Below, one piece after another: positions 1 through 49,465 of a DNA stretch of 49,465 nt (positions are counted from its first letter, which is position 1; every line of letters starts with the position of its first letter). This DNA is from an uncultured Acinetobacter sp. Its GTDB lineage: Bacteria; Cyanobacteriota; Vampirovibrionia; Gastranaerophilales; Gastranaerophilaceae. A program made the translations under genes and the position numbers. Under the pieces are notes generated by a model. It saw only the letters and a list, made by a program, of their open reading frames with translations. It had not been told where the DNA came from and made no database searches. The DNA lies in contig CAMZGT010000009.1 of NCBI GenBank assembly GCA_947306495.1, positions 1 through 49,465 of the forward strand, in the 5' to 3' direction.

Positions 1-24
1 CGTAATAAAAAGTAATAAACAGAA

Positions 25-52
25 ATGCACCAAAATATGTATTTTGATGCAT
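25..52 (-). terminator. Probable terminator of the Ycf45-like ATPase gene
   Basis: An inverted repeat (arms 25-37 and 40-52, one mismatch, very short loop) lies just past the stop codon of the minus-strand ATPase gene. On that strand it is followed by a T-rich but interrupted tail (positions 24 to 1). The hairpin is AT-rich, so termination strength is uncertain. Confidence 0.45.
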
Positions 53-56
53 AAAA

Positions 57-1652
57 CTATTTTGAAATTACAATTCTTCTTTCGGGTTCATCACCGACAG
101 CAATACTTTTAAGATTATATTGCTCTATAAGTTCATGCTGCATTTTTCTTATATGATGATTTTGCGGCAATAGCTCTATTTGAGGAGCACCTTCAAGAAC
201 CTGCTTTATTGCAGCCTTAGCTTCATCCAACGCCTTTTCTGTTTCATCTGTATACCCTTGCAGTGGTTCGACATCTCCAGGTTGTATATCAAGCGCATCT
301 TTTAGCACTTTTTGTATTTGAGCCATAGAGTTTGTTTTTACATAATATACCCTGACTCGATATTCTTGAGCTGTATTTATAATTTTTGCACCACCTTTTG
401 CAAAGTTTTTATGAGCTATAACAATATCTGCGTCTTCCACATTACGTATAATTTCTACATTTAAATCCAAACGCTCAATTAATTTTTCCACAATTGTTCT
501 TGAAACAGCATACAAGTATACTTTTTTCAGCGGTTTTACTTTTTCTACATACTCTTGACGAGAGAACGAAAAATTCATACTGTTGTCTTTTGGAGTCTGC
601 AACTCTTGCTTTTTCAATTCTTGAGTTAATTCTTGCTTTAACTCTTTTACGGTTTCAGTTTTCGGAATAGCATAACTCTGATCAACTTTTCTGATTTCAG
701 GTCGTATCGGCCATCCTCTTAATATGTAATCAACGGCTTCTGAAGTGTTTTTATAAACAGCAAGAGTATTTCGATCCATAATCTCTATCACGATATCAAA
801 GGTTGGCTGTTTTTCTCTTTCCAAAACTGTCTTTTGCGAAGCTCTACGCTTTGCTTCATCATCACCTAAAGTAACAGATTGTATACCACCTACCAAATCC
901 GACAATGTAGGATTTTTAATCAAACTTTCTAAACAATTCCCATGCGCAGTTGCAATAAGCATAACACCACGTTCAGCAATTGTTCTTGCAGCCTGAGCCT
1001 CAGCTTCAGTACCGATTTCGTCTACTACTATAACTTCCGGTGTATGATTTTCTACAGCCTCAATCATTATATCTTTTTGAAATTCAGGCTGAGCAACCTG
1101 CATTCTTCTTGCAGTTCCTACAGCCGGATGAGGGATGTCACCGTCACCGGCAATTTCATTAGACGTATCAACTATAACAACTCTCTTACCAAGTTCATCT
1201 GCTACTAATCGAGAGATTTCTCGTAGCTTTGTCGTTTTTCCAACTCCAGGCGGTCCTAAAAATAATATACTTTTACCTTGTGTGCAAAAATCTTTTATAC
1301 AAGAGATTGTACCTGTTACAACACGACCTATACGGCAAGTAAGCCCGATAATTTTCCCTTGCCTGTTTCTGATAGCACTGATTCTGTGAAGTGTGCCCGG
1401 AATACCGGATCTGTTATCATGAGTAAAATCCTGAATCTTGGACGTGACAAAATCGATATCTTCTTCCTGAGTCAAATCACAGCCAAGCTTTTCTATTCGT
1501 CCGCCGGAATGTCTTACTTCCGGGATACGTCCTACATCTAAAACAATCTCTATGACATCCGATAAATCATCTTCTGTTAAATTTGATTTAACTTTTGGGG
1601 GCATAATGGCCAACAGCCGTTCGAGGTCATTTTGAAATTCTATATTACTCAT
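57..1652 (-). CDS. Ycf45-like AAA ATPase with C-terminal R3H domain
   Basis: This is a 531-residue P-loop ATPase of the Ycf45/SpoIIIAA-like type found in cyanobacteria and plastids. Walker A GPPGVGKT is at residues 133-140 and Walker B VIVVDEI at 207-213, followed by a sensor-like region IATAHG. The C-terminal ~60 residues form an R3H single-stranded nucleic acid-binding domain, with the signature Arg and His in RKMQH at 502-506. A lysine- and glutamate-rich linker separates the two halves. I chose the ATG at 1652, which has AGGA just upstream; an in-frame TTG at 1706 would add 18 residues. The family's cellular role is not established; a nucleic acid-remodelling role is inferred from the domains. 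Confidence 0.85.
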   Translation of the reverse strand: MSNIEFQNDLERLLAIMPPKVKSNLTEDDLSDVIEIVLDVGRIPEVRHSGGRIEKLGCDLTQEEDIDFVTSKIQDFTHDNRSGIPGTLHRISAIRNRQGKIIGLTCRIGRVVTGTISCIKDFCTQGKSILFLGPPGVGKTTKLREISRLVADELGKRVVIVDTSNEIAGDGDIPHPAVGTARRMQVAQPEFQKDIMIEAVENHTPEVIVVDEIGTEAEAQAARTIAERGVMLIATAHGNCLESLIKNPTLSDLVGGIQSVTLGDDEAKRRASQKTVLEREKQPTFDIVIEIMDRNTLAVYKNTSEAVDYILRGWPIRPEIRKVDQSYAIPKTETVKELKQELTQELKKQELQTPKDNSMNFSFSRQEYVEKVKPLKKVYLYAVSRTIVEKLIERLDLNVEIIRNVEDADIVIAHKNFAKGGAKIINTAQEYRVRVYYVKTNSMAQIQKVLKDALDIQPGDVEPLQGYTDETEKALDEAKAAIKQVLEGAPQIELLPQNHHIRKMQHELIEQYNLKSIAVGDEPERRIVISK

Positions 1653-1724
1653 AATTCCTATATTTAAACGCCTTTCTGCATATGCACTGGGCTCAAGACA
1701 ATTCAATTTTGATCTCTTACCTAC

Positions 1725-1733
1725 ATTATACCA
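1725..1733 (-). promoter_or_regulatory. Extended -10 promoter of the Ycf45-like gene
   Basis: The minus strand reads TGGTATAAT, a full extended -10 element, about 70 bases upstream of the chosen ATG. No good -35 is visible, as expected for an extended -10 promoter. Confidence 0.5.
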
Positions 1734-1844
1734 TATTTTTGCATGGTTTTTGGCCTTTTGTCACTATTATTAAGAAATATTAACGCAGCATTAAGTGTTC
1801 TAAATACCCTTGCTGATTGGACTTAACGAGTTTGTCGAAATAAA

Positions 1845-1866
1845 AAGCGGAACATATTGTCCGCTT
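1845..1866 (-). terminator. Rho-independent terminator of the EF-hand gene
   Basis: A perfect 7-bp stem (AAGCGGA/TCCGCTT) with an 8-base loop lies 43 bases past the stop of the minus-strand EF-hand gene. On that strand it runs into CTTTTTATTT, a clear T-tract. There is no T-tract in the plus direction. Confidence 0.75.
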
Positions 1867-1908
1867 AATACCTTATTGATTAATCTATTTTCTCTTTTCT
1901 TTTATAGG

Positions 1909-2208
1909 TTAAACGCCTGCTTCTGATTTATCCTTTACTTTTGTTTGCTCTTCTTTTTCTTTCTCAGCGTCTTTTGCATCAGCTTTTTGCTCTTTTTCTT
2001 CAACATATAGAGTTGCAAACTGTGCATACAAATCTTTATCATTAAGAATTTCATCTAAATTCAAATCACCGTTATCATCCACATCTGCTTCAGAAAATTT
2101 GTCTTGTTTAATATCATATCCTTTTGCATTTTTCTCTGTGAGCTTATCTCCACCGATTGACTTGATTATAAAATTTTTTAGAACGGTTGCGTTTATGTTG
2201 TTTGACAT
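1909..2208 (-). CDS. Small acidic/lysine-rich protein with one EF-hand
   Basis: A 99-residue protein with one textbook EF-hand calcium loop at residues 42-53 (DVDDNGDLNLDE): D1, D3, N5, D7, N9 and E12 are all present. The C-terminal third is a highly charged KE-rich stretch, probably an extended helix or disordered tail. There is no signal peptide, so it is predicted cytoplasmic. The start has a strong AGGAG site 8 bases upstream, and a terminator follows, so it looks like a single-gene unit. Calcium binding is inferred from the loop. The partner and role are unknown. Confidence 0.7.
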   Translation of the reverse strand: MSNNINATVLKNFIIKSIGGDKLTEKNAKGYDIKQDKFSEADVDDNGDLNLDEILNDKDLYAQFATLYVEEKEQKADAKDAEKEKEEQTKVKDKSEAGV

Positions 2209-2367
2209 ATTTTGTCTCCTTATTTATTTCATCTTACATATATTAAAAGTATATAAAATTTATTCGATTTCAGTTTTTAAAATTTTTGTTACAAAAGTTT
2301 ACATTTAGGCAATTTTAGACAAGAAAAAAACTTTATATATATGTGTAGTGAATTTAAAGGTTAAATT

Positions 2368-2613
2368 ATGATTATTAATTTCTGTTATAGTTCTATGATG
2401 GGTCCTCAAATGATGGGTGATGGCGTAAATCAAATGAGCAATACTAATAATGGATTTTTTCAAGCAATAAAACAACAGTACGGTTGCGAAGATTGCTTCA
2501 GAAAAAGCCCTTATCCTATGGAATGTCCAATTCCTTACCAACCTGTTCCCATAAAAGTAGTCAGACCTAATACCATTAAAAACTATCTATCCAGAATCTT
2601 TTTAGGAGGCTAA
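2368..2613 (+). CDS. Small hypothetical Cys/Pro-containing protein
   Basis: An 81-residue reading frame that I do not recognise. It starts with a Met/Gly/Asn-rich segment, then has a cysteine cluster (CEDC, and a further Cys after PYPME), a Pro-rich stretch and a basic C-terminus. An AAAGG ribosome site lies 7 bases before the ATG. The three cysteines could bind a metal, but there is no complete zinc-finger spacing. It sits between the divergent EF-hand gene and yajQ. Coding status rests on the start signal and non-random composition only. Confidence 0.5.
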   Translation: MIINFCYSSMMGPQMMGDGVNQMSNTNNGFFQAIKQQYGCEDCFRKSPYPMECPIPYQPVPIKVVRPNTIKNYLSRIFLGG

Positions 2614-2686
2614 AATAAATTTTATTTGGTCTATTTTTCTATTGTTCATGTTAATATAGAACATGTAGCAAATTGAGGAGTAGATT

Positions 2687-3187
2687 ATGGCTAAAGATTG
2701 CAGTTTTGATGTAGTTTCCGAGTTTGACAGACAAGAACTTGTTAACGCGATTGACCAAGTTAAGAGAGATTTAACATCTCGTTTTGATTTAAAGAATTCT
2801 AATTCGTCTGTTGATTTAGAAAGCGATAAGTCAATTACTATTACTACAAATGATGAAATGAAATTAAGAAACATATATGAAATTCTTCAATCTAAACTTG
2901 TAAAGAGAGGATTAAGCATTAAAATTCTTGATGCACAACCATTGGAAAATGCTCTTGGAGGGAATGTAAGACAGGTTTACAATCTCAAAAAAGGATTAAC
3001 TCAGGAACTTGCAAAAAAAATAGTGGCAGACGTTAAGGATACAAAGCTTAAAGTTCAAGCCTCTATACAAGGAGAACAAGTAAGAATTTCCGGTAAAAGC
3101 AGAGATGATTTACAAGAAGTAATACAAGTTTTAAGAAAAAATGAGGATAAATATGATATTCCTCTACAATTTACAAACTACCGTTAA
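2687..3187 (+). CDS. yajQ: YajQ-family nucleotide-binding protein
   Basis: A 166-residue YajQ/UPF0234 protein of full family length. The N-terminal SFDVVSEFDRQE and the following basic-hydrophobic FDLKNS segment are the family signature, followed by the second ferredoxin-like half. Some family members bind cyclic di-GMP and act with transcription regulators; this is known from homologues and not shown here. The start is preceded by GAGGAG. It ends 11 bases before mgtE on the same strand and is probably co-transcribed with it. Confidence 0.92.
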   Translation: MAKDCSFDVVSEFDRQELVNAIDQVKRDLTSRFDLKNSNSSVDLESDKSITITTNDEMKLRNIYEILQSKLVKRGLSIKILDAQPLENALGGNVRQVYNLKKGLTQELAKKIVADVKDTKLKVQASIQGEQVRISGKSRDDLQEVIQVLRKNEDKYDIPLQFTNYR

Positions 3188-3198
3188 CAGGAATAACT

Positions 3199-4566
3199 AT
3201 GCTCAACATTGAAAATATCATAGACAGAATTAGAGAACTAATAGAAAATGGTGATAATACTCAGCTTAGAGCAGAGCTTGAAAGTTATCACTCAGCTGAC
3301 CTTGCGGATATTTTTCAAGAATTGAAGCCTGAAGAGCGTTTAGTTTGTATTACGAATATTAACGAGGAATTGGCTTCAGACGTAATTGAGTATTTAACTC
3401 CGCAGCTGCAAGTAGAGATTCTTGGTGATATTGATGAAAACCTTGCTTCACGCTTGGTATCAAAACTCCCTCATGATGATGCGGCGGACGTATTAGGAAA
3501 CATGGAAGAGGATGAAACTGAGGCCTTCTTAGAAAATTTGCCACAAAAGTTTTCATCTGAAGTTCAAGAGCTTTTGACATATAACGAAGATACCGCAGGC
3601 GGTATCATGAACCCGTTGGTCTTAACTGTTTACGATAACATGACTGTTAAAGAGGCGCTGGAGACCATACGTATAAAAGCTGAAAAAGAAAACATGGAGC
3701 TTTATTATGCATACGTTGTTGATAAGAATGACCATCTTGTAGGCGTTTTATCGCTAAGAACACTTATTACTACTCCTGTACATCTGAATATAGAAGATAT
3801 AATGATAAAAGATATCGTAAAAGTTCACGTTGATGATTACCAAGACCACATTGCAGACGTTTTTATGAAATATCAGTTTAATGCACTGCCTGTAGTCGAC
3901 TTGTATGACAGATTGAAAGGTATAGTAACTTGGGATGACGCTCAAGATATCGTCGAAGAAGAAACTACGGATGAAATCTTACAATCTTCAGGTATCGTTA
4001 CAGATTTAGGTGATGATGACGATGATATCTTAACAGGCAGCATAGGACACGCAATGAAAGCTCGTATACCTTGGCTATTTATAACTCTGATAGGAGAATT
4101 TATAGCAGTAACAATAACAAACAGATATGATAAAACATTTACTGCATTACCTGTAATAGCTGCATTTATGCCTCTTTTAGCAGGACTTGGCGGAAACATA
4201 GGTACACAAAGTATTACTCTTATGGTTCGCGGTATGTCAACCGGACAAATAACATTAAGCTCCGGATGGCACTATATTTTAAGAGAAACTCTAACAGGAC
4301 TTAGCATAGGTGCCATTTTTGGTTTTCTTGTAATGCTAGTCACATGGGGATGGAAAAATAATGTTGAGTTGGGAATTATAGTAGGAGCTGCTATGTCACT
4401 TAACATGACAATTGCAACGATGATAGGAACCTGCACTCCATTAGTATTAAAGAAAATGAAGATAGATCCTGCAGTTGCTTCAGGTCCGGTCATTGCAACT
4501 ACAATTGATGTTATAGGATTGGCAATTTATCTGACAATGGTAACTTGGTACCTTATCAGCTTTTAA
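3199..4566 (+). CDS. mgtE: Magnesium transporter MgtE
   Basis: A 455-residue inner-membrane Mg2+ channel/transporter. An acidic N-terminal MgtE_N domain (about 1-125) is followed by two CBS domains (about 130-250) and five membrane helices (about 290-455). The pore region shows GLGGNIGTQS, matching the family GNxGxQS motif. Acidic runs such as DDDDD near 272-276 fit the known Mg2+-sensing interface. It follows yajQ closely. Its 3' end nearly abuts the convergent helicase gene (4-base gap), leaving no room for a separate terminator. Confidence 0.95.
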   Translation: MLNIENIIDRIRELIENGDNTQLRAELESYHSADLADIFQELKPEERLVCITNINEELASDVIEYLTPQLQVEILGDIDENLASRLVSKLPHDDAADVLGNMEEDETEAFLENLPQKFSSEVQELLTYNEDTAGGIMNPLVLTVYDNMTVKEALETIRIKAEKENMELYYAYVVDKNDHLVGVLSLRTLITTPVHLNIEDIMIKDIVKVHVDDYQDHIADVFMKYQFNALPVVDLYDRLKGIVTWDDAQDIVEEETTDEILQSSGIVTDLGDDDDDILTGSIGHAMKARIPWLFITLIGEFIAVTITNRYDKTFTALPVIAAFMPLLAGLGGNIGTQSITLMVRGMSTGQITLSSGWHYILRETLTGLSIGAIFGFLVMLVTWGWKNNVELGIIVGAAMSLNMTIATMIGTCTPLVLKKMKIDPAVASGPVIATTIDVIGLAIYLTMVTWYLISF

Positions 4567-4570
4567 TATA

Positions 4571-7078
4571 CTAAAACTTCTTTAAATGCGCATAACTCGC
4601 ATCCATTGCCTTTTTACCCAATTTTCCAAAATCTATTGTATACATTGTACTATCACCGATTTGAATAACGTCTGTTATGTGCCCGATTCCGAGTTTTTCG
4701 TGAAAGACTCTCTCACCAACATTAAAATAATATTGCGTAGCTGTCTCTTTAAGTTCCTTAACTCTTTCCTGTTCCTTTGCCAATCGAGTATCTTCTCGTT
4801 TTTTTTCTTCCAATTTACGTTTCATTACATTATTTTCAAAGAATTTTTTTATTTTTTCTTCTTCGCGTTCTTTATTAATCGGGTTCTTTTTTATAATAAT
4901 TCTGGATGGCGTGCGTTTTACAACATTATTCACATTTTTGTTAACAACAGGTGCTGTAAAATTAGATCCAAATCCTGACGAAGGTTTTATATAACCGTCT
5001 TTATCCGACTCCACAAAAGATTTCTCAACCTTCTTCGTTCCATTTGACCTATATGTACCCTTTGAAACGCTGTCAACAGCACTTCTAAAAGTACTTCTGT
5101 CAGAATACTCAGAATATTCTGATGATTTTTCTTCTATAAGATTCGAAGGTATTTCATCTAAAAAACGACTTGGGGAGTAATATTTATATTCACCCCACAT
5201 TTGGCGTCTTTTTGCTGTTGTAAGGTATAATTTTGTCTTTGCTCTTGTTACCCCAACGTACATTAATCTGCGTTCTTCTTCAAGTTCTGAAAGTGTATTA
5301 GAGCATCTTGCCGAAGGGAAAATACCTTCATCACACCCTGCTAAAAAAATTATAGGAAATTCCAGTCCCTTTGAAGAGTGCAAGGTCATCAATGTAACAT
5401 TGTTAGCTATTTCATCCATTCCGTCTATATCTGAAACCAAAGATACTTGAGTTAAGAATTCACCTAAAATATTATCTTGTTCTTCCGGTTCAAACTCATT
5501 TGCTACATTGACAAGTTCCTGCAAGTTTTCAATTCGTGTTTCATCCTCCTCGAATCCGGATGTTTGAAGTTCTCTAAGGTATCCGCTTTTTTCCAAGATA
5601 AGCCCTAAAAATTCAGGCAGTGAGTACTTTGATTCAGCTTCCTTGAATTTCATTATCAATGAAGCAAAATCCTTAAGTTTTGCTGCTGTTCCTGACTTAA
5701 TAGTTGAAATCTCATTAACATTTAAAATTGCATCGAATAAACTTATGTCATTTTCATCTGCGTACTCCTGCAAATGTTTTAATGTAGTTTCTCCAATAGC
5801 ACGTTTTGGAACATTTATTATGCGCCTCAATGATTGAGAATCATCTTGGTTATACACAAGTTTCAAATATGCAATGGCGTCTTTAATTTCTTTTCTGTCA
5901 TAAAATTTTAAACCGCCATATATTCTGTATGGTATTCCAGCAGCAATTAAAGCTTCTTCTAAAGCTCGAGATTGATTATTTGTTCTGTATAAAATTGCGA
6001 ACTGATTATAATTTTCAGAAGTATCCTTTATACACTTTACTATATAATTCGCTTCATCAGCTTCGTCTTGAGCTTCGTATAAAGAAATCTTTTCACCGTC
6101 ACCTTTTTGAGAATAAAGAACTTTATCAACACGTTCTTCATTATTAACAATAATAGCATTAGCAGCATTAAGTATATTAGCGGTTGAACGGTAATTTTGT
6201 TCCAATTTTACCAGCTTTGCATTAGGAAAATCTTTCTGGAAATTAAGAATTATCCTAAAATCTGCACCACGCCAAGAATATATGGATTGATCAACATCAC
6301 CAACAACGCATAAAGAGCGTGTTTTCGGCGGTTGTTCTTTGCTTAAATTGGTATACAGTGCACGCACCAATTGATATTGAGCTTGGTTCGTATCTTGATA
6401 CTCATCTACAAGAATATGCTGAAATTTATTATAATATTTTTCTCTTACCTCTGGATTTTGTTCAAGTAATTTTACGCAAATTAAGAGCATATCATCAAAA
6501 TCAATTGCATTATTGTTATTTAGAGTATTTTCGTAAAATTCGAAGACTTTTGCTATATTCTGCGATTTAAAATCTCTTGCAAAAGTTGCAAAAGTATAAG
6601 CATCCTGCATTTTATTCTTAGCGTTTGATATAATTGCTTTTATTAATTTAGGCTGGTATATTTTGTCATCAAGATTAACCTTTTTGATTCCTTGTTTAAT
6701 AATGGCAAGCGAATCGGTTTCATCATATATCGTGAAATTTTTATCAAGTTTCTTTCCTGACTGAAAAGAATACTTCTCAATATCTTGCCTTAAAATTCTT
6801 CCGCAAATACTGTGAAAAGTCCCAACCCACATATATTTAACAACGTTTTCTCCGACAATTTTACTGAGTCTTTCTCTCATTTCTTTTGCAGCTTTATTTG
6901 TAAATGTAACTGCAAGAATTTTTCCTGCAACTGCACCATGTTGAATCATATATGCGATACGAGATGTTAAAACCTTTGTTTTACCGCTTCCTGCACCTGC
7001 CAAAATCAGCAACGCACCTTCTGTTGTCTGTACAGCTTGCGTTTGCTCTCTATTAAGGTTTTCTAAAATATTTTCCAT
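4571..7078 (-). CDS. pcrA: ATP-dependent DNA helicase PcrA/UvrD
   Basis: An 835-residue superfamily 1A 3'-5' helicase for repair and replication-fork processing. It has Walker A AGAGSGKT at 27-34, then VDEYQDTN, GDVDQSIYSWRGAD, QNYRS, TLHSSKGLEF and YVGVTRAK in canonical order. The C-terminus has a charged linker and the Tudor-like domain typical of PcrA (GERVFHEKLGIGHI), which in homologues contacts RNA polymerase. Length is slightly above B. subtilis PcrA because of the linker. It is divergent from the DprA-like gene. Confidence 0.95.
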   Translation of the reverse strand: MENILENLNREQTQAVQTTEGALLILAGAGSGKTKVLTSRIAYMIQHGAVAGKILAVTFTNKAAKEMRERLSKIVGENVVKYMWVGTFHSICGRILRQDIEKYSFQSGKKLDKNFTIYDETDSLAIIKQGIKKVNLDDKIYQPKLIKAIISNAKNKMQDAYTFATFARDFKSQNIAKVFEFYENTLNNNNAIDFDDMLLICVKLLEQNPEVREKYYNKFQHILVDEYQDTNQAQYQLVRALYTNLSKEQPPKTRSLCVVGDVDQSIYSWRGADFRIILNFQKDFPNAKLVKLEQNYRSTANILNAANAIIVNNEERVDKVLYSQKGDGEKISLYEAQDEADEANYIVKCIKDTSENYNQFAILYRTNNQSRALEEALIAAGIPYRIYGGLKFYDRKEIKDAIAYLKLVYNQDDSQSLRRIINVPKRAIGETTLKHLQEYADENDISLFDAILNVNEISTIKSGTAAKLKDFASLIMKFKEAESKYSLPEFLGLILEKSGYLRELQTSGFEEDETRIENLQELVNVANEFEPEEQDNILGEFLTQVSLVSDIDGMDEIANNVTLMTLHSSKGLEFPIIFLAGCDEGIFPSARCSNTLSELEEERRLMYVGVTRAKTKLYLTTAKRRQMWGEYKYYSPSRFLDEIPSNLIEEKSSEYSEYSDRSTFRSAVDSVSKGTYRSNGTKKVEKSFVESDKDGYIKPSSGFGSNFTAPVVNKNVNNVVKRTPSRIIIKKNPINKEREEEKIKKFFENNVMKRKLEEKKREDTRLAKEQERVKELKETATQYYFNVGERVFHEKLGIGHITDVIQIGDSTMYTIDFGKLGKKAMDASYAHLKKF

Positions 7079-7171
7079 TCCCTATTCCCAAAATCTGAAT
7101 TTTATGATATTATACATTAGCATACAAAAAACACGTAAGAATAACAATACGACAAGTTAGAAGGTGAACAC

Positions 7172-7750
7172 ATGAGCATGATTATTGATTCTATTGACGA
7201 AAATGAACAACAGCAGCCATCAATTATGGTTCCTATGGAGGATTTAGATAAAGCAGATTCTTCACCTGACACGGTTGATGAATTAGCGATGGAACTTGCT
7301 ACTATTAAACAACCCGCAAAAAGAATAGCAATAATCGGTTCAAGAAATTTAGCAATTACTCACCAACAGATGATTGAGACTCTTACTACTGCGCTTGTTC
7401 AACAAGGAAATACAATTATAACTTCCGGTGGTTCCTCTGGAACAAATGCAGCTGCAATAAGAGGAGCTATGAAATCAAATCCTGATAAATTAAAAGTAAT
7501 ATTACCTCAAACTATAGGACAACAGCCGTCAGATGTACAAGACCAATTGATAGGAGTTCCTAATATTGTTGAACATTCAGATAGGGCTATGATGACGCTT
7601 GCAGATGCTTCAAGAGTTTGTAACAGAGAAATTATTGATGACTGTAATCAAGTAATATGCTTTTTATCACATACAAGTAAAACTCTCCATACAGCTGTTG
7701 ATTATGCTGAAGAGAATCACAAAGTTATCACAGTATTTTATTTGGATTAA
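7172..7750 (+). CDS. DprA-like SLOG/Rossmann protein
   Basis: A 192-residue protein with a disordered acidic N-terminus (1-50), then a SLOG/DprA-type Rossmann domain: KRIAIIGSRN at 50-59, TSGGSSGTNAAAIRGA near 84-99, and CNREIIDDCNQVICF near 150-164. It is shorter than DprA and lacks the SAM and winged-helix domains. It is therefore better called a stand-alone SLOG protein than DprA itself. AGAAGG precedes the ATG. It lies 5 bases before the next gene, so the pair is probably an operon. The ligand is unknown; SLOG domains bind nucleotides or DNA. Confidence 0.75.
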   Translation: MSMIIDSIDENEQQQPSIMVPMEDLDKADSSPDTVDELAMELATIKQPAKRIAIIGSRNLAITHQQMIETLTTALVQQGNTIITSGGSSGTNAAAIRGAMKSNPDKLKVILPQTIGQQPSDVQDQLIGVPNIVEHSDRAMMTLADASRVCNREIIDDCNQVICFLSHTSKTLHTAVDYAEENHKVITVFYLD

Positions 7751-7755
7751 ACGCT

Positions 7756-8931
7756 ATGGATTTATTTAAGGCTATCACAGGCAAAGATACAGCCTTGTAT
7801 GAGCAGGCTGCAAAATTATTGGTAAATACGCCTAATATAGATTTATTCAGAAAACTTGTTAAACAAGACGATTTTTTGTTCGATTTTGTTAAAAATAATG
7901 TTGCAAAAAGAATACAAAAAGCTTGCAATCACGACAATTATAAAAACTTATTTTCATTTTTTAGCTATTATTCTCCATCATACGATACTGTAATTGCAGA
8001 AGTATTATACCAATACGGAGGAATTGAGCTTTTACCGAAAATTAAAGATTATTACATAAACGGAAATAATAATGAAAAAGCTTATGCTGCAAAGTTCTTA
8101 TCGTTTGTTCCTAATGAACACCTTCAAGATGTTTTGACAGAAATAAGAGAATACGCCAAATCCGATTATGAACCACTGTCTGTGAATTCTATCGAAATAC
8201 TTGCAAAATTAAAAGACTGCGTATCAAAAAATGAAGCTATCCAAAATTTAAATTCTCAAGATGCTTTCATTCAATATGATGCAGTAAGATTTCTTGTAAC
8301 TTATGGTGCTAAAGATTGTTTACAATTGATTATAAAGATAATGAAACAATCTACGCTATCCGAAAATATTGCATCTGAAATCCTATGTCTGACAACAATA
8401 CCTGAACTTATCAATGAAAATTTTGATGACGGTATTTTGGTTTTGTGTAATATTGTTAATGCGATTCCTGAAATTATTTCTCCGTCAGCAGCGTTAGATT
8501 ACAATTTTTTTGAATTATTTGATGAATTATATTGCAATCAATTAAACAGCTCATCTGCGCTACTACTAAGAATGGCAAAAGATAAATTTGAAGCATTATG
8601 CGAAAACGAAGAATATTTATACGATTGCGATAAGAACACTAAAGAGGAAGTTTTTGCAATAAAGAATCTTCTTGAAGGTGTAAATATAAACAAACTAAAC
8701 AACCTTTTGTATGAAGAACTTTATGAGGAGAGTGATTTTGTATTCTTTGCGGTAGATTATGCTGATAACATAGAAGAACTTGAAACTCTTTTAGATAGTA
8801 AAAACCAAACTCTTGTATTAAAAGTTCTTACCCGATTAAAGGAAAAGAGTGCTTTAACTATAGAACAAAAAAAATTAGCATTAAACAGCATTACGAACTA
8901 TGACATTAAGCAAATTATTGAAGTGCTTTAA
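7756..8931 (+). CDS. Hypothetical all-helical HEAT-repeat-like protein
   Basis: A 391-residue protein that I do not recognise by family. The sequence is a succession of amphipathic helix pairs (for example LLPKIKDYYINGNNNEKAYAAKF-type units and EILAKLKDC), consistent with HEAT/ARM-type solenoid repeats. This was judged by eye. There is no signal peptide or membrane helix. It starts 5 bases after the DprA-like stop with no clear ribosome site, suggesting translational coupling. It ends 2 bases before a convergent gene. A scaffold role for the SLOG protein is inference. Confidence 0.65.
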   Translation: MDLFKAITGKDTALYEQAAKLLVNTPNIDLFRKLVKQDDFLFDFVKNNVAKRIQKACNHDNYKNLFSFFSYYSPSYDTVIAEVLYQYGGIELLPKIKDYYINGNNNEKAYAAKFLSFVPNEHLQDVLTEIREYAKSDYEPLSVNSIEILAKLKDCVSKNEAIQNLNSQDAFIQYDAVRFLVTYGAKDCLQLIIKIMKQSTLSENIASEILCLTTIPELINENFDDGILVLCNIVNAIPEIISPSAALDYNFFELFDELYCNQLNSSSALLLRMAKDKFEALCENEEYLYDCDKNTKEEVFAIKNLLEGVNINKLNNLLYEELYEESDFVFFAVDYADNIEELETLLDSKNQTLVLKVLTRLKEKSALTIEQKKLALNSITNYDIKQIIEVL

Positions 8932-8933
8932 CG

Positions 8934-9221
8934 CTACACTACCACATATCCTGCATTGTCTAAGGTCATGTTTTTACATAACGATTCAACAATATCAGAT
9001 GAAACAAGCCAAGTAATCATCCCCTCACAATATTTAATATAGTGAGTTGTTGAACACATTGTCAGTACATATGAAGAATCAATCGGATTCATGCCTGAAA
9101 TATCAATACTTATATCAGGCGAGTCTGAAGCTTGAATATAAGTATTAATCTGGTTGACTATATCAGCCGGAGTACTAATCATAGGTTTATAAATATCTGA
9201 TTGGGGTAATAGTTGTAACAT
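8934..9221 (-). CDS. Small STAS-like protein
   Basis: A 95-residue protein. The central ISIDISGMNPIDSSYVLTM resembles the core of STAS/anti-sigma-antagonist domains (strand, D-x-S-G, then I/V-D-S-S at the phosphoserine loop, then a helix), and the total length fits a STAS domain. The match is weak and by eye. AAGGA precedes the start. There is no adjacent anti-sigma kinase or sulfate-transporter gene, so its partner would be elsewhere. Confidence 0.5.
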   Translation of the reverse strand: MLQLLPQSDIYKPMISTPADIVNQINTYIQASDSPDISIDISGMNPIDSSYVLTMCSTTHYIKYCEGMITWLVSSDIVESLCKNMTLDNAGYVVV

Positions 9222-9287
9222 GTATATTTCCTTAACAATATTACTAACGGCATTTTTTCTTTTTTCTTTTACATAAATCCGTTTAAA

Positions 9288-9303
9288 TCATCCGATTGGA
9301 TGA
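9288..9303 (-). terminator. Weak hairpin downstream of the unknown gene at 9350
   Basis: TCATCC-GATT-GGATGA forms a 6-bp stem. On the minus strand it is followed by only a short T run. Included as the only candidate terminator in the 128-base gap. Confidence 0.25.
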
Positions 9304-9349
9304 AAAATATAATTCTACATTTATATCAGAATTAAAATCCTAAATAATT

Positions 9350-10189
9350 TTAGTCCACTATTTTAGGCTGCCTTTTAAAATATGAAGCGAAACGCTTCTT
9401 ATACTCGTCAAGATTTGTACAATATGCCTCTAAATCAAGAGAAATACCTCGTTTAATCGGGTATGTTTTGATACCCATTGCTTTATATATTGCTTTTACA
9501 AGCACATTAGATATAGCATCACTGCCCCTTTCCCAAGGCGTTGCATGCGCCAATATCCAACGTATTTCTGCAATTCCGGAATTTATACTGTCTAAATTCT
9601 GCTCCTGAGCCTCCTTCTCAATAAAACGCTTATATAAATCATTATAAATAAAAGTAATATGCCTAAATGCATTATTTATATATGAATAATCTCCATGACG
9701 TAAAAATTTCCCTTCATTAATATCACAAATCGGACGTGTTAAATCTATATTCTGAAATGGTGCAATCAAAGGATTTTTTGCAATATAATCCAATCTATTT
9801 GTATATGAATCATATTTACAAAGCCCTCTTTCGCCATATTTTGTTATCAATTCATAACCATCCCACTCAGATCCGTGCCGCCAGCCTTGCCTCTGAGTCC
9901 TCAAAATACTTGAATGAACACGCTTTGATTCATCAGTTTGTAAATAATTTGCACTTCTTACTCCTTCTGCAATATCCTTTAAAGTAGCCTCTAAATTGCA
10001 CTCTTTAAGAATATTTCTGTAAGCATTCTGAGCTGTTTCAATAACCTTGGCTGCCCATTGATGATTTTTTTCATAACCCTTTATACTAATAAAAAAATCA
10101 TCTTCAGTGAACTTTAGCTTGGCTGAATATGGATTTGCCAGAAAAATTGTATTAACATTATACGCTTTATTAATCGATGAAACTTGCAT
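9350..10189 (-). CDS. Unknown protein with HATPWERGSD motif
   Basis: A 279-residue protein of unrecognised family. The first ~25 residues (MQVSSINKAYNVN...AKLKF) may be a short leader like those of the two 4-alpha-glucanotransferases nearby. Residues about 205-235 hold EIRWILAHATPWERGSD, followed by a helix and GIKTYPIKRGISLDLEAYC. The conserved-looking His, Arg-Gly-Ser and Trp residues suggest an enzyme active site. There is no signal peptide or membrane segment. It starts 35 bases after hisS stops and has no obvious ribosome site, so it may be read through from hisS. Function unknown. Confidence 0.7.
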   Translation of the reverse strand: MQVSSINKAYNVNTIFLANPYSAKLKFTEDDFFISIKGYEKNHQWAAKVIETAQNAYRNILKECNLEATLKDIAEGVRSANYLQTDESKRVHSSILRTQRQGWRHGSEWDGYELITKYGERGLCKYDSYTNRLDYIAKNPLIAPFQNIDLTRPICDINEGKFLRHGDYSYINNAFRHITFIYNDLYKRFIEKEAQEQNLDSINSGIAEIRWILAHATPWERGSDAISNVLVKAIYKAMGIKTYPIKRGISLDLEAYCTNLDEYKKRFASYFKRQPKIVD

Positions 10190-10224
10190 AATGAATATAA
10201 AACATATAAAAAAAAATTTTGCTG

Positions 10225-11460
10225 TTATTTTAAATAATCCAAAATTACCGTTCTATCAACAGAATTTTGTTCGCCTGTTTCTAAATTTTTAATCGAAACT
10301 TTATTAGCTTTCATTTCGTCTTCTCCGAGTATAACTGCAAATTTCGCAATTTTTGAAGCTTTTTCCAGTTGCTTAACAAATTTTTTATTGGTTAAATCGA
10401 ATTCACAAGCAATATCTTTATTTCTTAAATATTCAGCAAGTTTTATTGCTTCAAGCTGATTATTAGATACTATGTATGCGTCTAAAATTTTAGCGTTTTG
10501 CTCTCCCAACAAAGAAGCCAATCTCTCCATTCCCATCGCAAAACCAATAGCCGGAGTATCTTCTCCTCCGAGATTTTTTACAAGTGAATCATATCTGCCA
10601 CCTCCGCATACAGCATTTTGAGAGCCGAGATTATTGGATTTTACTTCAAAAACAGTCCTGTTATAATAATCTAACCCTCTTACAAGCAACTTATTGCGTT
10701 GATATTTTATTCCTAATGCATCAAGATACTCTTTTAAATCTTCAAAATGTTTCGCGCATTCATCGCAAACAAAATCCCCTTGAATAATTTCTTTGATTGC
10801 CGGCTTTGAATATATTTCCTGACATTCATGGACTTTGCAATCTAAAAGCCTTAGAGGATTTTTCTCAAATCTTGTTTGGCAATCTTCACATAGATAAGAC
10901 AGATAGGGTTTAATGACCTCTTTTAATTTTAATTTGTACTCTTCTCTGCATTTAGGACATCCCAGAGTGTTAATTTCAACGATTAAATCTCTCAAACCAA
11001 GTGCCTTTAAATAATTAACCGCCATAAGCATAACTTCTGCATCTGCAGATGGTTGCTTTATACCGAAAACCTCAACTCCAACCTGATGAAATTGCCTTTG
11101 TCTGCCTGCTTGCGGTCGTTCATACCTGAACATCGGACCTTTGTACCAAAGTTTTACAGGCGCAGATAATCTGTGCATACCATTTTCTATAAAAGCACGA
11201 ACAACACCCGCAGTATTTTCAGGGCGAAGAGTTAGCGAACGTTCACTTTTTTCGAATGTATACATTTCCTTATTAACTATATCTGTCGTATCGCCAACTC
11301 CTCGTGCGAACAATTCTGTCGCCTCAAAAATTGGAGTTCTGATTTCTTGAGCGCCGTATGCACCGAAAATTTTTCGTGCGGCATCCTCCATTAAATACCA
11401 TAACGGCATTTCAACCGGTAATATATCTTTTGTTCCTTTTTGTACTTTTATTATTGCCAT
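10225..11460 (-). CDS. hisS: Histidine-tRNA ligase
   Basis: A 411-residue class II synthetase charging tRNA-His. Motif 2 (FRYERPQAGRQRQFHQ), the histidine-specific LVRGLDYYNRTVFE and motif 3 (AIGFAMGMERL) are all present. The C-terminal anticodon-binding domain ends the protein. A four-cysteine insertion (CPKC, CEDC, with further CDEC) lies between motifs 2 and 3, as in many bacterial HisRS. Length is normal. It is divergent from dapF across 55 bases. Confidence 0.96.
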   Translation of the reverse strand: MAIIKVQKGTKDILPVEMPLWYLMEDAARKIFGAYGAQEIRTPIFEATELFARGVGDTTDIVNKEMYTFEKSERSLTLRPENTAGVVRAFIENGMHRLSAPVKLWYKGPMFRYERPQAGRQRQFHQVGVEVFGIKQPSADAEVMLMAVNYLKALGLRDLIVEINTLGCPKCREEYKLKLKEVIKPYLSYLCEDCQTRFEKNPLRLLDCKVHECQEIYSKPAIKEIIQGDFVCDECAKHFEDLKEYLDALGIKYQRNKLLVRGLDYYNRTVFEVKSNNLGSQNAVCGGGRYDSLVKNLGGEDTPAIGFAMGMERLASLLGEQNAKILDAYIVSNNQLEAIKLAEYLRNKDIACEFDLTNKKFVKQLEKASKIAKFAVILGEDEMKANKVSIKNLETGEQNSVDRTVILDYLK

Positions 11461-11515
11461 ATTTCCAATTCCTTTATATAATTAATTGTACCACAGATAG
11501 AAACGGAGAAGCTTA

Positions 11516-12367
11516 ATGGGTATAAAAATCACAAAAATGCAAGGCTGCGGAAACGATTTTGTTATATTAGATTATAAAGAATACCTTAAAACAGGTTGGA
11601 AAATGGAAGATGCAGCAAAAAGTCTTTGTAACAGAAATTTCGGAGTAGGTGCCGACGGACTTATAATACCCAATTTACAGCCAAGCAGCGGTGACATTGG
11701 TTGGTTTTTTTATAATTCTGACGGCACAACTGCACAAATGTGCGGTAACGGCATTAGATGCTTTGCTAAATATGCTTTTGATAGAGGCTTAGTTAACAAA
11801 AAAGAATTTGAAGTAAACACTTTGGCCGGAATTATTACACCAAAATTAATGGATAATGGTATGGTTAAAGTTAATATGTCCAGACCAATTTTAAAATCAG
11901 ACAATATACCGTTTTTGCCCGTAAATAACTTAAACTATAAAATATCAGTAAAAAATATGGTATTTGAAGGAAACGCAGTGTCAATGGGAAATCCGCATTT
12001 TGTGATATTTGTTGCTCCAAATGACGATACTTTGGCTTTAGCGAAAGAATATGGACCTCTCATAGAGACATCCGCAGAATTCCCTGAAAAAACTAATGTA
12101 GAATTTATAAAAATTAAATCCCCAAAAGAAATAGAACTTCGTGTTTGGGAACGTGGATGCGGGATAACATTAGCATGCGGAACCGGAGCATGCGCTTCCG
12201 TTGTTGCGGGAATTCTGAACGGTTATCTTGAAAATTCTGTTGATGTAGAGTTGCTTGGAGGAACAGTAAATATTGACTGGAGTGGAACAAAAGAAAATCC
12301 AAGTCAAGATGTTTATATGACAGGCCCCGCAAACTACGTATTCGAAGCAGAATTATTTCTCGGCTAA
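11516..12367 (+). CDS. dapF: Diaminopimelate epimerase
   Basis: A 283-residue cytoplasmic enzyme converting LL-DAP to meso-DAP for lysine and peptidoglycan synthesis. Both catalytic cysteines are visible in their motifs: MCGNGIRCF and ACGTGACAS. Length is normal. CGGAG precedes the ATG. The last 15 bases overlap the convergent 4-alpha-glucanotransferase gene. It implies meso-DAP peptidoglycan, in line with murB, murC and ddl in this window. Confidence 0.96.
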   Translation: MGIKITKMQGCGNDFVILDYKEYLKTGWKMEDAAKSLCNRNFGVGADGLIIPNLQPSSGDIGWFFYNSDGTTAQMCGNGIRCFAKYAFDRGLVNKKEFEVNTLAGIITPKLMDNGMVKVNMSRPILKSDNIPFLPVNNLNYKISVKNMVFEGNAVSMGNPHFVIFVAPNDDTLALAKEYGPLIETSAEFPEKTNVEFIKIKSPKEIELRVWERGCGITLACGTGACASVVAGILNGYLENSVDVELLGGTVNIDWSGTKENPSQDVYMTGPANYVFEAELFLG

Positions 12368-14182
12368 TATTTTTGCTGAAGTATCAAGCTTATACATAAG
12401 GTGCTCACGTCCTTTATCAAGACCTCGCTGCCTAATAGCTGTAGCTATAGCTTGAGCAAAATTAGGAGCTTTTCCTTCGGATACTGCTTTGTAATAATCC
12501 CTTTCAAAATTTTCACCGATTCTAAGCGACCAGTTTCCAACCGTAGTCCCAGGACGATTGTATGTCTTTGGGATACCAAACAAATCTGTAAAAAATATTT
12601 GAACTTTTTTTGCAGGACTTGTAAATAGTTCCGCAAAACTTGCTCCGATAAACTTAGATTTATCTGTCCTAATTTGATGCGCATAATTGTTAATAAATCC
12701 TTGAGTAGATCCTTTTGGTGAAGTATCCTCAGCTAGGAGTTTTGATTTTTTCTCAAGTCTATGAGCTTGGTGACCTTTAAATAAATCCTCAACAAATTCA
12801 AGATAAGAAGAATTATCATGAGATCCCAGCATAATTAAATCTTTTTGAGGTGTAGTTGCCCCTCTGTAATCATACTGAGTAACCGCAATTCCTGAAAGAT
12901 TGAGTTCTTTCATTACCATTGCAGTCGGCTTTGTGACTTCACCAAGATCTTCACATATTATTTTTGATTTATCAATCCCAAATTTTTCTGCAGCAGGTAT
13001 TACAATTTTGGTTAAAATATCCGCAAACTCCATTCCGTGTTTTTCATATTTACCGCCTGCTTGAGAGTATATTCTGCCTGAATTTTTTGCAGTCATTTTT
13101 TCTGAAGTAGTGTATATAAATGGATCTATAAGACCTATTACATGGTCAATTCTGAGTCCACCCGGGAAACTTGCAAAATAATCTTCATATTTTTTCTTAA
13201 GAATAATCCCAGCCTCGCCCAAGGAACCATCTTTATTGAATATTTTTTCAGGCTTAAAATATCTGAATCCCCATCTCTGTCCTTCAGGAGAGAAGAAATC
13301 AGGAGGACATCCTAGCGCCTTACCTTCGAGAAATAAATTTTGATTAATCCACTCATCAGCAGCCGGCGTAGCAACAGGAGAATCTCCTATAATTTTAATT
13401 CCCATATCAGCTGTAAGCTTATTCACTTCCGCATTTTCTTTTTCAATAAGCATTTGCTTAAATAAGTAGAAATTTATTTCATCTTTGTATTCTTCTTTTA
13501 GTTCTGCAACTCTTTTTACTGCAAGCTCTCTTTCAACTTCGGTGCTAGGTGCAAACAGATTCTTATCAATACCGTTCCATTCAGACCATTCTTTTTTATA
13601 TTTTCCGTCAAGGATTCTGAAAATAGCATACTTTTCATACAACTCACCCTTTAGTGATTTAAATTTTGCAAAATCCTTTTTCAAGAAATTACCTTTTTTA
13701 AAATTTCCATACGCTTCTTTTAGAGCAATATCAAATGCTGAACTTACGTAATTATAATCAACATTGTTTGCATTAGGATTATTTCTTACAATATTATGGA
13801 ATGTTTCCTTTGACAACAGATTGTGATACGCATCAGAAGCAAGCTTCTCTAATGGAATTACAAATATGTTTTTCGCAGATGATTCAGGAGAATACGGAGA
13901 AAAATCTCCGATTTTCCTTATCCCATTGGGTTCTTGTTGTATTCCTGAAATACTATGAGATTTTAAAAACGGAATAAGTTTATTCAAAGTTGTTCTGGAA
14001 AACAATGATCCGATTCCGACATTTTCCGAACGTACTGACGGTGCAGAAGAATTATGTATAATAACATCTATTTGTTTATCCAATAGCTTCAATCCTTCAT
14101 TTAATGCACCAGTATAAATCTTCATTTCATGCGCCATCGGCTTACGCTGAAAAGACACATTGTTAACGCTGTTAACTTTCAT
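12353..14182 (-). CDS. malQ: 4-alpha-glucanotransferase (GH77), paralogue 1
   Basis: A 609-residue GH77 amylomaltase that transfers alpha-1,4-glucan segments in glycogen/maltodextrin metabolism. Catalytic motifs are intact: LRIDHVIGL (nucleophile Asp, about 344), EDLGEV (acid/base Glu, about 408) and SHDNSS (third Asp, about 450). The N-terminus is unusual: MKVNSVNNVSFQRKP precedes the enzyme and recalls the leader of the second copy at 17000. AAGGAG lies upstream of the ATG. It is divergent from the amylase-like gene at 14328. Confidence 0.85.
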   Translation of the reverse strand: MKVNSVNNVSFQRKPMAHEMKIYTGALNEGLKLLDKQIDVIIHNSSAPSVRSENVGIGSLFSRTTLNKLIPFLKSHSISGIQQEPNGIRKIGDFSPYSPESSAKNIFVIPLEKLASDAYHNLLSKETFHNIVRNNPNANNVDYNYVSSAFDIALKEAYGNFKKGNFLKKDFAKFKSLKGELYEKYAIFRILDGKYKKEWSEWNGIDKNLFAPSTEVERELAVKRVAELKEEYKDEINFYLFKQMLIEKENAEVNKLTADMGIKIIGDSPVATPAADEWINQNLFLEGKALGCPPDFFSPEGQRWGFRYFKPEKIFNKDGSLGEAGIILKKKYEDYFASFPGGLRIDHVIGLIDPFIYTTSEKMTAKNSGRIYSQAGGKYEKHGMEFADILTKIVIPAAEKFGIDKSKIICEDLGEVTKPTAMVMKELNLSGIAVTQYDYRGATTPQKDLIMLGSHDNSSYLEFVEDLFKGHQAHRLEKKSKLLAEDTSPKGSTQGFINNYAHQIRTDKSKFIGASFAELFTSPAKKVQIFFTDLFGIPKTYNRPGTTVGNWSLRIGENFERDYYKAVSEGKAPNFAQAIATAIRQRGLDKGREHLMYKLDTSAKILAEK

Positions 14183-14327
14183 CTATCTAATCTCCTTGGG
14201 ATACAATACACATCACCTGCAATTATAGTAACACAAACATTTACGTTGTCCAGTTGTTTATATATTGTAACAAATCTTTAGGAAAATAGTTTAATGAGTT
14301 ATATTTTAAAAGATTTAAAATATATGT

Positions 14328-15644
14328 ATGAAAAATAATGTTAATAAGCTTTTAAAATCACTGCGAGAATCAACAGACATATCTTGTGATAAATGGTACG
14401 AAAAATACTTATTTACATCCGGCACTAAAAAGTGGTTGGGAGGAATAGTACCTGCTGATCTTTTAACAAAAAACGTTAAAGATGTAGTGGATACATTAGT
14501 TGCTATAAATGAAACAAACGATTGCTATCCAAATTTTCCAAATATTATTGAAACTCCAAATTATGGTGATAAGTGGGGAAGAAGCGCAAATTATATTGAA
14601 ATTAATAATAGAGCAATCGCAGAAATGCATGGAGACAGAACCTCTAACGGCATTCTAAGTTCAATTAAGATTCTTCCAGCAATACCGCCTTCTGCAAAAA
14701 GTTGGGCAAATTGCATTATCCTATCTCAAATATTTCCAAATATTTATGGTGACGGATACAATAAACCCTTAACGGAAGAAAACTCAATATATGGCATAAA
14801 ACTAAATTCCGGCTATAGTAATAATATTATCAGCACAGATATTTTAAATCTGATTTCTGCAGAAGAACAGCTATGTGCATTTAACGACTTAGCACACATA
14901 CACGGACTTAAGACAGGATTTAGAACTGTGATATCTGCAGACCAAATTAAGGTTGCACATTCAAATGCAGATGATACTAATTTTAATTGGGATAACCCTG
15001 AGCACGAAGAATTATTCATTCAAGAACATGTTCGTCTTATTAATTTAGGATTTGAATCAATATTTATTGATTCAGCTAAACATATCGGCGGATATGATAT
15101 GGCAAATTACGCAGGAGTAGGTGCTCTCCCCAAATATGGACAAATGCAGCACATATTGCATGAAATACGCTATCGAAGCAAATGTACAACGCTAAGCTTT
15201 GTTGGAGAAAAAAGCACTGAAGATTTTGACAGATACAAAAATTTAGGTCTTACAACAGGCACTGCATTTATAGAACCGGACAACTATGATCACGTTAAAG
15301 ATTGGTCTATAAAACTAAAATATAGTAAAGAATATGCTCCGGGATTGGAGGTTTCTAACGATAATGACACCGGAGGCAGAAGTTATGAGGAACGATTAAA
15401 CCGCATTAATTCCTCATTATTTGCATATGAATATCCTAGTGATAAACTTCCTACATTCATGCAAATGGAAGATTTATTCCCTTTAAGATATGATACAAAT
15501 ACCCATCTTTTGATGATGACAAACCCGTCTTATTCTTCTGACGACACTCCCGAAAGTCATTGGAAAAACCTTTTTGCTAAAGATGATGGACGTCAATATA
15601 ATGCAAAAGTCTCAGAACTGTTTTCGTATGCTCTTAATCTCTAG
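14328..15644 (+). CDS. Putative amylase-superfamily (beta/alpha)8 protein
   Basis: A 438-residue protein I cannot assign to a named family. Several stretches read like a GH13/GH77-type barrel: a FNDLAHIHGLKTGFRT strand-helix, GFESIFIDSAKHIGG (candidate nucleophile Asp about 247) and SFVGEKSTEDF (candidate acid Glu about 294). There is no signal peptide. It lies between two GH77 genes, supporting an alpha-glucan role. A 10-bp inverted repeat ends 4 bases before the ATG and there is no clear ribosome site. The enzyme assignment is inference. Confidence 0.6.
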   Translation: MKNNVNKLLKSLRESTDISCDKWYEKYLFTSGTKKWLGGIVPADLLTKNVKDVVDTLVAINETNDCYPNFPNIIETPNYGDKWGRSANYIEINNRAIAEMHGDRTSNGILSSIKILPAIPPSAKSWANCIILSQIFPNIYGDGYNKPLTEENSIYGIKLNSGYSNNIISTDILNLISAEEQLCAFNDLAHIHGLKTGFRTVISADQIKVAHSNADDTNFNWDNPEHEELFIQEHVRLINLGFESIFIDSAKHIGGYDMANYAGVGALPKYGQMQHILHEIRYRSKCTTLSFVGEKSTEDFDRYKNLGLTTGTAFIEPDNYDHVKDWSIKLKYSKEYAPGLEVSNDNDTGGRSYEERLNRINSSLFAYEYPSDKLPTFMQMEDLFPLRYDTNTHLLMMTNPSYSSDDTPESHWKNLFAKDDGRQYNAKVSELFSYALNL

Positions 15645-15658
15645 TTTTGTTAATAAAA

Positions 15659-15685
15659 AAAGCTCCTCTATAAAAGAGGAGCTTT
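15659..15685. terminator. Bidirectional terminator
   Basis: A perfect 11-bp stem (AAAGCTCCTCT and complement, arms 15659-15669 and 15675-15685) with a 5-base loop lies between two convergent genes. The minus direction ends in a seven-base T run, the plus direction in a short one. It probably terminates both the amylase-like gene and the SLH gene. Confidence 0.9.
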
Positions 15686-15703
15686 CTTAGAAATTATAAA
15701 TTT

Positions 15704-16843
15704 TTACTCGTATATATATCCATTTGTTAAATCAATTTTCAATGGTCCAAGAAGTCTTATATTAACGATTTGATTTGGTTTTGTTAATACAGCTTTGTTC
15801 TTGAATAATCTTCTCCAGAATCCGTTTGTTGTTTCAGGATCCAAAGTTGCAACACCATATAACATTACAGCTTGGTCATTTGGAGTCACCAAAAGTTCAT
15901 TCTTAATTATAACTTCACCATTTTGTTTAAACAATTTTGCCGGCTGAACATATTTTACTTGCCCTTTTAAATCACTGCCTTCCTGAACGAGAAGATATTT
16001 TTCTTTAGTTACAATGTTTTTAGGTACTTTTGCCGTATATATATCAGCAGCATTTGAAATTTGTGATCCTACAACTGTTTCAAGTTGGATAGGGAAAATT
16101 GCACCCGCAGGAATAACACCAATTGAACCTTGAACTCTTACATTATCCAAAATATACCCATCCGCAGTTCTCTTTTGAAGAGTTTCTGCCAACTTAGCAT
16201 TTGGATTGAGTTTTGCTTCTTGCATCATTTTGTATAAAAGCGCTGCAACTTCCGCCCTGTTCATAGGTCTGTTAGGCTCCATCTTGCCTTCATGTCCCGG
16301 AGTTATAACATCCAAGTCTAAAAGTTGAGATTTTGCCGCTGCCATCAGGAACCATGCCGGTAATTGCGTATAATCTTCATAGCTCTTAGAAATAATATTT
16401 TGAGCCCTTTGCTCACTTATTTGAGATGTAGTAAGAGCATTAACTGCAATTGTAATTGCTTCAGCTCTTGTTACAGGATCATACGGTCTAAACCTTTCTC
16501 CTCTTCCGTTTGGAATTAGGTCAAAATAAACCGCTTTTTGTATAATTTTGTAACCCCAAAAATCAGGTTCTATATCAGCATAGTTAATTTCTTGGGTAAC
16601 ATTAGCATTTTCCTGTCCTAATGATTTGATAACCATTGATGCAAATTCTGCTCTTGATACAGGGATATCAGGCTTATATGTGCCATCAGGATAACCGACA
16701 AGAACACCTATTTCGGTTAAAAATTTGATTGATTGGTAGCACCAGTGGCTCTCGTCCATATCCGTATAAAAAGCATTAGCAGGGTTGTTGAACATGATTA
16801 GTGCACATAGAACAATTAACCCGTTAAATAATCTTTTTAGCAT
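15704..16843 (-). CDS. Exported SLH-domain protein
   Basis: A 379-residue protein with a signal peptide (MLKRLFNGLIVLCALIMF, cleavage after ANA near 24). It then has three S-layer homology repeats at roughly 25-85, 86-150 and 150-205 (GYPDGTYKPDIPVSRAEF, RFRPYDPVTRAEA, MEPNRPMNRAEVAAL). The remaining ~175 residues look like a beta-rich domain with no porin signature. SLH domains bind pyruvylated cell-wall polymers or peptidoglycan, so it probably sits in the periplasm or envelope. AGGAGG precedes the start. Confidence 0.88.
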   Translation of the reverse strand: MLKRLFNGLIVLCALIMFNNPANAFYTDMDESHWCYQSIKFLTEIGVLVGYPDGTYKPDIPVSRAEFASMVIKSLGQENANVTQEINYADIEPDFWGYKIIQKAVYFDLIPNGRGERFRPYDPVTRAEAITIAVNALTTSQISEQRAQNIISKSYEDYTQLPAWFLMAAAKSQLLDLDVITPGHEGKMEPNRPMNRAEVAALLYKMMQEAKLNPNAKLAETLQKRTADGYILDNVRVQGSIGVIPAGAIFPIQLETVVGSQISNAADIYTAKVPKNIVTKEKYLLVQEGSDLKGQVKYVQPAKLFKQNGEVIIKNELLVTPNDQAVMLYGVATLDPETTNGFWRRLFKNKAVLTKPNQIVNIRLLGPLKIDLTNGYIYE

Positions 16844-16999
16844 TGGAAGTCCTCCTTTTCATTTCCTTGCTTACTCTTATACTATATTAAATATACAAAG
16901 ATTGCAATTAAGGTTTAATACTTTTAACAATTCTACATATATAGACAAGAAAATAGCAAATTTTGTTATTGTTGTGTTTTTATATGTGCAGGTGTGCAC

Positions 17000-18796
17000 A
17001 TGCAAATACTACAAGCAGAAAAATCTATTAATTTTAAACGAAAGCTCAAGTCTACGGAAGAAACAGAATATTCTGACATCCTTTTGCAAGGGAAAAAAGC
17101 TGCTGCAATCGGAGATACTGGTAAATCTATACTAATCTGCCCTGTGACATCTCTACCACAGAATGCAGAAAATAACACCGGAATAGGGAACTTATCCTCA
17201 AAAGAAAGCGCAAAACTTTTTAAAACAGCAAAAACATATTGGGGAATTAACGGAATACAATTGCTTCCGGTTGGACAATATCACGAACATAACGGAGGAT
17301 ATCCTATATATTCCGGAACATCTATGGACCTGGGATTACATCTGATTGACATAAAATCTTTTATTTCTGAAAATGAATTTAATAAGATAGTATGCGCTAA
17401 CAAAATTTCAGATAAAGTTAATTTTAGTAATATATTAAATCCGAACTCTGAATTCGAAAAGGTGTTAAAAAATTTATACAAAAACTTTCCTGAAAATTTA
17501 CAACAAGAATTTTTAAATTATAAATCTGAATATTCATGGCTTATCGAACCTAAAGCCATTTACAGAACACTTAGAAAAATTCACGGAACATATGATTACA
17601 AAAAATGGGGAGAATTAGATGCCAACCTATTTGATGACCGTGTTGTTGATTTCAAAAAAAGAGAAAAACGTATCAAAGAGCTTATTTCTGAAAACAGTGA
17701 TGAAATAGATTTTTATAAATTCAAACAATTTTTAGCCGAAAAGAGTTTAAAAAATGCCAAAGAAGAATTAAACAAAAACGGGATACAGTTGTATGGAGAC
17801 ATGCTTTGCGGATTTTCATATGATGAAGTTTGGGCGAATCCTAAAGCCTTTAAACAGAATTGTACAATAGGTTGGAATTTGCCTGCTTTTGACGGGAATT
17901 CTTCTTACTTTGAAGACCTTCTAAGAAAAAAAGTTAGTTTGTATGCAAAACGTTTTGACGGTTTTAGAGTAGATGCTTCTTGGATTTACATATCACCAAA
18001 TATAAAAAATAACATCACAGGCAGCATTAAAAAAGAATATTTTGGCAATAAATTTTTAAATATTATTGATAATGAAGTTAAAAAAATAAAAGGAGAAAAT
18101 TTTGATTTAACAAATATCATGCATGAATTTGCTGCATCACCTGCTGATTTTAACATATATGACGGATACCGGCTTAAACCGGAGGTGCAAGACAGAGTAA
18201 AAATTTACACATCAGATTGGTTAAAAGATGATTGGGGCAGCAGCAATGCATACAAAAACAGAGGCTGGAGTTCTGATGAATTTATAATCGGTGTGAGAAA
18301 CCACGATTCTGCAAAAATAGAACCGAAAGAAACCCAAGCTGAAACTCTTGGCAAAATTTTAAATATTCCTAAGGAAAATTTATTAGACATAAAAGAATTT
18401 GTAAAGGCGAAATTTGCAGAACCTTTAAGTGCAAAAAATACTATGTTATTTGTATTTGATGCACTTGGGATTAACGAGCAATATGCAGGATTTAATGACC
18501 CTTCAAACAATTACGTTGCAAAAATTCCTGATAATTTTGAAGAGTTATATCATAAAAAACTTCAAAACGGTGAAGGTTTTAACCCTATGGACGCACTTGA
18601 AAAGCAATTTAAAGCACAAGGACTTGATAAATCAAAACCGGATTTATATAAAAAGATAGTTAAATACCGAAAAATTCTAGCTAAAAAAGATGTAAGCAGA
18701 AATAAACAGAAATTTCTTGTTGCTGCAATCGGAACTGTTTCCCTAATATTTTTCGCTATTTGGTTATATAATAAAAAAGAGAAAAAAGGTATATAA
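17000..18796 (+). CDS. malQ: 4-alpha-glucanotransferase-like (GH77) with C-terminal membrane anchor
   Basis: A 598-residue GH77 paralogue. The three catalytic acids appear conserved in divergent motifs: FRVDASW (Asp about 322), MHEFAAS (Glu about 375) and RNHDS (Asp about 434). Its C-terminal LDKSKPDLYKKI region aligns with the first copy. It then continues into about 17 hydrophobic residues (FLVAAIGTVSLIFFAIWLY) and a KKEKK tail, a likely tail anchor with the enzyme facing the cytoplasm. I chose the ATG at 17000 (AGGTG upstream) over the GTG at 16994. The N-terminus MQILQAEKSINFKRKL resembles that of the first copy. Confidence 0.8.
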   Translation: MQILQAEKSINFKRKLKSTEETEYSDILLQGKKAAAIGDTGKSILICPVTSLPQNAENNTGIGNLSSKESAKLFKTAKTYWGINGIQLLPVGQYHEHNGGYPIYSGTSMDLGLHLIDIKSFISENEFNKIVCANKISDKVNFSNILNPNSEFEKVLKNLYKNFPENLQQEFLNYKSEYSWLIEPKAIYRTLRKIHGTYDYKKWGELDANLFDDRVVDFKKREKRIKELISENSDEIDFYKFKQFLAEKSLKNAKEELNKNGIQLYGDMLCGFSYDEVWANPKAFKQNCTIGWNLPAFDGNSSYFEDLLRKKVSLYAKRFDGFRVDASWIYISPNIKNNITGSIKKEYFGNKFLNIIDNEVKKIKGENFDLTNIMHEFAASPADFNIYDGYRLKPEVQDRVKIYTSDWLKDDWGSSNAYKNRGWSSDEFIIGVRNHDSAKIEPKETQAETLGKILNIPKENLLDIKEFVKAKFAEPLSAKNTMLFVFDALGINEQYAGFNDPSNNYVAKIPDNFEELYHKKLQNGEGFNPMDALEKQFKAQGLDKSKPDLYKKIVKYRKILAKKDVSRNKQKFLVAAIGTVSLIFFAIWLYNKKEKKGI

Positions 18797-18799
18797 CAT

Positions 18800-19030
18800 T
18801 TATACAACCGTTTTTAAATACTCAATTATGTCAGAGGATTCATACATTTGAATGTTTCTGTTTTTATCAACCAAGAATGGGACTTGACGTTTCCCGCCTA
18901 ATTGAATTAAAGCATCTTCGTTTGATTTTATAGAAATATTCAATGGATTATATTTAATTTCATTTTCTTCCATATATGCAATAACTTTTTTACAATACGG
19001 ACACGTATCCAACATATACAAATCGAACAT
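18800..19030 (-). CDS. Glutaredoxin
   Basis: A 76-residue thioredoxin-fold protein with a dithiol CPYC active site at residues 10-13, the cis-Pro segment RQVPFLVD, and the C-terminal glutathione-contact ESSDIIEYL. It is short, like bacterial Grx3-type proteins. A strong AAGGAGG site precedes the ATG. It converges on the second GH77 gene with a 3-base gap. It reduces disulfides or glutathionylated proteins in the cytoplasm. Confidence 0.92.
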   Translation of the reverse strand: MFDLYMLDTCPYCKKVIAYMEENEIKYNPLNISIKSNEDALIQLGGKRQVPFLVDKNRNIQMYESSDIIEYLKTVV

Positions 19031-19153
19031 ATTTACCTCCTTATGATGCCATTATACTATAGCATACTGAGTAAAAATCCTCCAGCTGTATAATATAGTC
19101 GGAGAATTCTATTTCTTAATCATATATCATACATTGCATTCGGAGGATACAAA

Positions 19154-19684
19154 ATGAGTCGTTTTTTATTGATTTTTTGCATGATTTTTTATCTTTTAAT
19201 TCAGAATTCCGCATTTGCAACCAGAAACGTTGTAGTAACAAACCCTTATTATAATCCTTATTATACTGTCGGAAACAATTATGCACCTGACTTCAGCTTG
19301 CTTGAACAGCATTTATTTAACAAAAACTTTAACGGAGATAACTCTATCAATAGACTGCGAAGACTGGAAATGAATGTTTTTGGGGCTATTCAACGCGGTG
19401 ATTTTGACACCAGATATGAAAAGGTCAAATCCGCAATATTATCAAAATCAGAAAGTTCCAATTACAAAAAATCTATCTTAAAAAATGTAACCAACTATTT
19501 TACAGGTCAAATGACCGGTTTTACCCCTCCAATTACTAATACATACACAAGCGACCCCTATTTTGAATATCAACCTTCCTACTCGACATCAACTACAATG
19601 GAAAGATTCTCTCCATGGGGCCGAAGTTATAACACAGGAAACATAAATAGAAACAGTGGCATGGGAATACATATTATAGACTAA
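19154..19684 (+). CDS. Exported protein with LE...RLxRLExxVFG motif
   Basis: A 176-residue protein with a signal peptide (1-22, ending NSAFA). The mature part has a Tyr/Asn/Pro-rich segment. It then has LLEQHLFNKNF and SINRLRRLEMNVFG followed by RYEKVKSAI, a helical repeat style I associate with melainabacterial/cyanobacterial exported proteins. The C-terminus is Ser/Thr/Tyr/Asn-rich and low-complexity. GGAGG is placed well before the ATG. Role unknown; envelope location is inferred. Confidence 0.75.
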   Translation: MSRFLLIFCMIFYLLIQNSAFATRNVVVTNPYYNPYYTVGNNYAPDFSLLEQHLFNKNFNGDNSINRLRRLEMNVFGAIQRGDFDTRYEKVKSAILSKSESSNYKKSILKNVTNYFTGQMTGFTPPITNTYTSDPYFEYQPSYSTSTTMERFSPWGRSYNTGNINRNSGMGIHIID

Positions 19685-19686
19685 AA

Positions 19687-19827
19687 TCAAAGACCTCTCT
19701 CAGGAAATGCAGAGTTCGACTTTACAATTTCATAATACTCATTTTTGTCGATATTAACACCCATATTTTTAATATCGACGGTAAATTTTTTCTTCTTCTT
19801 TTTCTGTACTTTTTTATCTTCCGACAA
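19687..19827 (-). CDS. Possible 46-residue Lys-rich peptide downstream of panD
   Basis: An in-frame reading from TTG at 19827 to TGA at 19687 overlaps the last codons of panD. It encodes a short peptide with a KKKKKK run followed by [21 protein letters not shown]. An AGGCGAG sequence lies upstream at a long spacing. The same DNA forms an 11-bp inverted repeat that may be a terminator on the other strand, so coding is doubtful. The second half does look protein-like. Confidence 0.3.
19747..19779 (+). terminator. Possible terminator of the exported protein gene at 19154
   Basis: An 11-bp perfect inverted repeat (GTCGATATTAA and complement) with an 11-base loop is followed on the plus strand, after a short gap, by a T-rich run. 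It lies about 60 bases beyond the plus-strand stop. It also overlaps a possible small reading frame on the minus strand. Confidence 0.45.
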
Positions 19828-20167
19828 TTGTATTATTCTCGCCTACTTGAACTATGGTGGGTTTGTGGTTTTTAATTTCTTCATCATTTAACAAAGCATA
19901 CGTTACAATAATAATTTTATCTCCGGGCTGAGCTTTTCTCGCAGCTGCGCCGTTCAAACAAAAGTCCTTATTCCCGCGTTTGCCTTTTATAGCATACGTT
20001 TGAAATCTTTCACCATTATTTATATTTAATATCTCTACTTTTTCCCATTCACGAATTTTTGCAAGTTCTAAAAATTCTTCATCAATTGTTATAGAACCTA
20101 CATAATTTAAGTTTGCGTCTGTGACGGTTGCTCTGTGTATTTTCGAATTTAGAAATTTTCTCAACAT
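19814..20167 (-). CDS. panD: Aspartate 1-decarboxylase proenzyme
   Basis: A 117-residue pyruvoyl enzyme making beta-alanine for pantothenate and CoA. The self-cleavage site Gly24-Ser25 lies in YVGSIT, exactly where expected. The [20 protein letters not shown] segment is typical. I chose the ATG at 20167 because GAGGT lies 5 bases upstream; a longer in-frame start at 20194 would add nine residues without family support. Confidence 0.96.
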
Positions 20168-20256
20168 AATTACCTCACCTATATGATAACACAAACAAAT
20201 TATGTAAATACCAAAGACATCTTTAATAAAATAGATTTTGTCTTTTAGTTTAAATT

Positions 20257-21153
20257 TTATTCCAAAGCTTTTTGAACTTTTACCAACTTGCTATCCATAG
20301 GTATTTCTAAAGTAATAAACTCTTCTGTAAAAGGTTTTTGGAATGTTAATTTATATGATTGCAAAACTTGTTCATCAGTTTTTATTTTCATTTTCCCAAA
20401 ACCATAAAGCGTATCATTATAAACAGGATGACCAATTGAAGCCATATGAACTCTTATTTGATGTGTGCGGCCTGTTATAAGCTCTACCTCAACCAAAGTA
20501 GCATCTTTATATCGTTTTAAAACTTTTATTTTAGATAAACACTCTTTTCCTGATTCAGTAATCGTCATTTTTTGCGGTTGTTTTGGATTTCTGCCTATCG
20601 GTGAAACTATTGTAAATTCAGATTTCTCTATAACTCCTTTAACAAAAGCCAAATACTTTTTCACAAAAACATGTTCTTTCATTTTTTGTGCCAGGAATTC
20701 ATGTGCTGCATTGTTTTTTGCAATCATCAATAAGCCAGATGTATTTCTATCCAAACGATGAAGTATGCCTCTTCTTAATTCTCCGTTCACATCTGAAAGA
20801 TTATTTCCATATAAAAACAAGAGAGCATTTACAAGAGTTCCTGAAAGTTCTTGAGACGTAGGATGTGTCAACATGCCTGAAGGCTTATTTATTACCGCCA
20901 TATTTTCATCTTGCCAAACTATATCTAATGGAATGTTTTCAGGCAAAATATTTACACTGTTTTCTGCAATATTAATAAGAACAACATCACCTTCTTTTAC
21001 AAGATATGAAGGTTTCACATTAGTGCCATTTACAGTAATGTTTTCTTTTTTTATTTCAGTTTGAATTTTAGAACGCGAAAATTCATGCAAATAATTTGCA
21101 AGATATGCATCCAAGCGCATTGGTTCAGTGTAATCATCAATTATCAATTTCAT
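20257..21153 (-). CDS. RluD/RluA-family 23S rRNA pseudouridine synthase
   Basis: A 298-residue enzyme. An N-terminal S4 RNA-binding domain (about 1-65) is followed by the RluA catalytic domain with [19 protein letters not shown] containing the catalytic Asp. [19 protein letters not shown] follows. RluD is the likeliest subtype by S4 domain and the lspA neighbourhood, but the exact target uridines cannot be read from sequence. It starts inside the last codons of lspA (17-base overlap), so it is translationally coupled. Confidence 0.92.
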
Positions 21154-21607
21154 TATTCTTAATATAACTGTTTTTTACAATAATTACAACCAATACAAAC
21201 ACACCAACATTAATAAAAATATCGGAAACATTAAACACAGGAAAGTCAATAAATTTAAGTTTTATAAAATCTCTTACAAACCCGAAACTTATCCTTTCGT
21301 ACATATTACAAAAAATACCTGACATAAGCAGTGATGTAAAGAATAACGATATAGAATGAATTTTTTGGATATACTTAACAGTATTAAAAATAATTATAGC
21401 CATCGCCAATACGGAAAATATTATCAAAAACTGTTTAGATCCTTGCAATATATTAAATGCCGCTCCGCTATTTTGTACAAATACAATTTCAAGAAGTTCA
21501 TTATCAAAATTGCTAAAACCTAGTATGTAGTTAGTCAGCTGTTGATTAAATAAAATAAGAAACACAGTACATAAGAAAAAGTATATTATCTTACTCAATT
21601 TTGTCAT
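21137..21607 (-). CDS. lspA: Lipoprotein signal peptidase
   Basis: A 156-residue four-helix inner-membrane aspartic protease that trims prolipoproteins. It has NSGAAFNI, NMYERISFGFVRDFI and FPVFNVSDIFINVGV. The two catalytic aspartates (in VRDFI and NVSD) are present. The usual DR before the first is ER here. The ATG at 21607 has GAGGA upstream; a longer start would only extend a charged leader. It is the middle gene of an overlapping three-gene unit with an exported protein and rluD. Confidence 0.93.
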   Translation of the reverse strand: MTKLSKIIYFFLCTVFLILFNQQLTNYILGFSNFDNELLEIVFVQNSGAAFNILQGSKQFLIIFSVLAMAIIIFNTVKYIQKIHSISLFFTSLLMSGIFCNMYERISFGFVRDFIKLKFIDFPVFNVSDIFINVGVFVLVVIIVKNSYIKNNEIDN

Positions 21608-22457
21608 TATTTTCCTCTTTTTTATCAGAATCAACGTTTACTCTTATAATCTGATACCCAAAACCTGTAAGACTTAATTTTAAATTCATGTCACAAATAT
21701 TAGCCTTAGTGATACCGATAGAAGCCATTACATACTCATTTTTATTTTCTGAATTTGCAATAAACAATCTTTCAAGAATATTGTCTTCAGGTAGCCTTCT
21801 AAACACTTCTTTTGCTTCAACTTGCGGGTATGTCACCACGTCTTTTGCAATAGAAGCAATTACAAATGTATCTTTGGGCGGTTCAAATTCCAGTGATGCA
21901 GTATATTCTTCCTTTGGAGAAACAGTTTTCGGTGCTGTTAGTTTTACATCAAGGTTCATGGCATCGCCATACATCATCGAAGTACTTTCATCAATCACCT
22001 TGTCAGATATAACTCTCCATTTACCATCCGTCTTTTTCAGGTAATATACGCTATTAGCCTCACTTTTTAAAACTCCGCCCATACTTTTAGTAAGAGGTAT
22101 ATATGCAGACGAACTTTCCGTTAACGAAACCATTGCTTTATTTTTTGCATCTATCTTAATGTCATGGATTTTAATTCCGTATTTTATATTGCCATATGTA
22201 TTCCAAAGCTCTTTTACAAGGTTTGAATAGTTTTGAATGTTAAAGCCGTCGTCATTTAAATAGTCTTTGTCATATGTTGATATAAATTTATCAAAATCCG
22301 TTTTATTTGCATATCGAACTTGAGCATTTAAAACAGACTTAACTCCTCTGATATCATTATTAAATATGCCAGCCTTAAACAAAGGTGTTTTTTCAACGGC
22401 ATATGATGTCTGCACAAAAGTCAATAATATCGCCAAAATTAAAACAAATTTCTTCAT
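21591..22457 (-). CDS. Exported protein, NTF2/SnoaL-like fold
   Basis: A 288-residue protein with a signal peptide (1-20, ending SYA). Residues about 35-155 resemble an NTF2/DUF4440-like cone: NAQVRYANKTDFDKFISTY, a helical part, then strands ending YYLKKTDGKWRVISDKV. The second half looks like a beta-sandwich. The last bases overlap the lspA start by 17. A role in envelope or lipoprotein maturation is suggested only by the operon. Confidence 0.7.
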   Translation of the reverse strand: MKKFVLILAILLTFVQTSYAVEKTPLFKAGIFNNDIRGVKSVLNAQVRYANKTDFDKFISTYDKDYLNDDGFNIQNYSNLVKELWNTYGNIKYGIKIHDIKIDAKNKAMVSLTESSSAYIPLTKSMGGVLKSEANSVYYLKKTDGKWRVISDKVIDESTSMMYGDAMNLDVKLTAPKTVSPKEEYTASLEFEPPKDTFVIASIAKDVVTYPQVEAKEVFRRLPEDNILERLFIANSENKNEYVMASIGITKANICDMNLKLSLTGFGYQIIRVNVDSDKKEENNDKIE

Positions 22458-22509
22458 ATTTTGATTATATACGAAAATTTTACAAACTTGAATAATCTAA
22501 ACAAATGAC

Positions 22510-22538
22510 TTACTTTTTTTTAGGCTATATGATATAAT
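22510..22538 (+). promoter_or_regulatory. Promoter of the receiver-domain/murB operon
   Basis: TTACTT and TATAAT are separated by 17 bases, and the -10 is extended (TGATATAAT at 22530-22538). It lies 22 bases before the chosen ATG. Confidence 0.55.
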
Positions 22539-22560
22539 TGTGAAAGATTCAGGAGAAATT

Positions 22561-23163
22561 ATGCCTAATATAGATTTAGATAACGAATTTATAGAACTTT
22601 TATACAAAATTACAGATTCTCCAATACCTTTGGATATAAACCTGCTAAATTTAAAACGTCAATTAGTTAACATTTCAGATACCTTAAAAAGTTTAAATAT
22701 TTCATCAAAACCAAAACCTACAAAAAGTACAATAGATGATACTGAAGAAGATGTGCCAACCGGGCCTGCAATACTTGTGGTTGACGATTTGGGCGTTATA
22801 ACATATCAATTAAAAGTATTATTATCAAAATTTGAGTATGATATAGATTGTTCTCAGGAAATTTATGATGCTGTAAATAAATTTAGGAAACGAAATTACG
22901 AATACGTTGTAATGGATTTATTTATTCCGACAGAAAGAGAAGGTTTTATTCTTCTGACAGAACTGAGAAAAATGGCCTTAGCTGCTGATCAAAAAACAAC
23001 AATCGGTGTCATAACAGCATCTCCAAGAAAAGAAATTGAACAACAATGCCGCGACAGAGGGGCTGACTTCTTTTTGGAAAAAAGTAATGATTGGCAAAAT
23101 TCTCTATTATCTATAATGGATGAATATATTAACTCAGGGAAAGAAAATGATGATAATATATAA
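22561..23163 (+). CDS. Response-regulator receiver protein
   Basis: A 200-residue protein. Residues 1-65 form an N-terminal segment with predicted helices. A CheY-like receiver follows with acidic pair DD 75-76, phospho-acceptor Asp119 (VVMDLF), Thr/Ser in ITASP (about 153) and Lys in FLEKS (about 174). There is no DNA-binding or enzyme output domain. The ATG at 22561 is preceded by AGGAG; a GTG 21 bases upstream is less likely. It leads the murB-ddl-ftsQ-hemW genes. No sensor kinase lies nearby. Confidence 0.85.
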   Translation: MPNIDLDNEFIELLYKITDSPIPLDINLLNLKRQLVNISDTLKSLNISSKPKPTKSTIDDTEEDVPTGPAILVVDDLGVITYQLKVLLSKFEYDIDCSQEIYDAVNKFRKRNYEYVVMDLFIPTEREGFILLTELRKMALAADQKTTIGVITASPRKEIEQQCRDRGADFFLEKSNDWQNSLLSIMDEYINSGKENDDNI

Positions 23164-23182
23164 AAAATCTTTTGTATTGTTA

Positions 23183-23191
23183 TGATACAAT
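23183..23191 (+). promoter_or_regulatory. Possible internal promoter before murB
   Basis: TGATACAAT is an extended -10 type sequence 26 bases before the chosen murB start. It lies at the right arm of a small inverted repeat (TTGTAT/ATACAA, 23172-23190). No -35 is evident. Confidence 0.35.
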
Positions 23192-23216
23192 TCTTATTGT
23201 GCAAGGGGAAAGAGAT

Positions 23217-24128
23217 TTGATTATTAAAGATAATTACGAGATAAAAAACCATACTACCTATAAAATAGGAGGAATTGTCAAAAAAGTATATTTCCCTGAG
23301 ACACAAGCCGAATTTAGTAATTTATTAAGAACTTTGGATGACTATATCGTTCTCGGAAGCTGCTCAAATATCCTGTTTTCCTCTAACGGATATGACGGAA
23401 ATATCATTTTAACAACTGAGTTAAAAAACTTTGAAATAAAAGGCACAAAAATATTTGCATTATGCGGAGTTAAGGGTCCGATGTTAGCTCAGAAAGCTGC
23501 CGATTCATCTCTTTCCGGATTTGAGTTCATGATAGGATTTCCCGGCTCAATAGGGGGCAATATAGCAATGAATGCCGGCGCTCACGGTCAATCCATATCT
23601 GATAATATAACAAATTGCTGTTTATTCGATAAAAAGTCAAAAGAAATCATATACAAAACAAAATCTGAAATGGACTTTTCGTACAGACATTCAATACTGC
23701 AAGATGGACAATATGTGCTTTTGCACGCTGAATTCGATTTAAAAAAATCTAACAAAGATTCTGTTCAAGAACTTATAAGCAGAAATCTTGATTTCAGAAA
23801 AAATATTCAGCCGTCACTAAAATATCCGAATGCGGGTAGTGTCTTCAAAAATCCTGAGAATGATTCAGCAGGCAGATTGCTGGATAAGGCCGGAGTAAAA
23901 GATTTTGACATGCAAAATGTAAAAGTATGGGAAAATCATGCCAATTTTATAATAAACAAAGGAAATGCAACTTCGGAAGATGTTCTTGAACTTATGCTAA
24001 AAATGTATAATGCAGTAAAAAATAAATTTACAATAGAGCTCTATCCGGAAATAATATTTATCGGTAATAAGACAAAAAAAGAGGAAGAAATATGGAATAT
24101 ATTATACAAGACAAAGACGCAAAAATAG
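23217..24128 (+). CDS. murB: UDP-N-acetylenolpyruvoylglucosamine reductase
   Basis: A 303-residue flavoenzyme making UDP-MurNAc. FAD-binding GFEFMIGFPGSIGGNIAMNAG, FSYRHS, PNAGSVFKNP (catalytic Ser) and the C-terminal ELYPEI (catalytic Glu) are all present. I chose TTG at 23217, with AAGGGGAAAGAG upstream; starts at 23172 or 23199 would add residues of no family likeness. It overlaps ddl by 37 bases. The neighbourhood is a peptidoglycan/division operon. Confidence 0.93.
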   Translation: MIIKDNYEIKNHTTYKIGGIVKKVYFPETQAEFSNLLRTLDDYIVLGSCSNILFSSNGYDGNIILTTELKNFEIKGTKIFALCGVKGPMLAQKAADSSLSGFEFMIGFPGSIGGNIAMNAGAHGQSISDNITNCCLFDKKSKEIIYKTKSEMDFSYRHSILQDGQYVLLHAEFDLKKSNKDSVQELISRNLDFRKNIQPSLKYPNAGSVFKNPENDSAGRLLDKAGVKDFDMQNVKVWENHANFIINKGNATSEDVLELMLKMYNAVKNKFTIELYPEIIFIGNKTKKEEEIWNILYKTKTQK

Positions 24129-25033
24129 CTGTACTTTGCGGCGGAATGTCATCTGAACGCGAAGTATCTCTCCGTTCCGGGAAAAATGTACATGCCGCAT
24201 TGCAAAGATTAGGATATAAAAATGTCAAAATAGTTGATGTAACAGAATCAATTGCGGAAAATCTTAACGGATTTGAATACGCATATAACACATTACACGG
24301 CAAGTATGGTGAAGATGGCTGCATACAAGGCTTGCTGGAAATTTTAAAAATTCCTTATACAGGGTGCGGTGTTATGTCAAGTGCGATTTGCATGAATAAA
24401 GAATTTACAAAAAGAATAATGGCTACAAACAGAGATATTCCTCTAATAAAATCTGTTTTCGTAAAAAAGGGGCAAGATGTTATTAGTGCAGTTAAAAATT
24501 TAAACTACCCTATGATAACTAAACCTGTATCTGAAGGATCGAGCTTTGGCATGACAAAGGTTAATAAACCTGAAGAATTGGAAGCTGCTTATCAAGAAGC
24601 ACTAAAGTTCAACGATGATGTGCTAATTGAAGAATTTATAGACGGTTTTTTTGTTACAGTAGGAGTTCTTGAAAAAGAGGGAAAACCTTTTGCTACAGAA
24701 ATTTTAGAAATAAGAACAAAAACAGAATGGTATGATTTTGATGCAAAGTACACTAAAGGCCTTTCTAAATTCATTGTTCCCGCAACTGGATTAAGTAAAG
24801 AAGCAACTGCTACCGTAAAGGATATTGCCGTAAAAGCTCACATAACAGCAGGATGCTCCGGTGTATCAAGAGTAGATTTTATGATAAAAGACGATAAACC
24901 GTACTTCTTGGAAATAAATACCAATCCGGGTATGACCGACACAAGCGACCTTCCGGCTCAGGCAAAAGTATGCGGAATTGATTATGACAACTTAGTTTTG
25001 ATGATATTAAACAGCGTAGGACTTAATAAATAA
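24092..25033 (+). CDS. ddl: D-alanine-D-alanine ligase
   Basis: A 313-residue ATP-grasp enzyme making the D-Ala-D-Ala dipeptide for peptidoglycan. Conserved segments are VLCGGMSSEREVSLRSG, MITKPVSEGSSFG, EEFIDGFFVTVGVL and the metal-binding FLEINTNPGMT. Length is normal. Its start lies inside murB and its stop shares bases with ftsQ (TAATG), so it is translationally coupled on both sides. Confidence 0.96.
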   Translation: MEYIIQDKDAKIAVLCGGMSSEREVSLRSGKNVHAALQRLGYKNVKIVDVTESIAENLNGFEYAYNTLHGKYGEDGCIQGLLEILKIPYTGCGVMSSAICMNKEFTKRIMATNRDIPLIKSVFVKKGQDVISAVKNLNYPMITKPVSEGSSFGMTKVNKPEELEAAYQEALKFNDDVLIEEFIDGFFVTVGVLEKEGKPFATEILEIRTKTEWYDFDAKYTKGLSKFIVPATGLSKEATATVKDIAVKAHITAGCSGVSRVDFMIKDDKPYFLEINTNPGMTDTSDLPAQAKVCGIDYDNLVLMILNSVGLNK

Positions 25034-25890
25034 TGTCGAATGAAGAAATAATTGAACATCCTCGATATAGACGTAAACGCAGATTAAAACAGGCACGAAT
25101 GCAACGTCAGGTAAGAAAGTCTCAAAAAAGACTGAATCAGCTGCGTTCATTATGGAAGCTTACTTTATTAGTTCTTTTGCTATCAATAAGTTTTTTCATT
25201 CTTAAAATGCCTCAATGGAGGCTGCATACAAATGCTTTTGACAGCCTTAACAGTCCTTCGTTAGAAATTGTAAACAATAAAATCGTACCGGCTCAAAAAG
25301 TGCTTTCCGCACTGAGAAGAAACCAAGTTTCTACCAAACCTATTTTTCTTGTTAAAACGGATAATTTAAAGGAAAGCATCTTAAAATTAGAACCGGTTCA
25401 AGATGTATATATAAGACGTTTTTGGTTTCCTGCCAGACTGAAAATAATTGTTGTGGAGAGAATTCCTATTCTTACGATATCCCCTGATATAAACGTGGAG
25501 CCCATTGCATTTTTTTCTCTTGACGGCAAGCTTATTGGCAGAGATTATATGCCTCTTGCTCCTGAATACAAAACGGTTCGTATAATTACATACGGAAGCG
25601 GTGATGACTATAGAAATTGGGATAAAACAAAAGTTCTTAACTTCAAAAAACTGGCATCTCTTATAGAAACAGTATCCGGAGAAAATGTTGAATACATAGA
25701 CTATAGAGACCCTAAAGATGTTTATGTTAAAATACCAACCGTAAACATTCGATTAGGAAGTTTTAATTCTGGTTGTTACAACAAAATAAACAGAATATCC
25801 TCATTATTGCCGCAAGTAAAAATGTTGAATAAAAAAGTAAAATATATTGATTTAAGATGGGATACAAATTATATCAAATTGGATGAATAA
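25033..25890 (+). CDS. ftsQ: Cell division protein FtsQ/DivIB
   Basis: A 285-residue divisome protein with type II membrane topology. It has a very basic cytoplasmic N-terminus (1-43), one membrane helix (about 44-62, LTLLVLLLSISFFIL), a POTRA domain with KPIFLVKTDNLKESILKLEPVQDVYIRRFWFPARLKIIVVER cut short here to its outline, and a C-terminal beta domain ending KKVKYIDLRWDT. It follows ddl with TAATG overlap, the classic gene order. Confidence 0.9.
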   Translation: MSNEEIIEHPRYRRKRRLKQARMQRQVRKSQKRLNQLRSLWKLTLLVLLLSISFFILKMPQWRLHTNAFDSLNSPSLEIVNNKIVPAQKVLSALRRNQVSTKPIFLVKTDNLKESILKLEPVQDVYIRRFWFPARLKIIVVERIPILTISPDINVEPIAFFSLDGKLIGRDYMPLAPEYKTVRIITYGSGDDYRNWDKTKVLNFKKLASLIETVSGENVEYIDYRDPKDVYVKIPTVNIRLGSFNSGCYNKINRISSLLPQVKMLNKKVKYIDLRWDTNYIKLDE

Positions 25891-26969
25891 TGCCTAAAAA
25901 TGTCTACATACACATACCTTTTTGTAAGGGTAAATGTAAATATTGTTCTTTTATTTCGTATAATAAACCGGAATTCTTAACAGGTTACATTTATTCACTT
26001 CTGAAAGAAATTACAGAGAATTACAGGGGAGAGCAGATAAATACGTTGTATCTTGGAGGAGGCACACCTTCTCTTGTTCCTGCTGATTTAATAAAAAAAA
26101 TTATAAAAAAATTTAATTATTCGAATGGTTGCGAAATTACACTTGAAATAAATCCTGATGACTCATCTTTAAACTATCTTAAACAATTGAATGATATAGG
26201 TATAAATCGTTTAAGCATCGGTTCACAAACTTTTGATAATGATATCCTTAGAATTATCGGACGCAGACATAATTCCGACCAAATATATAATACCGTTACA
26301 GATGCAAAAAAAGCAGGTTTTAAAAACATAAGCCTTGATTTTATCTATGGTTTGCCAAATCAAACAATAACAAAAATTGAAAGCGATATAAAAAACTTCC
26401 TTAATCTTGATATACAACATATTTCAACCTACGGATTAAAAATTGAAGAAGAATCAATATGGGGAAAGAACCCTCCTGACAATATTCCAAATGATGACAT
26501 GCAAGCCGATATGTATGAAATTATAAACAGTTATCTTGAAAAAAACGAATTTAAGCGATATGAAATCAGCAATTTTGCTAAAGCAGGATATGAATCAAGA
26601 CATAATTTAAATTATTGGAACAATTCCGAGTATTATGGTTTTGGGGTTGCAGCTCACGGTTACATTGACGGCGTAAGATACTACAATACAAGCAACCTTG
26701 AAAATTATATAAATAACCCTGTAAAACATGAATACGGGCATTTTCTAACTGAGCAGGAAAGGCTTGAAGAGGATATATTTCTTGGTTTTAGAAAAACAAC
26801 AGGAATAAATATTTCAGAAATAAACAACAAATATACTATTGATTTTAATAAAAAATACAAAAATGTTTTAGCTAAATACAAAGATTACCTTGTAAAAACC
26901 GAAAATGGGTATGCTCTTAATATTAAAGGCATATTAGTCAGTAATCTGATTCTTGCGGAATTTCTATAA
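25890..26969 (+). CDS. hemW: HemW-like radical SAM protein
   Basis: A 359-residue radical SAM protein. The [4Fe-4S] cysteines are Cys12, Cys16 and Cys19 (CKGKCKYC followed by SF), with LYLGGGTPS and SIGSQTFDNDILRIIGRRH after. HemW is a heme chaperone; this family is often misannotated as HemN, and the residue pattern after the cysteines and the short length favour HemW. It overlaps ftsQ by TAATG. Confidence 0.9.
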   Translation: MPKNVYIHIPFCKGKCKYCSFISYNKPEFLTGYIYSLLKEITENYRGEQINTLYLGGGTPSLVPADLIKKIIKKFNYSNGCEITLEINPDDSSLNYLKQLNDIGINRLSIGSQTFDNDILRIIGRRHNSDQIYNTVTDAKKAGFKNISLDFIYGLPNQTITKIESDIKNFLNLDIQHISTYGLKIEEESIWGKNPPDNIPNDDMQADMYEIINSYLEKNEFKRYEISNFAKAGYESRHNLNYWNNSEYYGFGVAAHGYIDGVRYYNTSNLENYINNPVKHEYGHFLTEQERLEEDIFLGFRKTTGINISEINNKYTIDFNKKYKNVLAKYKDYLVKTENGYALNIKGILVSNLILAEFL

Positions 26970-26984
26970 AAATAAACTTCCTAC

Positions 26985-27013
26985 TTGCATAAAATAATTT
27001 TATATGTGATAAT
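26985..27013 (+). promoter_or_regulatory. Promoter of the SNF2 helicase unit
   Basis: TTGCAT and GATAAT are separated by 17 bases, with TG three bases before the -10. Transcription from here would give a leader of about 125 bases before the helicase ATG. Confidence 0.6.
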
Positions 27014-27036
27014 ATACAAGAGGTTGGGAGTTAAAG

Positions 27037-27054
27037 AGTTCAAGAGGCTGAACT
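27037..27054 (+). promoter_or_regulatory. Leader hairpin presenting a ribosome site in its loop
   Basis: AGTTCA and TGAACT form a 6-bp stem around the loop AGAGGC. The loop carries AGAGG, placed 9 bases before the ATG of the leader peptide at 27057. This could regulate initiation at that peptide. Confidence 0.4.
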
Positions 27055-27056
27055 TG

Positions 27057-27152
27057 ATGTTTGTGCTTTTATGTATTCTTTTTAACTTCAATACTTTTGG
27101 TTCTACCATTTTATGTTTACCGAAATTAAGAGTACTTTATATTGATGGCTGA
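27057..27152 (+). CDS. 31-residue leader peptide upstream of the SNF2 helicase
   Basis: An ATG with AGAGG 9 bases upstream opens a 31-codon frame encoding a hydrophobic, Leu/Phe/Cys-rich peptide (MFVLLCILFNFNTF...). Its TGA overlaps the helicase start (ATGGCTGA, 8-base overlap). The helicase itself has no good ribosome site, so the leader could feed ribosomes to it by coupling. Alternatively it is a chance frame. Evidence is positional only. Confidence 0.4.
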   Translation: MFVLLCILFNFNTFGSTILCLPKLRVLYIDG

Positions 27153-30100
27153 ATTTAAGTTTAATTACGATTTTTTAAAGAAGAATGCTACGGCAGGAAG
27201 TTGGCGCCGCGGTTATGAATATTATTCAAAAGATATGCTGTTGGAAGCTTATCCCGAGAAGAATTTTTTCAAAGGTAAAGTAAAAGGAAATTATCAGGAT
27301 TTTTATATCACTGACCTTATTTTTAAAAAAAATAAAGTCGAAGCCAGATGTAATTGCCCTTTAAAAGAGGAATGGTGTAAACATTCTGTTGCAGTTGCCC
27401 TAAAAGCGATAGAAGAAGGTGCTTTTGACAAATGGATGTATGATAAATACCAAGTTGAACCTGATATTTCAGACATTGACACTGCTTTAAAGGAACCGGC
27501 AAGAGGAAGCTATATATTCCATTTTAACCCTAAACGAAGACAAAATTTCTTTTCCATTCTTGTAAGAGATAGAGCTACAAATAAGATAGTTCGTTCTTTG
27601 GAAGGAATTTTGAGAGCACTTATAGAAATTCAAAAAGTAACTCCGAATTTTGAACTAAATGATGCTCAAAAGAATGAAGTTCAGTTATTTCAAACAATGC
27701 TTAAAATTGCTAAGCAAGATAAAAAAGCAGGTTGGTATGATATTCCTATCACAAAGTTTGCGCCGGTATTTCCTTTAATGGCACAACTTGAAGAAGTTTT
27801 GGACGAAAAAACAAAAGAACGCATACAATTTACCGAAAATAATATGTGGACTTTAAACCTTGATGTTTCAACAACAAACATTAACGGCGGCACAAACATC
27901 GTTTTAGAGTTGTTCTGGACTCGTCCTGATAAAGATGAAACATATCCGTTTGAAGAGGTTAAATATTTTTCACGTCAAATTAAATGGGGAAGATACAAAA
28001 ATATAATATTTCCGATAAATATTGCAATGAACGAACTTCCTCAAAGTATAATAAAATCAACATTTACAGACTTAAAAGATGCAGACGGGGGTAAATTTGT
28101 ATATGAAGAGCTTCCGCATCTTCAAGAAATTATGCCCGTTAAAATTGCAGATAATATCAGCGGTCTGCTTATGGATCATAAGCCACCGCTAAATATTGTA
28201 AGCTTAGGAATAGACTATGACCAATCTTTGAAAGCATCTTTAGAATTTGATTACTCGGGAGTAAGAGTTCCTTACACAAAAAGTAAAGAAAAATCTCCGT
28301 ATATATCCGTAAAAAGTGAAGAACAAGACCTTGTTTATTGGATAAAAAGAGATTATGAACATGAACAAATGGCATACAATATGCTTCTTGCGTGCAAATT
28401 TGTTCCTATGCAAACAAATAACCTAGCACTCGAAAAAGAGAACGCTATAGATTTTTATAATTACTATATACAACAAGCGGGCGAGGGTTGGAAGTTTGAA
28501 GAACAAGATGACATGAATTTCTTTAAATTAATGCAAGAGCCGTTCAAAATGTGCGCAAAAATAGATTTTTCCGAAGAATCAATTGACAGTATGGAAATTC
28601 AACTGTATGGGCAAATAGGAGAAGAAGTCATTAATTTTGACGAAATTTATGAAACCATACAAAGCGGAGAAAAATACGCTCGTGTAAGAAGCCTTGGTTT
28701 TGTAGAATATCCTGCTCAAAACATCTATGCAATAATGCGCTCATTCAACTCTTTTGACGCATATAGAAACAACGAAAACAAATTTTTGGTAAAAACATAT
28801 CGCGTCGGATTAATTACCGAGCTTCAGAACCAAGGTTTTGAACTTGTAATGAGCGAAAAATTTCAAAAATTCTGGGAGCAAATATCTACGTTCTCAACAA
28901 CTACTGATAATGCAGATATTCCAAGCGGTGTAAATGCAGAATTTCGAGAATACCAAGTAAAAGGTTTTAATTGGTTGTGGTTTTTGTATCAATATGGTTT
29001 AAACGGCATACTTGCAGATGATATGGGTTTAGGTAAAACCCTTCAAGCTCTTACGCTTTTGGAAAAAGCAAAAGAAGTTGACGGTCCTATGCCGACACTT
29101 GTTATTGCACCGACTACAGTAGTTTTTAACTGGGAAAATGAAATCCAAAAATTTACTCCGAATTTAAGCTGCTTGAAAATCCAAGGTGCAGACAGGAAAG
29201 GTTTATTCAAAGAGATTCCGAATTACGATATAGTTATTACAAGCTATGCTCTTGTGAGAAGAGATATCGCTAAGCTTAAAAAATTCAAATTCAGGTACGT
29301 AATTTTAGATGAATCTCAAAACATCAAAAATGCAATCTCTCAGACTGCACAATCGGTTAAAGAGCTTCAGTCAGATCACAAGCTGGCTTTATCAGGTACA
29401 CCGATTGAAAATAAACTGGAAGAGTTATGGTCTGTATTTGACTTTCTCATGCCGGGCTTCTTATTTAATGTAGCGGAATTCAATTATCGCTACGTTACAC
29501 CGATTATGGAACGTCAGGATAAGACTGTTGAGAAACGTTTAAAACTGCAAATTTTCCCGTTCATCTTAAGACGTATGAAAAGAGATGTTGCAAAAGATTT
29601 ACCTGATAAAGTTGAAAACATGGCATACTGCGAACTTACTGATGAACAAAGAGATTTTTATCTTGAAGTTCTTGATTCTACAAAAGAAGAACTATTCAAG
29701 AGCATTGAGCAAAACGGTCTTGAAAAGAGCAGAATGTCAATATTCTCAGCTCTTCTCAGAATGCGTCAGATATGCTGTCACCCTCGTCTTTATGATAAAG
29801 AACATGTTAAGGGTGATATGAAATCCGGTAAGTTTGAGTACCTAAAGGATATGATTAAACAAATTATTGATGAAAAGCATCGAATTCTTCTCTTCAGTCA
29901 GTTTGTTGATATGCTTGATATTATCAAAGGATGGCTTCAAAGAGAAGGAATACCGTTTGAATACTTGACAGGTAAAACTAAAGACCGTCAGGCTGCTGTT
30001 GAAAACTTTAATAACAACGACAATATTCCGATATTCTTAATCAGTTTAAAAGCCGGCGGAACAGGTTTGAACTTGACAGGTGCGGATTATGTTATCCATT

Positions 30101-30336
30101 ATGACCCGTGGTGGAATCCGGCTGTTGAAGACCAAGCAACTGACCGTGCATATCGTATCGGACAAACAAAGAAAGTTTTTGTATACAGACTTATTACTAA
30201 AAATACGGTTGAAGAAAAAATTCAAAAGATTAAAGGCCGCAAACGTGATCTTGTTGACAGTGTTGTTTCTATTGACAGAAACATTACAAAATCACTTACT
30301 ATGGAAGATATTAAAGACATCTTCTCAGTTGACTAG
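27145..30336 (+). CDS. SNF2-family helicase with SWIM zinc finger
   Basis: A 1063-residue SNF2/Rad54-like DNA translocase. The SWIM zinc-binding motif (CNCPLKEEWCKHS) lies at about 68-80. A long central region of about 500 residues is unassigned. The ATPase follows: ADDMGLGKT near 625, LDESQ as motif II, then LSGTPIENKLEELWS, and motifs V-VI SLKAGGTGLNL and DQATDRAYRIGQ. This layout is widespread in bacteria; proposed roles are in transcription or repair, and the substrate is unproven. The start is the ATG at 27145. Confidence 0.92.
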   Translation: MAEFKFNYDFLKKNATAGSWRRGYEYYSKDMLLEAYPEKNFFKGKVKGNYQDFYITDLIFKKNKVEARCNCPLKEEWCKHSVAVALKAIEEGAFDKWMYDKYQVEPDISDIDTALKEPARGSYIFHFNPKRRQNFFSILVRDRATNKIVRSLEGILRALIEIQKVTPNFELNDAQKNEVQLFQTMLKIAKQDKKAGWYDIPITKFAPVFPLMAQLEEVLDEKTKERIQFTENNMWTLNLDVSTTNINGGTNIVLELFWTRPDKDETYPFEEVKYFSRQIKWGRYKNIIFPINIAMNELPQSIIKSTFTDLKDADGGKFVYEELPHLQEIMPVKIADNISGLLMDHKPPLNIVSLGIDYDQSLKASLEFDYSGVRVPYTKSKEKSPYISVKSEEQDLVYWIKRDYEHEQMAYNMLLACKFVPMQTNNLALEKENAIDFYNYYIQQAGEGWKFEEQDDMNFFKLMQEPFKMCAKIDFSEESIDSMEIQLYGQIGEEVINFDEIYETIQSGEKYARVRSLGFVEYPAQNIYAIMRSFNSFDAYRNNENKFLVKTYRVGLITELQNQGFELVMSEKFQKFWEQISTFSTTTDNADIPSGVNAEFREYQVKGFNWLWFLYQYGLNGILADDMGLGKTLQALTLLEKAKEVDGPMPTLVIAPTTVVFNWENEIQKFTPNLSCLKIQGADRKGLFKEIPNYDIVITSYALVRRDIAKLKKFKFRYVILDESQNIKNAISQTAQSVKELQSDHKLALSGTPIENKLEELWSVFDFLMPGFLFNVAEFNYRYVTPIMERQDKTVEKRLKLQIFPFILRRMKRDVAKDLPDKVENMAYCELTDEQRDFYLEVLDSTKEELFKSIEQNGLEKSRMSIFSALLRMRQICCHPRLYDKEHVKGDMKSGKFEYLKDMIKQIIDEKHRILLFSQFVDMLDIIKGWLQREGIPFEYLTGKTKDRQAAVENFNNNDNIPIFLISLKAGGTGLNLTGADYVIHYDPWWNPAVEDQATDRAYRIGQTKKVFVYRLITKNTVEEKIQKIKGRKRDLVDSVVSIDRNITKSLTMEDIKDIFSVD

Positions 30337-30376
30337 GAGATTACAAAGCCAATTTTAACTTGAGAAGTTGCCAATT

Positions 30377-30844
30377 TTATACATTTCGTGAATGGCAAAT
30401 TGCGATTGCAATTGCATCTACTGTGTCATCCAGTTTGGGCAAAGAATCTGTTTGCAGTGATATCTTAACCATTTGCTCAACTTCTTTCTTTTCAGCTCTG
30501 CCATATCCTGTCAAAACCTGTTTTACTTCCATTGGAGTATAGCTGTAAGTCGGAACATTATATTTTTCAAGAACTGCAAGAATCACCCCTCTTGCCTCAG
30601 CAACCGGTATCACAGTTTTTTGATTTTTAAAGAAAAACAAATTTTCAACGGAAGCACAATCGGGTTTGAGTTTTTCTACTAGCGTTGACAAATCATTGAA
30701 AATTTCCAGTAATCTTTTTGAATCAGAAAGATTTTTATCAGTTTGAATAGAGCCGGAAGTAATAAGTTTCGGCCTATCTTCTTTAGTTTCTATCATTGCG
30801 TACCCCACAATTGCCATTCCGGGGTCTATTCCGAGTATTTTCAT
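30377..30844 (-). CDS. ruvC: Crossover junction endodeoxyribonuclease RuvC
   Basis: A 155-residue Holliday-junction resolvase. Active-site acids are Asp7 (GIDPG), the Glu in SVENLFF, and the Asp residues in DDTVDAIAIA near the C-terminus. Length is slightly short but complete. It converges on the SNF2 helicase gene. ruvA and ruvB are not in the window. Confidence 0.94.
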   Translation of the reverse strand: MKILGIDPGMAIVGYAMIETKEDRPKLITSGSIQTDKNLSDSKRLLEIFNDLSTLVEKLKPDCASVENLFFFKNQKTVIPVAEARGVILAVLEKYNVPTYSYTPMEVKQVLTGYGRAEKKEVEQMVKISLQTDSLPKLDDTVDAIAIAICHSRNV

Positions 30845-30873
30845 AAAGTAATTATATCATAAAACATTTATCC

Positions 30874-31941
30874 CTAGCTTTCCAAAATCGTTTCGCAAAT
30901 ATTAGTTTGAGGTGTATAATCATATTCTTCCACATCAGAATTTTTGATTAAATCAGAACGTTTTTTGCGGAACAGCATATCAATAAAAGCTTCCAATCTT
31001 GTGATAAAACCGGCTTCTCCTGTTTGCTCATCAATAGTAAGAACAAGAAGAGGTTTGTTAGCTTCTTTTGCTTTTCTTGTGATTCTTTCAACCATCAACG
31101 AATCAGGTCCGCAGCCAAAAGCGTTTATTGTAATAAGTCCGTCAATGTTGTTATCTTTAAGATAATGTCCGGCTGTTCCGGTCATTTCATGTTCATTTGC
31201 CCAGTACCGTTTTTGACCTAATGCTGCAATCCCTTCGGCCATTTGTTCATCCGTAAGTCGTAGTGATGTAAATACTTTTACATCCATATTTTCAAGTTTG
31301 TCAAAAATTTTCATTGTGGCACGTTCGTCATACATATTGTAGCCGTGTGAAATCAGCGCAACATTAATCGGAGCGGTTTTGGTATTTTCTTCAATAAAAA
31401 TTTTTCCTTCTAAAGCATATTTCATAGCCTTTTTATAACTCATACCCGAACGAGCCATGACAAGAAAATTATTGTATACTCTCCAACCTTGCTTGGAAGC
31501 TTTTTTGATTTCGTCCTTATTTGTTATACCGAAATCTTTTACCGATTCAGCTAAAAACTCATATAAACCTTGATTTTTTGCAGATTTATCAAGTGTCGGT
31601 TCTATAATGTTAACATCTTCTTTTATGACATTTCTTACTAAATCAGGCAGCCCTCTTATTTTTGAGCAATTGTATATTTTTGGCGCAATAGATTGCAGTG
31701 AGGGAACATAAATATTTTTAACCCCTTTTTGTATTAGGTTTAAAATATGACCCAGATATATTTTTATCGGTAAACAAGTTTCAGTAACAACCAGCGCTGC
31801 ACCATCTGACATAGTTTGTTTTGTTGTAGGGTCAGAAAGTACTATTTTTACCCCCAATGCAGTAAAAAACCCATACCAGAACGGATAGTTGTTATAAAAA
31901 GACATTCCTCTCGGAATTCCTATTGTCATATCTTTAGTCAT
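30874..31941 (-). CDS. Acyl-CoA dehydratase activase-related protein (DUF2229-like)
   Basis: A 355-residue protein of the family linked to 2-hydroxyacyl-CoA dehydratase activators. It has IGIPRGMSFYNNYPFWYGFF at the N-terminus, TETCLPIKIYLGH, and INAFGCGPDSLMVERI with LTIDEQTGEAGFITRLEAF at the C-terminus. It lacks the ASKHA ATPase activator half found in large fused versions, so it is the stand-alone DUF2229 part. Cysteines in TETCLP and FGCGPDS may hold an iron-sulfur cluster. The reaction is unknown; the family is typical of anaerobes. Confidence 0.8.
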   Translation of the reverse strand: MTKDMTIGIPRGMSFYNNYPFWYGFFTALGVKIVLSDPTTKQTMSDGAALVVTETCLPIKIYLGHILNLIQKGVKNIYVPSLQSIAPKIYNCSKIRGLPDLVRNVIKEDVNIIEPTLDKSAKNQGLYEFLAESVKDFGITNKDEIKKASKQGWRVYNNFLVMARSGMSYKKAMKYALEGKIFIEENTKTAPINVALISHGYNMYDERATMKIFDKLENMDVKVFTSLRLTDEQMAEGIAALGQKRYWANEHEMTGTAGHYLKDNNIDGLITINAFGCGPDSLMVERITRKAKEANKPLLVLTIDEQTGEAGFITRLEAFIDMLFRKKRSDLIKNSDVEEYDYTPQTNICETILES

Positions 31942-32083
31942 AGAATATCCCTTTTTGCTTGTATTTCAATATAATACTAGCGCAAAAAGACAATATTGTC
32001 ACATTTTTCGGTAAACAAAGTTTACAAAGCGCACTATCCGGAGGATATTTTGTAAAGAATTGTAACAATTTCGTTAAAAATCC

Positions 32084-32110
32084 TAAAGTTTTAAAAAATT
32101 ATGCCGATAT
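32084..32110 (+). promoter_or_regulatory. Sigma-28/sigma-D (FliA-type) promoter
   Basis: TAAAGTTT (32084-32091), 11 bases, then GCCGATAT (32103-32110). This differs by one base from the enterobacterial sigma-28 consensus TAAAGTTT-N11-GCCGATAA. It also fits the Bacillus sigma-D consensus TAAA-N14-16-GCCGATAT exactly (15-base spacing). It lies about 47 bases before the ATG of the 500-residue protein. Confidence 0.8.
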
Positions 32111-32156
32111 ACAGAGTATAGAAATTAAATAAAAAAGGAAAAAGGAGAATACCGTC

Positions 32157-33659
32157 ATGGGTATGGCAGCATCACAAGCAAGGTATCTTGCATTAGTTGA
32201 AAGGAATAATGACCTTGAGTACCAAGGCCAACAGATTAACCAACAAAGGACGACTTTGTCCGACCAAGTCAATGCTTTGTATAACAGTTTGCTTGTTATG
32301 AACGTGCCAACACCTCCGTCAACAGCAGATTATACGAAAGTCGTTTATTCTGGAGCATTAGGTTCATCAACTTTCAGTATTGGTAATATTACTCCGGTCG
32401 GAACAGAGTACAATGTAACTCTAAACTATAAAAAAACCGGTCACTATGTAGAAGCTGCAGGTACTACCGCTATTGTAGCAGCTGAGCCGAAGATTAAATT
32501 GGCAAAATTAGAAGAGAACAATTATAAAGAACCTGATATCACAGGATATAAATGCGGAGAGGCATATAATGATAGTAGTAACTGGACATCCTTTATGCAA
32601 CGAACAGATGGCAAAAGTGTTACGAGTGGCAAATACTACACACTTGCGAATGGGATTTTTACTGAACATGATTATATTCAAACTCATCCGGCTAATGATG
32701 CAGTAGTATATGTTATAGCAAATGGTGCCCCTAAAGAAGGTGATTATTCATACGTAGATTTTGATAATAACAATCAAGCTGACACCATAACAGGAGCATA
32801 CAAAGCAATATCAGGTCAGCCGTCAGATTATTACATTATAGAAAATGGTACATCAAGACAAGCAACAGCAAATGACTTTGATGAAATAAAAGGCAAGTAT
32901 TATTTCAAAAATTTAAATAGCAGTGCTTCTTACGCGAAAGCAGATGCTAACGGTAATGATGGAGAAATTGCTAACCCATATTACGATGTGGATCGACCTG
33001 CAACTGTTAAAGGTGCTAATGTTATGACATTAGATCAGGCAAAAAAAGAAAATAGAATTAGTGAAGAAACTTTAGATAATTACAAGCAAGCATTATTCAA
33101 TGCACATCCTGAATTAGGTAAATCCGTCGATGAAGTTGCTGACAAGTTCTATATCTATTACACTTCCGAAAACGGAGCTAATGTCCCGCATTTCATACTT
33201 AAAACAGATGTTACAATGGGTTTAACTGATGAAAATAAAACAAGCTGGGCAGAGTATTCCGATTTTATGGCTAATGGTAAATATACAGAAGCAAAAGAAG
33301 AAAAAGGCTGTAAATTGGAATTTGATGCAGACGGAAGAATCTCTGCAATATCTATTCCGATAACAACTGCTGATGGTAATATATCATATAAAACAGTTCG
33401 ATTGGAAGCAGCTACGGTTACTGATGATAAAGCATACGAAGATGCATACAATCAATATGAATATCAAAAGCATTTATATGACCAAGAACAAAACGAAATA
33501 AACGCTAAAACCTCTGTTATTCAAGCTCAAGATAAAAAATTAGAGCTAAAATTGACAAGACTTGATAACGAAAGAAAAGCTATACAGGCTGAGTTGGAAG
33601 CTATCAAAAAAGTAATCGGTGAAAATATTGACAAAGGTTTTAAAACATTCTCAGGCTAA
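32157..33659 (+). CDS. Unknown protein with helical ends and beta-rich centre, sigma-28 driven
   Basis: A 500-residue protein of unrecognised named family. The N-terminal ~50 residues (MGMAASQARYLALVERNNDLEYQ..., then a Gln-rich helix) and the C-terminal ~75 residues (heptad-rich, ending NIDKGFKTFSG) are helical and coiled-coil-like. The middle (about 55-430) is Gly/Asn/Tyr/Asp-rich and looks like beta structure. There is no Sec signal peptide. AAGGAG precedes the ATG. Helical termini, variable beta centre and a sigma-28 promoter together recall flagellin and hook-type axial proteins, but there is no direct family match. Confidence 0.7.
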   Translation: MGMAASQARYLALVERNNDLEYQGQQINQQRTTLSDQVNALYNSLLVMNVPTPPSTADYTKVVYSGALGSSTFSIGNITPVGTEYNVTLNYKKTGHYVEAAGTTAIVAAEPKIKLAKLEENNYKEPDITGYKCGEAYNDSSNWTSFMQRTDGKSVTSGKYYTLANGIFTEHDYIQTHPANDAVVYVIANGAPKEGDYSYVDFDNNNQADTITGAYKAISGQPSDYYIIENGTSRQATANDFDEIKGKYYFKNLNSSASYAKADANGNDGEIANPYYDVDRPATVKGANVMTLDQAKKENRISEETLDNYKQALFNAHPELGKSVDEVADKFYIYYTSENGANVPHFILKTDVTMGLTDENKTSWAEYSDFMANGKYTEAKEEKGCKLEFDADGRISAISIPITTADGNISYKTVRLEAATVTDDKAYEDAYNQYEYQKHLYDQEQNEINAKTSVIQAQDKKLELKLTRLDNERKAIQAELEAIKKVIGENIDKGFKTFSG

Positions 33660-33775
33660 CAACTCTGGGATAAATGTAATCTGGCTTGCATTGCTACTGC
33701 CAAATTTACGTCACTTTGAGCCCCAACAACAATTCAGGGAATTAAGAATCTCATAATACTTTTAAAACTCCAGTC

Positions 33776-36445
33776 CTAGTTCTCTTTCCAAGAAGTGCCG
33801 TAGTTTATATCGACTTCCAACGGAACTTTTAAAGGCTGGCCTAACTCCATGGCATCCTTAACCAACACTTTTAGCGATTCCAATTCTTCTTTCGGAAGTT
33901 CAAACACAAGTTCATCATGCACTTGCATAATCATTTTAGATTTTAAGCCCTGTTCTTTAAGCTGTTTATCAACATCTATCATAGCAAGCTTTATCAAATC
34001 CGCTGCAGAGCCCTGTAAAGGTTGATTTATTGCAGCACGCTGCGCAAATTCCCGTATTTGAAAATTAGGACTCATTAATTCTGTCGACAGATACCGCTTT
34101 CTGCCAAGTAGAGTTTCAACATACCCATATTCATTTGCAAATTCCTTTTTAGAATTCATATACTCCAGAACTTTCGGATAGCTTACAAAATATTTGTCTA
34201 TAAAATCTTGAGCTTCACTGTTCGTAATTCCCAACGCCTTAGCAAGTCCCCAACGTGACTGTCCATATACAATACCAAAATTTACAGCCTTAGCCTTCCT
34301 GCGCATTTCTTTCGTTACTTCTTCTGGCTTTACACCAAAAACCTTTGCAGCAGTAACCGTATGAACATCTTCACCTGTTTTAAAAGCATTTATCAAATGT
34401 TCATCGCCGGAAATATGCGCCAAAAGTCTTAACTCTATCTGAGAATAATCTGCACTCAAAATCAAAGATTTTTCTTTATCCGATGCACAAAATGCAGCTC
34501 TGATTTTATTTCCTTCTTCCGTCCTTATCGGAATGTTCTGCAAATTCGGATTTGAAGATGATAATCTACCGGTTACAGCCAACGCTTGGTTATAAGTTGT
34601 ATGAATTCTTCCGTCTTTCTTGCTGATTAAAGCGGGAAGTGCATCTGTATATGTTGATTTTAGTTTAGAAAACTTTCTGTGCTCCAAAATATATTCACAA
34701 ATTTCATACTCTTGCGCCAGTTCCTCCAATACTTCCGCACCGGTTGAACGTGAACGCTTTTTCTTCCCCTTAAGCTCAAGCTTATCAAACAAAATTTCCG
34801 CAACTTGTTTCGGTGAATTTATATTAAAAGATTCACCCGCAAGTTGGTATATAAGATCTTCAAGCTCCGCAAGCTTTTCTGTCAAATAAGATGAAAGCTC
34901 TTTCAAATACTCAACATCAACAGAAACCCCCACGTGTTCCATTTTGGCAAGTACCAATGTTAATGGCATTTCTATTTCTTTTACAATTTTTTGTTCATCA
35001 TCTTCCAAATTATCTTGCCAATATTTATATAATTTCAAAACTGTATTAGCTTCGTCGCAAACCAATTTTTCATCGGTTGTATCTGAAAGTATATGATTTA
35101 GAAAATCTAGCGCTTGAGCCTCAATAGTATGTTTTCTGTTCGGATCTTTTACATAACTTGCAAGCAAAACATCATAATCCAACCCTGCCGGAGTAAAACC
35201 GTTGTTCAATAAAAGATGATAATCCGATTTTAAATCAAAACCCACCTTTTTTATATAATCCGACTCTATAATCGGACGAAGAGATTCCAAATAACTTGAA
35301 TCAAAATATCTTGTTTTACCGTCAGAGATTGCAACACCTTGTATTTCACCGTCCCTTACCAAATAACGAACACCAATTCTATTTGAACTCATAAGTTCTT
35401 CTATTACTGATGCGTTTTTTACAACTTCATACTCAAAATCAGCATCATTAATGTTCTCTTTTATGCTCTGTGTAAATAGGTTTTGCTGGACAACGTCGCC
35501 GCTTGTTTGCATATTTTGGCAGAATAAATTATGCTCTTCTTTCTGAGACTGAGAATTAAATGAAGACATAATTTTATCAATATTTTTTATGAATGTATAA
35601 AATTGCATCCTCTTTAAAAACTCTGATACTTTATTTAAGGCAGGTAAAGTAACAGATGCCGTCTTTATATCAAAATTTACATCTACATCTCTGACTATAG
35701 TTGCCAAATCCTTCGAAAGAATTGCAATTTCTTTACCTTCACAAAGTTTTTGCTTGACTGCTTTTTCCGGAATGTTTTCACAATCCGCTAAAACAGCCTC
35801 TAAATTCGGGTATCTGTTTAAAAGTTTTTGAGCAGTTTTTTCTCCTATACCTCTTACTCCAGGTATATTGTCTGAAGTATCACCTCTCAAACCCTTATAA
35901 TCAGTTATTTGATTAGGATAAACTCCAAGTTTTTCATAAACCTTATCCCAATCATACTCAATTAATTCACCCTTAGAAGGTATTAAAACCTTTACAGAGC
36001 CTTCTCTATCAATTAATTGAAAGCTATCTTGATCCCCTGTTAAAATAAGAGTTTGATGCCCTGCCTCCGATGCAATACGTGAAATTGTTCCTATCACATC
36101 ATCCGCTTCAAACCCTTCTTTTGTATATATAGGAATATCAAAGGCTTGCAAACCTTCACAAATCAAACCTATTTGACTTCTTAATGTATCAGGCATCGCC
36201 TCGCGTTGTGCTTTATATTCTTCAAACTTTTCAACACGGAATGTCTGTCTGCCCACATCAAAAGCTACTGCTATGTAATCAGGTTTTATTCTCCCCAACA
36301 AATCAAAAATAGCTTTAAAAAAACCGTAAATTGCCCAAGTAGGCTGATTTTCGGAGTTTTTCATATTAGTTCTCTCTAATGCAAAAAACTGCCTGAAAGC
36401 CAGTGCGTGACCGTCTATTAATATTAAAGTCTTTTTATCTGACAT
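33776..36445 (-). CDS. polA: DNA polymerase I
   Basis: An 889-residue family A polymerase for Okazaki processing and repair. The 5'-3' exonuclease domain (about 1-300) starts LILIDGHALAFRQFF and contains the DADD-type acids. The polymerase domain has DYSQIELRLLAHISGD, the O-helix region RRKAKAVNFGIVYGQS and VHDELVFE. The middle 3'-5' exonuclease domain seems degenerate: the expected DxE is replaced by VRYLVRDG. Proofreading is therefore probably lost, as in many bacterial Pol I enzymes. Confidence 0.95.
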   Translation of the reverse strand: MSDKKTLILIDGHALAFRQFFALERTNMKNSENQPTWAIYGFFKAIFDLLGRIKPDYIAVAFDVGRQTFRVEKFEEYKAQREAMPDTLRSQIGLICEGLQAFDIPIYTKEGFEADDVIGTISRIASEAGHQTLILTGDQDSFQLIDREGSVKVLIPSKGELIEYDWDKVYEKLGVYPNQITDYKGLRGDTSDNIPGVRGIGEKTAQKLLNRYPNLEAVLADCENIPEKAVKQKLCEGKEIAILSKDLATIVRDVDVNFDIKTASVTLPALNKVSEFLKRMQFYTFIKNIDKIMSSFNSQSQKEEHNLFCQNMQTSGDVVQQNLFTQSIKENINDADFEYEVVKNASVIEELMSSNRIGVRYLVRDGEIQGVAISDGKTRYFDSSYLESLRPIIESDYIKKVGFDLKSDYHLLLNNGFTPAGLDYDVLLASYVKDPNRKHTIEAQALDFLNHILSDTTDEKLVCDEANTVLKLYKYWQDNLEDDEQKIVKEIEMPLTLVLAKMEHVGVSVDVEYLKELSSYLTEKLAELEDLIYQLAGESFNINSPKQVAEILFDKLELKGKKKRSRSTGAEVLEELAQEYEICEYILEHRKFSKLKSTYTDALPALISKKDGRIHTTYNQALAVTGRLSSSNPNLQNIPIRTEEGNKIRAAFCASDKEKSLILSADYSQIELRLLAHISGDEHLINAFKTGEDVHTVTAAKVFGVKPEEVTKEMRRKAKAVNFGIVYGQSRWGLAKALGITNSEAQDFIDKYFVSYPKVLEYMNSKKEFANEYGYVETLLGRKRYLSTELMSPNFQIREFAQRAAINQPLQGSAADLIKLAMIDVDKQLKEQGLKSKMIMQVHDELVFELPKEELESLKVLVKDAMELGQPLKVPLEVDINYGTSWKEN

Positions 36446-36483
36446 AAATACTCCCCAACTATAAAAGTATTATACCAAGATAA

Positions 36484-37827
36484 TTATTTTCTGACTAGGG
36501 CAAGGGCATCTTTATCATTGAATTGCTGCAAATTAGGATTCATCTGTATCGCTGCGGTATAATCTTTTTTAAATCCTTCATTATCGCCAAGTTCTTTCTT
36601 TATTGCGCCACGATAGAAATATGCATCAGCATACTTACTGTCATTAGCAATAGCCTTATCTAAGTCTGATATCGCACCTCTCAGGTCATGCAAAACACAC
36701 TTTTGTAATCCGCGAATATAATAGCTCTCTGCAAGTTTCTTATTAGTAGTCGGTGCTTTTGTTACAGGTTGAGCAATAATATTTGCATCCGCAATTTTAA
36801 CAGTTCCTATACTTGCACTGATTGTCCCTACAGGAACTTTAGAAGAAGCAAGCATTTCAGACGAACCTATTTTTTGTTTTGTATCGTCAGCTGTTCTTAA
36901 ATTTGTTGACTTTTCCATTGACGCAATTTTTGACTTTGGTAAATCAGGATAATCAGCTTTATCTGGCTTTAAAGCCACTTTTGGGGTTGTCTTAATCATT
37001 GGCGGATTATTTGTAACTCCGTTAACTACTGGAACTGCTGCTATATAATGTTCGTTTGATAAAAGAGGTTTAACATTCTTAATAAAAGTTTGAGTCTCTG
37101 CAAGCGCAACAGCCTGATTTAAATCAATCGCAGCACCTTCATTATCAAAATACAGTTTCTTTAGTTTTCCTCTGTTTGAGTATGCAATACTGTCTTTCGG
37201 ATTCAAAGCAATTGCTTGAGAATAGTCACTAAGTGCACCTACATTATAATTCATTCTTCGTTTAACTACTCCTCGATTATTGTAAGCCTCAGAATCCTTA
37301 GGATTGAGTTCTATAGCTTTATTGTAATCAGCCAAAGCACCCTCATTATCATTTAACATATATTTTAGATTTCCACGATTATAGTACACATCGGAATATC
37401 TTTTGTTTATGGTTAAAGCGGCAGCATAATCTTCAATAGCGCCATTGATGTCATTTAATGAGATTTTTAAAACGCCTCTATTATTATAAGCTTCTGCACA
37501 CTTTGGATTTGCTTTTATCGCTTGATTATAATCTTCCATAGCTCCTGCTAAATCATTAAGTACATGGCGTACATACCCTCTGTTTAAGTACAACATTGGA
37601 TTATTCGGATTTACTTGTATAGCTTTATCCAATTCAGAAATAGCTCCTTGCATATCTTTTTGCATAAATTTCAAAGAAGCTCTGCTTGTATACAAAATCG
37701 ATCCATCTTGAGTTTGTTCCGTAATTTGAGCGGATTGTATAGCTGATGTTTGAGGAACAGCATAAACTCCTGCAGACAAAACCATCAACAGCACAAATAA
37801 GGCAATCCTCAAACTATTTATATTCAC
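36484..37827 (-). CDS. Exported TPR-repeat protein
   Basis: A 447-residue protein with a signal peptide (about 1-23, ending VYA). It has about six 34-residue TPR units at 47-245 (repeated YNNRGVxKxxLNDxxGAxxDYxxAI style). A low-complexity Lys/Ser/Thr/Val linker (about 265-360) follows, then two more TPR units at the C-terminus. The repeat style is common in cyanobacteria. It is probably a periplasmic or envelope scaffold; the partner is unknown. Its promoter region faces the tRNA-Thr gene. Confidence 0.85.
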   Translation of the reverse strand: MNINSLRIALFVLLMVLSAGVYAVPQTSAIQSAQITEQTQDGSILYTSRASLKFMQKDMQGAISELDKAIQVNPNNPMLYLNRGYVRHVLNDLAGAMEDYNQAIKANPKCAEAYNNRGVLKISLNDINGAIEDYAAALTINKRYSDVYYNRGNLKYMLNDNEGALADYNKAIELNPKDSEAYNNRGVVKRRMNYNVGALSDYSQAIALNPKDSIAYSNRGKLKKLYFDNEGAAIDLNQAVALAETQTFIKNVKPLLSNEHYIAAVPVVNGVTNNPPMIKTTPKVALKPDKADYPDLPKSKIASMEKSTNLRTADDTKQKIGSSEMLASSKVPVGTISASIGTVKIADANIIAQPVTKAPTTNKKLAESYYIRGLQKCVLHDLRGAISDLDKAIANDSKYADAYFYRGAIKKELGDNEGFKKDYTAAIQMNPNLQQFNDKDALALVRK

Positions 37828-37925
37828 GACATGTACTCCTTAATCAAGTTGGATTTGACTTAATATTATCATGTAAAATTTTTATATTCAATAGTTAACA
37901 AGAGCAATCTATTCAAAGGTATTTG

Positions 37926-37934
37926 TGATATAAT
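37926..37934 (+). promoter_or_regulatory. Extended -10 promoter of tRNA-Thr
   Basis: TGATATAAT lies 8 bases before the mature 5' end of the tRNA gene. The -35 is poor, as in other extended -10 promoters here. Confidence 0.6.
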
Positions 37935-37942
37935 ATAGTTGT

Positions 37943-38015
37943 GCCGATATAGCTCAGTTGGTAGAGCAACTCATTCGTAATGAGTAGGTCAAGGGTTCAA
38001 GTCCCTTTATCGGCT
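37943..38015 (+). tRNA. tRNA-Thr (CGT anticodon)
   Basis: A 73-base cloverleaf. Acceptor arms GCCGATA/TATCGGC pair perfectly. The D-arm GCTC/GAGC, the anticodon stem ACTCA/TGAGT with loop TTCGTAA (anticodon CGT at 37976-37978) and the T-arm AAGGG-TTCAAGT-CCCTT are all present. CCA is not encoded. It reads the ACG codon. It lies 45 bases before gatC and may share its transcript. Confidence 0.97.
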
Positions 38016-38060
38016 TTTCTTATATTTATGGTAATATAATATTATTGGAGTATAAAAAGT

Positions 38061-38342
38061 ATGATAACAATAAAAGATGTTGAACACGTTGCAAAATTAG
38101 CACGTTTGGAATTAACAGAAGAAGAAAAAGAAAAGTTTACAAAACAATTAGGCGATGTTTTAAAACACGTTGACGCTATGAATGAAGTTGACACATCTAA
38201 TGTAGAACCAATGGCTCACGCTATTGATTTCGTCAACGTTATGAGAGAAGATAAAGTATTCTACGAACAAACAAAAGAAGAGTTGATGAAAAATGCACCT
38301 TTAGAGGAAGACGGCTTCTTTAAAGTTCCAAAGATTAACTAG
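38061..38342 (+). CDS. gatC: Aspartyl/glutamyl-tRNA amidotransferase subunit C
   Basis: A 93-residue protein of full family length. It starts ITIKDVEHVAKLARLELTEEE and has the characteristic NVEPMAHAIDFVNVMREDKV. GatC stabilises the GatAB complex that makes Gln-tRNA(Gln) or Asn-tRNA(Asn) by transamidation. gatA and gatB are not nearby. It is 7 bases before pyrG and probably co-transcribed. Confidence 0.94.
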   Translation: MITIKDVEHVAKLARLELTEEEKEKFTKQLGDVLKHVDAMNEVDTSNVEPMAHAIDFVNVMREDKVFYEQTKEELMKNAPLEEDGFFKVPKIN

Positions 38343-38349
38343 GAGAGAA

Positions 38350-39957
38350 ATGACAAAATATATTTTTATTACAGGCGGCGTTGTGAGTTCACTTGGTAAA
38401 GGAATTATCGGAGCTTCACTCGGTAAGCTTTTGCGTGCAAGAGGTTTTTCTGTTGCCATACAAAAATTTGACCCATATATAAATGTTGACCCAGGCACAA
38501 TGAGTCCGTTTCAACACGGAGAAGTTTTTGTGACAGACGATGGTGCTGAAACTGATTTGGACTTAGGCCATTACGAAAGATTTATTGACTCAAACTTTTC
38601 GCATCTTTCAAGCGTAACATCCGGCAGCGTATACCAAACTGTGATTCAAAAGGAGCGCAGAGGAGACTACCTTGGAGCAACTGTTCAAGTTATTCCGCAT
38701 ATTACAAATGAAATTAAATCGAGAATTGTTAAAGCTCAAAAGCAATTCAAACCTGATTTTCAAATAATGGAAATTGGAGGAACAATTGGTGACATAGAAG
38801 GATTACCGTTTATTGAAGCAATCAGGCAATTTAAAACAGAAGCAGGCATCGGTAATGCAATTAACATACATTGCACGCTTTTGCCGTATCTGCCTACTTC
38901 GGGAGAATTAAAAACCAAACCGTCACAGCACAGTGTAAATGTTTTAAGAAGCTATGGCCTTCAGCCTGAAATACTTGTTTGCAGAACTTCTAAGCCTATT
39001 CCAAAAACAGAAAAAGATAAACTTGCGCTGTTTTGCTCTGTTTCCAAAGAAGCTGTAATTGAATGCCGTGATATGAAAAGTATTTACGAAGTTCCGCTTG
39101 CCTTAGAAGAACAAAGTTTTGCTCAAGTTGTATTAAAACTGCTCCAAGTACCTGATAAGAAAGCTGAATTATCAGGTTGGCAAGAGCTTATCGAAAAAAT
39201 AAACCACCCAAAAGGAACCATAAAAATAGCAATAGCCGGCAAATACACCAAATTATCGGATGCTTATATCTCCGTTGTTGAATCAATTAAACATGCCGGA
39301 TATGCAAATAATGTAAAAACGGAAATTAAATGGATAAATTCAGAAGAATGCATAGATGAAACAAAATGCCAAGAAATGATGTCTGACGTTGATGGGGTTA
39401 TTGTTCCCGGAGGATTTGGGGTCAGAGGCATAGAAGGTAAACTTAATGTAATAAAGTACGTAAGGCAGAATAATGTGCCCTTTTTAGGAATCTGCCTTGG
39501 TATGCAATGCGCTGTTATTGAGTACGCAAGAAATGTTGCTAATATAAAAGGTGCCAATTCTACTGAATTTGACGAAAACGCAGCAGCGCCGGTAATTGAT
39601 TTAATGCTGGAACAAAAAAATGTAAAAGGATACGGTGCTACTATGAGGCTTGGAGCATATGACTGCAAAGTTAAGGCAGGAACAAAAGCACATAATGTCT
39701 ATGGTTTAAATAAAATTTCGGAACGTCACAGACACAGATATGAAGTTAACACTGACTATATAGATGCTCTAAAAAAAGCAGGTCTGGTCTTTTCCGGCAT
39801 GTCACCTGACGGAATGTTATCCGAAATCGTTGAGTTACCTGATATGGATTGGTTTGTTGCTTGTCAGTTCCACCCTGAATTCAAATCCAGACCGGAAAGA
39901 CCGCATCCTTTGTTTAAAGGTTTGATTGATGCTGTTGTAAAACAAAAACGGGTTTAA
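38350..39957 (+). CDS. pyrG: CTP synthase
   Basis: A 535-residue enzyme making CTP from UTP, ATP and glutamine. The N-terminal synthetase domain has TGGVVSSLGKGI, KFDPYINVDPGTMSP and EIGGTIGDIEG. The C-terminal glutaminase domain has GICLGMQ (catalytic Cys) and CQFHPEFKSRP (catalytic His, Glu). AGGAG precedes the ATG. Length is normal. Confidence 0.97.
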   Translation: MTKYIFITGGVVSSLGKGIIGASLGKLLRARGFSVAIQKFDPYINVDPGTMSPFQHGEVFVTDDGAETDLDLGHYERFIDSNFSHLSSVTSGSVYQTVIQKERRGDYLGATVQVIPHITNEIKSRIVKAQKQFKPDFQIMEIGGTIGDIEGLPFIEAIRQFKTEAGIGNAINIHCTLLPYLPTSGELKTKPSQHSVNVLRSYGLQPEILVCRTSKPIPKTEKDKLALFCSVSKEAVIECRDMKSIYEVPLALEEQSFAQVVLKLLQVPDKKAELSGWQELIEKINHPKGTIKIAIAGKYTKLSDAYISVVESIKHAGYANNVKTEIKWINSEECIDETKCQEMMSDVDGVIVPGGFGVRGIEGKLNVIKYVRQNNVPFLGICLGMQCAVIEYARNVANIKGANSTEFDENAAAPVIDLMLEQKNVKGYGATMRLGAYDCKVKAGTKAHNVYGLNKISERHRHRYEVNTDYIDALKKAGLVFSGMSPDGMLSEIVELPDMDWFVACQFHPEFKSRPERPHPLFKGLIDAVVKQKRV

Positions 39958-40002
39958 AACATGAAGTATTAGCATGAGCATTATGTGCCAGCGATATTTT
40001 TA

Positions 40003-40026
40003 TTGTGCAAATTTGCACAAAATTTT
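40003..40026. terminator. Terminator after pyrG
   Basis: The 18-base palindrome TTGTGCAAATTTGCACAA (40003-40020) is followed on the plus strand by AATTTTT. On the minus strand it is followed by an AT-rich A tract without a good T run. It lies between convergent pyrG and the unknown gene at 40026. Confidence 0.65.
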
Positions 40027-40784
40027 TAATTCAGTCTTAAAAATGCTTCAATCTTGGCTTTAATTGAATTTGAGGCATAATCGTCAATATCTATATATAA
40101 TCCGTTGTATTTATCAGCGAGGTATTTTGCAAGCTGTGATTTTGAGCAAAAAGCCTGTGAATAAAATACTGTGGGAACATTAGGATTAACGTACATTTCT
40201 AAATCAACGTCTGCCGGAGTTCCTGCTTCAACACACCTAATCCAACCGTACACATGAGTTGTGTCAGGAAAAAGTTTTAATATCTCCATATCATTCGGAG
40301 GCACGCCCCAAAATCCGGGGGTAAATAAAGGATTTTTAGAAGTATTATTATCTGGTATTTTTGCAAAATCTGCCTGAATATTAAGTTTTTCCGGTTCTAT
40401 AATACTATCTGTTATCGTTGTAACTTTATCATACAATGACATAACACTCTTGCTTACTTTAATCTCTCTTTTTGGTTCTAAATCCTCAAAAATTGTCTGA
40501 ATAACATTAAATCCAATATCAGCAAGAACTTTTGAAGCAAACCATCCGCTATCGCACTTATCTTTTCCTATTGGAGCAAGGATTAAATCAGGATGCAAAA
40601 ACAGTGTATTATCAATAATATTTCTAATAATCTTACAATATGATTCAGGGAGTATATTTGTTTTCGGTGCGCCCAATTCTATATCCAAATCAACCCATTT
40701 TGCATTTGGATATTTTCTTTTTGTTTGTTCGATTATTTGAGGCTTTGGATATCCCCAAAAGCCGATAGTTTGTTCTTGATTCAT
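40026..40784 (-). CDS. Unknown protein with two GFWG motifs
   Basis: A 252-residue protein I do not recognise. GFWGYPKP at residues 8-15 recurs as GFWGVPPND near 157-165, suggesting a duplicated half-domain. The second half has THVYGWIRCVEAGTPADVDLEMYV and VPTVFYSQAFCSKSQLAKYLADKYNG. There is no signal peptide or membrane helix. No ribosome site is clear. It is divergent from the TSCPD gene. Function unknown; the Cys and Trp pattern hints at a substrate- or cofactor-binding protein. Confidence 0.65.
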   Translation of the reverse strand: MNQEQTIGFWGYPKPQIIEQTKRKYPNAKWVDLDIELGAPKTNILPESYCKIIRNIIDNTLFLHPDLILAPIGKDKCDSGWFASKVLADIGFNVIQTIFEDLEPKREIKVSKSVMSLYDKVTTITDSIIEPEKLNIQADFAKIPDNNTSKNPLFTPGFWGVPPNDMEILKLFPDTTHVYGWIRCVEAGTPADVDLEMYVNPNVPTVFYSQAFCSKSQLAKYLADKYNGLYIDIDDYASNSIKAKIEAFLRLN

Positions 40785-40822
40785 AGTTAAATATTATCAA
40801 AAAAAATATTATATACAAAAAT

Positions 40823-40852
40823 TTGAAATAATATTTTGCCATGTGATATAAT
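40823..40852 (+). promoter_or_regulatory. Promoter of the TSCPD-domain gene
   Basis: TTGAAA and TATAAT are separated by 18 bases, with an extended -10 (TGATATAAT at 40844-40852). The ATG at 40881 follows with AAAGGAG in between. Confidence 0.65.
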
Positions 40853-40880
40853 ATTTTAAGTGAATATAAAAGGAGTACAT

Positions 40881-41186
40881 ATGAGCGAGAATATTGAAAT
40901 TAAAGAAATTGACGGGGTAGATGTTGTTCGTTTCCAACCTAAAGGTGTTTGTTCAAGATTAATGAGCCTTAAGGTTAAAGACGGAAAAGTTTTAGAAATG
41001 GAAACTGTTGGAGGATGCAGCGGTAATCTAAAAGGAATAGGTTCCCTTATCGTTGGCATGGATATCAAAGAAGTAATAAAAAGACTTCAAGGCTTGCCTT
41101 GCGGCAGCAGACCGACCAGCTGCCCTGATCAATTGGCAATTTGCTTAAAATTGTACTTGGATGCAAAATCAGGTGTAATAGTATAG
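40881..41186 (+). CDS. TSCPD-domain protein (TIGR03905-type)
   Basis: A 101-residue cysteine-rich protein. It matches the small TSCPD family by GVCSRLMSL, GGCSGNLKGIGSLIVGM and CGSRPTSCPDQLA. The same domain ends vitamin B12-dependent ribonucleotide reductases; stand-alone proteins have no firm role and may bind metal. AAAGGAG sits 5 bases before the ATG at 40881; a GTG at 40860 lies too close to the promoter -10 to be used. It is followed by the dehydrogenase gene on the same strand. Confidence 0.9.
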   Translation: MSENIEIKEIDGVDVVRFQPKGVCSRLMSLKVKDGKVLEMETVGGCSGNLKGIGSLIVGMDIKEVIKRLQGLPCGSRPTSCPDQLAICLKLYLDAKSGVIV

Positions 41187-41251
41187 AGGTAAATGTATTT
41201 GGCTGATATTTGGGCCACAATATTAATATTAAAATTTAAATGGGGGAATTT

Positions 41252-42241
41252 GTGCATAATATAACATTAATAAAAGGAGATGGAATTGGTCCTGAAATAT
41301 CAGACGCGATTTTAAAAATCATTTCTGCTGCCGGAGTTGATATAAACTGGGATGTTCAAACTGCCGGTTCTGATGTTATAGAAAAAGAAGGCGTGCCGCT
41401 GCCTGATAGAGTCTTGGAATCCGTAAAAAGAAATAAAGTCGCATTAAAGTCCCCAGTTACAACACCCGTCGGGAAAGGCTTCCGTTCCGTTAACGTTCAA
41501 TTAAGAAAAGAATTAGATTTATATGCAAACTTACGTCCTTGCTACAATTTACCAAATGTAAAAACCAGATATGAGAATGTTGATATTGTTGTAGTAAGAG
41601 AAAATACAGAAGATTTGTATGCCGGTATTGAAAGGCAAGTAGATAAGGATACTGCAGAAAGTATTAAGATTATTACAAGAAAAGCATCAGAGCGGATTGC
41701 AAGATTTGCATTTGATTATGCAGTTAAAAATAATAGAAAATTTGTTCATGTAGTAACAAAAGCAAATATTTGCAAGCTTTCTGATGGACTATTTTTAGAA
41801 TCAGCAAGAAATGTTGCAAATGACTATAACATTCCTCTAAAGGAAATACTCGTAGACAATTGCTGCATGCAGTTAGTTCAAAACCCAAATCAGTTTGATG
41901 TTTTGCTTCTTCCAAATCTATATGGAGACATAGTTTCAGATTTGTGTGCAGGATTAATTGGCGGTCTTGGGGTTGCACAGGGTGCAAATATAGGAAAGGA
42001 TTACGCCGTATTTGAACCTGTTCACGGTTCTGCTCCTGATATAGCAGGACAGGACAAAGCTAACCCAACAGCAATGCTTATGTCCGCAATTGAAATGCTT
42101 AATTATATCGGTGAAAATACTGCTGCAAAAAAGATTAAATTAGCTTTATTTAAAACATTAGAAAACGACGTAAAAACTGCGGATTTAGGCGGCAATTCTA
42201 AATGCAGTGAATTTACGGATGCTATCATAAAAAATTTTTAA
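41252..42241 (+). CDS. NAD-type isocitrate dehydrogenase (isopropylmalate dehydrogenase family)
   Basis: A 329-residue decarboxylating dehydrogenase. Substrate and metal motifs are SVNVQLRKELDLYANLRP, RENTEDLYAGIE, KANICKLSDGLF and NLYGDIVSDLCAGLIGGLG, with FEPVHGSAPDIAG for the nucleotide. SVNVQLRK and NTEDLYAGIE favour the NAD isocitrate type over LeuB; homoisocitrate dehydrogenase is possible. I chose the GTG at 41252 (GGGGGA upstream, starting HNITLIKGDG); an ATG 12 bases earlier lacks a ribosome site. Confidence 0.88.
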   Translation: MHNITLIKGDGIGPEISDAILKIISAAGVDINWDVQTAGSDVIEKEGVPLPDRVLESVKRNKVALKSPVTTPVGKGFRSVNVQLRKELDLYANLRPCYNLPNVKTRYENVDIVVVRENTEDLYAGIERQVDKDTAESIKIITRKASERIARFAFDYAVKNNRKFVHVVTKANICKLSDGLFLESARNVANDYNIPLKEILVDNCCMQLVQNPNQFDVLLLPNLYGDIVSDLCAGLIGGLGVAQGANIGKDYAVFEPVHGSAPDIAGQDKANPTAMLMSAIEMLNYIGENTAAKKIKLALFKTLENDVKTADLGGNSKCSEFTDAIIKNF

Positions 42242-42246
42242 GGCTA

Positions 42247-42356
42247 AAAGCGTAGAAATATATACTTATGGAACGATAGCGAGAACCAACGGAATAATAA
42301 TATTTAGCCAACAATTATAATAAGCGTGTTCCTAAAAGTATATATTTCTACGCTTT
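42247..42356. repeat. 110-bp element with 21-bp perfect inverted ends
   Basis: Arms at 42247-42267 and 42336-42356 are perfect 21-base inverted copies (outer end AAAGCGTAG). After a small internal mismatch, GGAAC/GTTCC pairs next. The 68-base interior holds no gene. A further repeat GGCTAAA (42242-42248) and TTTAGCC (42303-42309) competes with the left arm. It sits between convergent stop codons. It could be a terminator, a structured RNA, or a MITE-like insertion. No target duplication is evident. Confidence 0.75.
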
Positions 42357-42366
42357 CAAATGACCG

Positions 42367-43530
42367 TTAATTCCTCAATCTTTCAACGAACCTTTTTAAC
42401 CTTACCATAGCTTCTGTTAGGTTATCTATAGAGTATGCGTAAGATATTCTCAGATATCCTTCACCACTCTCTCCGAATGCGTTTCCGGGAACTGCAGCTA
42501 CGTGTTCTTCTTCCAAAAATTTTGTAGCAAATTCTTCACTTGTCATTCCAAATTCTTTTATGCAAGGAAAAACATAAAACGCTCCATATGGTTCAAAACA
42601 GTCAAGGCCAATTTCTTTAAAAGCATTTAATAAAAAGCGTCTGCGTTGATTGTATGCTTCACGCATCATTTTTACATCATCATCACCATTTTTTAGTGCT
42701 TCTATTGCTGCATACTGACTATTTGTTGGAGCGCACATTATCGCAAATTGATGAATTTTTGTCATTTGTTTAATGACCTCTGATGGACCGCAAGCGAAGC
42801 CAAGACGCCATCCTGTCATAGCGTATGCTTTAGAAAAACCATTTATAAGAATTGTGCATTCTTTCATTCCATCAATTGAAGCTATAGAAACGTGTTCGCC
42901 TTTGTATGTTAGTGCGCTATAAATTTCATCTGACATAACATAAATGTCTTTTTCTATGCAGATTTTTGCAATGGCTTCCAAATCGCTGCGCTCCATAATT
43001 GCACCAGTAGGGTTGTTTGGATATGGCAAAATCAAAACCTTTGTTTTTTCGGTAATAGCATTATTAAGCTCATCCGCTGTTAATTTGAAATTGTTTTCTG
43101 ATTTTAAATTTATTATTACAGGTTTTGCTCCTGCCAGTTTTGCACATGGTTCATACGAAACGTAAGCCGGTTGTGGTATTATAACTTCATCACCTGGATT
43201 TATCATTGCCCTTAGACCAATATCAATAGCCTCTGAACCTCCAACTGTTATAATAACTTCTGTAAGAGGATCATATTCAATGCCTTGAGTCCTTTTCATA
43301 TAATTACATATTTCTTTTCTTAATTCTTTTAAACCAGCATTAGATGTGTAGAAAGTTTTTCCTCTTTCTAAAGCATAAATTCCTTCATCTCTAATATGCC
43401 AAGGAGTTTCAAAATCTGGTTCTCCAACTCCGAGAGATATTGCATCTTTCATTTCTGATACAATATCAAAGAATTTTCTAATTCCAGAGGGCTTTAATGC
43501 TAAAACAGCTTCTGAAAGCGGTTTGCTCAT
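42367..43530 (-). CDS. Class I aminotransferase (PatA/AspC-like)
   Basis: A 387-residue fold-type I PLP enzyme. The PLP lysine lies in NGFSKAYAMTGWRLG. YPNNPTGAIM, SDEIYSALTY and the substrate Arg in YLRISYAYS are also present. Substrate choice (Asp, aromatic, or N-acetyl-LL-diaminopimelate) cannot be read from sequence. Its start overlaps the Lrp-family regulator stop by ATGA, so the regulator probably controls this amino-acid enzyme. Confidence 0.9.
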   Translation of the reverse strand: MSKPLSEAVLALKPSGIRKFFDIVSEMKDAISLGVGEPDFETPWHIRDEGIYALERGKTFYTSNAGLKELRKEICNYMKRTQGIEYDPLTEVIITVGGSEAIDIGLRAMINPGDEVIIPQPAYVSYEPCAKLAGAKPVIINLKSENNFKLTADELNNAITEKTKVLILPYPNNPTGAIMERSDLEAIAKICIEKDIYVMSDEIYSALTYKGEHVSIASIDGMKECTILINGFSKAYAMTGWRLGFACGPSEVIKQMTKIHQFAIMCAPTNSQYAAIEALKNGDDDVKMMREAYNQRRRFLLNAFKEIGLDCFEPYGAFYVFPCIKEFGMTSEEFATKFLEEEHVAAVPGNAFGESGEGYLRISYAYSIDNLTEAMVRLKRFVERLRN

Positions 43531-44009
43531 GGGCTTACAACCTCTCTTTCATCCTCGATTTTTTCATCTACAATTGTTCCGTGGTCTTTGTATTTTTTTA
43601 GAATAAAATGAGTTCCAGTACTTAATATACTGTCTAACGTTGAAAGCTTTTCAGAAACAAACATTGCAATGTCTTTCAGCGATTTTTCTTCTAAAGTTAC
43701 CAATAAGTCAAACCCGCCTGAAATTAGGAAAACGTCACGAACTTCAGGGTATTTGTAAATTCTTGCTGCTATTCTATCAAAACCTTGTCCTCTTTGTGGC
43801 GTTACTTTAACTTCAATAAGAGCTGTAACTTTTTCTATATCAGTTTTTTCCCAATTAATAAGTGTATGATAACCGCAAATTACCCCCTCTTGTTCAAGCT
43901 TCGCGAGTTCATTAACTACATCAATCTCTTCTTTTCCCAAACGAACTGCCAACTCTTTCAAGTCAATTCTGCTGTTTTTTTCCATTATTGACAATAACTC
44001 TTCTCTCAT
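43527..44009 (-). CDS. Lrp/AsnC-family transcription regulator
   Basis: A 160-residue regulator with an N-terminal helix-turn-helix (about 1-55: NSRIDLKELAVRLGKEEIDVVNELAKLEQEGVI in outline). A RAM effector domain follows, with ALIEVKVTPQRGQGFDRIA and a central SGGFDLLVTLE. It is co-transcribed with the aminotransferase. Family members sense amino acids and bind near their own promoters; the effector here is unknown. It is divergent from murC. Confidence 0.93.
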   Translation of the reverse strand: MREELLSIMEKNSRIDLKELAVRLGKEEIDVVNELAKLEQEGVICGYHTLINWEKTDIEKVTALIEVKVTPQRGQGFDRIAARIYKYPEVRDVFLISGGFDLLVTLEEKSLKDIAMFVSEKLSTLDSILSTGTHFILKKYKDHGTIVDEKIEDEREVVSP

Positions 44010-44040
44010 AGCACCTTCCTAACTCAAATATAACTACTTA

Positions 44041-44069
44041 ATTGTACCAAATTATAAACACCATGTAAA
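44041..44069 (-). promoter_or_regulatory. Promoter of the Lrp-aminotransferase operon
   Basis: On the minus strand TTTACA (44064-44069) and TACAAT (44041-44046) are separated by 17 bases, with TG one base before the -10 (TGGTACAAT). A good sigma-70-type promoter. Confidence 0.7.
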
Positions 44070-44104
44070 TGCTGACACAATAAGATACAATAAAGATTTA
44101 TTAT

Positions 44105-44133
44105 TTGTTAGTTAAAAATCTTTGTACTATAAT
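44105..44133 (+). promoter_or_regulatory. Promoter of murC
   Basis: TTGTTA and TATAAT are separated by 17 bases. The -10 ends 23 bases before the ATG at 44157 and overlaps the alternative ATG region at 44136, which argues for the downstream start. Confidence 0.7.
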
Positions 44134-44156
44134 GAATGAAAGAATTGGAGAGGATT

Positions 44157-45500
44157 ATGGGAAAATATTATTTTATTGCAATAGGCGGCATCGGAATGAG
44201 CGGACTTGCAAAATACTTACTTGAGGACGGACACGAAGTTTCAGGTTCTGATATTGCAAATTCTAAATATATTGACAAATTAAAAAGTTTAGGAGCAAAA
44301 GTATATATAGGACATTATGCAAATAATGTCCCCAACGGAGCGAAAGTTATAGTTTCTACAGCTATAAGGGAAAATAATCCGGAACTTGTCAGAGCAAAGG
44401 AGTTGGGATTAGAAATTTTCCACCGTTCGGACTTGCTAAAAGAAATTGCTCAAAATGCTCAAATTGAAAATAAATGTTTTATAGGATTTTCAGGAACACA
44501 CGGAAAAACAACTACCAGCGGAATGGCATCATATGTTTTGGAAAAAGCAGGTTTTAATCCATCTTTTGTGGACGGTGGCATTCTTCCTGATATAAATACA
44601 AATGCTCAACATAAATCGGGGCAGCATTTTATCGCAGAGTTAGATGAAAGTGACGGAACTATAGTTAAATATTCACCTGACATTTTAGTAATAAATAATT
44701 TAGAAGAAGATCACATTGATTTTTATAAAAACGGCATCAGTGATTTAGTAAAAACTTTTAACAAAGCTATTTCACAAGCAAAAAAAATAATTGTTAATGC
44801 GGATAATGACGGAATTAAATCATTAAACGGTAATTTTATTACTTTTGGTCTAAAAAATGCTGATTATACTGCTAAAAATATATCTAATTCAAAAGAAAAA
44901 TTGCATTTTGAAATATATCACAATGAAACCCTTTTAACAGATATAGAACTTCAATTAGCAGGTATACATAATATTTATAACACACTTGCTGTTGTATCAG
45001 CTTTAAATGAAGCAAATATTGATATTAAAAAAATAAAAAAATACTTTCCTGATTTTACCGGCATGGGAAGACGTTTCCAAAAAGTTTGCGAAATCAACGG
45101 CATACAAGTCTTTGATGATTATGCACATCATCCTACTGAAATCAAAGCAACTTTAGATGCTGCTGCTTCAAAATACGGCAAAGAACATATAGTCGCAGTT
45201 TTTCAACCACACAGATATACCAGATTAAAAAGCCTTTGGAATGAATTTCTAAAATCATTTGAAAATTCAGGGCGAGTCATTGTAACTGATGTTTTTGCTG
45301 CCTCAGAAGATGCTATAGACGGTATTACCGGAGAAAATTTTGCAAAAGATTTAAAAGACGCAGAATACTTAAGCGGCAGTATGGAAGACGTTGCTGAACA
45401 ACTATTGCCGACTCTTAAACCTAATGACATAATAATTGGACTTGGCGCAGGCACTATTACCAATCTTGGAAAATCATTAGAAAAGTTACTTCCTGTTTAA
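44157..45500 (+). CDS. murC: UDP-N-acetylmuramate-L-alanine ligase
   Basis: A 447-residue Mur ligase adding L-Ala to UDP-MurNAc. It has an N-terminal GGIGMSGLAKYL, ATP loop GFSGTHGKTTTSGM, ELDESDGT and FDDYAHHPTEIKATL. Length is normal. The ATG at 44157 has GGAGAGG upstream. It is far from the murB-ddl-ftsQ operon at 23-26 kb, although in many genomes murC precedes murB. A strong hairpin follows 2 bases after the stop. Confidence 0.96.
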   Translation: MGKYYFIAIGGIGMSGLAKYLLEDGHEVSGSDIANSKYIDKLKSLGAKVYIGHYANNVPNGAKVIVSTAIRENNPELVRAKELGLEIFHRSDLLKEIAQNAQIENKCFIGFSGTHGKTTTSGMASYVLEKAGFNPSFVDGGILPDINTNAQHKSGQHFIAELDESDGTIVKYSPDILVINNLEEDHIDFYKNGISDLVKTFNKAISQAKKIIVNADNDGIKSLNGNFITFGLKNADYTAKNISNSKEKLHFEIYHNETLLTDIELQLAGIHNIYNTLAVVSALNEANIDIKKIKKYFPDFTGMGRRFQKVCEINGIQVFDDYAHHPTEIKATLDAAASKYGKEHIVAVFQPHRYTRLKSLWNEFLKSFENSGRVIVTDVFAASEDAIDGITGENFAKDLKDAEYLSGSMEDVAEQLLPTLKPNDIIIGLGAGTITNLGKSLEKLLPV

Positions 45501-45501
45501 T

Positions 45502-45550
45502 AAAGCTAACAATGCGGGCGCAGGAAACCTGCGCCCGCATTGTTAGCTTT
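45502..45550. terminator. Very strong bidirectional terminator hairpin
   Basis: A perfect 23-bp stem (arms 45502-45524 and 45528-45550) closes on a 3-base AAA loop. The core GCGGGCGCAGG is much richer in GC than its surroundings. Short T-runs follow both ways. It separates convergent murC and pheS. Confidence 0.85.
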
Positions 45551-45565
45551 TATCCGGTCCTCATT

Positions 45566-46569
45566 TTAAAATTGATCCAGGAACCTCTTATCATTATTGA
45601 AGAATAATCTTATATCGTCAACAGCATATTTAAGCATTGCAAGTCTTTCAACACCCATTCCAAATGCAAAGCCAGTATATACATCAGGATCAATTCCGAC
45701 GCCTTTAAGTACGTTTACATCAACCATACCGCAACCAAGTACTTCCAACCAACCTGTACCGCTGCATGTTCTGCAACCTTTGCCTTGACACATTATACAT
45801 TGTACATCAACTTCTGCTGAAGGTTCTGTGAAAGGGAAGAAGCTGCTTCTGAATCTTGTAGGACGTGAAGCGCCAAAATACAAACGAATAAATTCATTTA
45901 AAACACCCTTTAAGTCACCAAAAGTTATTCCTTTGTCTACATACAAACCTTCTATTTGATGAAAAAAGTTATTTTTACGGGCATTAATATTTTCATTTCT
46001 GTAAACTCTACCGGGAGCAATAACTTTTATAGGAGGCTTTCTGTCTTCCATAACATGAATTTGAGCTCCTGAAGTTTGACTTCTAAGAACGACCCCTGCT
46101 AAATTTTTTACATAGAAAGTGTCTTGTACATCTCTTGCAGGATGATCTTTTGGAACATTAAGCATGTCAAAGTTATAATATTCGGTTTCAACTTCTGGTG
46201 ACAATTCCGGAGATACAACAGAAAATCCAAGATTTTGGAATATCGATGCACCTTTCCCTGAGGAACATATTTACCGCTTAATGTTATATCAATTCTGTCT
46301 TTTTGAAGCTTTTCATTCAATTCTTTCTGATAAAAGATTTCGTATTTATCCTTAAGCATGCCTTCCAAATCTTGTGTAATCTGATTTGCAAAAGCACCTA
46401 TAATTCGTTTATCTTCATCAGATAAGTCTTTTAATCCCTTTTTGATAGAATTAAATTCACCTTTTCTGCTAAGATATTTTAATCTGATATCATCAATATC
46501 ACTTATTGTCATAGCTTTTTCTATGTCATTTTTTGCAGAGTTATAAATATTTTCTAATTGTTCTTTCAT
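45566..46569 (-). pseudogene. pheS: Phenylalanine-tRNA ligase alpha subunit, frame-broken
   Basis: The N-terminal half (46569 to about 46246, 108 residues: coiled coil, [14 protein letters not shown]) and the C-terminal half (from about 46243, [10 protein letters not shown], then [10 protein letters not shown], catalytic [17 protein letters not shown] and [12 protein letters not shown]) lie in different frames. Compared with the known PheS pattern (..LHPVTRTI..I..FF..LGF), about 10-12 codons are missing exactly where the frame changes, so a deletion of about 31 bases (not a multiple of three) is implied. The enzyme is essential, so this is either an assembly/sequencing error or a real lesion with a second copy elsewhere. 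A CxxCxGxxCxxC zinc-type insert is present. The ATG at 46569 has AAGGAAG upstream. Confidence 0.85.
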
Positions 46570-46663
46570 ACTTAAATCTTCCTTTCCATCCATAGTACAG
46601 CAAATCTGTATAAATGTAAATCTAAACCTTGATTTTATATTTAAAATCATTAAAATAAATAAT

Positions 46664-47428
46664 ATGCTGAAAAGAGTTCTTATAATATTGTGTTTAATAT
46701 TTACTCCTTTACTATCTTTCGCAGATACTCAAGATAGCAGTCTTAAACCCGGCTATCCGGAAGGATTTTATGATGATATAGATCCAAATTCATTAGATAA
46801 AGAAGATGAAGATTTTTATATACAAAAAAAGGAAATTGACAACTATAGGGAAGAAAATACCGGTACAGGCAATCTTCATGAACTTAAAGATGATGAAATC
46901 TTAATAACACCAAATAAACAAACCGGAAATAAGAATTATGCAAAAATATACAATGATTTAGAACCTGCTAAATTTTCATATTTACACAATATTGATCCGG
47001 AACAATACTACGATACAAAGGATGCAGCTTGGTCCGTATATCCGCTGCTGAGACTTAACGCTCCGATATACTTTAAAAATATAACTGTCGAACCCGGATA
47101 TTATTTGTTAACACCACGCGAACACAACGGGAAATGGTATATGCTTTTTAAACAAAATGGCTTGGTTGTACATATAATACCTGTATATAACAGAGATTAC
47201 ACTCCGGAAAAATTTTACGATGAACATATTCCAAAACCAAAACTTACAGGTTCACAAAAAGTTCACATGGGAACTTTAAAAGCCTTAGGAAAATTTAAAA
47301 GCACAAAGAGAAAAGAACCTGTTAAAAGCTATCTTGAAGTTAATGACTTGGAAAACTATTTCATTTCAATAGTAATTTATTACGGTAATCACAAGTATTC
47401 AACTCTCTTTAGGACAATTCGACTTTAG
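46664..47428 (+). CDS. Exported hypothetical protein
   Basis: A 254-residue protein with a signal peptide (about 1-20, ending SFA). The mature N-terminal part (20-100) is acidic and Asn-rich and probably disordered. The C-terminal ~140 residues look globular and beta-rich (LRLNAPIYFKNITVEPGYYLLTPRE, HNGKWYMLFKQNGLVVHIIPVY). No family recognised. It is probably periplasmic. Its last 20 bases overlap the convergent transporter gene. Confidence 0.75.
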   Translation: MLKRVLIILCLIFTPLLSFADTQDSSLKPGYPEGFYDDIDPNSLDKEDEDFYIQKKEIDNYREENTGTGNLHELKDDEILITPNKQTGNKNYAKIYNDLEPAKFSYLHNIDPEQYYDTKDAAWSVYPLLRLNAPIYFKNITVEPGYYLLTPREHNGKWYMLFKQNGLVVHIIPVYNRDYTPEKFYDEHIPKPKLTGSQKVHMGTLKALGKFKSTKRKEPVKSYLEVNDLENYFISIVIYYGNHKYSTLFRTIRL

Positions 47429-49190
47429 TTTTATCTTGCCTTGAAACTGAATATCTTGATTTGTAATCTTGATATTTACTTACGAATTCAATATCTTCAT
47501 CTTTATTTCTGTGATTATATTCGTGCTTATCTAAAGTACTGTCATACAATTGAATAACACTTGTTGCTATATTTCCGCAGTGCGCAGCAATTCTTCTGAA
47601 ATCATTTAATAAATCCGAAAACATAAAACTTAGCTCAGCAGTACATAGTCCGTCTTTCAATCTTTGGATATGATGATTTTTAACTTTTCTTACAATCTTC
47701 TTAATAACAGCTTCCAACGGTTCTACTTCTCTGGCTAATTGAACATTATCAGTTCTGTACGCTTCAAATGACATTGCAAAAATTTCCGATACGGCATTTA
47801 CTATAACTTTCAACTCTTCTACTGCTTCTGCAGAAAGTTTCATTTCATTTTCTTTTATCTTTTCAGCCATTTTTAGAATATTTGTAGCATGGTCACCTAT
47901 TCTTTCATAGTCACCAATCGCCAATAACAATTGTGATATCTTATTATTATCTTCCTCTGATAATTCTTTTCCTGACAGTTTCAATAAGAATGAATCCAAC
48001 TTATCTTCATATGTATCAATCTTAATTTCGTTCTCAGTAATTTGCTCCGCTTTTTTTTGGTGATAACTTTTTAATAACTTGGCTGAAAAAAGAAAGTTGT
48101 ATTCAACAAGTTCTGCCATTTTAATTGTTTGTCTGTATGCTTCAGAGACAGCAAATGTCGGAGCAAGAAGTAATCTTTCATCCAACAAAACACGCCTTTC
48201 GGATTCATTTTTGTTTTCCGGTATAAATTTGATTGCCAAGTTTTCAATAACTTTCGCAAAAGGAAGCAGCATAAACGCAGTAAATATATTATATACAGTA
48301 TGAAAACCTGCGACTCCGAATGCATTAATATTTTGGTGCATCAATGGTATATCAATTACGGATGTAATAATTATAAATGCAGGGAAACATACGCCAACAC
48401 TGATAACGTTATATATTACATGCACACCTGCGACACGTTTTGCATTTGTACTTACACCGATACTTGCCAGTACGGCGGAGATACAAGTACCTAAATTTTG
48501 CCCTAAAATTATAGGTATAGCAGCGCCCCAAGAAACTCCTGCTACTAAAGTTAAAGCTTGCAATATACCAATAGAAGCGGAAGAACTTTGAATAATCATA
48601 GTTATAAACATACCAACAAAAAATCCCAAAATAGGATTCTTAAATGCAATCATTGCATTTCTAAATGAAGGCATATCAGCTAAAGGAGCCATTGCCCCAG
48701 CCATAAATTCCATACCTGACATTAATATTGCAAAACCTATTAAAATCGAACCAACATTTTTCCTTTTATTACTCTTGGAAACTAATATCATTACTATACC
48801 GATAAAAGCAAGAATAGGTGAAAATGTTTCAGGTTTAAAAAGTTTAAAAATAAAACCAGCATTTTCTTGAATTGCCGTTAAACTAAGCATCCAAGCTGTA
48901 ATAGTCGTACCTAAGTTTGCACCTATTATTACACTGATTGTTCTTGATAAAGTCATTATCCCTGAATTCACCAAGCCTATTAGCATAACGGTGACCGCTG
49001 AAGAAGACTGTATAATTGCAGTTATCACCGCTCCCAAAACAAAACTCTTCGCAGGATTAGAAGTCATTTTCTTAAGCATCTGCTCAAGCTTTCCTCCAGC
49101 AACCTTCTCCAGACCGGATGACATAAGGTTAATTCCATAGAGGAAAAATGCCAAACCGCCGAGAAGCGTAAATATTGAAAAAATGTCCAT
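47409..49190 (-). CDS. Na+/phosphate cotransporter with PhoU-like domain
   Basis: A 593-residue inner-membrane protein of the NptA/PNaS family. The N-terminal ~330 residues hold about eight or nine membrane segments. They include the family's inverted repeat motifs QSSSAVTVMLIGLVNSG and QSSSASIGILQALTLVAG. The C-terminal ~200 residues are a helical PhoU-like domain (AIGDYERIGDHATNI, DFRRIAAHCGN). I chose the ATG at 49190 (AAGGAA upstream); a GTG at 49208 adds six residues. Phosphate import or export direction is not determinable. Confidence 0.9.
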   Translation of the reverse strand: MDIFSIFTLLGGLAFFLYGINLMSSGLEKVAGGKLEQMLKKMTSNPAKSFVLGAVITAIIQSSSAVTVMLIGLVNSGIMTLSRTISVIIGANLGTTITAWMLSLTAIQENAGFIFKLFKPETFSPILAFIGIVMILVSKSNKRKNVGSILIGFAILMSGMEFMAGAMAPLADMPSFRNAMIAFKNPILGFFVGMFITMIIQSSSASIGILQALTLVAGVSWGAAIPIILGQNLGTCISAVLASIGVSTNAKRVAGVHVIYNVISVGVCFPAFIIITSVIDIPLMHQNINAFGVAGFHTVYNIFTAFMLLPFAKVIENLAIKFIPENKNESERRVLLDERLLLAPTFAVSEAYRQTIKMAELVEYNFLFSAKLLKSYHQKKAEQITENEIKIDTYEDKLDSFLLKLSGKELSEEDNNKISQLLLAIGDYERIGDHATNILKMAEKIKENEMKLSAEAVEELKVIVNAVSEIFAMSFEAYRTDNVQLAREVEPLEAVIKKIVRKVKNHHIQRLKDGLCTAELSFMFSDLLNDFRRIAAHCGNIATSVIQLYDSTLDKHEYNHRNKDEDIEFVSKYQDYKSRYSVSRQDKTKVELS

Positions 49191-49259
49191 TTTTGCTATT
49201 CCTTTCACCTTTTAATACTTTAAAAGGCATATACCTAAAGTTTAGCATAAGGATGCTTA

Positions 49260-49465
49260 TTATACGAATAATTTGTTACAAATGTTTTCAAATCCAAATT
49301 TACGTTTCAAATTTAATATTCTTTTATTTGAAAGAATGACAGCATCTTTTAATTTTGTATCTTTTTCTGCCAAATTAATCAGTTCAGTTATCGCTTTAAT
49401 TACAGATTCATCTGCATCTCTATATATGAACATATCCAGTCCTGCATATATTCCGATTTTAAAAG
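49260..49465 (-). CDS. nagZ: Beta-N-acetylhexosaminidase (GH3), 3' end only
   Basis: The last 68 codons of a gene running off the right edge. The visible part has GIYAGLDMFIYRDADE, then a helix and SNKRILNLKRKFGF before the stop at 49260. This is the C-terminal end of the GH3 catalytic barrel of NagZ-type enzymes (AxxAGxDMxxY, then SxxRILxLK). NagZ removes GlcNAc from muropeptides in peptidoglycan recycling. The catalytic residues lie outside the window. Confidence 0.7.
   Translation of the reverse strand, partial: FKIGIYAGLDMFIYRDADESVIKAITELINLAEKDTKLKDAVILSNKRILNLKRKFGFENICNKLFV

Follow-up and report, generated by a model that had tools for sequence, protein, structure and literature searches.

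A sigma-28 (FliA)-type promoter lies directly upstream of the gene for a 500-residue protein, here called P0001, in the 49,465-nt stretch of Gastranaerophilales DNA that we analysed (hereafter the window), and we are nearly certain that this promoter is genuine. The view that it is read by the genome's own FliA is strongly supported, with binding itself predicted, and we consider it moderately likely that FliA drives in this way a subunit of axial type, or a substrate, belonging to a second export machine derived from the flagellum. From the distribution of the protein family, the linkage of its paralogs, co-regulation and the protein's predicted layout, we infer that P0001 is exported by, or is part of, this second machine; its role there, its assembly and its function are putative.

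The promoter and its conservation

A first-pass annotation of the sequence had described the site as a near-perfect sigma-28 promoter, the sole one in the window, and our scans confirmed this: the full motif TAAAGTTTN10-12GCCGATAW has one match in the window and none in 100 shuffles. A looser pattern, TAAAGN12-17GCCGWW, finds the same single place, yet it has at least one match in 39 of the 100 shuffles, so it is the full motif that carries the signal. Relative to the sigma-28 consensuses, the site has one mismatch to the enterobacterial form and none to the Bacillus form; it has the TAAA/N15/GCCGATA-type arrangement of the consensus and is spaced from the start codon as a promoter would be, with 47 nt from GCCGATA to the P0001 ATG. 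Transcription would be expected to start at about 32117. The AAGGAG and ATG are as well placed as had been proposed (Table 1). It had also been remarked that no flagellar gene is visible in the window, and none of the 7 ORFs scanned with Pfam, out of 46 listed, is flagellar; the divergent neighbour of P0001 (30874-31941, minus strand) matches DUF2229 and HGD-D.

Table 1. Positions of the promoter, of P0001 with its parts, and of the second flagellum-like gene set (positions refer to the window unless a contig is given; G000 is the genome that contains the window).
Feature	Position	Strand	Basis or remark
Sigma-28 (FliA)-type promoter	32084-32110	+	TAAAGTTT 32084-32091, 11-nt spacer, GCCGATAT 32103-32110
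Ribosome-binding site AAGGAG	32142-32147	+	Sequence; 9 nt before ATG 32157
P0001, 500 aa, MGxAxSQAR family	32157-33659	+	No Pfam or NCBIfam family over cut-off
Predicted conserved N-terminal helix, residues 2-47	32160-32297	+	AlphaFold2 model, conservation
Predicted variable, mostly beta-strand middle, residues 60-422	32334-33422	+	AlphaFold2 model
Predicted conserved C-terminal helix, residues 424-499	33426-33653	+	AlphaFold2 model, conservation
Second gene set: FliE, FliF, 344-aa protein, FliH, FlhA	G000 C5:17622-23678		

Conservation of the site was assessed in 80 loci of relatives, from records titled Gastranaerophilales, Cyanobacteria, Melainabacteria or plain bacterium, in which 89 starts had enough upstream DNA (the start in L089, with too little, was excluded) and 30 of these were classed as full-length ortholog-like (BLAST bits of at least 200). 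The site precedes all 30 full-length orthologs with at least 160 nt of upstream DNA and 28 of the 59 remaining P0001-relative starts, compared to 2 of 256 other genes from the same loci and 4 of 8900 Markov sequences; these classes supersede a count over 130 nt with all 89 starts taken together (51/89). Among the 30 ortholog sites the spacer is 11 nt in 28 and 12 nt in two, and the -10 element is GCCGTAAT in 19, GCCGATAT in four, GCCGTTAT in four, GTCGATAT in two and GCCGTAAA in one. The -10 variation in the upstream regions of loci L075-L121 (GCCGTAAT, GCCGATAT, GCCGTTAT) may reflect a shift in FliA specificity.

FliA and its sites in the genome and the order

The genome that contains the window (G000; 1.65 Mb, 60 contigs) has eight sigma-like matches, of which a single FliA/WhiG match scores over the curated cut-off. 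This FliA, at C30:14025-14687, scores 223.2 bits against TIGR02479 (cut-off 189.6) and 209.6 against the NCBI FliA model NF005413 (cut-off 201), and it matches solved FliA structures. The search for fliA/sigD and flagellar genes that the first-pass annotation had called for thus recovered both, including the sigma-28 family gene on which its assignment of the promoter depended. Six Flagellin_N matches were detected, one of which is a FlgL-like gene after flgK, together with three FlhA-type matches, FlgN, FlgK, FliG and a FliI-type ATPase. FlhA1 (851.6 bits against the TIGR01398 cut-off of 772.1), FliF1 (254.1 against the TIGR00206 cut-off of 129.75) and FliG are over the flagellar curated cut-offs, and a FlhB-type protein scores below both of its curated cut-offs. 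A 94-aa ORF preceding flgN, considered as a candidate for the FlgM anti-sigma partner of a FliA system, has no family match, and a 488-aa protein (L061:6602-8068, on C48) matches FlhA models over their later half only.

The genome-wide scan that had likewise been suggested places the P0001 site in a large set: TAAAN14-16GCCGATA has 32 matches in G000 compared to four for the reversed control, and TAAAGTTT-N10-12-GCCGWWA has 33 compared to none. Two similar sites at contig ends (C7:55864 and C20:28) were both counted. For 30 of the 32 sites, the other two being without a locus, we looked for a Shine-Dalgarno-led ORF 15-140 nt after the site, and found one at 18 of the 30 compared to 391 of 6000 positions drawn at random from those loci. 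When 15 products behind G000 sites were compared to Pfam, two passed the cut-off (the FliE encoded in the second set and a protein bearing a calpain-type protease domain); 13 had no Pfam family over the cut-off and 14 no flagellar family. Among the flagellin genes on C37, C5 and C13, only that on C37 has a near-consensus site (2 mismatches); the Flagellin_N matches at contig ends on C26 and C54 were left out of this check. No site was found before flgK or the flgL-like gene of G000.

Some products behind these sites have features of their own. The calpain-type domain (E 3.8e-8) belongs to a 797-aa protein whose gene (L073:1142-3535, on C25) starts 68 nt after its site, among ORFs that look phage-like by eye. 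Two adjoining genes (L063:2930-5921, on C26) encode proteins of 498 and 456 aa that appear similar by eye; a separate sigma-28 site belongs to each gene, and neither product has a Pfam family. Proteins of 57 and 63 aa behind sigma-28 sites in L011 (G000) and L181 (from G040, a genome without a Flagellin_N match) are also similar by eye.

We then surveyed 146 Gastranaerophilales genomes, with a Flagellin_N threshold of E 0.001. Flagellin_N was detected in 55, and FliA was over the cut-off in 142, including all 91 genomes without a Flagellin_N match (hereafter flagellin-less); the remaining four (G017, G020, G026 and G028) match FliA more weakly, have a completeness of 66-88% and do contain Flagellin_N. 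The 91 flagellin-less genomes hold 447 sites compared to 45 reversed, with the site in 89 of them and the reversed pattern in 36, and the nine genomes of the same genus as G000 hold 240 compared to four. The other 46 flagellin-bearing genomes hold 186 compared to 16, with a median of 1, so this exact motif is not used by every lineage. FlhA was detected in all 146 genomes, with matches that separate by score into two classes. A strong match (E < 1e-240) is present in 52 genomes; each of these also has Flagellin_N, and the 91 flagellin-less genomes have no match of this class. Three genomes (G009, G020 and G095) have Flagellin_N but no strong FlhA match. In 89 of the 91, the full-length FlhA match is of the weaker class only, the other two (G045 and G122) having best FlhA-type matches of only about 1e-48. 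The expectation that flagellin-less genomes would be without rod proteins failed: Flg_bb_rod occurs in 144 of the 146 genomes, the two misses (G079 and G110) being flagellin-less, and flagellin-less G018 has four genes of rod or rod-like type at a distance of about 4 kb from its fliA. Flg_bb_rod is generally more numerous and stronger in flagellin-bearing genomes.

The first-pass annotation had tied P0001 to a motility or late-assembly regulon. Given that FliA is kept in all of the flagellin-less genomes and that flgK, the flgL-like gene and two of the three flagellins checked in G000 are without a site, the regulon is not simply one of motility, and that half of the proposal was not supported. 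FliE of the second set is the sole flagellar product among the 15 scanned, and sites precede P0001-family genes in the three flagellin-less genomes examined for this (G040, G050 and G061), where 6 of 30 sites with loci, out of 33, lead straight into MGxAxSQAR genes. A purely flagellar regulon is therefore not favoured, since 91 of the 146 genomes are without Flagellin_N and most of the axial genes checked in G000 lack a site; the late-assembly half of the proposal fits better, with the set as a regulon for late assembly or export that serves a second flagellum-like machine.

The P0001 family and the second flagellum-like gene set

P0001 is predicted by AlphaFold2 (pLDDT 88) to have one long helix at either terminus and a middle region inserted between the two. 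This predicted layout would resemble that of flagellin, hook and other axial proteins, with their terminal helices and variable, beta-rich middle, and in a Foldseek search with the model the nine best matches were flagellar filament or cap entries, although these matches are weak. Unlike flagellin, P0001 matches neither Flagellin_N nor Flagellin_C in sequence; it has no Pfam family at E 0.001, and its profile found nothing meaningful among PDB sequences. P0001 looks like a subunit of a surface structure. Its relatives number 2116 among 8000 scored candidates, and the alignments used were A1 (P0001 and 72 of 119 listed homologs, with coverage of the whole query) and A2 (44 of 120). Among the matches listed, full-length P0001 (profile E < 1e-130) occurs in its own genus only, in seven of nine genomes, and all nine have Flagellin_N; P0001 profile matches as such were found in all 146 genomes of the order. 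A mini member (of the type at C4:42742) is predicted to be a bare two-helix hairpin with a possible kinship to P0001; hhalign aligns the two at probability 10 over the C-terminal 37 columns only. Foldseek matched it to hairpins of many kinds, including the IpaB coiled coil, none at E < 0.001.

The second gene set of G000 (Table 1) contains a FliE that passes TIGR00205 (56.4 bits, cut-off 30), and FlhA and FliF copies that reach the curated cut-offs of neither the flagellar nor the injectisome models. FlhA2 scores 700.4 bits against the flagellar model TIGR01398 and 587.3 against the injectisome SctV model TIGR01399 (cut-off 692.25), and FliF2 scores 111 against TIGR00206. The two proteins resemble injectisome SctV and SctJ in matching these models at lower score, and differ in staying under their cut-offs. 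The 344-aa protein in the FliG position (L055:11786-12820, on C5) has no meaningful family match, and genes of similar size with like starts occur in relatives. Judged by size, order and N-termini, the five-gene set also occurs in flagellin-less G044, G018, G060, G085, G110 and G107, with the families scanned in G044 and G018; an ORF script recovered four genes in G050, with an antisense ORF at the place of fliE.

Family members lie near this set in part of the order. In at least 11 genomes (G000, G041, G044, G049, G050, G060, G061, G063, G065, G085 and G134) a near-full-length family gene lies 6-11 kb from the weaker-class flhA on the same contig; in G000 this is a P0001 paralog at C5:31151, 7.5 kb from flhA2. 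The neighbourhoods of G044, G050, G060 and G085 were read, and each has nearby a block in which an MGMAASQAR gene is accompanied by genes for proteins of about 272, 90 and 107 aa. The 90-aa block gene is preceded by a site in G050, G060, G061 (L183) and the G000 copy (site 42186), and none was seen before it in G044 or G085. The block copy in G000 (C4:39511-43074) adjoins the canonical fliFGHI on C4, not flhA2.

Alternative explanations and implications

The reading that we favour would run as follows. The genome's FliA would read the sigma-28 site and transcribe the P0001 gene, and the protein would be exported either as a subunit of axial type, in a needle, filament or tip, or as a late substrate. 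The export route would be the second type III machine, FliE2-FliF2-FliH2-FlhA2, kept in relatives without detectable flagellin, and FliA would switch on late genes as in the flagellum, here for the second machine and its cargo. More tentatively, it is possible that FliA is kept across this order of non-photosynthetic gut cyanobacteria not for motility but for the operation of an export machine that derives from the flagellum, has a rod and lacks a filament, with MGxAxSQAR proteins as its surface subunits or cargo.

Other explanations were weighed against this. A chance sequence resembling a sigma-28 site would be in keeping with the frequency of the loose pattern in shuffled windows and with a weak sigma-70-like site (9/12) upstream on the + strand at 32021-32049, in a consensus scan of 31900-33800 that gave 9 sites where 7.8 were expected; in view of the absence of the full motif from all shuffles, the strong genome-wide excess and the site before every full-length ortholog, we reject chance as extremely improbable. 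The site could instead be the FliA promoter of a true flagellar or motility protein, such as a minor filament or cap protein, with P0001 at work in the flagellum of this bacterium, as the Flagellin_N genes, canonical FlhA, FlgN, FlgK, FlgL-like gene and FliG of G000, the restriction of listed full-length matches to a genus in which every genome has Flagellin_N, and the flagellin-like predicted layout would suggest. However, the wider family extends to all 146 genomes, flagellin-less ones included, some of its members are linked to the second flhA, and flgK, the flgL-like gene and two of the three checked flagellins of G000 are without a site, and we consider this account unlikely. Finally, FliA may drive secreted proteins directed at hosts or neighbours, with P0001 as cargo and not a structural part, and the many site-led products without a Pfam family, together with the one calpain-type protease domain, are consistent with this. 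Yet the P0001 helices are conserved at both ends, and the predicted bare hairpin of the mini protein, a possible relative at hhalign probability 10, suits a subunit better, which leaves the cargo account quite unlikely.

The sites resemble FliA/SigD class-3 flagellar promoters in sequence, in spacing and in the presence of a FliA-family gene in the genome, and differ in that nearly all scanned downstream products match no flagellar family and in that they persist in genomes without a Flagellin_N match. A FliA-family sigma factor kept without a flagellum is known from Chlamydia (sigma-28) and Streptomyces (WhiG); here, in contrast, FliA occurs together with a conserved set of flagellum-like export genes and with a family of axial-like proteins. 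In the parts of the literature consulted, Melainabacteria MEL.A1 and Gastranaerophilales genomes are described as lacking part of the flagellar set, and such incomplete sets are treated as loss or ongoing reduction (PMC3787301, PMC4040986). Compared to these accounts, as far as those parts extend, the remaining set here is order-wide in the 146-genome sample, includes FliA and the weaker FlhA class, and in some of the genomes shows linkage to the P0001 family. Neither PMC4040986 nor PMC5877343 uses the word "sigma" in its main text, and the main text of PMC3787301 does not contain "sigma factor". Our search found no paper pairing Melainabacteria with FliA, and claims on what is unpublished are weak.

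These results connect a large protein family that has no name so far with a regulator and, probably, with a machine, and they offer a testable explanation for the retention of FliA in gut cyanobacteria in which flagellin is not detected. Should the machine export proteins, it would be a candidate route for acting on hosts or neighbours, and it would bear on how flagella and injectisomes diverged. If the more tentative of the readings above is true, apparent flagellar decay in this group would represent one more branch of the type III machines, next to the flagellar and injectisome branches.
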